Of a DNA stretch of 64,000 nt, positions 1 through 64,000 are shown one piece after another; the first letter of the stretch is position 1; each line of letters begins with the position of its first letter. Origin of the DNA: Nitrosomonadales bacterium (GTDB lineage: Bacteria; Pseudomonadota; Gammaproteobacteria; Burkholderiales; Gallionellaceae); assembly GCA_016199835.1 (NCBI GenBank), contig JACQFX010000002.1:1-64000 (forward strand). Direction: 5' to 3'. Under the pieces are notes generated by a model, which searched no databases, had not been told where the DNA came from, and was given only the letters and a program-made list of their open reading frames with translations. Both the position numbers and the translations under genes were made by a program.

Positions 1-78
1 AACCCGAGCCAGAAGACTGGCGCTCAGATAATCGCTCAACCGTGCTCCGGCTCCCAAGATTGCTTTGGTTCGTGCCAT
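1..78 (-). CDS. IS4-family transposase, N-terminal 26 residues only
   Basis: Reading leftward from ATG at 78, the frame is open for exactly 26 codons to the window edge. It gives MARTKAILGAGARLSDYLSA followed by SLLARV. This matches the typical start of IS4-family transposases (the Nterm_IS4 region, with the 'hLs.gvLarv' pattern). Catalytic DDE residues would lie outside the window, so activity cannot be judged. Confidence 0.6.
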   Translation of the reverse strand, partial: MARTKAILGAGARLSDYLSASLLARV

Positions 79-140
79 CTCCGCCCCCGTTTGGATGATG
101 GTCAAAGCATAACCTAAATTTTCCTAACCGAACAGTATTG
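1..140 (-). mobile_element. End of an IS4-family insertion sequence (partial, runs off the left edge)
   Basis: The reverse strand carries the start of an IS4-type transposase (ATG at 78) preceded by about 60 bases. That leader begins, at 140, with CAATACTGTTCGGTTAGG, which looks like an IS4-family terminal inverted repeat. The element therefore seems to end near 140, about 37 bases beyond the stop codon of the tolC-ompA gene at 177. The other end and the target duplication lie outside the window, so the boundary is inferred. Confidence 0.6.
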
Positions 141-176
141 TCTCAGGCTCCGCTTTTTTATTTGCTGTTATCGATT

Positions 177-2057
177 TTATTGTTCTTCGAGTACCGTGTA
201 ATGAACTTCGGCACGACGATTCTGTGCGCGGCCTTCTTTGGTTTCGTTGCTGGCTATCGGCTGCGACTTGCCCATTCCCCTCGTGGTGATGCGCTTGGCA
301 TCGACACCATTCGTGACCAGCCAGTCCTTCACTGATTCTGCCCGCCTTTCCGATAGGCTCTGATTGTAGGCGTCGCTGGCAAGGTCATCTGTATAGCCGA
401 TGACTTCTATGCCAGCCCCGGGGTGCTTGTTGGCGAACTCGATCACAAGCCTCAGTTTGGCACCCGCGCTGGATTTCAACTGGGCTGAATCAAAGAAGAA
501 ATTGGCACCGGTGATAATTACAGGCTTGGCGGTCTTGATAACCTGTTTTACGGTTACGGGAGTTATCACGGCAGGTGGTGGAGGCGGAGCAGGAGGGGTG
601 GCGCTCACACGGGACAGGCGATCCTTTTCCAGGGCGCTGTTGAATATGCCATCTTTATCAGTTTGCACGACGTCAATAGCTTCGGCCGGGCAGGTGGTGA
701 ACATGTCGTCGTCTGGTGTGGTTACCGGTTTCGGCGGCGTCATGTCGAGATTTTTGAGCTTGAGGACATTGAGCAGGTTACCGGATGCGGCCTGATATTT
801 TGCATCGGCGATCATCAGATCCATTTCCGAATTCAGATAGTCGCGGCGCGCCGTGTAATACTCGTTTTCGATGTCGAGCACATCAAGCAAGGTGCGTTGG
901 CCAATATCGTATTGGTTGCGGAAGGCTTCGCGCACTTTGTCTGTGCTCAACTGATGCTGATCCTGATATTGCAATTGCTCGATCAAACGCAGGTGGTCGT
1001 TGAAAGACATGGCGAGATTTTGACGTACCTCGCGGCAGACCTTCTCGCGCAGATCCTTGGCGATATTGACTTCTTCTGCAGCCTTGAGTTTTTTGGACTT
1101 GTCCTGGTTGCCACGGAAGAGGTTCCACGATACGGTCAGGCCCGCAGTTTTCTGAACTGTAGAGCCGGGGTAGAGTGCATCGGCCGTCTTGTCATGGACG
1201 CCTTCGAGATAGGCGTCGATGCGTGGGTAGAAACCTGATTTCTGAACTTCAACATTGCGTTTGGCGGAGAGAATGTTTTCGAAAGCGGCCTTGAGCAGAG
1301 GTGACTTTTCAAACCCCAGATTGATGCTTTCAACCCGGCCCTTGGGCAAATCTTGGGCAAGGATGGCTGCGGAAGGCCCCTCCATTTCGATCTTTGGCAA
1401 TTCGCCGACAATACGCTGATAGCGTGCGCTGACATCGTGCAGATTGGCTGTTTCTGTCAGTAGATTAGCTTCGGCTAGTGCCAGACGGCCAGTGGCTGTT
1501 TCAAAATCAACCTGACGTCCCACGCCGGACTGGGCGCGCTCCTTGACTTTTGTGTAGGCCAGGCGGTGAGTGACATAGCTTTCCTGGGCGAATTCGACCA
1601 ACTGGCGATGGCGCCAGACATCGATATAAGCAGTGGCAGCATCAAGCGCAGCACTTTCAGAAGCATCAAGCATTTCGTAAAAACGCACCATGCTGGCATG
1701 CTCAAGCCGCTTGGTATCATTTTGCGTTGCAAAACCTTCGAATAGATTCTGGCTCAGGGTTATCTTGCTGGTCTGGAAATTGAAACTGTGTTCGCTAGCC
1801 GGAGGGGTGTATAGCGGGGATTCGCGTTTCTGGTAGGCAGTGCCGTACAGGACATCCAGCGCAGGCAGATAGCGGCCCCATGTGATGTCACGTTCATAAA
1901 GGCTGGCTTTGAACTCGTTCCATTTGGCGGTGACTTCCGGATTGGTCAGGACTGCTTTGCTGGCAACTTCGTTGAGTGTAACAGGCGCGGCCTGAGCGCC
2001 TGCAATCGCCAAGCCCAAGGCCAGGGAAATAGCGGACTTACGGAATACGTGCTGCAT
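177..2057 (-). CDS. TolC-family outer-membrane efflux protein fused to a C-terminal OmpA peptidoglycan-binding domain (LapE-like)
   Basis: This 626-residue protein begins with a signal peptide (about residues 1-23, cleaved after AQA). Two TolC-type outer-membrane factor repeats follow (about 25-430). After a proline-rich linker (PPAPPPPPA) comes an OmpA-like domain at about 515-626, with the peptidoglycan-binding signature GYTDDLASDAYNQSLSERRA and the NRRAEV ending. The family forms the outer-membrane channel of type I secretion; the OmpA tail probably anchors it to the cell wall. A good ribosome site (AGGGGAG) precedes ATG at 2057. It is divergent from the lapG/lapD-like genes, so by analogy with Lap systems it probably exports a large LapA-like adhesin. 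The inner-membrane LapB/LapC partners and the adhesin are not in the window. Confidence 0.85.
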   Translation of the reverse strand: MQHVFRKSAISLALGLAIAGAQAAPVTLNEVASKAVLTNPEVTAKWNEFKASLYERDITWGRYLPALDVLYGTAYQKRESPLYTPPASEHSFNFQTSKITLSQNLFEGFATQNDTKRLEHASMVRFYEMLDASESAALDAATAYIDVWRHRQLVEFAQESYVTHRLAYTKVKERAQSGVGRQVDFETATGRLALAEANLLTETANLHDVSARYQRIVGELPKIEMEGPSAAILAQDLPKGRVESINLGFEKSPLLKAAFENILSAKRNVEVQKSGFYPRIDAYLEGVHDKTADALYPGSTVQKTAGLTVSWNLFRGNQDKSKKLKAAEEVNIAKDLREKVCREVRQNLAMSFNDHLRLIEQLQYQDQHQLSTDKVREAFRNQYDIGQRTLLDVLDIENEYYTARRDYLNSEMDLMIADAKYQAASGNLLNVLKLKNLDMTPPKPVTTPDDDMFTTCPAEAIDVVQTDKDGIFNSALEKDRLSRVSATPPAPPPPPAVITPVTVKQVIKTAKPVIITGANFFFDSAQLKSSAGAKLRLVIEFANKHPGAGIEVIGYTDDLASDAYNQSLSERRAESVKDWLVTNGVDAKRITTRGMGKSQPIASNETKEGRAQNRRAEVHYTVLEEQ

Positions 2058-2160
2058 GATGACTCCCCTGAATCATTTATTGTTGATTTTGGATACAGTA
2101 GCCATTCCCCAGCCATGTTTTGATGATACGTTTTGTACGTAGCAATGGTGTTCAGCACAA

Positions 2161-2192
2161 ACGAGCCATCATCATTGTTTTTATTGGCTCGT
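2161..2192. other. Inverted repeat in the tolC/lapG divergent intergenic region
   Basis: ACGAGCCA at 2161-2168 pairs perfectly with TGGCTCGT at 2185-2192 across a 16-base loop, with no U-tract. It sits about 100 bases upstream of the tolC-like start and about 145 upstream of the lapG-like start. It may be an operator or an mRNA hairpin. A second perfect 12-base palindrome, AATGCATGCATT, lies at 2309-2320 close to the lapG-like start. No factor can be assigned. Confidence 0.4.
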
Positions 2193-2336
2193 GCAGTCTA
2201 CCCGAACTAGAACAATTATTGCAAAAATTCTGATTCGGAATACGGGGTTGAGAAGCCTTTGCGGGTCGAGTGCCGCGCAATTTTTATAGTAAACTGCCCG
2301 GCATATCGAATGCATGCATTTTGCGGATAGTTCCTG

Positions 2337-3017
2337 TTGATAAAAATACAACATCGTTGCGCATTGCTGTTGGCTTGCTTCGGCTTGTGTGGCATAGCGC
2401 TGCTGGCTGGTGCGGTCGATGCTTTTCGCCTGGAGCGTGTCATGCAGGCCGTTCAGCAACGCTATGGCGGCAATGCGGCGGCCATAGCGAAAGACTGGGA
2501 AGGTGCGCTGAGCGTATTTCAGGGAGAGGCCGAGCAGAAAAAGCTGAAGGATGTAAACGAATACATCAATCACAAGGTGCATTTCGAAACCGATTTGAAA
2601 GTCTGGGGGCAAGAGGATTATTGGGCGACGCCCATAGAGGCGCTGATGAGAGGCGCCGGCGATTGTGAGGATTACGCCATCGCCAAATATTTCTCGCTGA
2701 AGTTTTCCGGCGTCCCTGTTTCAAAATTGCGGATAACCTATGTTAAAGCGCGGATCGGGGGCGCAGACAGCAATGTTACCCAAGCTCACATGGTGTTGAC
2801 CTACTATGCCACGCCGGATGCGGAGCCGCTGGTGCTGGACAATCTGATTGGCGAGATCCGTTCCGCATCACGGCGTTCTGATCTGGTTCCGATTTTCAGC
2901 TTCAACTCGGAAGGTGTGTGGGCCGCAGGAGGCAGTGCGCCGCAATCGGGTGGCGGCAGCCGTCTATCGAAATGGACGGATCTGGTTGAAAAGATGAAAA
3001 GTGAAGGTTTTGAGTAA
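2337..3017 (+). CDS. lapG: LapG-like periplasmic transglutaminase-type cysteine protease
   Basis: This 226-residue protein has an N-terminal hydrophobic export segment (about 8-28). Its bacterial transglutaminase-like cysteine protease domain has the expected triad: C110 in GAGDCEDYAIAKY, H151 in QAHMVLTYY and D168 in VLDNL. The H-to-D spacing of 17 equals that of Pseudomonas LapG. LapG cleaves the N-terminus of giant adhesins to release biofilms and is sequestered by LapD when c-di-GMP is high. The lapD-like gene follows 12 bases downstream, consistent with that pairing. The start is TTG, chosen because it gives a complete signal peptide; the ribosome site is weak. The substrate adhesin is outside the window. 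Confidence 0.88.
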   Translation: MIKIQHRCALLLACFGLCGIALLAGAVDAFRLERVMQAVQQRYGGNAAAIAKDWEGALSVFQGEAEQKKLKDVNEYINHKVHFETDLKVWGQEDYWATPIEALMRGAGDCEDYAIAKYFSLKFSGVPVSKLRITYVKARIGGADSNVTQAHMVLTYYATPDAEPLVLDNLIGEIRSASRRSDLVPIFSFNSEGVWAAGGSAPQSGGGSRLSKWTDLVEKMKSEGFE

Positions 3018-3029
3018 AGTGAGGTTGCT

Positions 3030-4940
3030 ATGTCATTAATGCGTCAGTTATGGCTGGCCGTGATTGTTTCTACGGTCATGGCTTTTGCAGGAAGTTTGGT
3101 ATTGAGTATCTGGTCGGCCCAAGGCTATTTAACGCAGCAACTCGAGCGCAAGAATGATGATGTCGCCAACTCGCTGGGGCTATCCATGACACAGCAGGAA
3201 AAAGATCCGGTAACGATAGAACTGCAAGTGACGGCATTGTTTGATACGGGCTATTACCAGACGATTTCGGTAACTGACCCGTTTGGCAAAGTGATAGCCC
3301 AGCGCATTCAGGATAAATCGGAAGCGAATGTGCCATCCTGGTTCATCAAGTCGTTCCCGATTAAATCCAAGCCGGGGCTCGCGCAAATCAGCGATGGCTG
3401 GAAACAGTACGGTATGGTGACGGTGATAAGCCATACCCAGTTTGCTTATCAGGCATTGTGGGAGCAGGCGGGCAAGTTGTTGTTCTGGTTTTGTGCGGGC
3501 GGTGTCGGTGTCGGTTTTCTCGGTACGCTCGTGTTGCGCACCATCGGACGCTCACTCAACGATGTGGTCAATCAGGCGGGCGCCATTGGTGAGCGGCGCT
3601 TCATTACGATCGCCGAACCTCGGACGCCGGAACTGCGCGCCCTTGCCCGCGCCATGAATGGCATGGTGGATAGGGTGCGCCAGATGTTCAACGAGGTGGC
3701 GGCACGTCTCGATGAACTGCTGCACCGCGTGAATTACGATCAATTGACCGGGTTGCCGAACCGCGATTATTTCATGACACACTTCAAGGAGCAGCTTACG
3801 GCGGATGAGGTTGCGCATAGCGGCGTTCTGGCAGTGATGCGCCTGGACGATCTGAATCAGATCAATGATGCCATGGGGCGCGCGGGAACGGATAATTTGC
3901 TCAAGGAAATCGGGCAGATATTTACAGATTTCTCCAGACAGCAGGAAGGCGCGCTGGCGGGGCGGGTCAAGGCGGGCGAAATCGCCCTGGTGTTGCCGGG
4001 AGAGGGCGACTCCCGCAGCGTGGCACAACGCATGGAGCAGTTGCTGGCTGAGCAGTTGGTGATGAACAGGGTTGAACTGAGCGACATCTATCATCTTGGC
4101 GTGGTTCATTTCGAACACGGCGCCAATGTTGGCGACATCCTTTCCAGAGTTGACCATGCGCTGGCGCTGGCCCAGGGGCAGGGAGCGAATACCAGCTACG
4201 CTATCGAAAGCGATGTGCAGGTAAGCATCATCCCGGGCGAGCAGTGGCGCGCACTGTTAACACAGGCCGTGACCGCCGGTAACGTGAAGCTGATCTTTTA
4301 TCCAGTTATCAAGCAGGATGGAACGTTACTGCACCGGGAGGGCATGGTTCGCTTGCAGCCTGAGCCCGGCAAGCAATTGATGATGGCCGGCGATTTCATG
4401 CCGGTTGCGGCGCGCCTCAATTTGACGGCACAAATTGATCTGGAGGTAATCCGTCTGGCGCTGGAGCATTTGTCCACTATAGTGGATGATGTGGCGGTAA
4501 ATCTTTCAGCGGAAACGATTAGCAACTGGGCGTTTCATGCCGATCTTTCCAGGCTCTTGCGCAGCCACACCGGGCTTTGCTCGCGTTTGTGGTTTGAGGT
4601 CTCCGAATATGGCGCCTTCAAGCATTTTGACGCCTTCATGGATATTTGCCTGATACTCAAAAATTCCGGCTGTCACATCGGCGTGGAACACTTCGGTCAA
4701 CGCCTGTCGGAGAGCCAGAAGCTTACCGAGCTCGGGCTCGACTACGTCAAGATCCATCCGGGGCTGGTGCGCGGCATAGAGGAGAATGCCGGCAATCAGG
4801 AATTTTTGCAGCGTTTCTGCGGGATCGCCCATGCGGTTGGCGTCATCGTTATAGCCGTCGGCGTGCAGAGCGATGCTGAGTTGTTGATGTTGCGATCGCT
4901 TGGTGTGGATGGTGCAACCGGGTCTGCGATCACTTTGTAG
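3030..4940 (+). CDS. lapD: LapD-like inner-membrane c-di-GMP receptor with degenerate GGDEF and EAL domains
   Basis: The 636 residues are close to Pseudomonas LapD in length. The order is TM1 (about 8-29), a periplasmic LapD/MoxY-type domain, TM2 (about 148-170), HAMP (about 170-225), GGDEF (about 235-395) and EAL (about 400-636). W124 in the periplasmic GWKQYG motif matches the tryptophan LapD uses to hold LapG. The GGDEF signature is reduced to KAGEI and EAL to EGM (REGMVRL), so both enzymatic sites look dead. That is the hallmark of a c-di-GMP-binding receptor rather than a cyclase or phosphodiesterase. It follows the lapG-like gene by 12 bases, so the two are probably co-transcribed. Confidence 0.88.
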   Translation: MSLMRQLWLAVIVSTVMAFAGSLVLSIWSAQGYLTQQLERKNDDVANSLGLSMTQQEKDPVTIELQVTALFDTGYYQTISVTDPFGKVIAQRIQDKSEANVPSWFIKSFPIKSKPGLAQISDGWKQYGMVTVISHTQFAYQALWEQAGKLLFWFCAGGVGVGFLGTLVLRTIGRSLNDVVNQAGAIGERRFITIAEPRTPELRALARAMNGMVDRVRQMFNEVAARLDELLHRVNYDQLTGLPNRDYFMTHFKEQLTADEVAHSGVLAVMRLDDLNQINDAMGRAGTDNLLKEIGQIFTDFSRQQEGALAGRVKAGEIALVLPGEGDSRSVAQRMEQLLAEQLVMNRVELSDIYHLGVVHFEHGANVGDILSRVDHALALAQGQGANTSYAIESDVQVSIIPGEQWRALLTQAVTAGNVKLIFYPVIKQDGTLLHREGMVRLQPEPGKQLMMAGDFMPVAARLNLTAQIDLEVIRLALEHLSTIVDDVAVNLSAETISNWAFHADLSRLLRSHTGLCSRLWFEVSEYGAFKHFDAFMDICLILKNSGCHIGVEHFGQRLSESQKLTELGLDYVKIHPGLVRGIEENAGNQEFLQRFCGIAHAVGVIVIAVGVQSDAELLMLRSLGVDGATGSAITL

Positions 4941-5063
4941 GGATTCCGGTTAACGCGAAATTTTTATCCGACGGCAGGAAGCTATATACTGTCGCCGGGC
5001 TGTTTGCATCGCATTCGCGCTGACCCGCAAAACATAACGATGACGAAACACCAAGAGGAGAGC

Positions 5064-6578
5064 ATGTCCGCAAAAAAACTCCGGGTTCTGCTGATCGAGG
5101 CGTCTACCGGCGATGCCGGGCATACGCTTGCCAGACTGGAACAAGGTGGCTATGCGGTCGAACATTTGCGAGTGAGCGACGCGGCAGCCATGCGAGCAGC
5201 CTTGTCGAAAAACAAATGGGATGTCGTGCTATGCAGCTACGATGCAGCCGGTTTCTGCGGCCTGGATGCGCTCAAGCTGATGCAGGCGGAAAAGGTTGAT
5301 CTGCCATTCCTGTTCCTCTCGCATGATCAGAGCGAAGCTACACTCATTCGGGCCATACAGGCGGGCGCGCACAGTTACATCTCCAGGGACAACCTGGATT
5401 TTCTCGTTCCTGCCATAGAGCATGCCCTGCGCGAAGCCCGCATTCGTCGCGAGCACAATGAAGCGCAACTCGCTTTACAGAAATACCAGGCACGCTTGCA
5501 TTCCTTCCTCTCCAATTTGCCGGGCATGGCTTATCAGTTGTTGCTCGACAACAATGATGCCCTGTCTTTCCCTTATGTCAGCGACGGCAGCCGTTCCCTG
5601 CTCGGGATCGAGGCGCTGGATCTGACGAAGAATGCCAACCTGTTTTTGAACATATTGTATCCGAACGATCGCGCCTCCCTGCAGCAGGCCATGCGCACTT
5701 CGGCGGGCGACCTCACCCTGTTGAATTGGGAGGGGCGTATCGTGATGCCGCAGAACGGCAATATCAAATGGGTCAATATGCGCTGCACGCCATGCAAGCT
5801 GGATAACGGCAATGTGCTGTGGGAAGGCATCATGACCAACATCAGCCAGAGCAAGTTTGCGGACATTGGCCTGAAACAATCGCAGGAGCAGTTGCGCGAA
5901 TTGTCTTCGCACATCCAAGACGCGCGCGAGCAGGAGCGCCTGCATATTGCGCGCGATATCCATGACGACATGGGCGGCACACTGACCGCCATCAAGATCG
6001 ACGTTGCATGGCTGAGCGCGCACCTTGGCGAACAACCCGAACTGCTGGCCAAATCCCGGGGGGTCGAAGCGCTGGTGGATCGCTGCATCAAGTCGGCCAA
6101 CAATATCCTGCGCAGTTTGCGCCCCAGCGTGCTGGATTCCTTCGGTGTCATCGCGGCCATCGAAATGGAGGTCGAGGAATTCGAGAAGCGCACCGGCATT
6201 TCATGTCCGATCAGCCAGGTGGATGAAGGAATGGAGATCAATCCGGAGGCTTCCATTGCGCTGTTCCGCATTCTGCAGGAGGCGCTGACCAACATCATGA
6301 AGCACGCCAAGGCCAGCGAGGTGACAGTGGATATAGCCAACCGCAAGAGCGGCGTGGATCTGGTCATCAGCGATAATGGTGTCGGGCTCAGGGAAGTCGA
6401 TCGGCAGAAGCCCCGCTCCTTTGGCTTGCGTGGTATTCAGGAGCGCGTTGCCCATTTTAACGGCGAAGTGCAGATTCGCAGCAAGCCCGGAAAAGGTACC
6501 ACGATTAAGGTGCATGTCCCTCACGCGGCGGTGCAACCTGATGAGGACGATGCACTGTCGCAGCAAAAATTGTTCTGA
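5064..6578 (+). CDS. Sensor histidine kinase: pseudo-receiver - PAS - HisKA_3 - HATPase
   Basis: The protein has 504 residues when started at ATG 5064, which follows AGAGGAG; upstream in-frame starts lack a good ribosome site. An N-terminal receiver-like domain (about 5-125) has serine (S58, in VVLCSYDAAGF) where the phosphoacceptor aspartate is expected. A PAS-like domain spans about 145-265. A HisKA_3 helix pair follows with H300 in ARDIHDDMGG, and a HATPase domain has an N-box (EALTNIMKHA) and DNGVGL. There is no membrane segment, so it is cytoplasmic. The NarL-type regulator begins 21 bases downstream, so the two form a two-component pair. The signal is unknown; the lapD-like gene upstream and the cyclase downstream hint at surface-lifestyle control. 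Confidence 0.85.
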   Translation: MSAKKLRVLLIEASTGDAGHTLARLEQGGYAVEHLRVSDAAAMRAALSKNKWDVVLCSYDAAGFCGLDALKLMQAEKVDLPFLFLSHDQSEATLIRAIQAGAHSYISRDNLDFLVPAIEHALREARIRREHNEAQLALQKYQARLHSFLSNLPGMAYQLLLDNNDALSFPYVSDGSRSLLGIEALDLTKNANLFLNILYPNDRASLQQAMRTSAGDLTLLNWEGRIVMPQNGNIKWVNMRCTPCKLDNGNVLWEGIMTNISQSKFADIGLKQSQEQLRELSSHIQDAREQERLHIARDIHDDMGGTLTAIKIDVAWLSAHLGEQPELLAKSRGVEALVDRCIKSANNILRSLRPSVLDSFGVIAAIEMEVEEFEKRTGISCPISQVDEGMEINPEASIALFRILQEALTNIMKHAKASEVTVDIANRKSGVDLVISDNGVGLREVDRQKPRSFGLRGIQERVAHFNGEVQIRSKPGKGTTIKVHVPHAAVQPDEDDALSQQKLF

Positions 6579-6599
6579 GATATTCATGGATAAGCGGTA

Positions 6600-7244
6600 A
6601 TGACGAAGACGATAAACGTGTTGGTGGTGGATGATCACTCCCTGATCCGCAAGGGTTTGAAGCAGATACTGGATGACACCAGCGATATCCGGGTGACTGG
6701 CGAGGCCGAGACCGGCCAGGAGGCAATCAGGATGGCGCGCGAACATAAGTATGACATCGCGCTGCTCGACATCACCTTGCCGGACAAATATGGCATAGAC
6801 GTGCTCAGGCAGTTGCGGTTGCAGCGCCCCGACATGCCGGTGCTGATACTCAGTATGCACCCGGACGAACAATACGCCATGCGCTCCATCAAGGCTGGCG
6901 CGTCGGGTTACATGAACAAGCAAAGCGCACCATCACAACTGGTCACCGCCATCCGCCAGGTCGCTGGCGGGAAAAAGTATATCAGTGGTGTACTCGCGGA
7001 ACAGTTGGTCAATGAATTGTCCGAACCCGGTAAGCAGGACGTGTCGCACCAGATTCTGTCCAACCGCGAATACCAGACGCTATGCCTGATGGCCTCTGGC
7101 AAGAGCCTGAGCGAAATGGCGGATGTCATGTCACTCAGCGCCAAAACGGTCAGTGTGTACCGTGCGCGCATGCTGGAGAAAATGGGCTTCAGGAACAATG
7201 CGGACGCCATACGCTATGCGGTCAATAATCATCTGATAGATTGA
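6600..7244 (+). CDS. NarL/FixJ-family response regulator (receiver + LuxR HTH)
   Basis: This 214-residue two-domain regulator has a receiver domain (about 4-120) with acidic pair D11/D12, phosphoacceptor D57 in ALLDITLP, and the conserved lysine in MNKQSAP. The LuxR-type helix-turn-helix (about 148-210) reads LSNREYQTLCLMASGKSLSE, then TVSVYRARMLEKMG. It is the cognate output of the histidine kinase 21 bases upstream. Its targets are unknown. A weak hairpin (7286-7304) follows the stop. Confidence 0.9.
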   Translation: MTKTINVLVVDDHSLIRKGLKQILDDTSDIRVTGEAETGQEAIRMAREHKYDIALLDITLPDKYGIDVLRQLRLQRPDMPVLILSMHPDEQYAMRSIKAGASGYMNKQSAPSQLVTAIRQVAGGKKYISGVLAEQLVNELSEPGKQDVSHQILSNREYQTLCLMASGKSLSEMADVMSLSAKTVSVYRARMLEKMGFRNNADAIRYAVNNHLID

Positions 7245-7285
7245 CCCCGCGCAAAACATCATTCACGCCTTGACCTGCCTGACGC

Positions 7286-7307
7286 GATGCCGATAATAGG
7301 CATCTTT
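7286..7307 (+). terminator. Weak hairpin after the response regulator
   Basis: GATGCC (7286-7291) and GGCATC (7299-7304) form a 6-bp stem with a 7-base loop, followed by only TTT then C. It could be a modest intrinsic terminator between the response regulator and the diguanylate cyclase gene. The short U-tract makes this uncertain. Confidence 0.35.
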
Positions 7308-7339
7308 CTGCAACAGTTTTCGAGAGTACCAGGACATCC

Positions 7340-8983
7340 ATGACTACCTTTACAAGTCCATCCGACATCGCGCGAGAAACCCTGAAGGCTTTGGCCATGC
7401 GCAAGTTGGTTCCGACGCCGGACAACTATGCGCGCGTCTATCAGGAAATCAGCGGGCAGCCTGCCACGGGAGTGCCGGATGGCGGGCCGAAACCGGCCGT
7501 CGCTTGGCCCGACCTGATACGCGATCTGCTCAAGCAGTTGGAAACGCCACATAAAGGCATCACGGTCACCCGCAAGAAAGAGGGGGTGGATATCGTGCTG
7601 AAAAAGTTCTCCGGCAATCCGGAAGAACTGTTCGAGAAATTGCGCGGATTGATGCGCTCCTGGGCCACAGCGCCGACTGCGGCCAACCTCGGTGAATTGG
7701 TGTCGCAGGAAATGCAGACAGCGGTCGGCGCTGCGCTGGCTGCCGTGAATGCGGCTCCGGCAAATCCGGTAGCCGATTCTGAAATGGTCGCGCAACTGCG
7801 TGAGCTGCTGGCGCAAACTCTGGAAGGCGCCCTCGGCGCACAGCCGGAGCTGGAAGCAGCGATGGTGACCGAGATGCAGGAAATGATCCGGCAGGCGCGC
7901 GAGGTCAACGACCTGGCGCAGGCCACCAAGCTGTCCAAGTTATCGCGCCAGTTCTGGATCAAGCTGGAATTACGCGGCGGCGACAAGGCCAAGATACAGG
8001 AAGGGCTGGTGCGCTTGCTGCGGTTGCTGGTGGAGAATGTCGGCGAATTGACGACGGAGGACAAATGGCTGCACGGGCAGATCGCCACCTTGCAGGAAAT
8101 AATTTCGCGCCCCATGGATAAACGCACCATAGCCGACGCGGAGCGCAATCTGCGCGATGCCATTATCAAGCAGCATTTGCTGAGAGAAAGCTTGACCGAT
8201 GCGAAATCGACGCTCAAGAACCTGATGGCTACTTTCATAGATCGTCTGGGTGAATTGACCGAAAGCACCGGCGACTACCACGCCAAGATCGCGGACTATA
8301 GCCAGAAGATTGGCGGCGCCGACAACCTTGCCGAATTGAGTCATCTGCTCGACGATATCATGCATGACACGCGCGTCATCCAGGACAGCGCGCAACGCTC
8401 GCATGAGGAACTGCTTGTTACCCGCAAGCAGGCGCAAGAGGCCGAGGAGCGGGTCAGGCAACTGGAGCGGGAGCTGGCGGAAGCAAGCGAAAAGATGCAC
8501 GAAGATCAGCTCACCGGTGCGCTCAACCGGCGCGGAATGGATGAAACACTGGAACGCGAAATCAATCGTGCCGACCGCCAGCAATCCCCGGTCAGTCTGG
8601 CCTTGCTCGACATAGATAATTTCAAGCGCCTGAACGATACCTTGGGACACCAGGCAGGCGATCACGCGCTGGTGCATTTGACTTCCGTCATCAAGGAAAC
8701 CTTGCGCCCGACCGATGCGGTGGCGCGCTATGGCGGCGAGGAATTCCTTATCATCATGCCAGACACCGGGTTGGAAGACGCGATGGCGACGATCTCCCGC
8801 TTGCAGCGCGAACTGACCAAGAAATTCTTCTTGCACAACAACGAACGACTGCTGATAACCTTCAGCGCCGGTGTGGCGTTGCGCAATGCAGATGAGGGAG
8901 CCGATCTGGTAATAGGCCGTGCCGACAAAGCCATGTATCACGCCAAGCAGACAGGGAAGAATCGCGTGGTCGCGTCCGAGTAG
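7340..8983 (+). CDS. Diguanylate cyclase with long N-terminal alpha-helical region
   Basis: The 547 residues have no membrane segments. About 380 residues of mostly helical, coiled-coil-rich sequence precede a C-terminal GGDEF domain (about 385-545). The active-site motif GGEEF is intact at 465-469. The product-inhibition I-site RPTD (456-459) lies exactly five residues upstream. It should make c-di-GMP from two GTP and be feedback-inhibited. It lies in the same direction as the kinase/regulator pair and the lapD-like gene, so it is a plausible local source of the second messenger, though no direct link is shown. An AGGA ribosome site precedes the ATG. Confidence 0.9.
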   Translation: MTTFTSPSDIARETLKALAMRKLVPTPDNYARVYQEISGQPATGVPDGGPKPAVAWPDLIRDLLKQLETPHKGITVTRKKEGVDIVLKKFSGNPEELFEKLRGLMRSWATAPTAANLGELVSQEMQTAVGAALAAVNAAPANPVADSEMVAQLRELLAQTLEGALGAQPELEAAMVTEMQEMIRQAREVNDLAQATKLSKLSRQFWIKLELRGGDKAKIQEGLVRLLRLLVENVGELTTEDKWLHGQIATLQEIISRPMDKRTIADAERNLRDAIIKQHLLRESLTDAKSTLKNLMATFIDRLGELTESTGDYHAKIADYSQKIGGADNLAELSHLLDDIMHDTRVIQDSAQRSHEELLVTRKQAQEAEERVRQLERELAEASEKMHEDQLTGALNRRGMDETLEREINRADRQQSPVSLALLDIDNFKRLNDTLGHQAGDHALVHLTSVIKETLRPTDAVARYGGEEFLIIMPDTGLEDAMATISRLQRELTKKFFLHNNERLLITFSAGVALRNADEGADLVIGRADKAMYHAKQTGKNRVVASE

Positions 8984-9029
8984 CAAAGTGCCGGGTGAGG
9001 CTCTCTTGTGCGATCCGGGAAATATATTT

Positions 9030-9587
9030 ATGAGCAAAGCATTCACCAGGGAAAACGACGACGAGGATGAACTGGAATCCCCGCCGCAGCTTCCTGCCGG
9101 ACAGAAAAACTATATTACTCCCGCCGGATATCGGCGCCTCATGGGCGAGCTTGATCGCCTGTGGAAAGTGGAACGACCGGCGCTGGTGCAGACCATTACC
9201 TGGGCCGCGTCCAACGGCGATCGTTCCGAGAACGGCGATTATATTTACGGCAAGAAGCGGCTGCGCGAGATAGACCGGCGCATGCGTTTTCTTTCCAGGA
9301 GGCTGGATCATGCGCTGGTGGTCGATCCGACACAACGCAAGGAGTGCGATCAGGTTTTCTTTGGCGCCACGGTGACGGTGTGCGGGCAGGGCGGCGTGGA
9401 ACGTACTTATAGCATCGTCGGCGTAGATGAGGCCGACGCGGGGCGCGGCTTGGTCAGTTGGGTGTCACCGCTGGCGCGTGCACTGCTGAAAGCACGCGAG
9501 GGAGATGCCGTCGTGTTGCTGGTTCCCGGCGGAGTGGAGGAGCTGGAGGTGGTGGAAGTTGCGTACCGCGAGATAGTTTTAGACTGA
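9030..9587 (+). CDS. greB: Transcription elongation factor GreB
   Basis: The protein has 185 residues from ATG 9030 (MSKAFTRENDDEDELESPPQ). An upstream in-frame start would overlap the cyclase gene and adds no homologous sequence. It has the GreA/GreB coiled coil (YITPAGYRRLMGELDRLWKV) with the GDRSENGDY tip, where acidic residues insert into the RNA polymerase secondary channel. A C-terminal FKBP-like domain follows. GreB stimulates cleavage of backtracked transcripts. It is slightly longer than E. coli GreB because of an acidic N-terminal extension. Confidence 0.92.
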   Translation: MSKAFTRENDDEDELESPPQLPAGQKNYITPAGYRRLMGELDRLWKVERPALVQTITWAASNGDRSENGDYIYGKKRLREIDRRMRFLSRRLDHALVVDPTQRKECDQVFFGATVTVCGQGGVERTYSIVGVDEADAGRGLVSWVSPLARALLKAREGDAVVLLVPGGVEELEVVEVAYREIVLD

Positions 9588-9695
9588 GCCCATTGTCGCC
9601 GGTGCTGTTCCGATCCACCGTCAAGCTTTTACGTTCAGCATTCCACGGTAGAGAACGGCGGGAAAGCGAAGTGCCGGAATTTTTTCTGCCACGAT

Positions 9696-11051
9696 TCAGC
9701 GCCGGTTAAGTATTGACAGCATCGCTTCGATATCGACGATTTTGTCGCGCGCGGCACCGCGCAGCTCCCCACGCACCACCTCTATGTCATCGAGCCGTTT
9801 CCAGTCGTCGAAGGATACTACTTGCACACCGCGCTGATGCAGCAGGGAGAGGATGGCCGAGCTGTCAGGAAGCGCTCGCGCTTCGAGTCCTGCGCCATCG
9901 GTCATCATGTGCTCGACGACATGGACGGATGCCGGCTTGTGGGAGCCTATAAGCCCGCGCGGTCCGGTGCGCGCCCAGCCGACGACGTATTCTCCGGGGA
10001 TCGCGGCACGATTGATGGGATCAACGACCCGTCCATCTTCATTGGCAATAGTGCGTGCTTTCTCGTCGTAGGGGACGCCTGCTATGCGCTCGGCGGCAAA
10101 GCCGACTGCGGGCAACACCATGCCGACTTCGAGTATTTCCATTTCGCCGGTGCCGTGCGCTCTGACCGTGCCATCCGGCAGTGTTTCCAGCCGGTTTTTT
10201 TCGAGTGCAAGGCCGCACACATTGCCGTTGGAATCGGCGATTACTTCGGTCGGCGAGACGCGGAAGCGCAAGTGCAATTTTTTCCTGTTTGCAGCGGGCT
10301 GCCGCACAGTGAAAGACTGGAGAATTTTCAGGTTCTTCTCCTGTTGCGAGCTGCCCTCGGCTGCGGGGATGGTGCAGCCTGCAAGCTCATCAGGAGCAAG
10401 GATCGGGTCGACATCTTCCATCTCGCCGAGTTCTTTAAGCTCGACCGGTGTGAACGAGGCCTGCTCCGGTCCGCGCCGCCCGAGTATGAACACTTCTCGC
10501 ACCTTGCTGTTGCGCAACGCCTCCAGTGCATGTGCGGCGATGTCCGTCTTTTCGAGTTCGGCGGGCGCGCGCAACAGGATGCGGGCGGCATCAATGGCAA
10601 CGTTGCCGTTGCCGACCACCGCGACGCGCGACACCGACAGATCAATTCTGGCGTGACGGTAATCCGGATGCCCGTTGTACCAGCCGATGAACACTGTCGC
10701 CGGCGTGCAACGCGCGATGCCTTCTCCCGGAATGCCCAGGCGCCGGTCGTCCTCGTTGCCGACTGCATAGACGATCTGGTGATAATGCTGGCGCAAGTCT
10801 TCCACCGTCACATCGCGCCCGAGGCGCACATTTCCCAGGAACCTGAACGTGGGGCGTGCGGCGGTCTTGTCGTAAACGCGGGTGACAGCTTTGATATTCT
10901 GATGGTCGGGTGCCACCCCGCCCCGCACCAGCCCGAATGGGGTGGGGAGACGCTCGAACATATCGACATGCACTTCGGTATCGGTGCGTTTGAGCAGCGC
11001 CTCTGCGGCGTAAAATCCGGCGGGCCCGGAACCAATGATGGCTATATGCAT
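9696..11051 (-). CDS. FAD-dependent ferredoxin/adrenodoxin-type NADP+ reductase
   Basis: This 451-residue flavoprotein starts at MHIAIIGSGPAGFYAAEALL, where the GxGxxG dinucleotide-binding motif begins at residue 7. A GAGGT ribosome site precedes ATG 11051; a longer reading to 11099 adds no homologous sequence. A second Rossmann motif (VVGNGNVAIDAARIL) binds NADP(H). The C-terminal GWARTGPRGLIGSHKP is characteristic of the adrenodoxin-reductase/FprA family. It probably moves electrons between NADPH and a ferredoxin. The Pat-like gene lies upstream on the same strand (95 bases), so the two may be co-transcribed. Confidence 0.87.
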   Translation of the reverse strand: MHIAIIGSGPAGFYAAEALLKRTDTEVHVDMFERLPTPFGLVRGGVAPDHQNIKAVTRVYDKTAARPTFRFLGNVRLGRDVTVEDLRQHYHQIVYAVGNEDDRRLGIPGEGIARCTPATVFIGWYNGHPDYRHARIDLSVSRVAVVGNGNVAIDAARILLRAPAELEKTDIAAHALEALRNSKVREVFILGRRGPEQASFTPVELKELGEMEDVDPILAPDELAGCTIPAAEGSSQQEKNLKILQSFTVRQPAANRKKLHLRFRVSPTEVIADSNGNVCGLALEKNRLETLPDGTVRAHGTGEMEILEVGMVLPAVGFAAERIAGVPYDEKARTIANEDGRVVDPINRAAIPGEYVVGWARTGPRGLIGSHKPASVHVVEHMMTDGAGLEARALPDSSAILSLLHQRGVQVVSFDDWKRLDDIEVVRGELRGAARDKIVDIEAMLSILNRR

Positions 11052-11145
11052 GAATGACCTCGATGCCTGGCCCTGTGTGGCAGGGCATCTGCCTGCCAAT
11101 GTTTGCGGATCAATACCGGGCTATTGTTCATGATCCGGGTTGCGA

Positions 11146-13824
11146 TCACAACGTCCGGCATATTTTCCTGATCGCCGCATCCTCCTCGCTGGCGGCGATG
11201 CTGAAGCCCAGCGTCGCGACGAGTTTGAGCATGTTGTGGTTGCTCGCCAGAACTTCGCCTTCCATGGTCTTCAAACCCTTGCTGCGTGCCGCATCCATCA
11301 GGCTGCCCATGAGTTTGTGGCCGACCGCCTTGTGTTGCCACTGGTCGCTCACCACCAGCGCGAATTCGCACGATGCACCATCCGGGTTGATAGCATAGCG
11401 ACATACGCCGATCTCGATTTCCTTGCCGTTTTTTTCGGTTACCGCGAGCAGCGCTATCTCGCGGTCGTAATCCAACTGGGTGAAGCGTACCAGCATGGCT
11501 TCTGAAAGTTCGTGCACGGTGTTCATGAAGCGGAAATACTTGGTCTCCTCCGACAGGCCGCGCACGAATTCCTGTTCCAGTTCCGCATCCTCCGGGCGTA
11601 TCGGGCGTATGGTGATGTCGGTGCCGTCGGGCAGTTGCCATTGCGTGACGAGGTGGGCGGGGTAGGGATAGATCGCCATGTGCGCGTAGCGGTCGCCCGA
11701 CACTGGCGCGTAGTCCACCACCACGCGCGCATCCGCCGCCAGCGCGCCGTGCTCGTCCACGATCAATGGGTTGATGTCCATCTCTTTCAGCCAGGGTAGC
11801 TCGCACACCATCTCGGATACGCGCAGCAGCAGGCTTTCCAGCGCTTCCATCTGAATCGGCGGCATGTGGCGGAAGGTGCCCAGCAGTTTGGACACGCGCG
11901 TGCCCGCGATGAGTTCGCGCGCGAGGAAAGTATTGAGCGGCGGCAGCGCGATCGCGCGATCACCCATCACTTCCACCGTGGTGCCGCCCGCACCGAAAGT
12001 TATCACCGGGCCGAACACCGGGTCGGTGGTGACGCCCAGCATCAGCTCGCGCCCGTTGGGTTTGATCACCATGGGCTGGATGGCGATGCCGTCCAGCCGC
12101 GCGTCGGGGCGGTTCTTTTTTACCTCGATCATGATGTCGTTGTAGGCGGCGCGCACGGCGGCGGCGTTCATCAGATTGAGCTTGACGCCGCCCGCATCCG
12201 ACTTGTGCGTGATGTCGGGCGAATTGATCTTCATCGCTACCGGCAGCCCCAGTTCCTGCGCCAGCATCAGCGCCTCGCTCGGTGAGCGGGCGACCACGGT
12301 GCTGGCGACCGGAATGTGGAAGGCGGCCAGCAGCGCTTTGGATTCCATCTCCGACAATACTTTGCGCCGCTCCGCCAGCACGGTTTCGATCAGCATGCGC
12401 GCCCCCTCAATGTCGGGCTCGTCGCGGTGCGACAGCGGGCCTGGTGTCTGCGCCAGCAGGCGCTGGTTGCGGTAGAAATCGGTGATGTAGGAGAAGGCTT
12501 CCACCGCAGCTTCCGGCGTGCGAAACGCGGGCACATGGGAGCGCGCGAATAGCGCGCGCCCCTCGCGTATCTGTGTGTCGCCCATCCAGCAGGTGAGCAG
12601 CGGCTTTCGGAAATGGGACGAGGTATCAAGCAGCATCTGCGCCACTTCCAGCGGCGCGGTCATCGCCTGCGGCGTGAGTATCACCAGCACACCATCTACG
12701 CCTTCGTCCTGCATACAGATGCTCGCCGCCTCGCGGTAGCGCTCGGGCGTGGCGTCGCCGATGATGTCCACCGGATTGTTGTGCGACCAGGTGGCAGGCA
12801 GCACTTCATTTAACCGGGAAATGGTTTGCTCGGACAGGTTGGCGACGGTCACGCCAAGGTCAACGGCACGATCTATCGCCATCACGCCGGGTCCGCCGCC
12901 GTTGGTGACGATGGCCAGACGGTTGCCGCTGTAATGATGGCGCGAGGCCAGCGATTGCGCGGCGGAGAACAACCCGCCTATGGACATCACGCGCACCACC
13001 CCGGCGCGGCGCAGGGCGGCATCGAATACGTTATCGGAGCCGACCAGTGCGCCGGTGTGCGACTGTACCGCTCGCGATCCTGCCTGATGGCGTCCCACCT
13101 TGATGACGAAGATGGGCTTGCTGCGCGCTGCTGCGCGCAGTGCGCTCATGAAGCCGCGTGCCTTGCGTATGCCCTCGATGTAAATCAGGATGCTCTTGGT
13201 TTGCGTGTCGGTGGCGAGGTAATCGAGTATCTCGCCGAAATCTATGTCGGCGGCGGTGCCCATGGACACTACGCTGGAGAAGCCGATGTCGTTGGGCGGC
13301 GCCCAGTCGAGAATGGCAGTGCATAGCGCCCCCGACTGTGATACCAGCGCGAGGTTGCCGGGTTTGACGTTGCCCTTGAAGAAAGTGGCGTTCAATCCGA
13401 TGGCGGGGCGCATGATGCCGAGGCAATTTGGGCCGATGATGCGCACGCCGTAAGTTTTTGCGTTGGCTATCACGGCGCGTTCTATGATCGCGCCCTGGCT
13501 GCCCACCTCGCTGAACCCGGCGGACAGGATCACCGCCGCATGCACGCCGCGCTTGCCGCAGGCCTCGATCAGGTCGGGGATGGTGTCGGCCCGGGTGCAG
13601 ATTACCGCCAGTTCCACCGGCCCGGCAATTTCGTCTATCGAGGCATAGGCGCGCCGGCCCTGCACTTCCTTGCGCGCCGGGTTGACCGCGTACAGCGCGC
13701 CCTTGAAGCCGCTCTCCAGCATGTTCTTGAACACGATGCCGCCCACGGCTTCGACGCGGTCGCTGGCGCCGATCACGGCGACGGATCCGGGGGAGAAAAG
13801 CGTGCTGAGGTAATGTTGGCCCAT
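11146..13824 (-). CDS. Pat-like bifunctional ADP-forming acyl-CoA synthetase domain / GNAT protein acetyltransferase
   Basis: The 892 residues match the Pat/PatZ (YfiQ) architecture. There is a CoA-binding Rossmann domain (about 1-140, SVAVIGAS), a succinyl-CoA-ligase-like domain with SQSGALCTAILDW and SHTGALVGSD, an ATP-grasp region (about 480-700), and a C-terminal GNAT domain (about 735-892). In characterised Pat proteins the synthetase part is a sensor, and the GNAT domain acetylates lysines such as the one in acetyl-CoA synthetase. Whether the synthetase part is catalytic here cannot be told from sequence. A deacetylase-family gene lies about 2 kb away at 15886. Confidence 0.85.
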   Translation of the reverse strand: MGQHYLSTLFSPGSVAVIGASDRVEAVGGIVFKNMLESGFKGALYAVNPARKEVQGRRAYASIDEIAGPVELAVICTRADTIPDLIEACGKRGVHAAVILSAGFSEVGSQGAIIERAVIANAKTYGVRIIGPNCLGIMRPAIGLNATFFKGNVKPGNLALVSQSGALCTAILDWAPPNDIGFSSVVSMGTAADIDFGEILDYLATDTQTKSILIYIEGIRKARGFMSALRAAARSKPIFVIKVGRHQAGSRAVQSHTGALVGSDNVFDAALRRAGVVRVMSIGGLFSAAQSLASRHHYSGNRLAIVTNGGGPGVMAIDRAVDLGVTVANLSEQTISRLNEVLPATWSHNNPVDIIGDATPERYREAASICMQDEGVDGVLVILTPQAMTAPLEVAQMLLDTSSHFRKPLLTCWMGDTQIREGRALFARSHVPAFRTPEAAVEAFSYITDFYRNQRLLAQTPGPLSHRDEPDIEGARMLIETVLAERRKVLSEMESKALLAAFHIPVASTVVARSPSEALMLAQELGLPVAMKINSPDITHKSDAGGVKLNLMNAAAVRAAYNDIMIEVKKNRPDARLDGIAIQPMVIKPNGRELMLGVTTDPVFGPVITFGAGGTTVEVMGDRAIALPPLNTFLARELIAGTRVSKLLGTFRHMPPIQMEALESLLLRVSEMVCELPWLKEMDINPLIVDEHGALAADARVVVDYAPVSGDRYAHMAIYPYPAHLVTQWQLPDGTDITIRPIRPEDAELEQEFVRGLSEETKYFRFMNTVHELSEAMLVRFTQLDYDREIALLAVTEKNGKEIEIGVCRYAINPDGASCEFALVVSDQWQHKAVGHKLMGSLMDAARSKGLKTMEGEVLASNHNMLKLVATLGFSIAASEEDAAIRKICRTL

Positions 13825-13981
13825 GATCTTGCTCCCGTTGTTGGTTATGCTGAATATAGCACTATACGGTTGTCAGTAAACGTCAGGGGCGGGCAGTTTG
13901 TCGTGATGTCTGGTGCGTTCTGGCATTGTGGCTGAACTGACGACGTTCAGGCGCAGTCTGGGTGTGGTGGCGAAAGACATT

Positions 13982-14011
13982 TTAGACAAAACCATTAGCG
14001 AAATGTATAGT
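13982..14011 (+). promoter_or_regulatory. Candidate sigma-70 promoter of the methyl-accepting protein gene
   Basis: TTAGAC (13982-13987) and TATAGT (14006-14011) are spaced by 18 bases, and ATG follows at 14029 after an AGGGAG ribosome site. The leader would be only about ten bases. The match is by eye only. Confidence 0.45.
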
Positions 14012-14028
14012 GGTGCAAGGGAGCGCTG

Positions 14029-15252
14029 ATGCAATCCAAACTTAAAATATCTGCCGAAGCGAGGACACTGGTATTGCCGCCGATAATTTCGGTTGTGGTG
14101 TTGGGGGGCTTGTATATGAGCGCGCGGGATATATTGCCTTCAGGCTCGAATGCAGATCTGCTCATTTTCTGTCTGGCGCTTATCCTGATCCCGATAACGA
14201 GCTATATCGTCGGGCACAAGGTGCTATTCCGTGTTCTTGGCTCCAGCGTTGATCGCACGGTCGATTTTGCCAAGTCGGTTGCTGACGGTACTCGCGAAAA
14301 TCCCACGATGACTGAAACCCATGGTGTGGGGTCTATCGTCGCTTCAGTGGAAAAGCTGGCTGCCCAGGTTGAAGCTATTTCCCGGGGGATCTCGGCGAAT
14401 GTCAAACAAATCAACTCCGAGGTCGAACAGCTTTCTGCGGGGGCGAACGAGATATTGTTCACTTCGCAGATGCAGGCTTCCTCTATCAACGATACCAAAC
14501 AGGTGATGGGTGAAATGTCACAGCGCATACGGGCGGTGACCGAACTGACACGGGATACCGAGGCCATTTCGCATAAGGCGACCAGCATGTCTGCCAACGG
14601 CGAGATGGTGGTTCAGGATGCAGTGCAGGTGATGAAATTGATAGCGAACTCCATGGCGCTTGCCTCGCAGCAGATACATGCATTGACCAGCCATGCCCAC
14701 GACATCGGTAAAGTGGCCACGGTCATCCGGGAGATTGCCGAACAAACGAACCTGCTTGCACTCAATGCTGCGATCGAGGCTGCCCGTGCCGGCGAACAGG
14801 GGCGGGGGTTTGCCGTTGTAGCGGATGAAGTGCGCAAACTGGCGGAAAGAACTTCGCAATCCACGCACGAAATCGATGCGACCATCCATGTCATGCAGGA
14901 ACAGACACGGGATGCGGTAAAGGGCATCAATCAGGCTATGCCGTTGATGGATCAAGGCGTCGATAAGGCGAATCTCGCTTCGGCTGTGCTCAAGGGCATT
15001 CGCGAAGAGTCGCAAAATACACTGGAGAAAATATCGCAACTGGCAACACAGGTCGACGAGCAGTCGCAACTGGCGAGCAATGTCGTAGATAGCGTGACGC
15101 AAATTCTGGATATGACCGCAAATACCGATAGCACTGCGGAACGGATATTGCAGACATCAATCACGCTTTCCCACACGGCCACGCGGCTTCTGCATCAGAC
15201 CCATGAGCCGGAATCCACTGCTTTGCCTGGGAGCGTAGATCCGGCATCGTAG
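14029..15252 (+). CDS. Methyl-accepting chemotaxis protein without a large periplasmic sensor
   Basis: This 407-residue protein has two hydrophobic segments near the N-terminus (about 14-30 and 43-62) separated by only about a dozen residues. There is thus almost no periplasmic ligand domain. The cytoplasmic signalling tip is canonical: [20 protein letters not shown], then [20 protein letters not shown]. It should signal through CheW/CheA, but no che genes are present here. Sensing may occur at the membrane or through a partner. The bacteriohemerythrin gene starts 32 bases downstream, which suggests an oxygen-related input (inference). Confidence 0.88.
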
Positions 15253-15284
15253 CCTCGTCGTTGTTCATATCAAAGGAGATGGGA

Positions 15285-15692
15285 ATGGCACTTATTACGT
15301 GGTCCAACATGCTTTCAACCGGAATCGGCGAACAGGATATCCAGCACAAGAAACTCATCGATCTTATTAATCAGCTCAACGATGCCATGCAGGCCGGCAA
15401 AGGGGCGGATGTGCTCGGTAAAGTGCTGTCCGAGCTGGTGAACTACACTGTGTATCACTTCGGCTATGAAGAGAAATTGATGGCGCAATACAAGTATGAG
15501 GATACGCCAGCGCACAAGGCGGAGCATGCCAAGTTCGTTCAGACCGCAGGTGACTTCAAGAAGAAATTCGATTCTGGCACCGCCGTGGTTTCGGTCGAAA
15601 TCATGAATTTTCTGCGTGACTGGCTTACTAATCACATCATGAAAACAGATAAGAGGCTTGCCCAATCCCTCAACAAGCTTGGCGTAAAGTGA
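15285..15692 (+). CDS. Bacteriohemerythrin (non-heme diiron O2-binding protein)
   Basis: The protein has 135 residues from ATG 15285, placed by AAAGGAGATGGGA; a longer reading from 15261 has no such site. All seven diiron ligands are visible: H21, H58, E62, H77, H81, H117 and D122. The fold binds O2 reversibly and in microaerophiles may deliver or sense oxygen. The methyl-accepting gene is immediately upstream in the same direction, so this may be the soluble partner of an aerotaxis response. Confidence 0.93.
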   Translation: MALITWSNMLSTGIGEQDIQHKKLIDLINQLNDAMQAGKGADVLGKVLSELVNYTVYHFGYEEKLMAQYKYEDTPAHKAEHAKFVQTAGDFKKKFDSGTAVVSVEIMNFLRDWLTNHIMKTDKRLAQSLNKLGVK

Positions 15693-15885
15693 TTCGGAAG
15701 AAATGGGGCGATCGCGTTCCATGCAAGAGCCCGTGTGGCTTCTCTTCAAATGGGACGATTGCGTTTGCTGCCAGCCTCCGATGCGGTTTGTAGCGCTTAC
15801 TTGACCCGTTCTACAGAAGCCACAGCGTATTCCCTGATAGGCATTCAACACCGGACATAGACCACTACCTGTTTCAGGGGCGACC

Positions 15886-16809
15886 ATGCAAACCGCCTAC
15901 ATCACTCATCCTGACTGCTTCAAGCACGACATGGGCGCGGGCCATCCGGAATGTCCGGCGCGGCTCAACGCGATTGAAGATCAGTTAATCGCTTCCGGGT
16001 TGCTGCCTTATCTGCAACAGCACGAGGCGCCGCTGGCGACGTTCGAGCAGTTGGTGCGCGTGCATGATCCGCGCTACCTCGAAAGCATCCAGGCCGCCGC
16101 GCCGCCGCACGGCCTGACCTACCTCGACCCCGACACCGCGATGAATCCACACACGCTGAATGCGGCGTTGCGGGCGGCGGGCGCGGCGGTGCTGGCCGTT
16201 GAGCTGGTGCTGGAACGCAAGGTGGAGAACGCCTTCTGCGCCATCCGCCCGCCCGGGCATCATGCCGAGTCGGCGCGCGCCATGGGTTTCTGTTTCTTCA
16301 ATAACGTCGCGGTCGGCGTGGCGCACGCGCTGGCGAAGTACGGTTTGCGGCGCATCGCCATCGCCGATTTCGATGTGCATCACGGTAACGGCACCGAGCA
16401 AATTTTCCACGACGATTCGCGCGTGATGCTGTGTTCCACTTTTCAGCATCCCTATTATCCCTATCGCGGCGCAGACAGCGGCAACGAGCACATCATCAAC
16501 GTGCCGCTGGCGGCGGGTACCAGCGGTGCGGAATTCCGTGCGGCAGTGGGCGAATACTGGCTGCCCGCGCTGGAGCGCTTCCAGCCCGAGATGCTGTTCA
16601 TCTCCGCCGGTTTCGATGCGCACCGCGACGACGACATGGCGCAACTCAATTTGCTGGAAGCGGATTATTCCTGGGTGACACAGCAGATAAAAGAGGTGGC
16701 CGAGCGTTATGCGCAGGGGCGCATCGTGTCGATGCTCGAAGGTGGCTATGAACTGCACGCGCTGGGCCGCAGCGTGCAGGCGCATCTCAAGGTGTTGAGC
16801 GGGCTTTGA
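15886..16809 (+). CDS. Histone-deacetylase-family protein / acetylpolyamine amidohydrolase (AcuC-like)
   Basis: This 307-residue arginase/deacetylase-fold protein has the zinc and catalytic motifs intact: RPPGHHAE (His-His pair), IADFDVHHGNGT (zinc Asp and His), SAGFDAHRDD (zinc Asp) and EGGYEL (catalytic Tyr). Bacterial members remove acetyl groups from polyamines, small molecules or acetyl-lysine. The Pat-like acetyltransferase at 11146 makes protein deacetylation an attractive but unproven idea. The gene ends exactly where the convergent methyltransferase gene ends (16809/16810). Confidence 0.88.
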   Translation: MQTAYITHPDCFKHDMGAGHPECPARLNAIEDQLIASGLLPYLQQHEAPLATFEQLVRVHDPRYLESIQAAAPPHGLTYLDPDTAMNPHTLNAALRAAGAAVLAVELVLERKVENAFCAIRPPGHHAESARAMGFCFFNNVAVGVAHALAKYGLRRIAIADFDVHHGNGTEQIFHDDSRVMLCSTFQHPYYPYRGADSGNEHIINVPLAAGTSGAEFRAAVGEYWLPALERFQPEMLFISAGFDAHRDDDMAQLNLLEADYSWVTQQIKEVAERYAQGRIVSMLEGGYELHALGRSVQAHLKVLSGL

Positions 16810-18093
16810 TCAGATCGCGGGCACGGTCTGCGTCCGTTCCATCACAGCAGCAAAGAATCCATCCGTGCCGTGCAGTTGCGGCGACAGTTGCAGGCATACT
16901 CCCGTGTCCAGCGCGATGAGTTGTTTGGCCAGTATCTCTGCTGCGGGGCGCAAGACGAAATCCGGATGCGCGGCGAGGAAGGCGTCCACAATGGCGCGGT
17001 TCTCTTCGTGCAGCAGGCTGCAGGTGGCATAGACCAGACGTCCGCCGGGTTTGAGCAGCTTGCTGGCAGCGGCAAGGATTGCGGACTGCTTCTGCGTGAG
17101 TTCGGCTACGCTCTGCGGCGACTGGCGGAACTTGAGGTCGGGATTGCGGCGCAAGGTGCCCAGGCCGCTGCATGGCGCATCCACCAGCACGCGGTCTATC
17201 TTGCCTGCGAGACGTTTAATCTTCTGGTCGTTCTCGTGTGCGATGAGCTGCGGATGAACGTTGCTCAGGCCCGAGCGCTTCAGGCGCGGCTTGAGATTGG
17301 CGAGGCGCTTCTCCGAGATGTCGAAGGCATACAGCCGTCCTTGCGAATTCATCATCGCGCCCAGCATCAGCGTTTTGCCGCCCGCCCCTGCGCAGAAATC
17401 CACCACCATATCGTTGCGCCTGGGCGCGAGCAGGAAGCCGAGCAACTGGCTGCCCTCGTCCTGCACTTCGACCTTGCCGGTGACGAACAGCGGGTGCCGG
17501 TTCAACGCAGGCTTGCCGCGCAAGCGGATGCCGATGGGCGACCACGGCGTGGGCTGTGCATCCAGGCCGTCCACATGCAAGACTTGCAGCACTTCATCGC
17601 GTGCGGCGAGCAGGGTGTTGACGCGCAAATCCAGTGCTGCGGGCTGTTGCATGGCGTGGCCGGTGGTGAGTATCTCCTCGTCGCTCATCGTGCCGCGCAT
17701 TTTTTCTATTAGCCATTCCGGCAATTCCGCGCGCAGCGCCAGCGGCAATTCATCCAGCTTGATGGCTTTGACATCGCCCAGCCATTTGCTTTCATCCTTC
17801 TTCAGATTGGGCTCGAGTTCGCGCAGGTTGTAGCCGCCGAAGCGCATCCAGTAAGCCAGCGCCATGCGGCGCGGTGTGGCACGCGCAGAGGGCGTGAGCT
17901 GGCAGGCATATTCCAGGAACATGCGGTGGCGCAGCACGCCGAACACGGTTTCTGCCACCAGCGCGCGTTCGTTGGAGCCCAGGCGCTCCTGCAGGAAAAA
18001 ATAGCGCAGCGAGGTGTCGGCGGGATGTTCCAGCGGCAGGATCTTGCGCAATGCCTGGACTACAAGGTCGAGACGGTATTCGGTGAGTAGCAT
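16810..18093 (-). CDS. RsmB/NOP-family RNA (cytosine-5-)-methyltransferase
   Basis: The 427 residues comprise an N-terminal NusB-like helical region, a pre-catalytic domain and a Rossmann SAM-binding domain (VVDFCAGAGGKTLML). Both m5C-methyltransferase cysteines are present, in DAPCSGLG and YATCSLLHEEN. It probably methylates a cytosine of rRNA. The exact target (RsmB position or another) cannot be fixed from sequence, so no symbol is given. It starts 14 bases after the DUF3108 gene and probably belongs to the purM-purN-DUF3108 transcript. Confidence 0.87.
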   Translation of the reverse strand: MLLTEYRLDLVVQALRKILPLEHPADTSLRYFFLQERLGSNERALVAETVFGVLRHRMFLEYACQLTPSARATPRRMALAYWMRFGGYNLRELEPNLKKDESKWLGDVKAIKLDELPLALRAELPEWLIEKMRGTMSDEEILTTGHAMQQPAALDLRVNTLLAARDEVLQVLHVDGLDAQPTPWSPIGIRLRGKPALNRHPLFVTGKVEVQDEGSQLLGFLLAPRRNDMVVDFCAGAGGKTLMLGAMMNSQGRLYAFDISEKRLANLKPRLKRSGLSNVHPQLIAHENDQKIKRLAGKIDRVLVDAPCSGLGTLRRNPDLKFRQSPQSVAELTQKQSAILAAASKLLKPGGRLVYATCSLLHEENRAIVDAFLAAHPDFVLRPAAEILAKQLIALDTGVCLQLSPQLHGTDGFFAAVMERTQTVPAI

Positions 18094-18107
18094 GGTTTGA
18101 GTACAGG

Positions 18108-18818
18108 TTAAGGCGTGGGGTCAAAGCGGGTCAGCACTTGCGTAAGCTTGCCGCCATCCGGATCGGTGATGGTCATTTTGCACGGGAAATTGGCGTGTTC
18201 TGCCGCTAGCCAGATTTCCGTGCGACTCTCGCCGGCTTTCGGTGAGCTGGCGACATGGATTGCCTTGAATGTGCCAAGCGGAACCGTCACGTCCTGCCCG
18301 GGCGTAATGAGGTAATTGTAGATGTCCAGCTTGCCGCCGTTGGTCATGTGAAAATCGTACGTCAAGATATTCTTCATCGGCATGAACATGAACTGGTACA
18401 TCGCGCTCAGCCGGTCTTGCGTGCCGACAGGCAGGGGCAGTGTGCGCTTGCCGTTGCGGTCGGTCAGCGTGATGCGGTTCATCGCCCAGTCGAAATCGGC
18501 GCTGGCGTTGCGCTCGGAATCAAGCTGGCGCTGGCTGGTGTATGTTGTTGGGCGCAGGCCTTGCGCATTCAGCTTGCCTTCGCTGATCACGCGTATGGTT
18601 TCCGGTTTGAACAAGGCAAGCAGCCCCACCGCCTTGCTGATGCTCTCAATGCGGTAGCGATCCTGCCTGCGGGTAAAGGTCTCGCTGATGGCAGCCACTT
18701 TGATGTCGCCCTTGAGCACGTCATAACTGACCTCAATACGTGCGGGGATGTCGGCAGCGCTGGCCAGTGCTGCGCCACATAGCAGCAGGCCGATGGCCAT
18801 GGTGCGAAAGAGATTCAT
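18108..18818 (-). CDS. Exported DUF3108 family protein
   Basis: The protein has 236 residues when started at ATG 18818 (MNLFRTMAIGLLLCGAALAS), which gives a clean signal peptide ending in ASA. A longer reading from 18896 would put a hydrophilic tail before the signal and overlap purN. The rest is a beta-rich DUF3108 domain of unknown function found in many proteobacteria. The small gap after purN (25 bases) and before the methyltransferase (14 bases) suggests co-transcription. Confidence 0.75.
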   Translation of the reverse strand: MNLFRTMAIGLLLCGAALASAADIPARIEVSYDVLKGDIKVAAISETFTRRQDRYRIESISKAVGLLALFKPETIRVISEGKLNAQGLRPTTYTSQRQLDSERNASADFDWAMNRITLTDRNGKRTLPLPVGTQDRLSAMYQFMFMPMKNILTYDFHMTNGGKLDIYNYLITPGQDVTVPLGTFKAIHVASSPKAGESRTEIWLAAEHANFPCKMTITDPDGGKLTQVLTRFDPTP

Positions 18819-18843
18819 TTCACTGAATGGCGATCCATGGCCA

Positions 18844-19518
18844 CTATTCCAGCTCGGGCACGATGAGCGCGGCGCTGGGTTGTTCGATGCGGTCAAGCAA
18901 AACCTTGCCGTCTGGAGTCAGCTTCAGATGGTCGCGGCAGAACCAGCGCACGGCTTGCGGATAGATGCGGTGTTCTTCATGCAACACGCGCGCCGCCAGG
19001 GTCTCCGGCGTGTCGTCCATCAGCACCGGCACGGCGGCCTGGACGATGATGGGGCCGTGATCCAGATTTGCGGTGACGAAATGCACGGTGCAGCCGTGTA
19101 TCTTCACGCCGTCCGCGAGCGCGCGCTCATGCGTGTTGAGTCCGCCGTATGCGGGCAGCAACGAAGGATGGATGTTGATCAGCCGCCCCTCGTAGTGCGC
19201 CACGAAATTCTGCGTGAGTATGCGCATGAAGCCGGCGAGCACCACGAGATCGGGCTGATAGCTGTCTATGGCGGTGGCCAGCGCGGTGTCGAAAGATTCG
19301 CGATCGGCGTAGTCGCGGTGCGACAGCACCTGAGTGGCGATGCCGTGCCGGCTGGCGATCTCCAGTCCTTGTGCGTCGGCCTTGTTGCTGATGACCGCCG
19401 CGATGCGGCTGCATGGCAGCTTGGCCTCCAGCAGCGCCTGCATGTTGCTGCCGCGCCCGGAGATCAGGATGACGACGGATTTACGCGCCGCATCATTGAA
19501 CTCGTGTTTGTACCTCAT
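18844..19518 (-). CDS. purN: Phosphoribosylglycinamide formyltransferase (GAR transformylase)
   Basis: This 224-residue enzyme transfers a formyl group from 10-formyl-THF to GAR, step three of purine synthesis. Visible motifs are the phosphate loop [11 protein letters not shown], the catalytic segment [13 protein letters not shown] (Asn and His) and the catalytic Asp in NLDHGPII. Its start overlaps the end of purM by 26 bases, implying translational coupling of the two purine steps. Confidence 0.95.
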
Positions 19519-20533
19519 CGCCTGCGCGTGCCTGTATGGTGCCTATGGCCCACGCGGTTTCCCCGGCGGCCTTGAGCTGGTTGAGTGCGGTATCGGCATC
19601 GTTCTTGTCCACGACTACGATCATGCCGATGCCGCAATTGAAGGTACGGTACATTTCCTGTTGCGCCACGTTGCCCTGCTCGCGCAGCCAGTCGAACAGC
19701 TTTGGCGTATGCCAGGACTTGCCGTCCAGCACGGCGACGACGTTCTGCGGCAGCACGCGCGGGATGTTCTCCAGCAAGCCGCCGCCGGTGATGTGCGCCA
19801 TGCCTTTTACGGTCAGCGTCTGCATCAGTGCCAGCAGCGGTTTTACGTAGATGCGCGTGGGCGCCATGATGCAATCGGCCAGCGTGCGTTCGCCGTCGAA
19901 CAAAGCGTTGAGATCAGGGTGGCTGCGTTCGATGATCTTGCGCACCAGCGAATAGCCGTTGGAATGCGCGCCGTTGGAAGCCAGTCCCAGCACCGTGTCG
20001 CCTGGCTTGATGTTGTCGCCGGTGATGATCTGCGATTTTTCCACCACGCCCACCGCGAAGCCTGCGAGGTCGTATTCGCCCACCGGGTACATGCCAGGCA
20101 TTTCGGCAGTCTCGCCGCCGATGAGCGCGCAGCCGGATTGTTCGCAGCCCAGCGCGATGCCCTTGATGACTTCGGTGGCGGCTTCCACATTCAGTTTGCC
20201 GCAGGCGAAGTAATCGAGGAAGAACAGCGGCTCCGCGCCCTGCACCAGGATGTCGTTCACGCTCATGCCGACCAGGTCGATGCCGACCGTGTCGTGGCGA
20301 TCAAGTTCGAACGCGAGTTTAAGTTTGGTGCCCACGCCATCGGTACCTGAGACCAGGACCGGCTCGCGGTATTTTTTCGAGATTTCCACCAGCCCGCCGA
20401 AACCGCCGATGCCGCTCAATACTTCCGGGCGCATGGTGCGTTTGGCAAACGGTTTGATGTTCTCCACCAGCCGATCGCCGGCGTCAATGTCCACACCGGC
20501 GTCGCGGTAGGAAAGAGGATTGTTCTGACCCAA
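19493..20533 (-). CDS. purM: Phosphoribosylformylglycinamidine cyclo-ligase (AIR synthetase)
   Basis: The 346 residues are the normal PurM length. It closes the imidazole ring (FGAM to AIR, ATP-dependent), step five of purine synthesis. It shows the N-terminal signature [20 protein letters not shown], the nucleotide-binding [12 protein letters not shown] and the [11 protein letters not shown] motif. It is divergent from hda and leads a minus-strand run purM-purN-DUF3108-methyltransferase. Confidence 0.96.
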
Positions 20534-20634
20534 GTTGAGTTCTCGCTTTCTTCGGGATAAAGTGCAGGATGTTTTATTTTCCCAATTTTACCCTAAATGC
20601 CCACGCAACGTTATGACGATGGGGGGCGCAACTT

Positions 20635-21294
20635 ATGACGCAACTACTGCTCGACATCGCGCCAGACTGGATCCCCGCGCTGGATAACTTCGTCACCGGA
20701 CGCAACGTTGAGTTGCTTTCGGCTTTGCGCCATGCGCTCGCAGGAACGGCGGGCGAGCGCTGTTTCTATCTGTGGGGCGAAACGGGTTGTGGTAAGAGCC
20801 ACTTGTTGCAAGCGGTGATGGGGCAGGCGCGAACAGCGGGGCAGCCCGCAAGTTACGCCAGCGGGAGCGTGCCGGATAAGGGGCTGCTCATCGCCGTGGA
20901 CGATGTGGAAGCACTGGATGCTGCGATGCAGATTACGCTGTTCGAACTCTACAACCGGGTGCGCGAGAACGGTGGCTTGCTGCTGGTGGCGGGGAAGGTT
21001 GCGCCGTCCGGCCTGAATTTGCGCGGCGACCTGCGCACCCGGCTGGGCTGGGGATTGGTGTATCAGGTGCATGGTCTCGATGATGCAGAAAAGGCACAAG
21101 CCCTGGAACGACATGCTCTGGCGCGCGGCCTTGCGTTGCCGCCGGAAGTGACGCAATACCTGTTACGCCACGGGCGGCGCGACCTGCCCGCGCTGCTTGT
21201 CACTCTGGATGCGCTGGATGCGCATTGTCTGCGTTTGAAGCGCGTAGCGTCCGTGCCGTTGTTGAAAGAGGTGATGCTGCGGCGTGCCGACTGA
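20635..21294 (+). CDS. hda: DnaA regulatory inactivator Hda
   Basis: This 219-residue AAA+ protein is related to DnaA domain III. It contains the Walker A-like GETGCGKSHLLQAV, a Walker B region (LLIAVDDVEAL) and the arginine-finger segment LRTRLGWGL. A DnaA-like sensor 2 region follows. Hda with the loaded sliding clamp stimulates ATP hydrolysis on DnaA to limit re-initiation. A typical N-terminal clamp-binding stretch (QLLLDI) is present. The purM/hda divergent arrangement is common in betaproteobacteria. Confidence 0.92.
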   Translation: MTQLLLDIAPDWIPALDNFVTGRNVELLSALRHALAGTAGERCFYLWGETGCGKSHLLQAVMGQARTAGQPASYASGSVPDKGLLIAVDDVEALDAAMQITLFELYNRVRENGGLLLVAGKVAPSGLNLRGDLRTRLGWGLVYQVHGLDDAEKAQALERHALARGLALPPEVTQYLLRHGRRDLPALLVTLDALDAHCLRLKRVASVPLLKEVMLRRAD

Positions 21295-21307
21295 TTTCGT
21301 TGCCGTG

Positions 21308-23341
21308 TTATTTTTTCCCCTTGTGCTCTTCCGGATTCAGGTCTATTTCCGGGAATGGAGCACTGAACGGCGCGGCAGCCCTGCTTGCCGGTGTTTCCTT
21401 GACGGGTTCCAGTGAAAAATCGAATTCCAGCGGCTGATATTTTTCATCAGAGGGCGCGTGCGGGGCGACGGGGGTTTTTTCGGGAGCTTTCTGCAGCACC
21501 TTGTTGAGCTGGTCGGGCGTGATTGCTTTGCGCGCCACCAGAAATTCGCCGATGCTGCCGTCGCGCTTCGGATCGTAATCGGCCATGAAATCTTCCATGT
21601 CCTGCAAGGTCGGCAAGACGCCGGCCCTTTTTTCGGTGGCATTTTCCCGTTGTTGCTGTAGCAGGGCTTCGTTGAGTTCGGTGAGCGTGATGGCTTTGCG
21701 CGAGACGAGATAACCGCCAAAGCGTCCATGGGCTTTGGGGTCGAAATCATGAAGGCAATTTTTCAAGTCCTGCATTGACAGCGCGCCCATTTCTACCAGT
21801 ATGTCACCCACCGGACGGCGCTTGTTCAGCGCGATCTGTGGCAGAAAGAGCGCGGCGCCGCCCAGGTCGTCGTCGCCCGTATATAGCGGATTGTGCGCAT
21901 CCATCGTGCGCCCCAGTGACTGCACCATTTCCCACGATTCGTGGTTCTCGTTGTGCTTGTGGAATTCGCGTGCAGCGCGCTCAAACTCTTCTGCCCTGCC
22001 CAGCGAGGAGAGGATGGAGATCAGCAGCATCCGGGCTTCTGTATGCGCGGGGTTATTTTCGATGATCTCGTGCAGTATCTGGATGGAGCGGTTCGGGTGG
22101 CCATGGACGGCATATAGACCGGCCTCTTCCAGCATGGCGTCATCATCGGAGATTTGTTCCGGTACGTCGTGCGTCGGAACTGTTTCCCGAGACATGCCAT
22201 TCGCTTTGGAAGTTGCGGCAGTTTGTGTCGTTGCCCGGACGGAGGCTGGCATGCTGGATTGCGGTGCTGTGACCGTGGGGGCAGGGGATTCTTCCGCTTT
22301 TTCCGTCACTGGTTTCAGGATGCGGCGTGCGGGTGCATGTGGATGGCCGGCCTTGCGGCGACGCAGCAAGAACAGCAAAGAAGCGAGTATGGCCAGCCCG
22401 GTCGCAGCCAGGATGTAGCGCAGCGTGAGGTCATCGGGTTGCGCCGTCTCTGTGGGTGGGAGAGCGGCGGCGGGTGCGGCATTGGCCGGCGGTGCCGGGC
22501 GGCTGGCGGGCGCTGTGTTGTCCAGATGCGCCAGTTTTAATTTGATATCGCCCAGTTCATCCTGGAGCTGCTTGACTTGATGTTGCAGGGCAAGGAAGCT
22601 GGCCATCTGATCATCCGCATCCAGCAATTTCTGCCGTGCCAGCAGGGCTTCACGCTCTTCAGGGCTGATCTTGCCGATGCGCGATTCGTCTATCGGCTCA
22701 CCGGAAAGCTTGAGCCGGAATGTGGCCTGGCGCCCCTGCTTCACGACCGCGCTGGTGTTTGCCCGGGCATGGTAAGGCGGCACGTGATGTTTGCGCGCAG
22801 GCGCCCTGTGCGGTTGATTTTCGATAATGGCGGGATGAACATCCCCCTCGGGGGCTGGCGGCGCAGCCTTTTCCTGGTTTTCCGAGACAGGAGGAGTAAC
22901 TGCGCTGGTAGGTATCGACTCCAGGTCGGGCAGGATAGTCAGTGTCTTGATGACGCTGCCCGTGCCGGGGCATTTGACCTGAAGACGTAACTTGACGAAC
23001 AGTTCGTTGAGGAAGGCGCGCGCGCGGATGACTATATAGCGTCGGCCCCCTTCTGTTTTTAATTCCAGTGAGGCCTTGAGCAGATAACTGCGGGCTTCCT
23101 CATCATTCGAATCAGGGGCGAGCAGCGACAGGCAGGATGTTTCCACGTTCTCGTTGGCGCTTGCCCGCAACTCCACTTGTGCAAGCAGCGGCTCGCCGAG
23201 CTTGCTGTGCGGCACGATCTCCCCTATGCCCAGTGCGCGTGCAGGGTATGGCGTTAGCAGGATGGCGGCCAGTATGCCTGCCGCAAACAGGTGGGTGAAA
23301 CGTATAAGTTTGGCTGTATCCACGTTGGTGTATGCCATCAT
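21308..23341 (-). CDS. FimV-like envelope protein with C-terminal GspE-N-like modules
   Basis: This 677-residue protein has a signal/TM segment (about 12-36) and a FimV-type N-terminal domain (about 37-145: ALGIGEIVPHSKLGEPLLAQ). A proline-rich stretch, a short coiled coil (QVKQLQDELGDIKLKLAHLD) and a second TM (about 305-325, ending LLRRRK) follow. The cytoplasmic part has a TPR-like region and three related modules: GDILVEMGALSMQDLKNCL, GGYLVSRKAITLTELNEALL and GEFLVARKAITPDQLNKVLQ. These resemble the N-terminal domain of GspE/PilB ATPases. The next gene on this strand encodes such an ATPase and has a similar module (IGKLLVNIGILSEEDLVCAL). The two probably act together at an inner-membrane pilus or secretion platform. 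No SD is obvious; the next codon (23338) is an alternative start. Confidence 0.7.
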   Translation of the reverse strand: MMAYTNVDTAKLIRFTHLFAAGILAAILLTPYPARALGIGEIVPHSKLGEPLLAQVELRASANENVETSCLSLLAPDSNDEEARSYLLKASLELKTEGGRRYIVIRARAFLNELFVKLRLQVKCPGTGSVIKTLTILPDLESIPTSAVTPPVSENQEKAAPPAPEGDVHPAIIENQPHRAPARKHHVPPYHARANTSAVVKQGRQATFRLKLSGEPIDESRIGKISPEEREALLARQKLLDADDQMASFLALQHQVKQLQDELGDIKLKLAHLDNTAPASRPAPPANAAPAAALPPTETAQPDDLTLRYILAATGLAILASLLFLLRRRKAGHPHAPARRILKPVTEKAEESPAPTVTAPQSSMPASVRATTQTAATSKANGMSRETVPTHDVPEQISDDDAMLEEAGLYAVHGHPNRSIQILHEIIENNPAHTEARMLLISILSSLGRAEEFERAAREFHKHNENHESWEMVQSLGRTMDAHNPLYTGDDDLGGAALFLPQIALNKRRPVGDILVEMGALSMQDLKNCLHDFDPKAHGRFGGYLVSRKAITLTELNEALLQQQRENATEKRAGVLPTLQDMEDFMADYDPKRDGSIGEFLVARKAITPDQLNKVLQKAPEKTPVAPHAPSDEKYQPLEFDFSLEPVKETPASRAAAPFSAPFPEIDLNPEEHKGKK

Positions 23342-23429
23342 TTCTGGCTGTACACAGCCGCTTGTGTTTTCTTGCCGGTGCTGGAGAGTATAGCGTCTGC
23401 GAGCGTATATTGCATGTCGAGAACCGAGG

Positions 23430-25748
23430 TCATGTGCAGGCGCTACGCACTTGCGCGATGTCGGTGATACCGCGCAGGACTTTCTCGATGCCGTCCTGTT
23501 TCAGCGTCCTCATACCCTCGGCAATTCCCGTCGTCTGGTATTCGGCCGCAGAGGACTGCTGGCGAACCAGATGACGCACCGCCGGTGTGGCTTGCAGCAA
23601 CTCGTACAGGCCGATACGGCCCGAGTAACCTTCGCTGCATTCCCGGCACCCGACCGCGCGCTTGCAGTACAGTTGCCCATCTACGCCGTAAGCTTCGCGC
23701 CAGTTGCGGATGAGGTTTTCGCGCTCTGCGCGTCCGGGAGGTTTGCCGTTGGCGGATTGGTGATACTCATTGGCGAGCTCATCCAGTTCGTGTGCGGGAA
23801 TCTCTTCCTGTTTCGCGCAACTGACGCATAGCTTGCGCGCGAGTCGCTGGGCCAGGATGGATAGCAGTGCATCGGAAAGGTTGTAAGGATCTATGCCGAG
23901 ATCCAGCAGCCGAGCCACCGTTTCCGATGCGGAATTGGTGTGCAGGGTGGAGAGCACCAGATGTCCTGTCATCGAGGCTTCCAGTGCTATCCTGGCGGTT
24001 TCCTGGTCACGCATCTCGCCTATCATGATGATGTCGGGGTCGGCGCGCAGCAGGACGCGCAGCGTGCTGGCGAAAGTGACGCCAATCTTATTGTTGACCT
24101 GCACCTGGCACAGGCGCGGTTGCACGATTTCCACCGGGTCTTCCACCGTCCATATTTTGCGGTCGCTGGTGTTCAATTCCCTTATTACCGAGTGCAGCGT
24201 GGTGGTCTTGCCGCTGCCGGTCGGGCCGCATACCAGGATCAGTCCGTAGGAGTGATGGGCCGCTTCGCGGAAAGCTTCCATTTCGCGCTTTGCCATGCCG
24301 AGATCGGAGAGCGGCAGCGGATCGCCGGCAGTCAGGATACGGATGGTGACGAATTCCGCGCCGCGCATGGTGGGGATGGTGGACACGCGCAGGTCTATGC
24401 TGCCCCCGTTCGGCAAGCTGAAAGAGATTTTTCCGTCCTGTGGTCGCCGCCGTTCGGAGATGTCCAGCCCGGACATGATCTTGATGCGCGACACCACGGC
24501 TCCGTGGTAATTGCGGGGGAAGTCTGAAAATTTTTCCATGCGTCCGTCGCGGCGGAAGCGGATATCGGATTCTTCGTTGCCCTGAAATAACTCGATATGG
24601 ATATCCGATGCGCCTTCGCCTATGGCGTTCAGTATCATCTTGTTGACCAGGTTGATGATGGTGGCGTCGTTTTCGGAAATATCTGTCTCGGGGGGTGCCG
24701 GCGCAACGACAGGTTTGTCGGGCATGGCGTTGTATGCTTTTTGCGCCATGCTGTGAAATTCTTCCCTGGCCTCGTACGGGTTCTTGGCGAGGCCGTGCAT
24801 GTTGAGGCGGTTCACGATTTCGTTGCGAGGCGCGTAAACGGGCTCCACCTTGAGTCCGGTCAGCATCGTATAAAAGGATGCGTCGTTGAAGGTGAGCGGG
24901 TCGGCGACGGCCAGGAGGAGCGTATCGCGATGTACGCCTACCGGCACGACCTGTTTTTCCCGAGCTTTCTCGATGGGGATGAGCTTGGTGGTTTCGAACG
25001 GAATGGGGATGCCGAGCATATCCACCATGAGGGTTCCGGATTGGACACATAGCGCGCAGACCAGGTCTTCCTCACTGAGGATGCCGATATTGACCAGCAG
25101 CTTGCCTATGGGCATATCGTGATGCCCGTTTCTTTCCTGTATGCCATGCACGATACGCATCGTGCGCTCATCGGTGAAGCCGTGATGCATGAGGATCTCG
25201 CCGATGGTTTTGCCTTTCATGACGTAGAAACTTTTGCCTGCGTGTTGCAGTTCCACGGCCTGCATCAACTCGTATTGCGTGTGTATCCTGGGCCAACTGC
25301 CGTGCGTGCGCGCCATCGCCGGGTCTGCTGCGTCGGCACGGGTGGCAGACGCGGATGCTGCATTCGCGGCAGGCGCACTCGCCTCGGGGAAAGCGTATTC
25401 AAGCAGATTTGCGGCGGGAATATGGGGCGCAGATTCCATATGCGGAGGGAGCATCCCGATGCTGCTGAACGGATCGTAAGGCGTGATTTCCAGCGAGGGA
25501 AAGAGAAAATCATGAACCTGTTTGAGTAAGGCGATCTCGCGCAGAATATCCTGCGGGAAACCCTTGCGGCCTTCGCGGTCATCCAGCAGGAGTGAATTGA
25601 AATATTGGATAGCTTCCTGCCCACCCCAGTGCAACTCGATATTCGCCAGAACGCGCGCGAAATCCTGTGCCATGGCTGTCGGGAAAGCCGCACCCGCGCG
25701 CTCTACCGCTGCGGCGATCTTGGGATACGAGATTTTTTCTGTGGACAT
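23430..25748 (-). CDS. GspE/PilB-family type II/IV secretion ATPase
   Basis: This 772-residue hexameric-ATPase subunit is started at MSTEKISYPK (ATG 25748 after AGGCG); a longer reading to 25829 adds an unlikely arginine-rich tail. An unusual N-terminal region of about 190 residues precedes a GspE-N/MshEN-like domain. The ATPase core has Walker A CGPTGSGKTTTLHS, the Asp box, Walker B DPDIIMIGEMRDQET and the His box (STLHTNSASE). A zinc-binding tetracysteine motif (CVSC...CREC) precedes GRIGLYELL. No pilin, GspF or PilC gene lies nearby, so its machine is encoded elsewhere or it acts with the FimV-like neighbour. Confidence 0.88.
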   Translation of the reverse strand: MSTEKISYPKIAAAVERAGAAFPTAMAQDFARVLANIELHWGGQEAIQYFNSLLLDDREGRKGFPQDILREIALLKQVHDFLFPSLEITPYDPFSSIGMLPPHMESAPHIPAANLLEYAFPEASAPAANAASASATRADAADPAMARTHGSWPRIHTQYELMQAVELQHAGKSFYVMKGKTIGEILMHHGFTDERTMRIVHGIQERNGHHDMPIGKLLVNIGILSEEDLVCALCVQSGTLMVDMLGIPIPFETTKLIPIEKAREKQVVPVGVHRDTLLLAVADPLTFNDASFYTMLTGLKVEPVYAPRNEIVNRLNMHGLAKNPYEAREEFHSMAQKAYNAMPDKPVVAPAPPETDISENDATIINLVNKMILNAIGEGASDIHIELFQGNEESDIRFRRDGRMEKFSDFPRNYHGAVVSRIKIMSGLDISERRRPQDGKISFSLPNGGSIDLRVSTIPTMRGAEFVTIRILTAGDPLPLSDLGMAKREMEAFREAAHHSYGLILVCGPTGSGKTTTLHSVIRELNTSDRKIWTVEDPVEIVQPRLCQVQVNNKIGVTFASTLRVLLRADPDIIMIGEMRDQETARIALEASMTGHLVLSTLHTNSASETVARLLDLGIDPYNLSDALLSILAQRLARKLCVSCAKQEEIPAHELDELANEYHQSANGKPPGRAERENLIRNWREAYGVDGQLYCKRAVGCRECSEGYSGRIGLYELLQATPAVRHLVRQQSSAAEYQTTGIAEGMRTLKQDGIEKVLRGITDIAQVRSACT

Positions 25749-25971
25749 TTCGAGTCGCCTCAAGCGCGGCTGACGTAAAATTGCGTTTCGTCGCCAGCCA
25801 GCGTATCTGTTATTGTCCCCCCGTGGCATTCGATGCCGCGTCTGTGTGATACCTGTTTTGGAACAGGCTTGCCAACATGATACATAATACCCAATGGCAT
25901 AACAACAGACCGCATGCCGGCGACGAATGGAGTTGTGCCACGACTTTGATTAATTGAGGATGGGATAGAGA

Positions 25972-26634
25972 GTGAATCTGGTTTTATTTGATCTGGACAA
26001 CACGCTGCTGAGCGGCGACAGCGATTTCGAGTGGGCGCAATTTCTCATCGAGCAGGGCGTGATAGACCGCGAATTATACGAAGCAAAGAACCTGCATTTT
26101 TACGAACAATACAAGGCGGGCACGCTGGATATTCATGAATTCCTCGATTTCCAGTTGAAGCCGCTGGCGCGCCATGCGCGCAAGGTGCTGGATGCGTGGC
26201 ATGAGGAGTTCATGCGCGGCAAGGTGAGGCCGATGATGGGAGCGCAGGCGAAGGAACTGGTGGCACGGCACCGTGCGGCGGGCGATGTGTGCGTCGTCAT
26301 CACCGCCACCAACAGCTTCGTCACCGCGCCTATCGCGCGCGAATTCGGCGTGGAACATTTGATCGCCACCGAGCCGGAACAGAAGGATGGTGAATTTACG
26401 GGTGGCGTGAGCGGGACGCCGAGTTTCCGCGAAGGCAAGATCGTGCGTCTGGAGCAATGGATGGCGCAGCGCGGCTGGAACTGGAACAGTTTTGCCGATA
26501 GCTGGTTCTACAGCGATTCGCTGAACGATCTGCCGCTGCTGGCGAAAGTGAAGAATCCGGTGGCGGTCGACCCGGATGCCACGCTGCGCGCGCATGCCGA
26601 ACAGCGTGGCTGGCGCATCATGAGTTTGCGCTGA
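25972..26634 (+). CDS. HAD-IB family phosphatase (SerB-like fold)
   Basis: This 220-residue HAD-superfamily hydrolase has motif I FDLDNTLLSGD (nucleophile Asp and acid/base Asp), motif II with the ITATNSF segment and motif IV YSDSLNDLPLL. A helical cap (about 20-85) fits subfamily IB, which includes phosphoserine and some betaproteobacterial histidinol phosphatases. The substrate cannot be decided from sequence and no biosynthetic neighbours help. It starts with GTG. Confidence 0.85.
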   Translation: MNLVLFDLDNTLLSGDSDFEWAQFLIEQGVIDRELYEAKNLHFYEQYKAGTLDIHEFLDFQLKPLARHARKVLDAWHEEFMRGKVRPMMGAQAKELVARHRAAGDVCVVITATNSFVTAPIAREFGVEHLIATEPEQKDGEFTGGVSGTPSFREGKIVRLEQWMAQRGWNWNSFADSWFYSDSLNDLPLLAKVKNPVAVDPDATLRAHAEQRGWRIMSLR

Positions 26635-26763
26635 GGCGGGATGGATGTTGAGCCGCCCTCCGATCAGATAGGTCGGGCAATGCTGCCGTAAGCTGGGCGC
26701 TGCACTATAATGCCCGCGTTTCTGCCCTGTGCCGGAAACGCATTCATAACGAGGAGATAAGAG

Positions 26764-27078
26764 ATGAAGAAATTGATCGCATTGGTTTGCCTTGGCGTCG
26801 CGTTCGCCGCTGCCGCCCCCGCATTTGCCGGGGCGCAGCAGGAAAAGATGAAGACGTGCAACAAGGACGCAACGGATAAAGCGCTGAAAGGCGGCGAGCG
26901 CAAGGCGTTCATGAAGGACTGCCTGAGCAAGAAAGCGGAAGCCCCGGCTGCCGCCGCGCCCGCGGACAAGAAAGCCACGCAGCAGGAAAAGATGAAGAAC
27001 TGCAACAAGGACGCCAAAGAGAAAGCGCTGAAAGGCGACGAACGCAAGAAATTCATGAGCACCTGCCTCAAGGGTTAA
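26764..27078 (+). CDS. PsiF-repeat exported protein
   Basis: This 104-residue protein has a signal peptide (MKKLIALVCLGVAFAAAAPA, cleaved after FAG). Two PsiF repeats each have paired cysteines: QQEKMKTCNKDATDKALKGG and QQEKMKNCNKDAKEKALKGD, each ending FM..CL. An alanine/proline linker joins them. PsiF proteins were named from phosphate starvation in E. coli; their function is unknown. A strong GAGGAGATAAG ribosome site precedes it and an intrinsic terminator follows, so it is a single-gene unit. Confidence 0.88.
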   Translation: MKKLIALVCLGVAFAAAAPAFAGAQQEKMKTCNKDATDKALKGGERKAFMKDCLSKKAEAPAAAAPADKKATQQEKMKNCNKDAKEKALKGDERKKFMSTCLKG

Positions 27079-27100
27079 GCGTTTATTCTTGCCGAATCGG

Positions 27101-27127
27101 GGCGCACATTGATCGTGCGCCTTTTTT
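27101..27127 (+). terminator. Intrinsic terminator after the PsiF-repeat gene
   Basis: GGCGCAC (27101-27107) pairs perfectly with GTGCGCC (27115-27121) across a 7-base loop and is followed by six T. Confidence 0.88.
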
Positions 27128-27225
27128 ATTGGCGCCGGCGCGAGCACTCAATTAATGAGCCGGACATCGGTTGATGCGCGCGTGAACGGTGTGGATAGCT
27201 GCGTCTGTATGTATCATTAGCACCC

Positions 27226-28191
27226 ATGTTTCCGCGTATTCTTTTTTTCCTGCTGTCGTGCGTTACGCTGCTCAGTCTGGTCTTCGGCCTGATGAGCGGT
27301 TCGCTGCCGTTGCCGCCCGGTGAAGTGTGGCACGCGTTGTGGGGCGGTGATGGCGGCACTGCGGCCGAGGTGTTGTGGCAGTTGCGCCTGCCGCGCGTGC
27401 TAGCGGCGTTCGCGTGTGGCGGGCTGTTGAGTCTGGCTGGCGTGTTGTTGCAGGCCTTGCTGCGCAACCCTTTGGCCGATCCTTACATTCTCGGTATCTC
27501 GGGCGGCGCGGCGGTGGGTGCGCTGGCGGCCATGCTGCTGGGCGCGGGCCTGTCCGCCACACAATTTTCTTCCCTGGGCGGCGCGCTGCTGGCGATCGTC
27601 GCAGTGTTCGGACTTGGCTTCAGGAGTGGCGAGCGCAACATCTACCGGCTGCTGCTCACCGGCGTGGTGGTGTCCGCCGGATGTGGCGCACTGGTCAGCC
27701 TGTTGCTGACGCTGGCGCAGTTCGAGCAGGTGAAGGGCATGCTGTTCTGGCTGATGGGCGATCTGTCGCAGCCGCAGGGCTTGCCGCTGGCCTGGCTGGT
27801 GCTGCTGGCCGTGGGGCTGTGCGCCACGATATTTTCCGGCGGGCTGGATGTGCTGGCGGGCGGGCTGGACAAGGCGGCGGCGCTGGGGGTGGCGGTGGCG
27901 CGCTGGCAGATGGCGCTGTATTTCGCGGCGGCCTTGCTCACGGTTGCGGCACTGCAACTCGGCGGCAGCATAGGTTTCGTTGGACTGATGATGCCGCACG
28001 CGATACGTCTGCTCGGCGTCAGCGCGCATCGCTGGTTGATTCCCCTGTCGGTGTTGTTGGGCGGCAGCTTTCTGGTGTGCGCCGACACGCTGGCGCGTAC
28101 GCTGTGGTCGCCGTTGCAATTGCCGGTAGGCGTGTTCACCGCGCTGCTCGGCGTGCCGGTGTTGCTGTGGTTGCTGGGGCGGAGGCGATAA
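27226..28191 (+). CDS. FecCD/BtuC-family ABC transporter permease
   Basis: This 321-residue membrane protein has the many hydrophobic segments typical of the iron-siderophore/vitamin B12 importer family. It has the conserved LRLPRVLAAFACGGLLSLAG and LLQALLRNPLADPYILGISG segments, and GFVGLMMPHAIRLL, the ATPase-coupling loop. It imports a chelate or cobalamin across the inner membrane together with the ATPase at 28330. No binding protein, TonB receptor or cobalamin riboswitch is seen nearby, so the substrate is open. No clear SD precedes the ATG. Confidence 0.88.
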   Translation: MFPRILFFLLSCVTLLSLVFGLMSGSLPLPPGEVWHALWGGDGGTAAEVLWQLRLPRVLAAFACGGLLSLAGVLLQALLRNPLADPYILGISGGAAVGALAAMLLGAGLSATQFSSLGGALLAIVAVFGLGFRSGERNIYRLLLTGVVVSAGCGALVSLLLTLAQFEQVKGMLFWLMGDLSQPQGLPLAWLVLLAVGLCATIFSGGLDVLAGGLDKAAALGVAVARWQMALYFAAALLTVAALQLGGSIGFVGLMMPHAIRLLGVSAHRWLIPLSVLLGGSFLVCADTLARTLWSPLQLPVGVFTALLGVPVLLWLLGRRR

Positions 28192-28210
28192 AATCATGAA
28201 AAACATTTCA

Positions 28211-28315
28211 ACCACGGAAAACACGGATGACACGGACAAACCAACCCCCGCCTGGAGGGTGAATGGGTATGCCGAACACGCCGTGTTTTTCCGTGCCATC
28301 CGTGTTTTCCGTGGT
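28211..28315. repeat. Dispersed inverted repeat (ACCACGGAAAACACGG type), copy 1
   Basis: The left arm at 28211-28236 and the right arm at 28290-28315 are inverted copies of a 26-base sequence starting ACCACGGAAAACACGG, with 25 of 26 matches. About 53 bases separate them. The same family occurs at 40903-40980. The element lies between the permease and ATPase genes of one transporter, inside the probable operon. Confidence 0.85.
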
Positions 28316-28329
28316 TAATGGTTTTTGAA

Positions 28330-29094
28330 ATGGAACTACAAACCAACAATCTCACGGTATCCATGGGTGGGAAGATCATCTGCCGCGACCTGGATTTTGC
28401 CATGCGTCCCGGCGAGTGCTGGGGCGTGCTCGGACAGAACGGCGCGGGCAAGACGACTTTGTTGCGCACGCTGGCAGGCTTGCATGCGCCGCAGGCCGGA
28501 GCGGTGAATCTGGATGGCAAGCCATTGCAAGCGCAATCGCGGCACGAGGTGGCGCGCAGCCTGGCTGTGCTGTTGCAAAGCGAGAGCGGCGAATTCTGGG
28601 GCAGCGTGCTGGACTATGTGTTGCTCGGGCGCTTTCCGCATCGTACCGCGCTGTTCGGTTACAGCGCGGCAGACGAAGCGATTGCGCAACAGGCATTGGC
28701 GCAGATGGAATTATTGCCACTGGCGCAGCGTCCACTCAATACGCTGTCTGGCGGCGAACGCCAGCGCGCGGCGATGGCCCAGGCACTGGCGCAGCAGACG
28801 CGTGGTTATTTGCTGGACGAACCCTTGCAGCATCTCGACCTGCGCCACCAGTTGCAGGCGATGCGCGTGTTCGGACAACTCAAGCAACAGGGCAAGGCAG
28901 TGTTGATGGTGTTGCACGACACCTTATGGGCGCAACGCTGCTGCGACCATTTGCTGTTGCTGTTCCCCGACGGGCGGACGCTGCACGGCGCGGCGCACGA
29001 GCTGTTGACGCGCGACCATCTGGAAGCCTTGTATCAATGCCCGTTGCGCGAGCTGATGGTGGAGGGAGAGCGCTGTTTTGTCCCCGGTGTATAA
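28330..29094 (+). CDS. FecE/BtuD-family ABC transporter ATP-binding protein
   Basis: The protein has 254 residues from ATG 28330 (MELQTNNLTVSMGGK); ATG 28318, just beyond the repeat arm, would add four residues. It has Walker A GQNGAGKTTLLR, the Q-loop (LLQSESGEFWG), signature LSGGERQRAAMAQAL, Walker B GYLLDEPLQHLD and the H-loop (VLHD). It powers the permease at 27226. The usual operon continuity is interrupted by the inverted repeat at 28211-28315, which may alter the ratio of the two products. Confidence 0.88.
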   Translation: MELQTNNLTVSMGGKIICRDLDFAMRPGECWGVLGQNGAGKTTLLRTLAGLHAPQAGAVNLDGKPLQAQSRHEVARSLAVLLQSESGEFWGSVLDYVLLGRFPHRTALFGYSAADEAIAQQALAQMELLPLAQRPLNTLSGGERQRAAMAQALAQQTRGYLLDEPLQHLDLRHQLQAMRVFGQLKQQGKAVLMVLHDTLWAQRCCDHLLLLFPDGRTLHGAAHELLTRDHLEALYQCPLRELMVEGERCFVPGV

Positions 29095-29148
29095 TCCGCG
29101 CTTCTCCAATGTCGCGCGCCCTGCGCGGCATGCAATTAGAAAAGTTCG

Positions 29149-30498
29149 ATGATAAAAAATCTGTTTAAACGCGTGTTCGGCAAACCCGCCAAAGTCCGGG
29201 CGGAAGGCAAGTGCCGCATCATCCCTTTTGATCTGCACCATGTCAGCCGCGACGGCATCAGCCCCGCCGCGCGCCGCGTGACCGATGGCTTGCAGGCTGC
29301 GGGATTCTCGGCGTTCGTGGTGGGCGGCGCGGTGCGCGATCTGTTGCTGGATCGTCATCCCAAGGATTTTGACGTGGCCACCAATGCCACGCCGGAGGAT
29401 GTGAAACGCGTGTTCCGCCGCTCGCGCATCATCGGGCGGCGCTTCCGCCTGGTGCATGTGATGTTCGGCGACGAGACGGTGGAAGTGTCCACCTTCAGGC
29501 GCATGATAGAAGCCGAGGATGCGCAGACCGACGAACACGGGCGACTGTTGCGCGACAACGAATTCGGCGACCAGGAGCAGGATGCGGCGCGGCGCGATTT
29601 TACCGCCAATGCGCTGTTCTACGATCCCGCCACGCAGGAGATCTGCGACTACCACAACGGCTATGCCGACATCCGCGCCAATACGCTGCGCATGATCGGC
29701 GAACCGGCAGTACGCTACCGCGAAGACCCGGTGCGCATGCTGCGCGCGGTGCGCCTGTCGGCCAAGCTGGGCATGAAGCTGGATGCGGCTACTGCAGCGC
29801 CTATCGCAGGCATGAAGGAATTGCTCGCCAACGTACCGCAGGCGCGCCTGCTGGACGAGATGCTCAAGCTGTTGCTGTCCGGTCATGCGGTGGAGTGCAT
29901 CAAGAAGCTGCGCGCGATGGATCTGCATCACGGCATGCTGCCGATGCTGGACGTGATTCTGGAGCAGCCGATGGGCGAGAAGTTCGTCATGCTGGCACTG
30001 GAAAACACCGATCAGCGCATCCGCGAGGACAAGCCGGTGTCGCCGGCTTTCCTGTTCGCCGCGCTGCTGTGGCATGAGGTGCTGTCGGACTGGAAGACGC
30101 AGCAGGATGCGGGCGAGCGGCCGGTGGCGGCATTGCATACGGCGATGGGTGCGGTGCTGGATCGGCAGCGCGAACAACTCGCCATCCCGCACCGCCACGA
30201 TGCGGTGATGAAAGAGATCTGGCTGATGCAGCCGCGCTTCGAGCAGCGCGGCGGACTGCGCCCGCTGCGCCTGCTGGAATTGCAGCGCTTCCGCGCCGCT
30301 TACGATTTCCTGCTGCTGCGTTGCGAGAGCGGCGAGGTGGATGCCGAACTCGGCCAGTGGTGGGAAGAGTTCCAGCATGCCACGGATGAGCGCCGTGCCG
30401 AGATGTTGTTGCCGGACACGGGCGGCGCGAAGAAGCGCCGCCGCCGGCGCAAGAAACCAGTGGGTGCTGGGGTGCAGGCGGAGTTGCCGATAGAGTGA
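29149..30498 (+). CDS. pcnB: Poly(A) polymerase I
   Basis: This 449-residue nucleotidyltransferase has the N-terminal catalytic motif VVGGAVRDLLLD and the metal-binding DFDVATNATPEDV. RNA-binding helical domains follow, with IIGRRFRLVHVMFG and DFTANALFYD typical of bacterial PcnB rather than CCA-adding enzymes. The C-terminus is a basic tail (KKRRRRRKKP) expected to bind RNA. It adds 3' poly(A) tails that promote RNA decay. It heads a tightly overlapping run pcnB-folK-deoxynucleoside kinase-panB. Confidence 0.9.
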   Translation: MIKNLFKRVFGKPAKVRAEGKCRIIPFDLHHVSRDGISPAARRVTDGLQAAGFSAFVVGGAVRDLLLDRHPKDFDVATNATPEDVKRVFRRSRIIGRRFRLVHVMFGDETVEVSTFRRMIEAEDAQTDEHGRLLRDNEFGDQEQDAARRDFTANALFYDPATQEICDYHNGYADIRANTLRMIGEPAVRYREDPVRMLRAVRLSAKLGMKLDAATAAPIAGMKELLANVPQARLLDEMLKLLLSGHAVECIKKLRAMDLHHGMLPMLDVILEQPMGEKFVMLALENTDQRIREDKPVSPAFLFAALLWHEVLSDWKTQQDAGERPVAALHTAMGAVLDRQREQLAIPHRHDAVMKEIWLMQPRFEQRGGLRPLRLLELQRFRAAYDFLLLRCESGEVDAELGQWWEEFQHATDERRAEMLLPDTGGAKKRRRRRKKPVGAGVQAELPIE

Positions 30499-30989
30499 TG
30501 GGCAGCGTTGTTTACATCGGGCTGGGCAGCAACCTGTCCGACCCGCGCGCGCAAGTGCTGGGCGCGATGCAGGCGCTCGGAGGCTTGCCAGGCACCCGGG
30601 TGACGGCGCGCTCTGCGCTGTATCGCAGTGCGCCCGTGGGTTATCTGGAGCAGCCGGATTTCATCAATGCCGTGGCACAACTGGAGACTGGGCTGGCGCC
30701 GCGTGCATTGCTGGATGCCTTGCTGGTATTGGAGCTCGAGCATGGCCGCACGCGCGAATTTCCCAATGCGCCGCGCACGCTGGATCTGGATGTATTGCTG
30801 TATGGCGACATGCGGCATCACGAACACGGGCTGACCCTGCCTCATCCGCAGATGCACAGACGCGCTTTCGTGCTGATGCCGCTGCTGGAGATTGCGCCGG
30901 ATTGCATGATCCCGGGCGTCGGTTCTGCGGCGGAAGCCTTGCGGCAATGCGCTGGCCAACAGTTGGAACGAGTCGAAGATGTTGCTTGA
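30498..30989 (+). CDS. folK: 6-hydroxymethyl-7,8-dihydropterin pyrophosphokinase
   Basis: This 163-residue HPPK transfers pyrophosphate from ATP to the pterin in folate synthesis. It has the N-terminal YIGLGSNLSDP, the pterin loop SALYRSAPVG and the signature RTLDLDVLLYGD. ATG at 30498 overlaps the pcnB stop by one base. A GTG three bases earlier is possible but less likely. Confidence 0.94.
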   Translation: MGSVVYIGLGSNLSDPRAQVLGAMQALGGLPGTRVTARSALYRSAPVGYLEQPDFINAVAQLETGLAPRALLDALLVLELEHGRTREFPNAPRTLDLDVLLYGDMRHHEHGLTLPHPQMHRRAFVLMPLLEIAPDCMIPGVGSAAEALRQCAGQQLERVEDVA

Positions 30990-31617
30990 TAAATACCGTT
31001 ATGTGGCCGTGGAAGGCCCGATAGGTGTGGGCAAAACCAGCCTGGCGCGCCGCCTGGCTGCGCATTCCGGCGCGAATCTATTGCTGGAGAGACCCGGCGA
31101 AAATCCTTTTCTGGCGCGCTTCTATCAGGATCCGGTTCGCCATGCCTTGCCCACGCAACTGTTCTTCCTGTTCCAGCGCAGCAATGAAGTGCGCGAACTG
31201 GCGCAGATGGATATGTTCAGCGCGAATACGGTATCGGACTACCTGTTCGACAAGGATGCGTTGTTCGCCCGCATCAATCTCAGCGACGAAGAATTCGCGC
31301 TATACCAGAACATCTATCGCAGCCTGGCGCCGCAAGTGACCGCGCCGGATCTGGTGATCTACCTGCAAGCCCCGGTGGAGACGCTGGTCGAGCGCGTGCG
31401 CCGCCGTGCGCTGGCTTATGAGCGTCCGATCTCCGATTTCTATCTGCTGCGTCTGGCGCAGGCCTATAGCGATTTCTTCTATCATTACGCTGCGGCGCCG
31501 GTGCTCGTCGTGAACACCGAGCACCTGAATCTCGTGGATAATGACGACGACTTCGCCATGCTGTTGCAACGCATCGAGGAGATGCGCGGACAGCGGGAAT
31601 TTTTCAGCAAAGGATGA
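30979..31617 (+). CDS. Deoxynucleoside kinase (dGK/dCK-like family)
   Basis: This 212-residue P-loop kinase has Walker [17 protein letters not shown], the [15 protein letters not shown] substrate region and the lid arginines in [12 protein letters not shown]. It phosphorylates deoxynucleosides for salvage. The gene overlaps folK by 11 bases and panB by 4, so the four genes are one coupled operon. The folK-kinase-panB order is common in betaproteobacteria. Confidence 0.85.
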
Positions 31618-32411
31618 CGATGCGGACTACCTTGACGGACCTGCATGCCAAGCGCGACAAGGGTGAAAAGCTCGCCGTGCTGACCTGTTACGACGCCAGC
31701 TTCGCTGCGTTGCTCGAAGCCAATGGCGTGGACGTGCTGCTGGTCGGCGATTCGCTGGGCATGGTGCTGCAAGGCCACGAGACCACTTTGCCGGTAACGC
31801 TGGACGAGATGGCGTACCACACGGCCTGCGTGGCACGCGGAGCGCAGCAGGCATTCATCGTCGCCGACATGCCGTTCGGCACTTTTCAGGTCAGCCCGGA
31901 AAAGACTTTCGAACATGCCGCGCGATTGATGGCGGCGGGTGCGCAGATGGTCAAGCTCGAAGGCGGTGCCGCGATGGTCGACACCATTGCTTTCCTCACC
32001 CGGCGCGGCATTCCGGTGTGCGCTCACATCGGACTAACCCCGCAGTCGGTGCACCAGATGGGTGGCTATCGCGTGCAGGGCAAGACGGCGGCGGATGCGC
32101 AGCGCCTGCTGAACGACGCCGCCGCCGTGGCGCAAGCCGGTGCTGGCATGCTGGTGCTGGAAACCATCCCTGCGCTGCTCGCGGCAGAGATTACCGCGCA
32201 ACTCACCATCCCCACCATAGGCATAGGCGCGGGCGCGGAGTGTTCCGGCCAGGTGCTGGTGCTGCACGATATGCTCGGCATCTATCCGGGCAAGAAGGCG
32301 CGCTTCGTGAAGAACTATATGCAGGGTGCGCAGTCCATCGCCGATGCGCTGGCGCACTATGTGGTTGAAGTAAAGGCGGGCACGTTTCCCGGTGCTGAAC
32401 ACAGTTTCTGA
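31614..32411 (+). CDS. panB: 3-methyl-2-oxobutanoate hydroxymethyltransferase (ketopantoate hydroxymethyltransferase)
   Basis: This 265-residue TIM-barrel enzyme makes ketopantoate from alpha-ketoisovalerate with methylene-THF, the first pantothenate step. It shows [40 protein letters not shown] and the catalytic Glu region PTIGIGAG. It starts with the ATGA overlap with the kinase gene. Unusually, panC is not next: a 2.1-kb envelope gene intervenes. Confidence 0.95.
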
Positions 32412-32552
32412 CTGTCGGGTAAAACTAATCACGCTTGATGCGGTCACATTCTGCAATATCCTGCTCGGTGAGCATTTCTCAAGCGCTGCCCCCGCGTACC
32501 ACGCGTTGCGGGGAAGGCGGGTAGGTTGAATCGAAAGCATAGGTGACTAACG

Positions 32553-35538
<2,986 letters not shown>

Positions 35539-35568
35539 TGCGCGCCTTGTTTTCAGGAGAATGACCTA

Positions 35569-35949
35569 ATGCAACGCATCATGCTTAAATCCAAATTGCA
35601 CCGCGTGCGCGTGACGCACTCGGAGTTGCATTACGAAGGTTCGTGCGCGATAGACGATAACCTGCTGGATGCCGCCGACATCAGCGAGTACCAGCAGATA
35701 GATATTTATAACGTCAGCAACGGCGAGCGCTTCACCACTTACGCGATCCGCGCGCAACGCGGTTCCGGCACCATCTCGGTGAATGGCGCGGCGGCGCACA
35801 AGGCCGATCCGGGCGACATCCTCATCATCGCTTCCTATGCGATGTATTCCGAGCTGGAGCTGCAAAAATTCCATCCCCAACTTGTCTACGTGGACGAGCA
35901 AAACCGCATCATCGCCCAGCGCGATCACATCCCCGCCCAGGCTGCCTGA
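35569..35949 (+). CDS. panD: Aspartate 1-decarboxylase (pyruvoyl enzyme precursor)
   Basis: The 126 residues are the standard PanD length. The self-cleavage site G24-S25 in HYEGSCAID yields the pyruvoyl group from S25. The enzyme makes beta-alanine from aspartate for the neighbouring panC product. An AGGAG ribosome site precedes the ATG. Confidence 0.96.
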
Positions 35950-36058
35950 TTGTCTGTCCTGCAGCGGGACAGAGATGAGGCACGGTTATTTGACCTACTC
36001 CCTCCAGGGGCATATGCTTGCGCCAGCAGGTAAAAGTTTTGGCTCAGGGAGAATGGTC

Positions 36059-37435
36059 ATGAATAATATTCGGTCTTTATGCTTGCTGTCTGCGGTGATC
36101 TGCGTGGGTGCGGTAGCCGGGCGCGACGCGCATGCGCAAGCAGTTCCCTTGCAGACTTCCTCCAACCAGAATCTGTCAGAGAGCCTTCTTGTCGAGGCGG
36201 ATGCCCTGCTCAAGGCGCATAAGCCCGCAGCAGCCTATGCCTTGTTGGCGCCGTATCAGACCGAGCGTGCCGGGGAGCCGGCATACGATTATTTGCTCGG
36301 CATCGCTGCGCTCGATAGCGGCAAGCTGAATGAGGCGATATTCGCACTGGAACGTGTGCTGGCGGTCGAGCCCGGCAATTTGCAGGCGCGCGCCGAGATC
36401 GCCAAGGCCTACCTGGCTGCGGGTGAAGCGGCAACATCCAAGCGTGAATTTGAAATCGTCCAGCAGCAGAATCCTCCCAGGGAAGTCAGTGCGACCATAC
36501 AGAAATATCTCGATATTATTGAGACGGCCCGTGCAGGAATGGCCACTACAGTGCGAGGATATGTGGAGGCGACGCTGGGCGACGACAGCAACGTTAATAG
36601 TGCGACTTCGAGCAGTCAGATTGCGCTTCCACTGTTTGGTGGTTCCCTCTGGAATTTGAATGCAGATGGAATTGCCCGTCGCGACACTTTCAATAATATT
36701 GGCGCCGGATTTTCCGTGCGCCGCCCCCTGTACAGGGACTGGGCAGTAATCGGTGGGGCGAATGCGAATCAGCGAACAAACAGTTCTGCGCATTCTTTCG
36801 ATACCGGTAGTCTGGATGCCACCCTGGGTGTCAGCCATACCAGGGGTGACAATATTTACTCGGCAGCATTGCAGGTGCAGAGCTTTGATCTGCGCAGCAA
36901 GCGTTACCGCGACGCGGCGGGCGTGACGGGGCAATGGCAACGCAATGCAGGCAACAGCAGCCAGGTCAGCATTTATTTTCAGTACACCTATTTGTCCTAT
37001 CCAGAACAAAGCGTGAGGAATGTAGATCGCTATGTATTGGGCGGGGCATATGCACGCCTGCTTGACGGGAAATTCAGTCCCAGCGTTTATATTGGCGCTT
37101 ATGCCGGCACGGAAAAGGAGCGGCAGCCCAATGTGCCTTATCTGGGGGATAAGCTCTACGGCGTGCGGACAGGGGGCGAGTTGAAACTCAATGCGCAAAC
37201 CACGCTGACCGGCTCGGCCAGCGTGGAGCAGCGCAATTATGGCGGGCAGGATCCTTTGTTCCTGGTGGGGCGTAGCGACACACAGTCCGACCTGAAATTG
37301 GGAGTGACCTATATCCCCGCGCAAAGATGGACGATAACGCCCAGCCTGGCTTATACCCATACGCGTTCCAATGTCACCATCAATCAGTATGACCGCACGG
37401 TGTTCAGTGTCAGTGTGCGCCGTGACTTCAACTAG
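36059..37435 (+). CDS. TPR + outer-membrane beta-barrel protein of the Slam (surface lipoprotein assembly modifier) type
   Basis: The protein has 458 residues from ATG 36059, preceded by AGGGAG at the right distance; ATG 36053 is too close to it. A signal peptide (about 1-25, ending AHA) leads to TPR-like helices (about 40-150: AAYALLAPYQ, YDYLLGIAALDSGKLNEAIF). A C-terminal barrel of about 285 residues (DUF560-like) follows, with alternating strands and a final strand ending SVSVRRDFN, an outer-membrane barrel end. Known Slams move TbpB-like proteins across the outer membrane. The next gene, 16 bases away, encodes a protein with a TbpB-like C-terminus. The family call is from architecture and motifs, not a search. 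Confidence 0.72.
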   Translation: MNNIRSLCLLSAVICVGAVAGRDAHAQAVPLQTSSNQNLSESLLVEADALLKAHKPAAAYALLAPYQTERAGEPAYDYLLGIAALDSGKLNEAIFALERVLAVEPGNLQARAEIAKAYLAAGEAATSKREFEIVQQQNPPREVSATIQKYLDIIETARAGMATTVRGYVEATLGDDSNVNSATSSSQIALPLFGGSLWNLNADGIARRDTFNNIGAGFSVRRPLYRDWAVIGGANANQRTNSSAHSFDTGSLDATLGVSHTRGDNIYSAALQVQSFDLRSKRYRDAAGVTGQWQRNAGNSSQVSIYFQYTYLSYPEQSVRNVDRYVLGGAYARLLDGKFSPSVYIGAYAGTEKERQPNVPYLGDKLYGVRTGGELKLNAQTTLTGSASVEQRNYGGQDPLFLVGRSDTQSDLKLGVTYIPAQRWTITPSLAYTHTRSNVTINQYDRTVFSVSVRRDFN

Positions 37436-37451
37436 ACCGGAGGGGAATGCC

Positions 37452-38930
37452 ATGTTCCTTCAATATTGTTTTCGTTTATTCCGCCATGTAGCTTTGCTGG
37501 GGCTGTTCGCTATGGTTTTTCCGGTGACGGGGTATGGCATGGTTGCGGGCCGCATGAATTTTGCGTTCGGCAATGTGGAAGCGATAGCCTCAGACGGCAG
37601 CCGCCATGCTTTGATAAAAGGCGCCGAGATCAATACGGGCGAGACTATCAGCACGGCGGCCGGGGCCAGGGCACAAGTCCGTTTCAGCGATGGCGGTTTC
37701 ATTTCGCTGCAACCCAACACCCTGTTCCGCGTGGATGAGTTCAACTACAAGAACAAGACTGACGGCGAAGAGCGAGGCTTCTTCAGTCTGTTGAAGGGCG
37801 CATTGCGTGCGGTCACAGGCGCGATAGGCCACGTCAACCGTGATACTTACCGGGTTACTACGCCCGTTGCCACGATAGGCATCCGGGGCACCGGTTATAA
37901 CGTGGCACTTAACGACAGCGGCTTGTTCGTGAATGTGGGCGAAGGTGCGATTTCCTTGGCCAATAACGCGGGGCTATTGGTGGTCACTGCGGGTGGTGCG
38001 GCATTCGTCAAGGATGGCAACACGGCGCCCGTGCCCAGTGACGAGTTGCCCCAGCTTTCCCCCGCGAGTTTCCAGCCCCTGCCTACTACCTACTATGCGG
38101 GCGTGGATTACTCGGGGCTGGATTTCAATGCAGCAGGCGACCTGGCCGGCTTCCAGCCGTTGCCGCCCGGTATCTACGTCGCAGGAAATGACCGTGGCCT
38201 GCCCAGCCTGATATCCGGACCAGGTTATACGCTGGCCTATGCCTATATGCAGTGCGGCGATGGCTGCTACGGATCGGGGGCGAGCGTGATTACGGATGTT
38301 ACAGCCGATTTCGGCGGTGCCAGCCAGTTACTGCAATACAGCGGAGGGGAAAATGGTGCGCTCGGATCGGCCAGCGTGACGTTCTCTGCCACCGATGGCA
38401 TCATCGGCTGGGGGCGCTGGGATGGCAGCACGGTCAACCCACAAGGTTACGATTACGGCCCACATCCGTTGTACTCAGGCGTGTTTCATTACGTGGCCGG
38501 CATCCCGACCGCAGACATGCCGGTGTCGGGCTCGGCGACATACAACCTGATCGGCTATACCGCGCCAAGCGCGACAGATGGCTCTGTGGGCTGGTCCGTG
38601 AATGGGACTATCAGCGCCGATTTTTCGACGTATGACATTGGCGTGGACATGACGGTCGCGAACACCGGCGCATACCATGCGTATGTAATCCGGGACACCA
38701 TGTTGAGCGCCCGCTCAGGCGCCACTTTCAGTGGTTCGCCGGTACCCTATTCCGGTCTGGATAACAGCGATTGCGGCAATGGCTGTTCTGCTTCGGTAAA
38801 CGGTTTCTTTGCGGGATCCAATGCGGCGCGCGCGGGGCTGACCTATTCGATCAACGATTCCTCCAGCAATCTGAGTGTGCAGGGTGCCGCCGCGTTTACG
38901 AAGGCAGCTCCGGTGACGTATGTGCCCTGA
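37452..38930 (+). CDS. Exported FecR-domain protein with a TbpB-like C-terminal beta-barrel (probable Slam substrate)
   Basis: The protein has 492 residues from ATG 37452 after GGAGGGG. A signal peptide (about 1-30) has no lipobox cysteine, so it is not an obvious lipoprotein. A FecR domain (about 33-195) has GAEINTGETISTAAGARAQV and VTTPVATIGIRGTGYNV. A long Gly/Ser/Tyr-rich region follows. The last about 130 residues alternate beta-strand patterns and end with VNGFFAGSNAARAGLTYSIN, then VQGAAAFTK. This closely resembles the 'G.F.G..A...G..Y......GvF..k' end of TbpB-type barrels. It is placed directly after a Slam-like transporter. Ligand and function are unknown. Confidence 0.65.
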   Translation: MFLQYCFRLFRHVALLGLFAMVFPVTGYGMVAGRMNFAFGNVEAIASDGSRHALIKGAEINTGETISTAAGARAQVRFSDGGFISLQPNTLFRVDEFNYKNKTDGEERGFFSLLKGALRAVTGAIGHVNRDTYRVTTPVATIGIRGTGYNVALNDSGLFVNVGEGAISLANNAGLLVVTAGGAAFVKDGNTAPVPSDELPQLSPASFQPLPTTYYAGVDYSGLDFNAAGDLAGFQPLPPGIYVAGNDRGLPSLISGPGYTLAYAYMQCGDGCYGSGASVITDVTADFGGASQLLQYSGGENGALGSASVTFSATDGIIGWGRWDGSTVNPQGYDYGPHPLYSGVFHYVAGIPTADMPVSGSATYNLIGYTAPSATDGSVGWSVNGTISADFSTYDIGVDMTVANTGAYHAYVIRDTMLSARSGATFSGSPVPYSGLDNSDCGNGCSASVNGFFAGSNAARAGLTYSINDSSSNLSVQGAAAFTKAAPVTYVP

Positions 38931-38981
38931 TGTATTGTGCAGCGGAGCCGCTGTGCCTGCGTGCACACAGTCCCTGATTCG

Positions 38982-40854
<1,873 letters not shown>

Positions 40855-40902
40855 TTCTGCGGGCGCGCCAGAGCACATAAAAACCTGACCAAAAACCATG
40901 TA

Positions 40903-40980
40903 ACCACGGAAGACACGGATAACACGGAAAAATCAAAAGACGAGAGCAGGTGTTTCCGTGTTATCCGTGCCTTCCGTGGT
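40903..40980. repeat. Dispersed inverted repeat (ACCACGGAAGACACGG type), copy 2
   Basis: The arms at 40903-40930 and 40953-40980 are inverted copies of a 28-base sequence starting ACCACGGAAGACACGG (27 of 28 match) around a 22-base spacer. It belongs to the same family as 28211-28315. It lies between the convergent ends of the YchJ-like gene and the cytochrome cluster and could act as a bidirectional terminator-like hairpin. Confidence 0.88.
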
Positions 40981-41012
40981 CGATGTTTTCGATGAAAAGC
41001 GCTGCGCGCCAT

Positions 41013-41654
41013 TTACTGTACGGAAATATATTGCGCCAGCGCTTCGATCTCGGCATCGGTCAGCGCCTTGGTCATGAGATTCATGATGCCGCCGGGGCTG
41101 TTGGTGCGGGAGCCGTTCCTGAAGTTGATGAGCTGTCCGCGTATATATTCCTTCTGCTGCCCGCCGAGCACCGGGAACATCGACGTGGTGGGAGATACGC
41201 CCTTGCCTTTTACACCGTGGCAGCCGACGCAGGCTATGCGCTGCTTGGCCGTATCGCCATGCAGGAAGATATCTTCCCCGATCGGGTTGCCTGCCGAACC
41301 GTTGCCTTTCATTTTTATCTGCTTCTCGAAATAAGCGCCGATATCGGCGAGGTCGACATCGCTGTTCACAGTTCCTGCCATGGCGTTCATGATCGGATGC
41401 GAACGTGCGCCGCTCTGGTAATTGCGCACTTCCTTTTCAATGTAATGGCCATATTGCCCCGCGAGCTTGGGGATCAGCGGCTCGAAGCTGATCCCGTCAT
41501 CGCCGTGACAACCCTGGCACAGGAACGATTTCTCTTTGCCTGCGACCGGATCACCGGCTGGGGCCGCAGCCGGTTTCCCGGCATATGCGGTCACAGCGGT
41601 GAACTGGATGAGCAGGGCGAGTCCGCAGGCTATGCTGTGTTTGATGTGCGACAT
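41013..41654 (-). CDS. Diheme cytochrome c, c4-like (paralog 1 of the cluster)
   Basis: This 213-residue protein has a signal peptide (AYA cleavage) and two class I heme sites, CQGCH and CVGCH. Probable Met ligands lie in IMNAMAGT and IMNLMTKA. The two-domain plan matches periplasmic cytochrome c4. It is closely related to the genes at 41669 and 43239 (shared ISFEPLIPKLAGQYG and FPVLGGQQKEYIRGQL segments), so they are duplicates. It is last of four consecutive diheme cytochrome genes on the minus strand. It probably shuttles electrons to terminal oxidases. Confidence 0.88.
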   Translation of the reverse strand: MSHIKHSIACGLALLIQFTAVTAYAGKPAAAPAGDPVAGKEKSFLCQGCHGDDGISFEPLIPKLAGQYGHYIEKEVRNYQSGARSHPIMNAMAGTVNSDVDLADIGAYFEKQIKMKGNGSAGNPIGEDIFLHGDTAKQRIACVGCHGVKGKGVSPTTSMFPVLGGQQKEYIRGQLINFRNGSRTNSPGGIMNLMTKALTDAEIEALAQYISVQ

Positions 41655-41668
41655 GGTGTTTCCCCGTG

Positions 41669-42367
41669 CTATTGGGCAGAAGCGTATTCCGCCAGGGCTT
41701 CGATCTCGGCATCAGTCAGCTTTTGCGCGATCTTGTTCATCACGCCGCTCGGGCTGTTGGTGCGGTAGCCGTCGCGGAATAGCGTGAGCTGCCTGCGCAC
41801 ATATTCCTTGTTCTGGCCACCGATCACCGGGAACAGCGAGGTGTTCGGAGTCAGACCCTTGCCCCGCACGCCGTGGCAATTGATGCAGCCGACCACGGTT
41901 CTCGATATGTCGCCGTGCAGGAACAGGTTCTTGCCGGTCTCGTTTTCCGCACCTGCGCCCTTCATCTTGGTCTGGCTGGCGAAGTAAGCGGCGATGTCGG
42001 CCTGATCCGTTTCATTGGCTATCGTGCCCACCATCGCGTTCATGATCTGGTGCGAGCGTGTGCCGGCCTGATAGTTGCGGATCTGTTTGGTGATGTATCT
42101 GGCGTATTGCCCGCCGAGGCTGGGCACCAGCGGTTCGAAGCTGATACCGTCCGTGCCGTGGCAGCCCTGGCACAGTATGGACTTCTCCTTGCCTGCGGCG
42201 GGATCGCCGGAGCTGCTGCGCAGCTTGACTGCCTCGGCGCTGTCGACGAAGGTGTCAACCTGACCGGTGAGCGGATTGGTGTCGTCGTTCTGGGCGAACG
42301 CAGCCGCCGTACTGAGCAACATGCTCAGCGCGAGTCCGGCAGCGATACTGGTTTTTATATGGAACAT
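41669..42367 (-). CDS. Diheme cytochrome c, c4-like (paralog 2)
   Basis: This 232-residue protein has a signal peptide (AFA cleavage) and heme sites CQGCH and CINCH, with Met ligand candidates in IMNAMVGT and VMNKIAQK. It shares ISFEPLVPSLGGQYARYITK and FPVIGGQNKEYVRRQLTLFR with its neighbours. An about 25-residue insert after the signal peptide (DTNPLTGQVDTFVDSAEAVK) is shared in part with the gene at 43239. It ends 14 bases before the next cytochrome gene. Confidence 0.88.
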   Translation of the reverse strand: MFHIKTSIAAGLALSMLLSTAAAFAQNDDTNPLTGQVDTFVDSAEAVKLRSSSGDPAAGKEKSILCQGCHGTDGISFEPLVPSLGGQYARYITKQIRNYQAGTRSHQIMNAMVGTIANETDQADIAAYFASQTKMKGAGAENETGKNLFLHGDISRTVVGCINCHGVRGKGLTPNTSLFPVIGGQNKEYVRRQLTLFRDGYRTNSPSGVMNKIAQKLTDAEIEALAEYASAQ

Positions 42368-42483
42368 GTCATTCTCCTCCGCCTGGATATAAGAATCGCG
42401 GCGGTATGCCTAAACTATGAAGGGCGGCGGTGATGCAGCAACACCGCCGTTACCATGAGAATCAGCCATTGATTCGGGAGTCC

Positions 42484-43215
42484 TTATTTTGGATCCCCAT
42501 CAGGCGAAACTCTCGGAGCCGTGGAAAGATAGGCGGCGATGTTCTTGATGTCGGCATCGCTGAGCTTCTTCGCGATGCCGCGCATGATGCCGACCTTCTC
42601 GACTTCAGGATCGTTCGCCCGGCTGTTGTCGCGCCAGTTGTTCAACTGGTTGACCAGATACACATACTTCTGCTGGTTGATCTGCGGGAAACGGTCTGCG
42701 CGGCCATTGAATCCGTGGCAGTCCTGGCACGCGGGCACTTTGCCCTTCACGCCTTGCAGCACGATGGATTTGCCCAGTTCAGGTTTGCCGACCGGATTCG
42801 CCGGATCATCGAGCGACTTCAAGTCGGAGAGTTCGACTTCATAGTCCTTGGTATTCAGGAACACCGCAACATCGTGGCGATCCTGCTCGGTCAGCGCCTT
42901 GGCGAAGCCGGGCATCACCGCACCCATGCCAGCCGGGACGCGCCGGTCGTTGGCGAGATCGTTGAGCTGTTTGATGATGTAGGCCGTGCCGATATTGGCC
43001 AGACGCGGTGCGCCCATGCCGTCGTTGCCCAAGCCTTGTTCGCCGTGGCAGCCCATGCAGGCGGAAGCATCGCCCTTGCCTTCGTTGAATATTTTCTGCC
43101 CGTTGGCGATGTTTACACTGACGTCGTTGCCTGCATAAGCCGTTCCCAACTGGAGAGCGGCGGCTGCGAGCACGAGCCGCAGCGATAAGGTGAATTTAGA
43201 TTTGCGCATTTTCAC
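42484..43215 (-). CDS. Diheme cytochrome c, divergent member of the cluster
   Basis: This 243-residue protein has a signal peptide (AYA cleavage) and heme sites CMGCH and CQDCH. It is more distant from the other three: its first domain has GNDGMGAPRLANIGTAYIIK and its second GRADRFPQINQQKYVYLVNQ. The order of heme domains and the overall length still fit the c4/c553 group. It lies between paralogs 2 and 4, 116 bases after the former's start. Confidence 0.87.
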   Translation of the reverse strand: MKMRKSKFTLSLRLVLAAAALQLGTAYAGNDVSVNIANGQKIFNEGKGDASACMGCHGEQGLGNDGMGAPRLANIGTAYIIKQLNDLANDRRVPAGMGAVMPGFAKALTEQDRHDVAVFLNTKDYEVELSDLKSLDDPANPVGKPELGKSIVLQGVKGKVPACQDCHGFNGRADRFPQINQQKYVYLVNQLNNWRDNSRANDPEVEKVGIMRGIAKKLSDADIKNIAAYLSTAPRVSPDGDPK

Positions 43216-43238
43216 TCCTGGATTCTTGATGGTTCCGG

Positions 43239-43979
43239 TTACAGACCGGAAATATATTCAGCCAATGCACTGATCTCGGCATCGCTCAGTTTCTGGGTGA
43301 CGATATTCATCACGCCGCCCGGGCTGTTGCTGCGTGTGCCCTGCCTGAAGTTGGTGAGCTGGATGCGCAGGTATTCTTTCTGTTGGCCGCCCAGTACGGG
43401 GAACATCGAATTGTCCGGTGTCTTGCCTTTGCCGTTGATACCGTGGCAGTTCACGCAAGCGACCATCATGCGGGTCATATCGCCGTTCAGGAACAGGTTC
43501 TTCCCGGTAGCGTTGTCCGTGGTTTCGCCCTTCATCTTGTTCTTGCTGGCGAAGTAGGCGCTGATGTCGGCCAGATCTTCATCGGCCACGGTCGCTGCCA
43601 TGCCGTTCATGATCGCGTTGGAGCGGAAGCCGGTCTGGAAATCGCGCACCTGTTTTGCGATATATCCGGCATATTGTCCGGCGAGCTTGGGAATGGCTGG
43701 TTCGAAGCTGATGCCGTCTTCGCCATGGCAGCCCTGGCACAGAGCTGATTTGTCCTTGCCCGCTTCCGCATTGCCGGAACCGCTGCGCAGCTTGATGTTC
43801 TCTGCGCTGTTGTCTTCAAAAGCATGTCCCTTCATGGGGTCGTGACCGTCAGATTTGGCGGCTGCGACTGGTGTGGCGGCCTCCTTTTTGTCGGCTTTGG
43901 TTGCTGCGAATGAGACTGTGGCCGTGAGTGCCAAGGCCAAGGATAAACCGGCAACAATGCCGTTCTTGATGTGAAGCAT
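43239..43979 (-). CDS. Diheme cytochrome c, c4-like (first gene of the cluster)
   Basis: This 246-residue protein has a signal peptide (SFA cleavage), a lysine/alanine-rich linker, and heme sites CQGCH and CVNCH. It shares ISFEPAIPKLAGQYAGYIAK and FPVLGGQQKEYLRIQLTNFR with paralogs 1 and 2. It follows a strong AGGAGGAACAC ribosome site and a likely promoter (44030-44058). It is the first gene of the four-cytochrome run and probably the most highly expressed. Confidence 0.88.
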   Translation of the reverse strand: MLHIKNGIVAGLSLALALTATVSFAATKADKKEAATPVAAAKSDGHDPMKGHAFEDNSAENIKLRSGSGNAEAGKDKSALCQGCHGEDGISFEPAIPKLAGQYAGYIAKQVRDFQTGFRSNAIMNGMAATVADEDLADISAYFASKNKMKGETTDNATGKNLFLNGDMTRMMVACVNCHGINGKGKTPDNSMFPVLGGQQKEYLRIQLTNFRQGTRSNSPGGVMNIVTQKLSDAEISALAEYISGL

Positions 43980-44409
43980 GTGTTCCTCCTGATTATTGTA
44001 GTCGCGTTACCCGGAAACGCGAGCGCGTAACTATTCTTCATAACGGCTCCCAAGTCAACCCGTCTCTGCTTTGACAAGCGATGGTAAAAAAACGGAGAAT
44101 TGCGCCCGCTGTAAAAGTGGAAAAGAAAATAGCTGGCAGAATGCAGCTAACAAAGTCGGATTATCTGTTGTAGTTCAGGCCTAGCTTACTCTCACTTTAG
44201 CCATGTCCAGCTCTTGATTCGTAGTCTGACATGGTATGGGGTCATTAAAGATCTGGCACGTAAGATGCCGGACGATTATAAATATTTAGGAGGCGAGTAT
44301 ACATAACCAGGGGGTGTGTATATGTCGCATAGCCCTGGTTAGCCAAGGTGCGTTTGGCATCCTGCAAAACTTTGAAGGTTTCATTGCCAAATGGACGGGG
44401 CATCGCAGC
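43980..44409. other. 430-base gene-free stretch upstream of the cytochrome cluster
   Basis: It holds the likely minus-strand cytochrome promoter (44030-44058) near its left end. An 8-bp inverted repeat, AACCAGGG (44305-44312) / CCCTGGTT (44333-44340), lies near the right end. No RNA gene or convincing coding sequence was seen; short open frames here lack ribosome sites and recognisable motifs. Confidence 0.5.
44030..44058 (-). promoter_or_regulatory. Candidate sigma-70 promoter of the cytochrome c cluster
   Basis: On the minus strand, TTGACT (44058-44053) and AATAGT (44035-44030) are separated by exactly 17 bases. The leader then runs about 45 bases to the ATG at 43979 through a strong ribosome site. 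The match is by eye. Confidence 0.5.
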
Positions 44410-45135
44410 ATGAGAATCCATCACGGTATGTTGAAGCGGATTACCCAATTCGGTTTGCTGTTGATGATGGGGGCGAGCATGGGTGCAACGGCGGGGTTGC
44501 TCGGATTGGTCGGCGATAGCTGGAAGGAGGAAACGCTGCAACACGACGGCAGCAAAATAGTTGTGGAGCGTTCGCAGAGTTATTTTTTTCAGGCGTTGGA
44601 ACGGTGGGCACGAGTCAAGGAACATTCCATCACCTTCACGCCGCCAGGCTCGAACAAGGCCATTACCTGGACAAGCGAATACAGTGAAGACATCAGCACC
44701 ACCAACTTCAATCTGGTTGCGCTGCATGTATTGAAAGGCGCGCCCTACATCGTTGCCTCTCCCAATCTGTGTTTGTCCTACAACAAATGGGGACGGCCCA
44801 ATCCGCCCTATGTGATCTTCAAGTACGACGGCAAGGTATGGCAACGCATTCAGCTAGCCGAGTTACCTGCTGAGGCTAATGAAATAAATCTGTTGATACA
44901 AACTGTGGGCAGCAATGACCCGGAGCAAGCAATTAAAACCGGCTTTATTTCGGCAGATAGCATTCAGACGCTTAATAGCAATCTGAGGCAACCCGAATAT
45001 AAAACCATTCTGCGGGAGGCGTTGCCACAGGCGCGAATAAATGAAATGTGCATGGAGATGGTTCCCTACAAAGGTTCTTGGGTTATGCCTAATGATCCGA
45101 TAGCAAGAAAATTTATTGATAACCAAAAAAGATAG
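44410..45135 (+). CDS. Hypothetical exported protein
   Basis: The protein has 241 residues from ATG 44410 (MRIHHGMLKRITQFG); ATG 44428 is an alternative and an upstream frame to 44314 has no support. An N-terminal hydrophobic segment (about 12-32, LLLMMGASMGATAGLLGLVG) suggests export or a membrane anchor. The rest is soluble with mixed composition (SYFFQALERWARVKEHSITF, YIVASPNLCLSYNKWG). No family was recognised. It lies upstream of the RTX remnant in the same direction, which may be coincidence. Confidence 0.6.
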   Translation: MRIHHGMLKRITQFGLLLMMGASMGATAGLLGLVGDSWKEETLQHDGSKIVVERSQSYFFQALERWARVKEHSITFTPPGSNKAITWTSEYSEDISTTNFNLVALHVLKGAPYIVASPNLCLSYNKWGRPNPPYVIFKYDGKVWQRIQLAELPAEANEINLLIQTVGSNDPEQAIKTGFISADSIQTLNSNLRQPEYKTILREALPQARINEMCMEMVPYKGSWVMPNDPIARKFIDNQKR

Positions 45136-45175
45136 AACTGTGCAGTCCCACTCTTCAATTTAAGGGGAATAAATC

Positions 45176-45422
45176 ATGGCAACAACAATCGAATACGCCT
45201 TACTCGCTGGTGCTGCTTACTATGATACTCGTGCACCTATCGGGCAGCGACACGGCAGCACTGGGTGGCGACTTGGCCTATCAGTACAACCTCAATGGCA
45301 GCTTGGCTGGAATAGGCCTGGCCGCAGCGCAGACGGAAATGAGCAATGCGAACTTTGGCGTATCACCGCAACTGCTCCAGCCGCTATCCAGCTTGCAGAC
45401 GGGGGTGGCGCGGTTGGGGTAG
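45176..45422 (+). pseudogene. Remnant of an RTX-type secreted protein (N-terminus joined to C-terminus by a frameshifting deletion)
   Basis: From ATG 45176 (after a purine-rich AAGGGGAAT), the frame reads MATTIEYALLAGAAYYDTRA, a common start of large calcium-binding type I secreted proteins. Near 45240 the matching sense moves to another frame: TAALGGDLAYQYNLNGSLAG, then IGLAAAQTEMSNANFGVSPQ, ending LQTGVARLG at a TAG (45420-45422). This resembles the C-terminal secretion region of the same protein class. The central part seems deleted, with a frame change at the junction. HlyD and TolC genes follow. Confidence 0.6.
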
Positions 45423-45425
45423 GAA

Positions 45426-45501
45426 GTAGGGTGGGCACGCTTTTGTGCCCACGCGGTTAGTGCAAGATATTTCAGGGTGGGCACAAGCGTGCCCACCCTA
45501 C
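45426..45501. repeat. Pair of GGGTGGGCAC hairpin repeats before hlyD
   Basis: Unit 1 has GTGGGCAC (45431-45438) pairing with GTGCCCAC (45445-45452). Unit 2 has AGGGTGGGCAC (45474-45484) pairing perfectly with GTGCCCACCCT (45489-45499) around a 4-base loop. A related copy lies at 46887-46930, just after hlyD. The repeats fill the gap where an ABC transporter gene would be expected. Confidence 0.8.
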
Positions 45502-45517
45502 AAAGGTTGGATAAGCG

Positions 45518-46873
45518 ATGATTGATAAACCTGCCGTACTTTCTCCGGAGGCGCTGGATTTCGCTCCGGGGTTGCTGGCCATACAGGAAAGTCCGCCTGC
45601 CCGTTTGCCGCGTGCGGTGATGTACACGGTGGGTGTGCTGTTTGGCATCCTTTTAGTGTGGGCCATCTTCGGCAGGCTGGACATCATCGCCAGCGCCGAA
45701 GGCCGACTGGTGCCGCAGACCTACGTCAAGATCGTCCAGCCTGCGGATGCCGGGATCGTGCAGGAGATACTGGTCAGGGAAGGCGAATCAGTACAGGCAG
45801 GACAGGTGCTGATGCGCATGGATACCAAGCTGGGCAATGCGGATGCGCAGACTATCGGCAACGACCTCGCCATCCGCTCGTTGCAGTTGCGCCGGATTGA
45901 CGCGGAACTGGCCGGGGAAGCATTGGCCAGAAAGCCCAATGATCCGGACGATCTCTTTCGCCAGATCGAATCCCAATACCACGATCATCGGCAAGCGTAT
46001 ACGGATGCGCTGGAACAGTCGCAGGCGGCACTAAAGAAGTCTCAGCACGAATACGATTCGGCTAAAGAGGTGCTGGTCAAGCTACAGCAGATCACGCCTC
46101 TCCTCAAACAGCAAGCCGATTCCTACACCGACATGGGCAAGGATGGTTATGCGCCGCAAGTGATGGTGCGCGACAAGCAGCGCGACTTTCTGGAAAAGGC
46201 ACAGGACTTGCGCGCGCAGGAAGCGACCGTCGCAAGTCTTGAGTCTGCGGTGAGCCAGTCAAGAAAGCAGATAGATCAGATCACTTCAAAATACCGCAGT
46301 GACCTGCGTAACGAACGCGTGGAAGCCGATGGGCAGCACTGGAAGCTGGAGCAGGATAGTATCAAGCAGGCGCACAAGAACGGGCTGCTCGAACTGAAAG
46401 CCCCGCAGGCTGGCATCGTGAAGGATCTTGCCACTCACACGGTCGGCACGGTGGTCTCGCCCGGTACGGTGCTCCTGTCCATCGTGCCTGAGCATGAACC
46501 GCTGGTGGCGGAAATCATGGTCAAGAACGATGATGTTGGTTTTGTATACGTAAACCAAAAGGTCAAAGTAAAACTGGCGCCCTACCCGTTCCAGAAGTAC
46601 GGCATGCTGGACGGCGAGGTGACGCGCATCCAGGCGGACAGCGATGATGGTGCCCAGTCGCAATCACAGCCCAAGGATAAGCCGCAAACGCCATCTACAT
46701 ACAAGGCCATCGTTTCGCTTGGCAGTCAGATTCTCGAAGCAGAAGACCAGAAGTTCAAACTTGTTCCCGGCATGCAGGTCGTGGCCGAGATCAATCAAGG
46801 TGATCGCACGGTACTGAAATACCTCCTGGAACCTGTGAGCAAGACGCTTGATGAGAGTGGGCACGAAAGGTGA
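45518..46873 (+). CDS. HlyD-family type I secretion periplasmic adaptor
   Basis: This 451-residue protein has a short cytoplasmic N-terminus and one TM (about 35-53, MYTVGVLFGILLVWAIFG). A lipoyl-like half-motif follows (GIVQEILVREGESVQAGQVL), then a long coiled coil (about 130-290), the second lipoyl half (LELKAPQAGIVKDLATHTVG) and a beta-barrel domain. It bridges an inner-membrane ABC transporter to TolC. A TolC gene follows 9 bases downstream, but no ABC ATPase gene is present. The system is either incomplete or uses a transporter encoded elsewhere. Confidence 0.88.
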   Translation: MIDKPAVLSPEALDFAPGLLAIQESPPARLPRAVMYTVGVLFGILLVWAIFGRLDIIASAEGRLVPQTYVKIVQPADAGIVQEILVREGESVQAGQVLMRMDTKLGNADAQTIGNDLAIRSLQLRRIDAELAGEALARKPNDPDDLFRQIESQYHDHRQAYTDALEQSQAALKKSQHEYDSAKEVLVKLQQITPLLKQQADSYTDMGKDGYAPQVMVRDKQRDFLEKAQDLRAQEATVASLESAVSQSRKQIDQITSKYRSDLRNERVEADGQHWKLEQDSIKQAHKNGLLELKAPQAGIVKDLATHTVGTVVSPGTVLLSIVPEHEPLVAEIMVKNDDVGFVYVNQKVKVKLAPYPFQKYGMLDGEVTRIQADSDDGAQSQSQPKDKPQTPSTYKAIVSLGSQILEAEDQKFKLVPGMQVVAEINQGDRTVLKYLLEPVSKTLDESGHER

Positions 46874-46882
46874 GGATGGCGA

Positions 46883-48277
46883 ATGTGTAGGGTGGGCTTT
46901 GCCCACCATGTCGGGCAGAGCTCGACCTACGTTGGCAGGCTTGCCTGGCTGATTTTATGCGCTGCTTATAACGTGCTTCTGTTGGAATGCATTAGCTTGT
47001 CGGCGCAGGGCGCGGACTTGCTGGAAATCTATCATCTGGCCCAGCGCAACGATCCGACCTTCGAGGCTGCAAAATATGCGTTCGAAGCCGTCCAGGAAAA
47101 AATACCCCAGGCGCGAGCCGGTATGTTGCCGGTGATGAATTTGAACGGCAGTGATACCGATACGCACGGAACTTCAAGATTTACCAGCCCACAGGAAGTG
47201 AATCGCGATGTGCGTGCATGGACTTGGACTTTGCAACTGACGCAGCCACTGATCCGCGCACAAAATGTCTACGCTTGGCGCGAATCGCATTTATTGGTCG
47301 AAGAAGCGCATGCGAAATATGCCAAGTCAGAGCAGGAACTGATTTTACGGGTGACGCAAGCCTATCTCGACGTTCTTGTCGCCCGGAAAAACATCGAAGT
47401 CACGGAAGCACAGCTCAGGGCGTCGGAGGAACAACTGGCGCTGGCGCAACGCGGCTTCGGGACTGGCACGAACGCCATCACGGATGCGCATGAAGCGAAA
47501 TCGCGCGCTGATCTCGCTCGCGCGCAACGCATTGCGGCACTCAACGAGCTGGAAGCTAGGCGCGCCGGGCTGGAAAAGATCACAGGACAATTGCCTGAGA
47601 CGCTTGCCGAGCTTCAACCTGTCATGATTATTCCCCAGCCGCAGCCCGACGATCCCAAGGCGTGGGTAACACAGGCCCGCGAAAATAGTCCCGATGTGCT
47701 GGCCCCGCAAGCCGCATTCCATGCGGCAGGAATTGAAGTCAGCAAGAACCGGGCGGAATACCTGCCGACGCTGGATATGTTGGCATCGGTAGGGCATAGC
47801 TACTCGTCGGGCAGTCTCTCCACCCCCAGCGATTTTGCGATGCGCACCAATTCCAGGCAGGCTGGCGTTCAATTGACCGTGCCGTTCTTCGCGGGTGGTG
47901 CAACCCATTCGCGCGTGAGCGAGGCCATCGCCAACAAGAACCGGGCTGCCGCCGAACTGGAAGCTGCTCGCCGTCAAGCTGCTACTGATGCCAGGCAGGC
48001 ATACTCGGCTGTGGTGAGCGGTTTGGCCCAGATTGAGGCGCTGGAATCGGCTGTCGAGTCCAGCAAGAGCGCGGTCAAAGGCAATCAGGTTGGTTACGAG
48101 CTGGGCATCCGCATGAACATAGATGTATTGAACGCCGAGCAGCAGCTTTACACAGCCCAGCGCGATCTGGTCAAAGCGCGATATGACACCTTGCTTCAAG
48201 GATTCAAGCTCAAGGCGGCAGCAGGAGTCTTGACTGAGGCGGATGTGTTGGCGGTCAATGAACTGTTTAAGAACTGA
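46883..48277 (+). CDS. TolC-family type I secretion outer-membrane protein
   Basis: The 464 residues carry two outer-membrane-factor repeats (DLLEIYHLAQRNDPTFEAAK at the mature start, and the second around 255-450) ending in ADVLAVNELFKN. The first about 16 residues (MCRVGFAHHVGQSSTY) are encoded by a GGGTGGGC repeat (46887-46930). A plausible signal peptide follows (LAWLILCAAY...LSAQGA). ATG 46883 follows GGTGAGGATGGCGA. The repeat may have replaced the native start, so export efficiency is uncertain. It pairs with the HlyD gene 9 bases upstream. Confidence 0.85.
   Translation: MCRVGFAHHVGQSSTYVGRLAWLILCAAYNVLLLECISLSAQGADLLEIYHLAQRNDPTFEAAKYAFEAVQEKIPQARAGMLPVMNLNGSDTDTHGTSRFTSPQEVNRDVRAWTWTLQLTQPLIRAQNVYAWRESHLLVEEAHAKYAKSEQELILRVTQAYLDVLVARKNIEVTEAQLRASEEQLALAQRGFGTGTNAITDAHEAKSRADLARAQRIAALNELEARRAGLEKITGQLPETLAELQPVMIIPQPQPDDPKAWVTQARENSPDVLAPQAAFHAAGIEVSKNRAEYLPTLDMLASVGHSYSSGSLSTPSDFAMRTNSRQAGVQLTVPFFAGGATHSRVSEAIANKNRAAAELEAARRQAATDARQAYSAVVSGLAQIEALESAVESSKSAVKGNQVGYELGIRMNIDVLNAEQQLYTAQRDLVKARYDTLLQGFKLKAAAGVLTEADVLAVNELFKN
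46887..46930. repeat. GGGTGGGC repeat overlapping the tolC start
   Basis: GGTGGGC (46891-46897) and GCCCACC (46901-46907) form a hairpin. The unit runs from GTAG at 46887 to CTAC at 46930. It is related to the repeats at 45426-45501 and encodes the first residues of the TolC-like protein. Confidence 0.7.
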
Positions 48278-48499
48278 GGTTGTTGTTTGTGCGGTCTCGA
48301 TTACCCAGTCTGTTCGCGAACACCATGCTCCTTTGAGATTGCGGCAACTGATGTCCTGCAACCCCAGTCTCCTCTTGGCGGCGCAACTCAGAATTGAAAA
48401 GGGACATTTCAACTTTGCACCCATCTCTGCGTGTTACTGGCACATTATCGTTTTGGGCATTACACTGCGCCCCGTTCAATTTTGATATTTCAGCGAGCC

Positions 48500-49045
48500 A
48501 TGGGCATAGACACCGAAAACAATTATCTGGTCATCACCGCATCGGGAGAAGACAAAGTTGGCCTCGTTGACCGGCTGTCGAGCAAGATCACCGAAAGCGG
48601 CTGCAACATCGAGGAAAGCCGCATGGCCGTGCTGGGCGGGCAGTTCGCTTTCATCATGCTGGTCTCCGGCCCGTGGAATGCGCTGTCCAAGCTGGAAGGG
48701 CAGATAGAACCGTTGGGCAATCAGATCGGCCTCACCATTATCCACAAGCGCACGCAGAAGCGCGAACGCACGCGCCCGGCAATTCCCTACAGCGTGGAAG
48801 TCGTGGCCATGGATCACCCCGGCATCGTGCGTAACCTCTCCGCCTATTTCTCCAAAAACGGCATCAACATCGAAGAGCTCCAGACCGACACCTATCCCGC
48901 GCCGCACACTGGCACGCCGATGTTCTCGGTCATGATGACGGTGGGTATCCATGCGGATGTGCACATTCCCACCTTGCGCAGTGATTTCCTCGATTACTGC
49001 GACGATCTGAATCTGGATGCGAGTTTTGAGCCGGTGCGGGGGTGA
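48500..49045 (+). CDS. Double-ACT-domain protein, GcvR-like regulator
   Basis: The protein has 181 residues from ATG 48500. It consists of two ACT domains: about 8-85 (YLVITASGEDKVGLVDRLSS) and about 97-170 (YSVEVVAMDHPGIVRNLSAY). This is the layout of the glycine-cleavage regulator GcvR. ACT domains bind amino acids; GcvR antagonises GcvA in E. coli. No gcv genes are here, so the role is inferred from the family. Confidence 0.82.
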   Translation: MGIDTENNYLVITASGEDKVGLVDRLSSKITESGCNIEESRMAVLGGQFAFIMLVSGPWNALSKLEGQIEPLGNQIGLTIIHKRTQKRERTRPAIPYSVEVVAMDHPGIVRNLSAYFSKNGINIEELQTDTYPAPHTGTPMFSVMMTVGIHADVHIPTLRSDFLDYCDDLNLDASFEPVRG

Positions 49046-49143
49046 GCTGATCGTACCAGGCGGTCTGGAATTCCGGTTAGACATCCTCCCCCGAACTCTT
49101 TAGACTTGCGGCCTTTCGCAATACGGCTTGCAGGTCGCTCCTC

Positions 49144-50774
<1,631 letters not shown>

Positions 50775-50775
<1 letters not shown>

Positions 50776-51068
50776 TGCAACAACTCGAATTCCAGTTGCG
50801 TGGCGAGTTCGTCGAGCTGAACCAGTTGCTCAAACTGTCCGGCGTGTGCGACAGCGGCGGAGCGGGCAAGGCACTGGTGGCCGAAGGCGTGGTGTCTGTT
50901 GATGGTGTAGTGGAATCGCGCAAGACCGCCAAGATACGCGCGGGACAGGTGGTGACACTGGGCGATGTGCGCATTCAGATATTGTCCCCTGATGAAACTA
51001 CTAGCCATTCGACTAAGCCCGCAAGCGGGCAAGTCGCTGGTTATCGCCCGCTTGCGGGAGAGGGTTAG
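50775..51068 (+). CDS. S4-domain RNA-binding protein (YbcJ-like) with a repeat-encoded C-terminal extension
   Basis: The protein has 97 residues from ATG 50775, overlapping the prfC stop by one base. Residues 1-72 form an S4-type RNA-binding domain (FVELNQLLKLSGVCDSGGAG, then SVDGVVESRKTAKIRAGQVV). The last about 22 residues (HSTKPASGQVAGYRPLAGEG) come from the GC-rich inverted repeat at 51017-51058 and are not part of the family. The likely ancestral end is near LSPDET. Confidence 0.82.
51017..51058. repeat. GCCCGCAAGCGGGC inverted repeat pair
   Basis: GCCCGCAAGCGGGC (51017-51030) is followed by GCCCGCTTGCGGG (51046-51058). Each is a near-perfect palindrome, and the two are inverted copies of each other. 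GAGAGGGTTAGGGAGAGGG follows and provides the purine-rich sequence before arfB. The unit overlaps the 3' end of the S4-domain gene. Confidence 0.75.
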
Positions 51069-51081
51069 GGAGAGGGTTGCC

Positions 51082-51501
51082 ATGTTGTACCTTGCTCACA
51101 ACGTCATCATCGCCGACCACGAGATCGAACTGAGCGCTGTGCGTGCGCAAGGCGCGGGCGGACAGAACGTGAACAAGGTATCGAGCGCGGTGCATCTGCG
51201 CTTCGATATTTTCGCTTCTTCGCTGACGGAAGAATTCAGGCAGCGTTTGCTGCAAATCAATGACCAGCGCATTACCAAAGATGGCGTGGTCATCATCAAG
51301 GCGCAGGAATTCCGCAATCAGGAACAGAACCGCAACGAGGCGTTGCGGCGCCTGAAGACGTTGTTGCAAAGCGTGGCGACTCCGCCGAGAAAGCGCGTCG
51401 CCACAAAACCTACGCGTGCCTCGAAGCAGAAGCGGCTGGAGAGCAAGGCCAGGCGCGGAGTGGTCAAAAGCCTGCGCGGACGAGTCGGAGGAACTGAATA
51501 G
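51082..51501 (+). CDS. arfB: Alternative ribosome-rescue factor B (peptidyl-tRNA hydrolase)
   Basis: The protein has 139 residues from ATG 51082. It has an RF1-like catalytic domain with GGQ at residues 26-28 (AQGAGGQNVNKVSSAVHLRF) and no codon-recognition domain. A basic C-terminal tail (KPTRASKQKRLESKARRGVV) enters the mRNA channel of stalled ribosomes. It hydrolyses peptidyl-tRNA on non-stop complexes. Its ribosome site (AGAGGG) comes from the adjacent repeat. An in-frame upstream start at 50965 overlaps the S4-domain gene and is unlikely. Confidence 0.93.
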   Translation: MLYLAHNVIIADHEIELSAVRAQGAGGQNVNKVSSAVHLRFDIFASSLTEEFRQRLLQINDQRITKDGVVIIKAQEFRNQEQNRNEALRRLKTLLQSVATPPRKRVATKPTRASKQKRLESKARRGVVKSLRGRVGGTE

Positions 51502-51503
51502 TC

Positions 51504-52067
51504 ATGGCGATCAAGGCAACCATTTTCAAGGCGAATCTCCAGATCGCGGATATGGAACGGCATTACTACGCAGACCATGCGCTGACCATCGCGCGACATC
51601 CATCCGAGAACGACGAGCGCATGATGGTGCGGCTGCTGGCTTTTGCCTTGCATGCGCATGAGTATCTGGAGTTCGGACAGGGCATGACCGACGAGAGTGA
51701 AGCAGATCTGTGGCAGAAAGACCTGACGGGCGCGATCGAATTATGGGTAGATGTCGGCATTCCCGACGAAAAGCTCATCCGCAAAGCCTGCGGGCGCGCT
51801 GACCGGGTCGTCGTGTACTGCTATGGCGGGCGCGTGGCCGAGATGTGGTATGCGCAGAACAGCGGCCAGTTCGAGCGGCAGAAGAATCTCAGCATCATCA
51901 ATCTGCCAACAGAGAGCACACGCGCCATCGCCGCGCTCACGCAACGCACCATGCAGATGCAATGCACCATACAGGATGGACAGGTGTGGCTGAGCGACGG
52001 CAAGGAAAGCGTGATGGTGGAGCGGGAAGTGCTGAAACAGGCAGCATCGTGGCCATCGCTCCGATGA
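51504..52067 (+). CDS. yaeQ: YaeQ family protein
   Basis: The 187 residues span the whole YaeQ family (PD-(D/E)XK-like fold), from MAIKATIFKANLQIADMERH to the conserved DDERMMVRLLAFALHA-type and ELWVDVGIPDEKLIRKA segments. YaeQ once was linked to compensating for RfaH loss, but the molecular function is not established. It starts two bases after the arfB stop. Confidence 0.9.
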   Translation: MAIKATIFKANLQIADMERHYYADHALTIARHPSENDERMMVRLLAFALHAHEYLEFGQGMTDESEADLWQKDLTGAIELWVDVGIPDEKLIRKACGRADRVVVYCYGGRVAEMWYAQNSGQFERQKNLSIINLPTESTRAIAALTQRTMQMQCTIQDGQVWLSDGKESVMVEREVLKQAASWPSLR

Positions 52068-52247
52068 ACGCGAAGAACCTATCCGATTGAGTATCCCAGT
52101 GGCGCCACGGGTGCCGAGGAATTCGTCCGCGCCCTGGCCTGGCGCCAGCGCCGACCACCATTCGATCAGCTCGTAGGCTTGCTGTCACAGGTCTGGCGCA
52201 CACGCCCTTTGCTGGCGTACCATGTTCCCACTATTGAGGAGCGGAAC

Positions 52248-53114
52248 ATGAACCCCACAGCCCAGGCACCCCTGAATCAATCGCGCAGCATCGAACGCCT
52301 TATCGAAGGTATCGCCACCTCTGATGGCGCTGGCGTAAAGCTCACGCGCGTACTCACCGGAAAATTGCAGCGCCGCCTCGATCCTTTCCTGATGCTGGAT
52401 GCATTCGGCAGCGACGATCCGGACGATTACATTGCGGGCTTTCCCGACCACCCGCATCGCGGTTTCGAGACCATCACCTACATGCTCGCGGGCCGTATGC
52501 GCCATCGCGACAGCGCGGGGCACGAGGGCTTGCTGGAGAGCGGCGGCATGCAGTGGATGACGGCGGGGCGCGGCGTTATCCATTCCGAAATACCCGAGCA
52601 GAAAGACGGCGTGATGGAAGGCTTTCAGCTTTGGCTTAACCTGCCCGCGAAGAACAAGATGGCTGCGCCCTGGTACAGGGATTTCGCCAGCCTGGACATT
52701 CCGGAATATGTTGCGGAGGGTAATGTCACGGTGCGCGTGCTCGCGGGTGCAAGTAATGGTGTGGCGGGCGCAATCACGCGTGAGGACACGGAGCCGCTCT
52801 ATCTTGATATACACCTGCCTGCCGATGCCGCGTTCTCGGCGGCGCTGCCCGATACGCATAATGCTTTTGTGTATGTGTATTGTGGCGCGGTCAAGATCGC
52901 CGGGACGCGCGTGGAGTCGCAGCGCATGGGAATATTGAGCAACGCGCCGGACGTGGGTGGCGTGACCATCACGGCGGAGGGGGAAGCGCGCGTGATCCTC
53001 GTCGCCGGCAAGCCACTGCACGAACCCATCGTTCAATATGGCCCGTTCGTGATGAATACGCAGGAGGAGATACATCAGGCTCTGGATGATATGCGCAACG
53101 GGAGATTGGCTTAG
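52248..53114 (+). CDS. Pirin-family protein (bicupin)
   Basis: The protein has 288 residues from ATG 52248 after TTGAGGAGCGG. The N-terminal cupin carries the metal-binding motifs DHPHRGFETITYML and HSE (GVIHSEIPEQKDGVMEGFQL). The C-terminal cupin ends with VAGKPLHEPIVQYGPFVMNT. Pirins bind iron; some have quercetinase activity or regulatory roles, so the function here is open. Confidence 0.9.
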   Translation: MNPTAQAPLNQSRSIERLIEGIATSDGAGVKLTRVLTGKLQRRLDPFLMLDAFGSDDPDDYIAGFPDHPHRGFETITYMLAGRMRHRDSAGHEGLLESGGMQWMTAGRGVIHSEIPEQKDGVMEGFQLWLNLPAKNKMAAPWYRDFASLDIPEYVAEGNVTVRVLAGASNGVAGAITREDTEPLYLDIHLPADAAFSAALPDTHNAFVYVYCGAVKIAGTRVESQRMGILSNAPDVGGVTITAEGEARVILVAGKPLHEPIVQYGPFVMNTQEEIHQALDDMRNGRLA

Positions 53115-53174
53115 TTCGCCTTGTCGTGGCGTATGCAAAAATCAATAATCAGCATAACTTGAAGGGAGACTGGA

Positions 53175-54242
53175 ATGACCGATATCCTGTTTACCCCGCT
53201 CAGCCTCGGCGGCCTGCAACTGAACAACCGCATTGCCATGGCGCCGATGACGCGCTGCCGTGCCATCGGCAATGTGCCGAATGAATTGATGGCGCGTTAT
53301 TACCGCGTGCGCGCCGAAGCCGGGCTCATTATCACCGAGGGAACGGCGCCTTCGCCCAACGGATTGGGCTATGCGCGCATTCCCGGTATGTATAGCGATG
53401 CACAGGTGCAAGGTTGGCGGCTGGTGACTGACGCAGTGCATGAAGCGGGCGGGAAAATATTCATACAGTTGATGCACACCGGGCGTGTCAGCCATGCCGC
53501 GAACATGCCGGAGGGGACGAAGATCCTCGCGCCTGCCGCCCTCGCCGCACCCGGCGAGATGTGGACGGACAGCGCCGGAATGCAGTCCTACCCGGCACCG
53601 GTCGCGATGAGCGAAGCGGAAATCATGCAGGCTATTTCCGAATATGCCAATGCCGCGAAACGCGCGATCGAAGCCGGTTTCGACGGCATCGAACTGCACG
53701 GCGCAAACGGCTACCTGATAGACCAGTTCCTCAATACGGCATCCAATCAGCGCACCGACCGTTGGGGCGGCAGCATAGAGAACCGCATTCGCTTTGCAGT
53801 GGAAGTGGCGAAGGCTACTGTGGCGGCGATAGGTGCGCATCGCATCGGCATGCGCATTTCGCCTTATGGCGTGTTCAACGGCATGGCGCCGGATGCGGAA
53901 ATGGATGCGATGTACATACGCCTGATAGACGAATTGAACGCGCTGGGTCTGGTTTACATCCATGTGGTGGATCACAGATCCATGGGCGCGCCGGAAGTGA
54001 GTTCCGCACTAAAGGCGCAGATACGCACCGCGTTCAATGGCCGCTATATCCTGTCCGGCGGCTACGGTGCGGCGCTCGCCGATGCCGATCTCGATGCACA
54101 GCGCGGCGATCTTGTGGCATTCGGCCGTCCTTTCATTTCAAATCCGGATCTGGTGCAGAAGCTGCGCCACGGCCAGGAACCGATGCCTGCTGATCCGGGC
54201 ACGTTCTATACGCCGGGAGAAAAAGGCTATACCGATTTTTGA
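53175..54242 (+). CDS. Old yellow enzyme family alkene reductase (NemA-like)
   Basis: The 355 residues form an FMN-binding TIM barrel. Typical motifs are LNNRIAMAPMTRCRAIGNVP, the FIQLMHTGRVSH segment, ELHGANGYLIDQFL with the substrate-binding His/Asn pair, and RWGGSIENRIRF. It reduces activated C=C bonds or nitro groups with NAD(P)H. An AAGGGAGA ribosome site precedes it, 60 bases after the pirin gene, so the two may be co-transcribed. Confidence 0.93.
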   Translation: MTDILFTPLSLGGLQLNNRIAMAPMTRCRAIGNVPNELMARYYRVRAEAGLIITEGTAPSPNGLGYARIPGMYSDAQVQGWRLVTDAVHEAGGKIFIQLMHTGRVSHAANMPEGTKILAPAALAAPGEMWTDSAGMQSYPAPVAMSEAEIMQAISEYANAAKRAIEAGFDGIELHGANGYLIDQFLNTASNQRTDRWGGSIENRIRFAVEVAKATVAAIGAHRIGMRISPYGVFNGMAPDAEMDAMYIRLIDELNALGLVYIHVVDHRSMGAPEVSSALKAQIRTAFNGRYILSGGYGAALADADLDAQRGDLVAFGRPFISNPDLVQKLRHGQEPMPADPGTFYTPGEKGYTDF

Positions 54243-54321
54243 GGGCGTTCCGGCATGGGGACATGCGTCGGAGCGCGGGTAAACTTGCTATCGGGGATAG
54301 ATCGGGAAGGGGAAACCAGCC

Positions 54322-55281
54322 ATGTCCATATTCAGTCACCTGTCGGGTAGTTGGCGAGGCAACGATGATGCGGAGTTGCTGTCGGTCATAGAGCGTGCAG
54401 TTTGTAGAGTCGAGCCGCTGCTCAGGCAGTCCGGTGGCTACCCCGCGAATTATCGCAAGCCGGTTGCCGCCGCGCTGGAATATGCGCGCGACCTCGCTGC
54501 ACAAGTGCCCGGCCCGGTTGAGGTCAGCCGCGAGGCCTATAGCCGCGATCCATTCGTCCGCGCCTTGTTTCCCTCTGCGGAACAGATTCCCGAGGCTTTC
54601 GGTGCCAGCCAGGCTATACGCGATTATTTTCGCCAGCATCCGTCAGCCGGGGAAATATATGCGCTGATGGGGATGCGCCGCTATGAGAAGTCCACCCTGG
54701 GCATGGAGTTGTCAGGTCAGCATATACAGCGAGAGGTGCCCCAGAATGTGATCTACTTTACCAGCCACACTCTGGAGAATCCCGCGCCCAGCGAAGCGCA
54801 GGTGCGCGAGCAGATGGCCGTGAGCTTCTTCGATAGTCTGGTGGACAAGGTCGCCGAGCAAATAGCGCAGCGCAGGCAGCAGATGCAGTTGAGGTTGCAG
54901 GAAAAGGATGTGCTGGCAGCGCGTCTGCGTACGGCCGATGCCGAAGTCAGGCCCGCACTGGAGCAAGAGCTGACCAGGCTGCTTGATGACATACAGGCCA
55001 TCGCCAGCTCGCTGGAGTTGCGCGATTACCCCGACTATTTCCATGAGGTGTTGGCGCATCCTGAGCAGCATCTGCGGCTGGTGCAGACCCCTATAGTCAT
55101 GGACAGCATGGGAGTCCGGCGCAATGCTGATCAGGCAGAAGATGCGGAGCAGCTAGTCTTTAATGATCTGACGGGTTTCGATCGCCGCCTGTGGACGGTG
55201 ACCATGGTGCATTGCAAAAATGTGCATGGCGAGACTTTTGCTGAGCGATTGGAGCAGGCATACCGCAGGCTTTCGGTTTGA
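54322..55281 (+). CDS. Conserved hypothetical cytoplasmic protein
   Basis: This 319-residue protein has no signal peptide or membrane segment. It is highly helical, with a Gln/Arg-rich coiled-coil stretch (about 180-235, AEQIAQRRQQMQLRLQEKDV). Other segments are AFGASQAIRDYFRQHPSAGE and LTGFDRRLWTVTMVHC near the end. No family with known function was recognised. It is convergent with uvrA, four bases apart. Confidence 0.7.
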   Translation: MSIFSHLSGSWRGNDDAELLSVIERAVCRVEPLLRQSGGYPANYRKPVAAALEYARDLAAQVPGPVEVSREAYSRDPFVRALFPSAEQIPEAFGASQAIRDYFRQHPSAGEIYALMGMRRYEKSTLGMELSGQHIQREVPQNVIYFTSHTLENPAPSEAQVREQMAVSFFDSLVDKVAEQIAQRRQQMQLRLQEKDVLAARLRTADAEVRPALEQELTRLLDDIQAIASSLELRDYPDYFHEVLAHPEQHLRLVQTPIVMDSMGVRRNADQAEDAEQLVFNDLTGFDRRLWTVTMVHCKNVHGETFAERLEQAYRRLSV

Positions 55282-55285
55282 CCCG

Positions 55286-58111
<2,826 letters not shown>

Positions 58112-58250
58112 GCTTTAAAATAATGCGGGGCGAAAACGACCTGACAATATACGCGATTTCCTGCGCTTTCCCAAACCATGCACAGAAGGTTTTGCTGAGC
58201 GGGGTTGACCTGTTAGAATAAGCGAGTTTTTCAGTCAAGATATATTCCAT

Positions 58251-59627
58251 ATGCAAGAAAATAAAGATTCCATGACCCCGGCAGAACGCCGCGCCAGCGT
58301 CGGCCTTGCGGGGATTTACGGCCTGCGTATGCTGGGTCTGTTCATTATCCTGCCGATCTTCGCGATCTATGCGCAGCAATTGCCGGGCGGCGAAAGCCAC
58401 ACGCTGATTGGTGTCGCGCTCGGCGCTTACGGGTTGACGCAAGCCATATTGCAGATCCCCGCCGGTTGGTTGTCTGACCGCTACGGGCGCAAGCCGGTGA
58501 TCTATGCCGGGCTGATCCTGTTCGCCATCGGCAGTTTCATCGCGGCCTCGGCGGACAGCATCTACGGGATCATCTTCGGTCGCGTGATACAGGGTGCCGG
58601 CGCGCTCAATGCTGCCGTGATGGCGTTGACCGCAGACCTGACGCGCGAGGAGCATCGAACCAAGGCGATGGCGATGATAGGCATTACTATCGGCATCACC
58701 TTTTCGATCTCGCTGGTGCTGTCGCCGCTGCTGTACAAGCTGATCGGCGTGCCGGGCATCTTCGCCATGACCGGTGTGCTGGCGCTGGGTGCGATGGCGG
58801 TGGTGGCTTTCGTGATCCCCAATCCGGCCATCACGCGTTTTCATTCCGACACCGAGGCGAGCACGAAAAAACTGGGCGCAGTGTTGCGCAATCCCGATCT
58901 GCTGCGCCTCGATTTTGGCATCTTCTCGCTGCATGCGATCCTGATGTCGGTGTTCATGCAGGTGCCGTTCGTGCTCAAGCGCGATGGGCTGGAAACGACA
59001 CAGCACTGGCAAGTGTATTTGCCCGTGATGCTGATCGCTTTTGCGCTGATGGTGCCGCCCATCGTCATCGCCGAGAAGAAAGCGAAAATGAAACAGGTGT
59101 TCGTGGGAGCAGTCGGATTGGCGGCGCTAGCGCAACTGTCATTGATGTTGTTCCAGAACAGCGTGTGGGGTGTGGCATTCGCACTACTGATATTCTTTAC
59201 CTCGTTCAACGTGCTGGAAGCGACGCTGCCGTCGCTCATCAGCAAGATCGCACCGCTGGATGCCAAAGGCACGGCGATGGGGGTGTATAGCAGCGTACAG
59301 TTCCTTGGTGCATTCTTCGGTGCGGCGGCGGGCGGCTTCATCCTGCAGAATTGGGGAGGTGACGCGGTGTTCGGTTTCGCGATAGGCTTGCTGTTGCTGT
59401 GGCTGCTGGTGGCTTTCGGAATGAAACCTCCTGCGGCGGTGCGCACGAAGATGTATCATTTACCTGATCTTGACGTAACGAACGCCGCTGCGATGCAACA
59501 GAAACTGGCTCAAGTGCAGGGCGTGCGCGAAGCGATGGTGGTGGGCGTGGAAGGCATGGCCTGCCTCAAGGTGGAGATGCAGGGTTTTGATGAGGCGGCA
59601 GTAGAACAATTAATAAAGGGGGCGTGA
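58251..59627 (+). CDS. YajR-like MFS transporter with a C-terminal ferredoxin-like (YAM) domain
   Basis: This 458-residue protein has 12 predicted TM segments (about 20-395). The A-like motif [16 protein letters not shown] lies after TM2. A soluble C-terminal domain of about 60 residues ([20 protein letters not shown] to VEQLIKGA) resembles the YAM domain of E. coli YajR, a heavy-metal-associated-like fold. It has no metal CXXC. The substrate is unknown; proton-coupled efflux is expected. ssb starts two bases after its stop. Confidence 0.87.
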
Positions 59628-59628
59628 G

Positions 59629-60084
59629 ATGTCGGTGAACAAAGTGATACTGGTGGGGCGTCTGGGCAAAGATCCGGAAACGCGCTACATGACCAATGGC
59701 GAAGCGGTGACCAATGCTACGCTGGCCACGTCTGAAAACTGGAAAGACAAGAGCGGCGAGAAACAGGAAAAAACCGAATGGCACAATCTGGTGTTCTATC
59801 GCCGTCTGGCCGAAATCGCGGGTGAATATCTGAAGAAAGGTGCACAGGTGTACATCGAAGGCCGTATCCAGTCGCGCAAGTACCAGACCAAGGAAGGGCA
59901 GGAGCGCTACATCACCGAGATCATCGTGAACGAAATGCAGATGCTGGGTGGTAAATCCGGCGGCGGCAGCTTTGAAGTGGTAGACAAGCCTGCCGCATCG
60001 ACCCCGTCTTCTGCACCGGTGTCCCAACCCGCACCAGCCAAGGCAGGTGGTTTTGATAACTTTGACGATGACATACCGTTCTGA
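59629..60084 (+). CDS. ssb: Single-stranded DNA-binding protein
   Basis: The 151 residues start [20 protein letters not shown] with an OB-fold (about 1-110). A short Gly/Ser/Pro-rich linker and the acidic tip DNFDDDIPF recruit replication and repair proteins. A GTGAGA ribosome site overlaps the end of the MFS gene. An intrinsic terminator follows. Confidence 0.96.
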
Positions 60085-60108
60085 TTGGAAAGAAAAAAAG
60101 CAAATAGA

Positions 60109-60135
60109 AACGGCTGCGTTAGCGGTCGTTTTTTT
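60109..60135 (+). terminator. Intrinsic terminator after ssb
   Basis: AACGGCTGC (60109-60117) and GCGGTCGTT (60122-60130) form a 9-bp stem with two G-U pairs and a GTTA loop, followed by a T-run to 60135. Confidence 0.8.
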
Positions 60136-60184
60136 ATTTGCGCATGAACCCCGCCCTGATAAACATATATCTTTCGCATATCTA

Positions 60185-60213
60185 TTGACAAGCTAGATCG
60201 TCACACGTAGAGT
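60185..60213 (+). promoter_or_regulatory. Candidate sigma-70 promoter upstream of ncgA
   Basis: A perfect TTGACA (60185-60190) is spaced 17 bases from TAGAGT (60208-60213). Transcription would begin near 60220, inside the palindrome at 60213-60229, and the leader would cross a terminator hairpin (60267-60291) before ncgA at 60335. Confidence 0.55.
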
Positions 60214-60245
60214 GCGACAAATTGTCGCAGGTCGCGTCGCGACAG
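60213..60245. promoter_or_regulatory. Palindromic operator-like sequence at the putative start site
   Basis: TGCGACAAATTGTCGCA (60213-60229) is an inverted repeat with perfect 7-base arms around AAT. GTCGCGTCGCGAC follows immediately and is itself palindromic. The position over the predicted start site suits a repressor operator, and as RNA both could fold as hairpins. No regulator is recognised. Confidence 0.5.
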
Positions 60246-60266
60246 TATGCAGGCGTACCCGAAAAG

Positions 60267-60291
60267 CACCACCCTGAAGGTGGTGTTTTTT
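60267..60291 (+). terminator. Intrinsic terminator in the ncgA leader
   Basis: CACCACC (60267-60273) pairs perfectly with GGTGGTG (60279-60285) across a 5-base loop, followed by six T. It lies between the candidate promoter and ncgA. It may be an attenuator, or simply insulate ncgA from upstream transcription. Confidence 0.7.
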
Positions 60292-60298
60292 CGCAGCG

Positions 60299-60321
60299 AA
60301 GATGCATTGTAAATCCATTTA
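60299..60321 (+). promoter_or_regulatory. NsrR-like binding site upstream of ncgA
   Basis: The sequence AAGATGCATTGTAAATCCAT matches the NsrR consensus AAGATGCATTTNAAATGCAT well: over the full 23-base site, 18 of 22 informative positions agree by hand count. The left half-site is perfect. NsrR is an NO-sensing [Fe-S] repressor known to control the Nitrosomonas ncgABC-nirK operon. It lies 14 bases before the ncgA ATG. Confidence 0.65.
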
Positions 60322-60334
60322 ACTGGGGAAGCTT

Positions 60335-61372
60335 ATGAATGCAATGATCCGTAGCGTGATGTTCGTGCTTATGCTGTTGCCCGCACTGAGCCGGGCCGAG
60401 CAGCGCGAGTTCAATATGTCCATCGACGAAGTTGCTATTGAGATCGCGCCGGGCTTTACCAATAAGGTATTCGCCTTTAACGGCCAAGTGCCGGGGCCGC
60501 TGATTCACGTCAAGGAAGGTGACGACGTGACTGTCCATGTGACCAATAACACCACGCTGGCGCATACCATGCACTGGCACGGAGTAAACCAGACCGGAAG
60601 CTGGAAGAATGATGGCGTGCCGGCAGTAACCCAGCCGCAAATTGAGCCGGGCGAAACATTTACCTACAAGTTCAAAGTGGATAGACCTGGCAGCCTGTGG
60701 TACCACTGTCACGTCAACGTGTGGGAGCACGTTGCCACGCGCGGCATGTGGGGGCCGTTGATTGTCGATCCCAAGAACCCAGGCGCAGAAGAAAAAAAGG
60801 TCACCAAGGAAGTCATCATGATGATGAGTACCTGGGAATCTCCCTATGCTAATTCCTACGGCAAAGGTGGCATGCCGCAGGATGTTTCCGACTACTTTTC
60901 CGTCAATGCCAAAGCATTTCCCTTTACTCAGCCGGTACGGGTAAAAAAGGGGGATGTGGTGCGCTTCCGCATGTACGGCGCAGGCGACGAAACGCATGAG
61001 ATGCATCTGCACGGGCATGACCAGTTGTTCGCTTTCAAGGACGGCTACCAGTTGCCGATGCCGTATTACATAGACACGGCTCCGGTAGGCCCGGGCGAGC
61101 GTTACGACACTATTGTCGATATGAATAATCCTGGCCTGTTCGTATTCCACGACCATGTGGACAGGCATATGTCGAACAATGGCGCCATGCTGGGCGGCCC
61201 ATTGACTGTGATCGAATATGCCGAAATCCAGCCGGAACCCTGGTATGCCTGGAAAGACAAGGTCTATGACCCGGATTTTTTCTACAGCGAATCCATGAAG
61301 AAAGGCTATGGTATGTTCCTTAATGCTTCGTTCCAGGGGCGCGTTGTCGAGCAAGGTAGAAGGAGGAAATAG
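60335..61372 (+). CDS. ncgA: Two-domain multicopper oxidase, NcgA/blue copper oxidase type
   Basis: This 345-residue exported cupredoxin protein (signal peptide about 1-21, SRA) has domain 1 type 1 copper ligands H77, C125, H132 and M138 (WYHCHVNVWEHVATRGMWG). It has the trinuclear-cluster pairs HWH (80-82) and HCH (124-126). Domain 2 supplies HEMHLHGH and FHDHVDRHM; the Cys is replaced by Asp, so only domain 1 keeps type 1 copper. This fits two-domain laccase-like oxidases, probably trimeric. The order MCO-diheme c-monoheme c-nirK is that of Nitrosomonas ncgABC-nirK. Confidence 0.85.
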   Translation: MNAMIRSVMFVLMLLPALSRAEQREFNMSIDEVAIEIAPGFTNKVFAFNGQVPGPLIHVKEGDDVTVHVTNNTTLAHTMHWHGVNQTGSWKNDGVPAVTQPQIEPGETFTYKFKVDRPGSLWYHCHVNVWEHVATRGMWGPLIVDPKNPGAEEKKVTKEVIMMMSTWESPYANSYGKGGMPQDVSDYFSVNAKAFPFTQPVRVKKGDVVRFRMYGAGDETHEMHLHGHDQLFAFKDGYQLPMPYYIDTAPVGPGERYDTIVDMNNPGLFVFHDHVDRHMSNNGAMLGGPLTVIEYAEIQPEPWYAWKDKVYDPDFFYSESMKKGYGMFLNASFQGRVVEQGRRRK

Positions 61373-61374
61373 GC

Positions 61375-62058
61375 GTGAGGCGAGGATTGTTCTTGATGGC
61401 AGCGCTGGTTTTTTCCTGCGTTGCGATCGCAGAAGAAGGCCGTTTGCAGAAGGAGTGCGCCTCCTGCCACAACCTGACCGGACCTGTGGCGCAGACCTTG
61501 AAAGATGCCTGGGCCAGGAAAGGGCCGGATATGTTCTACGCCGGTAACAAGTACCGCCAGGAATGGCTGGTGTCATGGCTGCAAAAGCCCCAGCGCATTC
61601 GCCCCGCCGGTATGTATTACGGCGATCACATCAAGCCTGGCCCATCGGGTGATGTAATTGACGCGGCCACGCTTGCCGATCATGTTGCCCTATCCAAAGA
61701 CGAAGCCGTCGCCATCGCAGCGGAATTGATGAAGAACAAGCCACATGATGATCTGATCGCCAGGGAAAAAATCGAGCCCGGCACGATCACGAAACAGATG
61801 GGGGAGATGAATTTCGACAAGTTCTGGGGCTGCATGGCCTGCCATTTGATCGAACCCGAATATGGTGGATTTTCCGGTCCGGAGCTTTATACGGCAGCCA
61901 AACGCTTGCAGCCGGAATTCATCGCGAGTTTCATCCGTAATCCGCAGGCATGGGAGCCCAAGACATGGATGCCGAACAAGGAAGTACCCGAGGGGGTCCT
62001 CCAGAAATTCGTGCATTACTTTGAAGTGTTGAGCAAGGAGTCCGATCATGCTCAATAA
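61375..62058 (+). CDS. ncgB: Diheme cytochrome c NcgB
   Basis: This 227-residue exported protein starts at GTG 61375, preceded by AGGAGGAAATAGGC. It has a signal peptide (about 1-19) and two heme sites: CASCH close to the mature N-terminus and CMACH at about residue 160. The position in the cluster corresponds to Nitrosomonas ncgB. It probably moves electrons between the oxidase, NcgC and NirK. It overlaps ncgC by 11 bases. Confidence 0.83.
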   Translation: MRRGLFLMAALVFSCVAIAEEGRLQKECASCHNLTGPVAQTLKDAWARKGPDMFYAGNKYRQEWLVSWLQKPQRIRPAGMYYGDHIKPGPSGDVIDAATLADHVALSKDEAVAIAAELMKNKPHDDLIAREKIEPGTITKQMGEMNFDKFWGCMACHLIEPEYGGFSGPELYTAAKRLQPEFIASFIRNPQAWEPKTWMPNKEVPEGVLQKFVHYFEVLSKESDHAQ

Positions 62059-62425
62059 ATTATTATTTGTCGTTTTGCTGGCCTGTAACGTACAGGCGTA
62101 CGCGACCACGACTGAGGCTCCGGCGCACGCCAGGGAAGCCGCTGCCGACAACTACAAGGCTTACTGCATGCAGTGTCACGGCACACAGGGCAATGGTAAA
62201 GGCGTAAACATCCGCGACATGTCTGCCACCCCGCGCGACCACACCGATGCCAAGTCCATGTCGGTACGCTCGGATGAGACGTTGTTCAAGGTCATCAAGG
62301 AGGGTGGTTCGTCCATCAGCAAATCCATCCTGATGCCGCCTTGGGAAGGTACGTTCAGCGACGAAGAAATCAGGGATCTGGTGCAGCACTTGCGCGTCTT
62401 GTGCAAGTGCCAATTCGGATCCTGA
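62048..62425 (+). CDS. ncgC: Monoheme cytochrome c NcgC
   Basis: This 125-residue protein has a signal peptide (about 1-19, AYA) and one class I heme site, CMQCH, with candidate Met ligand in ILMPPWEG. It corresponds in order to Nitrosomonas ncgC. It probably serves as the small electron carrier to or from NirK. The 11-base overlap with ncgB suggests translational coupling. Confidence 0.83.
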   Translation: MLNKLLFVVLLACNVQAYATTTEAPAHAREAAADNYKAYCMQCHGTQGNGKGVNIRDMSATPRDHTDAKSMSVRSDETLFKVIKEGGSSISKSILMPPWEGTFSDEEIRDLVQHLRVLCKCQFGS

Positions 62426-62503
62426 TTGCAGGGCAGTAAAGTAGTGGAGGAGGAGCGGTTTTAAAAATGTATTTTGTAGTTAACTTAAAGAGAGGGAATG
62501 ATA

Positions 62504-63466
62504 ATGCACGCATTTAAGAAAACAGCGATTGCAGTAATGACGTTGGCTGCGCTCTTTTCCGCACAGCAGGTTTTTGCGAAAGATGTCAAGGTCACCATGA
62601 CGGCCAAGGAAGTTGAAACTACCATCAACGGTGCTGGCGGCAAGATGGCGGCATGGACGTTCGACGGTTCGATCCCTGGCAAGCCGATTGTCGTGCAAGA
62701 GGGCGATACCGTAGATTTCACGCTGGTTAACCCGGCCGAAAACAAGAACGATCACGCGATGGATTTCCATGCGGCAATCGTCAACGTGCTGGATGAGTTT
62801 GCACCAGTCAAGCCCGGGGCCAGCAAGCACTTCAAGTTCGAAGCCAAGACCCCCGGCGTGTTTATGTACCACTGCGGCGCGAGCCCGATGGTGCAGCACA
62901 TCGCACGCGGCATGTATGGCATGATCATCGTCGAGCCCAAGGATAAGAAGAACTATCCCAAGGCTGACCGTGAGTATGTGCTGATCCAGCAACAGTATTT
63001 CCCGGATGTCGAGAATTATGATGCCATGCTGGGCGATGCCAATGCCTGGAAGGGCTCGCTGGTCAACGGCCAGATCCTGCACTACGATCCGGTGCATGAT
63101 CCGAAGGGTGGGCACGGAGTGTTGGCCGCCAAACCAGGCGAGCGCGTACGTATTTACTACGGAAACGCCAATATCAACCTACCGATCGCATTGCATCCGA
63201 TTGCCAGCATCTGGGATCGCGTGTACATCAACGGCAATCCTAAAAATACGCTGCAAGACATCCAGACCTACAACATGGGCGTATTTGAAGCGGGCACATT
63301 CGACCTCGTGACACCTAAGGACAAGGAAGTTGCCGGTATCGCGATTGTTGACCACTCCATGAACGCGGCGCTGCGCGGCGCGATCTCGGTACTGGTCAGC
63401 AGCAAGGACGCAGATGCGAAAGCGGGCAAGCGCAATGCGGATGGCCAGTTGGAATACGTCAAGTAA
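62504..63466 (+). CDS. nirK: Copper-containing nitrite reductase (NO-forming)
   Basis: The protein has 320 residues from ATG 62504 (eight bases after GAGGG; ATG 62498 is too close). A signal peptide (about 1-25, VFA) precedes two cupredoxin domains. Type 1 copper ligands are H84, C124, H132 and M137 (MYHCGASPMVQHIARGMYG). Type 2 ligands are H89 and H123 plus a domain 2 histidine (VDHSMNAALRG). Catalytic D87 lies in DHAMDFHA, and the second active-site His in IALHPIAS. It reduces nitrite to NO in the periplasm. The short form resembles Nitrosomonas NirK. A strong terminator ends the cluster. Confidence 0.93.
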   Translation: MHAFKKTAIAVMTLAALFSAQQVFAKDVKVTMTAKEVETTINGAGGKMAAWTFDGSIPGKPIVVQEGDTVDFTLVNPAENKNDHAMDFHAAIVNVLDEFAPVKPGASKHFKFEAKTPGVFMYHCGASPMVQHIARGMYGMIIVEPKDKKNYPKADREYVLIQQQYFPDVENYDAMLGDANAWKGSLVNGQILHYDPVHDPKGGHGVLAAKPGERVRIYYGNANINLPIALHPIASIWDRVYINGNPKNTLQDIQTYNMGVFEAGTFDLVTPKDKEVAGIAIVDHSMNAALRGAISVLVSSKDADAKAGKRNADGQLEYVK

Positions 63467-63484
63467 CGGGCTTCAACTGTCACT

Positions 63485-63512
63485 GGGGAGGCGCAAGCCT
63501 CCCCATTTTTTT
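63485..63512 (+). terminator. Intrinsic terminator after nirK
   Basis: GGGGAGGC (63485-63492) pairs perfectly with GCCTCCCC (63497-63504) around a GCAA tetraloop. One A then seven T follow. Confidence 0.93.
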
Positions 63513-63559
63513 AGTAGAATGCATTTCCAGTTACAAGCCACAGGAACCGGGCAATCAAA

Positions 63560-64000
63560 ATGACGAAGAAAATAGCAGCAAGCTTTGCGCTGTTGGCAGT
63601 CGTCATGCTGTCCTCATACTCCTTCTATCGGCACATCGCACCTTCATGGAATGAAGCCCAAGCGGCTGCTTCCGTTTCAGCAGTAGCACCCGTTACCCCG
63701 GCATCGACATTGTCCAGCATCAACCCATCCGGACAGGGAAAGGTCTGGGTCTGCCCCATGCATCCCGGAATCATGCAGGATCATCCCGGCACTTGCCCGA
63801 TCTGTGGCATGGATCTGGTGGAGTCAAACAATCATGACGGCCATGAGCATGGCGTACACGTCGATACTGCATCTCTCCAGAAGCTTGGCGTTCGTCTGGC
63901 CAGCGTAAAAAAGTCCACCCTCAGCCGAGAAGTCCGCAGCTACGGCAACATCACGGTGGATGGCAGCGCGGTGTACAACATCCACAGCAGGTTCGACGGC
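63560..64000 (+). CDS. CusB-like RND metal-efflux periplasmic adaptor (partial, runs off the right edge)
   Basis: From ATG 63560 the frame is open to the window end (147 codons). It has an N-terminal signal/TM (ASFALLAVVMLSSYSFY). A heavy-metal-binding domain follows (VCPMHPGIMQDHPGTCPICG, then MDLV), typical of CusB/SilB-type adaptors. After a His-rich stretch (NNHDGHEHGVHVD), the membrane-fusion domain begins (KLGVRLASVKKSTLSREVRS). It probably exports Cu/Ag or other cations with an RND pump outside the window, fitting the copper enzymes upstream. Confidence 0.87.
   Translation, partial: MTKKIAASFALLAVVMLSSYSFYRHIAPSWNEAQAAASVSAVAPVTPASTLSSINPSGQGKVWVCPMHPGIMQDHPGTCPICGMDLVESNNHDGHEHGVHVDTASLQKLGVRLASVKKSTLSREVRSYGNITVDGSAVYNIHSRFDG

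Follow-up and report, generated by a model that had tools for sequence, protein, structure and literature searches.

The window, a stretch of 64,000 nucleotides from a Nitrosomonadales bacterium, carries two adjacent genes which probably constitute a type 11 secretion (T11SS) unit of a distinct FecR-carrying branch, comprising a SlipAM outer-membrane protein (OMP) and a predicted cargo whose FecR domain most likely stays inside. The FecR-carrying pair looks like an apparently undescribed branch of type 11 secretion: no joining of FecR with T11SS, DUF560, SlipAM or Slam was found among the literature matches listed, and supplementary tables may hold such an entry. The two genes and their parts are as follows.

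36059..37435, + strand: SlipAM/DUF560 (T11SS, Slam-like) OMP, 458 aa (PF04575 above cut-off; AF2 model)
36173..36535, + strand: TPR helices of the OMP, residues 39-159, expected in the periplasm (seven model helices; TPR_19)
36548..37429, + strand: OMP barrel of 14 long strands, residues 164-457 (DSSP of the model; SlipAM match)
37452..38930, + strand: FecR-barrel protein, predicted T11SS cargo, 492 aa (Pfam, NCBIfam, model)
37452..37538, + strand: putative cargo signal peptide without lipobox, about residues 1-29 (by eye; helix 9-20, low pLDDT)
37542..38036, + strand: cargo FecR domain, residues 31-195 (PF04773 at 65-167; fold match to PupR)
38049..38216, + strand: cargo linker, residues 200-255, for the most part of low pLDDT (model)
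38217..38465, + strand: cargo handle/pedestal strands preceding the barrel, residues 256-338 (model; alignment with the TbpB C-lobe 5kkx)
38466..38903, + strand: cargo C-terminal barrel, residues 339-484, eight long strands and a short hairpin (DSSP; fold matches; NF041636 below its cut-off)

Judged from its sequence and model, the 36059-37435 product is a SlipAM/DUF560 (T11SS) protein and a predicted transporter. Its ORF has alternative starts at 36053 and 36059 and a stop codon at 37433-37435. PF04575 (SlipAM) matched with E 2e-9 and 37.9 bits (cut-off 22), TPR_19 was also detected with Pfam, and a profile search of the whole 2.81 Mb genome returned this gene as the single SlipAM match at E <= 0.001. 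T11SS OMPs combine an N-terminal TPR domain with a 14-stranded barrel, and the same layout was found in the AF2 model (pLDDT 92.7), in which DSSP assigned seven helices followed by 14 long strands plus two short ones. The Slam-like transporter of the earlier note and its proposed DUF560 relationship were thus both recovered.

The closest solved folds among the 50 PDB matches listed for the OMP model were BcsC and PelBC, and the EpsL family TIGR03014 weakly matched the C-terminus (31.7 bits, cut-off 275). Both would suit an OMP that exports something else, e.g., a polysaccharide, next to an unrelated gene for a FecR protein. The likeness to BcsC and PelBC cannot decide the matter since no solved Slam structure was among the same 50 matches. 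The above-cut-off SlipAM match, the conserved pairing with a protein that in most cases carries a barrel, and the lack of a polysaccharide gene among the scanned window neighbours argue against this explanation, which we consider highly improbable.

The cargo gene begins with the ATG at 37452 and ends with the stop codon at 38928-38930; a GGAGGGG stretch lies immediately 5' of the start codon and, as counted earlier, 16 bases separate it from the OMP gene. No lipobox was seen by eye, in agreement with the earlier note, the sole cysteine among residues 1-30 being number 6, in QYC. PF04773 (FecR) matched residues 65-167 with E 1.3e-15 and 58 bits against a cut-off of 24, and the gene was the single FecR match in the whole genome at E <= 0.001. 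In the model, residues 61-198 superposed on the periplasmic domain of PupR (6ovk, Z 15.3). The C-terminus is, according to the model, an eight-stranded TbpB-type barrel: residues 257-487 matched the TbpB C-lobe 5kkx (Z 14.3), the barrel matched NHBA 6cuj (Z 14.3), and fHbp as well as the haemophilins 6om5, 7re4 and 8glo were also among the fold matches. The NCBIfam family NF041636, 'Slam-dependent surface lipoprotein', matched residues 334-478 below its cut-off (E 4.8e-6, 26.9 bits, cut-off 80), and PF01298 (TbpB_B_D) gave no match at E <= 1. A profile of the cargo C-terminus matched ten barrel-only cargoes (E 6e-6, prob 85) and the OMP profile did not (prob 2 with the same ten). The proposed fusion of FecR with a TbpB-like barrel was therefore supported by domain matches and by the structure prediction, and the C-terminal motifs quoted at the time, GAAAFTK included, are present.

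The conserved gene pairing that had been postulated was found in the survey, for which 118 SlipAM genes from the order, class and phylum were kept. A FecR gene neighboured the SlipAM gene on the same strand in 66 of them. FecR-paired SlipAM genes made up 57/64 members of one clade (support 97) versus 9/54 outside it, and a second tree, built after removal of 8 near-copies and of 12 rows that were odd or on long branches, placed them at 55/62 in the clade (SH-aLRT 99). Chance adjacency of the two genes was rejected, because each family has a single match in the genome at E <= 0.001 and their pairing characterises a clade. Among FecR genes in the searched regions, 69 were adjacent to a SlipAM gene and 11 lay elsewhere. 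In the named loci, the OMP gene adjoined FecR in 70/77; this count is not independent of the survey, since several contigs are common to both (L177/L088 and L126/L033, for example, are the same contigs). Having been grown from the window pair, the barrel, FecR and OMP profiles favour its kin. SlipAM places below the family cut-off were omitted from one part of the survey and taken in for another. L046 and L049, which PF04575 had not found, were excluded from the 118, as were eight OMP ORFs with <220 aligned residues, two of which (L219, L253) have a FecR neighbour; for L107, no OMP ORF was obtained.

Environmental betaproteobacteria had been suggested as the home of this secretion pair. It does recur, but it is not confined to them: the named loci include Moraxellaceae, Agitococcus, Fluviicoccus and Marinobacterium, and FecR partners were also found in genomes of another class of the same phylum. 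Azospira oryzae DSM 21223 (L125) and Agitococcus lubricus DSM 5822 (L167) are examples of environmental strains in which the paired FecR protein has barrels, whereas Leeia oryzae DSM 17879 (L177) combines a barrel-less FecR partner with a CHASE2 gene at the locus. The conserved pair is distinct from the classic transferrin and haem receptors, as anticipated.

One to four barrels were detected in 40/66 FecR partners, and FecR was N-terminal to the barrels in every protein having both (40/40 in the survey and 65/65 in the named loci). FecR+barrel genes lay downstream of the OMP gene in 38/40 cases and barrel-only cargo genes upstream of it in 17/21, so the gene order of the former is the reverse of that of most barrel-only cargoes. 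The remaining 26/66 FecR partners formed a 'FecR_only' class, defined as lacking a match to our own barrel profile at E <= 0.01, which had missed the C-terminal barrel present in L085, L236 and the long L082 gene. Not every FecR partner has a barrel, since in L245, L249, L252 and L257 there is just a tail rich in proline or glycine. The lipobox pattern, a rough regular expression and not SignalP, was matched in the survey by 5/40 FecR+barrel, 4/29 FecR-only and 10/21 barrel-only genes, and in the named loci by 3/65 FecR+barrel and 2/18 FecR-only genes.

In the proposed mechanism, the cargo would be exported through Sec by its signal peptide, as in the Slam literature, and would not fold while in the periplasm. 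Its C-terminal barrel would be recognised by the SlipAM protein and, again by analogy with Slam, would cross the outer membrane first and then fold outside. TbpB is unfolded when Slam moves it, and the Slam signal has been proposed to lie at the C-terminus (PMC9090332). The N-terminal FecR domain most likely remains periplasmic, beside the TPR domain; this is the weakest step and the one that we only infer. There, FecR would hold the unlipidated cargo at the surface as a plug or non-lipid anchor, and possibly act as a sensor. Should FecR stay inside, T11SS would have a way of holding proteins at the surface without lipid and possibly a route for outside-in signalling.

Conservation of the domains leans weakly to the periplasmic location. 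Mean pairwise identity was 0.50 for FecR, 0.30 for the cargo pedestal and barrel, 0.44 for TPR and 0.31 for the OMP barrel, and retention of FecR in the periplasm is preferred because it is far better conserved than the cargo barrel. Across 32 pairs, the partial correlation of distances was 0.37 for FecR-TPR and -0.20 for cargo barrel-TPR. This hints only weakly at a FecR-TPR contact, since before partialling FecR distances followed the OMP barrel (r 0.79, partial 0.21) as closely as TPR (r 0.78), with shared ancestry still contained in these values.

According to a possible, though less probable, explanation, the whole cargo including FecR passes through the outer membrane and, in the manner of haemophilin, is then released or stays loosely attached to the surface, FecR being an outward effector in binding or adhesion. 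The missing lipobox would fit, soluble haemophilin-type cargo does cross the T11SS and is then released (PMC8406197), and the described cargo layout is an N-terminal effector, a pedestal and a barrel (PMC12282271). FecR can be outside, as the NCBIfam families weakly matched by the cargo FecR domain bear the names of a surface adhesin (Lsa33) and a lipoprotein (LipL45). On the other hand, no part of the cargo is as well conserved as FecR, whereas the N-terminal effectors of described cargo vary (PMC12282271), and FecR has the fold of a periplasmic regulator domain. The 'secreted or surface-released' FecR fusion of the earlier note was not established.

Known systems share parts of the arrangement. 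Like haemophilin/HrpC with HrpB (TXISS-1B), the pair consists of a SlipAM OMP and an exported protein that is unlipidated and has a TbpB-type barrel at its C-terminus (PMC8406197), but haemophilin has no FecR, the scanned neighbours of the window pair include no haem receptor gene and the FecR+barrel gene order is reversed. The cargo model shares its C-terminal handle-barrel fold with the Slam-associated TbpB, NHBA and fHbp; in contrast to the lipoproteins TbpB and fHbp, it has no lipobox and carries FecR instead of a binding lobe. NHBA is a lipoprotein as well. Several tandem barrels per T11SS cargo also occur in the Sphingomonas and Psychrobacter surface proteins, but these were described with Pro-Thr or Pro-Thr-Asp repeats, and 'FecR' occurs 0 times in that text (PMC12282271).

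FecR domains are best known from signalling proteins located between the two membranes, and the predicted fold of the cargo domain is that of the FecR/PupR cell-surface-signalling anti-sigma factors. In FecR anti-sigma regulators a cytoplasmic anti-sigma domain precedes the membrane helix, whereas only about 30 residues, by eye a signal peptide, precede the cargo FecR domain. An anti-sigma role was rejected, the cargo having no anti-sigma part and none of the window neighbours scanned with Pfam encoding a sigma factor. The first FecR hairpins also align with the LapA-type adhesin retention module of T1SS (NF033682, 29.7 bits, below its cut-off of 50; PDB 5ix9, E 7e-4, the aligned fragment of which itself matches NF033682). 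In the LapA scheme, the N-terminal domain is held in the periplasm and the remainder spans the channel (PMC6890996). LapA uses another secretion system, and the likeness is not specific to the window cargo, as NF033682 matches in 57/100 genomes of the order, mostly below the cut-off (above it in 11), with many weak places being FecR matches. Membership of the retention-module family was rejected and LapA serves as an analogy only.

A fuller version of the retention scheme, with FecR as a retention and sensing plug docked on the SlipAM TPR domain, the barrels displayed outside and, where a CHASE2 cyclase or kinase lies in the locus, inward reporting of the displayed protein's state, is rather unlikely. 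If true, the plug would represent a non-lipid anchoring mode of T11SS, with LapA-like surface display achieved via a different secretion system. Alternatively, the pair could mainly be a signalling unit passing the envelope or surface state to an inner-membrane CHASE2 cyclase or kinase, with the barrel translocated or not. CHASE2-like ORFs were found in 19/65 survey loci with FecR-paired SlipAM versus 0/52 without, Pfam confirmed CHASE2 in 6/10 proteins scanned, and certain barrel-less FecR partners adjoin such ORFs. However, CHASE2 is common in the order (108/150 genomes) and was not seen in 46/65 FecR-paired loci, though the regions are short; none lies among the scanned window neighbours and the two CHASE2 genes of this genome are on another contig. 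A mainly signalling role seems unlikely to us. CHASE2 and FecR have both been dealt with in existing papers.

The FecR-carrying pair matters beyond this genome. Experimentally verified T11SS proteins belong to the animal-associated cluster 1 only (PMC12282271), and the published survey of T11SS cargo was restricted to clusters 1 and 3. The large clade of other SlipAM genes described here has a single recurring type of partner, which offers that branch a cargo that can be tested in harmless species.

FecR-like starts were also looked for elsewhere. That of the upstream DUF6600 protein (32553-34700) was unsupported (prob 2) and that of L246 scored prob 15. Promoter- and terminator-like sites did not exceed the range seen in shuffles, and the scanned neighbours of the window pair include pantothenate genes and purB (Pfam). 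In L247, which by eye has a Pro-Thr-repeat layout, a degenerate FecR-like start is possible (prob 70).

The OMP, a Slam-like outer-membrane protein, and its predicted cargo are encoded by neighboring genes, with 16 bases separating the OMP stop from the cargo start. The pair is flanked by panD on one side and by a purB-like gene on the other:

35569-35949, panD (PF02261)
36059-37435 (36053 as alternative start), plus strand, same as the cargo gene, OMP gene (PF04575 SlipAM and TPR repeats)
37452-38930, plus strand, cargo gene (492 aa)
opposite strand to the pair, purB-like gene (PF00206/PF08328)

The OMP matched PF04575 SlipAM above the Pfam cut-off (E 2e-9). In the cargo, whose N-terminus resembles a signal peptide without lipobox, FecR occupies residues 65-167 (E 1.3e-15), and NF041636 ('Slam-dependent surface lipoprotein') matched residues 334-478 below its cut-off (E 4.8e-6). 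At E <= 0.001 the window genome (99.77% complete) contained one SlipAM match and one FecR match, the OMP and the cargo themselves. Elsewhere in the window, a 715-aa DUF6600 protein (32553-34700) that looks exported and has a proline-rich tail sits between panB and panC. Four related exported cytochrome c genes lie in a row on the minus strand (41013-43979), two of them read from a Pfam scan and the rest by eye.

The AF2 model of the cargo, built from a 45-sequence alignment (A4; mean pLDDT 80), placed FecR at approximately 31-195, followed by a linker of low confidence; in the C-terminal beta domain the final eight long strands span 339-484. When compared with the PDB by VIA-align, residues 61-198 superposed on 6ovk, the regulator domain of PupR (Z 15.3, rmsd 2.4, 127 aligned), residues 257-487 on 5kkx, the C-lobe of TbpB (Z 14.3, rmsd 4.0, 192 aligned), and residues 308-486 on 6cuj, NHBA (Z 14.3, rmsd 2.5, 148 aligned), followed by fHbp and the haemophilins; such single-domain matches may be understated since the model exceeds 400 residues. 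The OMP model (52 sequences, pLDDT 92.7) showed a signal peptide, seven helices and 14 long strands. Among the 50 PDB matches listed for it, BcsC and PelBC were the nearest, and a Slam entry was absent.

PF04575 was matched in 42 of 150 genomes of the order, 28 of 274 of the class and 50 of 299 of the phylum, the three sets overlapping in part. Neighbors of the 118 SlipAM genes kept were labeled with profiles grown from the window pair, a FecR neighbor being on the same strand within 400 bases. FecR with at least one barrel accompanied 40 genes, FecR without a detected barrel 26, and a barrel only 20; both were absent next to 32. Genes combining FecR with a barrel were located downstream of the OMP gene in 38/40 cases, and the barrel-only genes upstream in 17/21. 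Within the surveyed regions (1.5 Mb), 69 FecR genes adjoined an OMP gene and 11 lay elsewhere. In a FastTree tree the window OMP belongs to a clade (support 97) in which FecR stood beside 57/64 genes, compared with 9/54 outside it; a second tree of 98 rows, 57 of them with FecR, placed FecR in 55/62 of the clade (SH-aLRT 99). Hence, FecR partners occur outside this clade too, and one such group (L232, L234, L236, L237) has FecR upstream of the OMP.

Scanning GTDB genomes with an alignment of seven sequences yielded 77 named loci among the best 80 matches; they overlap the survey genomes in part. The OMP gene adjoined the FecR gene in 70 of the 77. Because the scan was seeded with the cargo, this proportion is no measure of the frequency of such cargos among OMPs. 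Three of the remaining seven (L164, L171, L179) start less than 160 bases from the end of the available sequence; at L182 no OMP gene was found in 5.9 kb of upstream sequence. Among the matches listed, the named kin of the pair belong to Pseudomonadota and include Sideroxyarcus, Azospira oryzae, Propionivibrio, Methyloversatilis, Polaromonas, Methylobacillus arboreus, Leeia oryzae, Agitococcus lubricus, Moraxellaceae and Marinobacterium. The same pair was present in a record titled Limisphaerales (L144), perhaps a mis-binned contig. Seven loci (L119, L121, L131, L135, L138, L142, L157) had a second, FecR-only ORF of about 250-360 aa just upstream of the OMP.

In survey and named proteins having both domains, FecR is N-terminal. 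One, two, three or four barrels were found in 31, 5, 2 and 2 of the 40 survey cargos, and in 53, 6, 5 and 1 of the 65 named ones. Multi-barrel T11SS cargo is already known. The cargo survey covers SlipAM clusters 1 and 3, and none of the ten architectures it lists for cluster 1 has FecR (PMC12282271); the main texts of both T11SS surveys do not mention FecR. On these grounds the FecR-barrel arrangement is new among T11SS cargos, and it goes with a distinct SlipAM clade. At L089 (1376-6584) one gene encodes FecR (155 aa), and a second gene, overlapping the first, encodes a 1584-aa protein carrying four or five barrels. Both products begin with what resembles a signal peptide, and this FecR may act in trans.

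Two proteins called barrel-less by profile (L085, L236) carried a barrel-like C-terminal motif by eye, and the long gene of L082, called likewise, gave a TbpB_B_D match below the cut-off (E 3e-4). The latter (6287-9745) encodes a 1152-aa protein with a FecR-passenger-barrel layout, the large middle part being VWA-like by eye and the subthreshold match C-terminal. The FecR partners of L245, L249, L252 and L257 end in a proline- or glycine-rich tail only, with no barrel. CHASE2-like ORFs lay at 19/65 survey loci with FecR-paired SlipAM and 0/52 without it (CHASE2 with cyclase or kinase confirmed by Pfam in six), which makes a signaling role of the FecR-SlipAM pair a real rival explanation in at least part of the family. 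However, CHASE2 is widespread in the order (108/150 genomes) and was absent among the scanned neighbors at the window locus.

For the FecR-barrel cargo, transport can be pictured from Slam, whose substrate, according to PMC9090332, is exported unfolded, held by Skp and folded outside, with a proposed C-terminal secretion signal; HrpB passes soluble cargo (PMC8406197). Under this scheme FecR would arrive at the channel last. That FecR stays in the periplasm is favored by four observations from sequences and models. It folds, in the model, like a periplasmic regulator domain. It is much more conserved (mean pairwise identity 0.50) than the cargo pedestal (residues 256-338) and barrel (0.30), just as the OMP TPR domain (0.44) is relative to the OMP barrel (0.31). 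With other domains held constant, FecR and TPR distances correlated at 0.37 and those of cargo barrel and TPR at -0.20 (32 pairs), a weak sign, because before correction FecR correlated equally well with the OMP barrel (r 0.79) and with TPR (0.78), and shared ancestry is retained in the distances. The first FecR hairpins are common to LapA-type retention modules, again a weak sign, as many other FecR matches also score with the LapA profile. Against this location, NCBIfam families named surface-adhesin and lipoprotein weakly match FecR. Two proteins with LapA retention modules above the family cut-off were noted in genome G000, on contigs C60 (L270) and C63.
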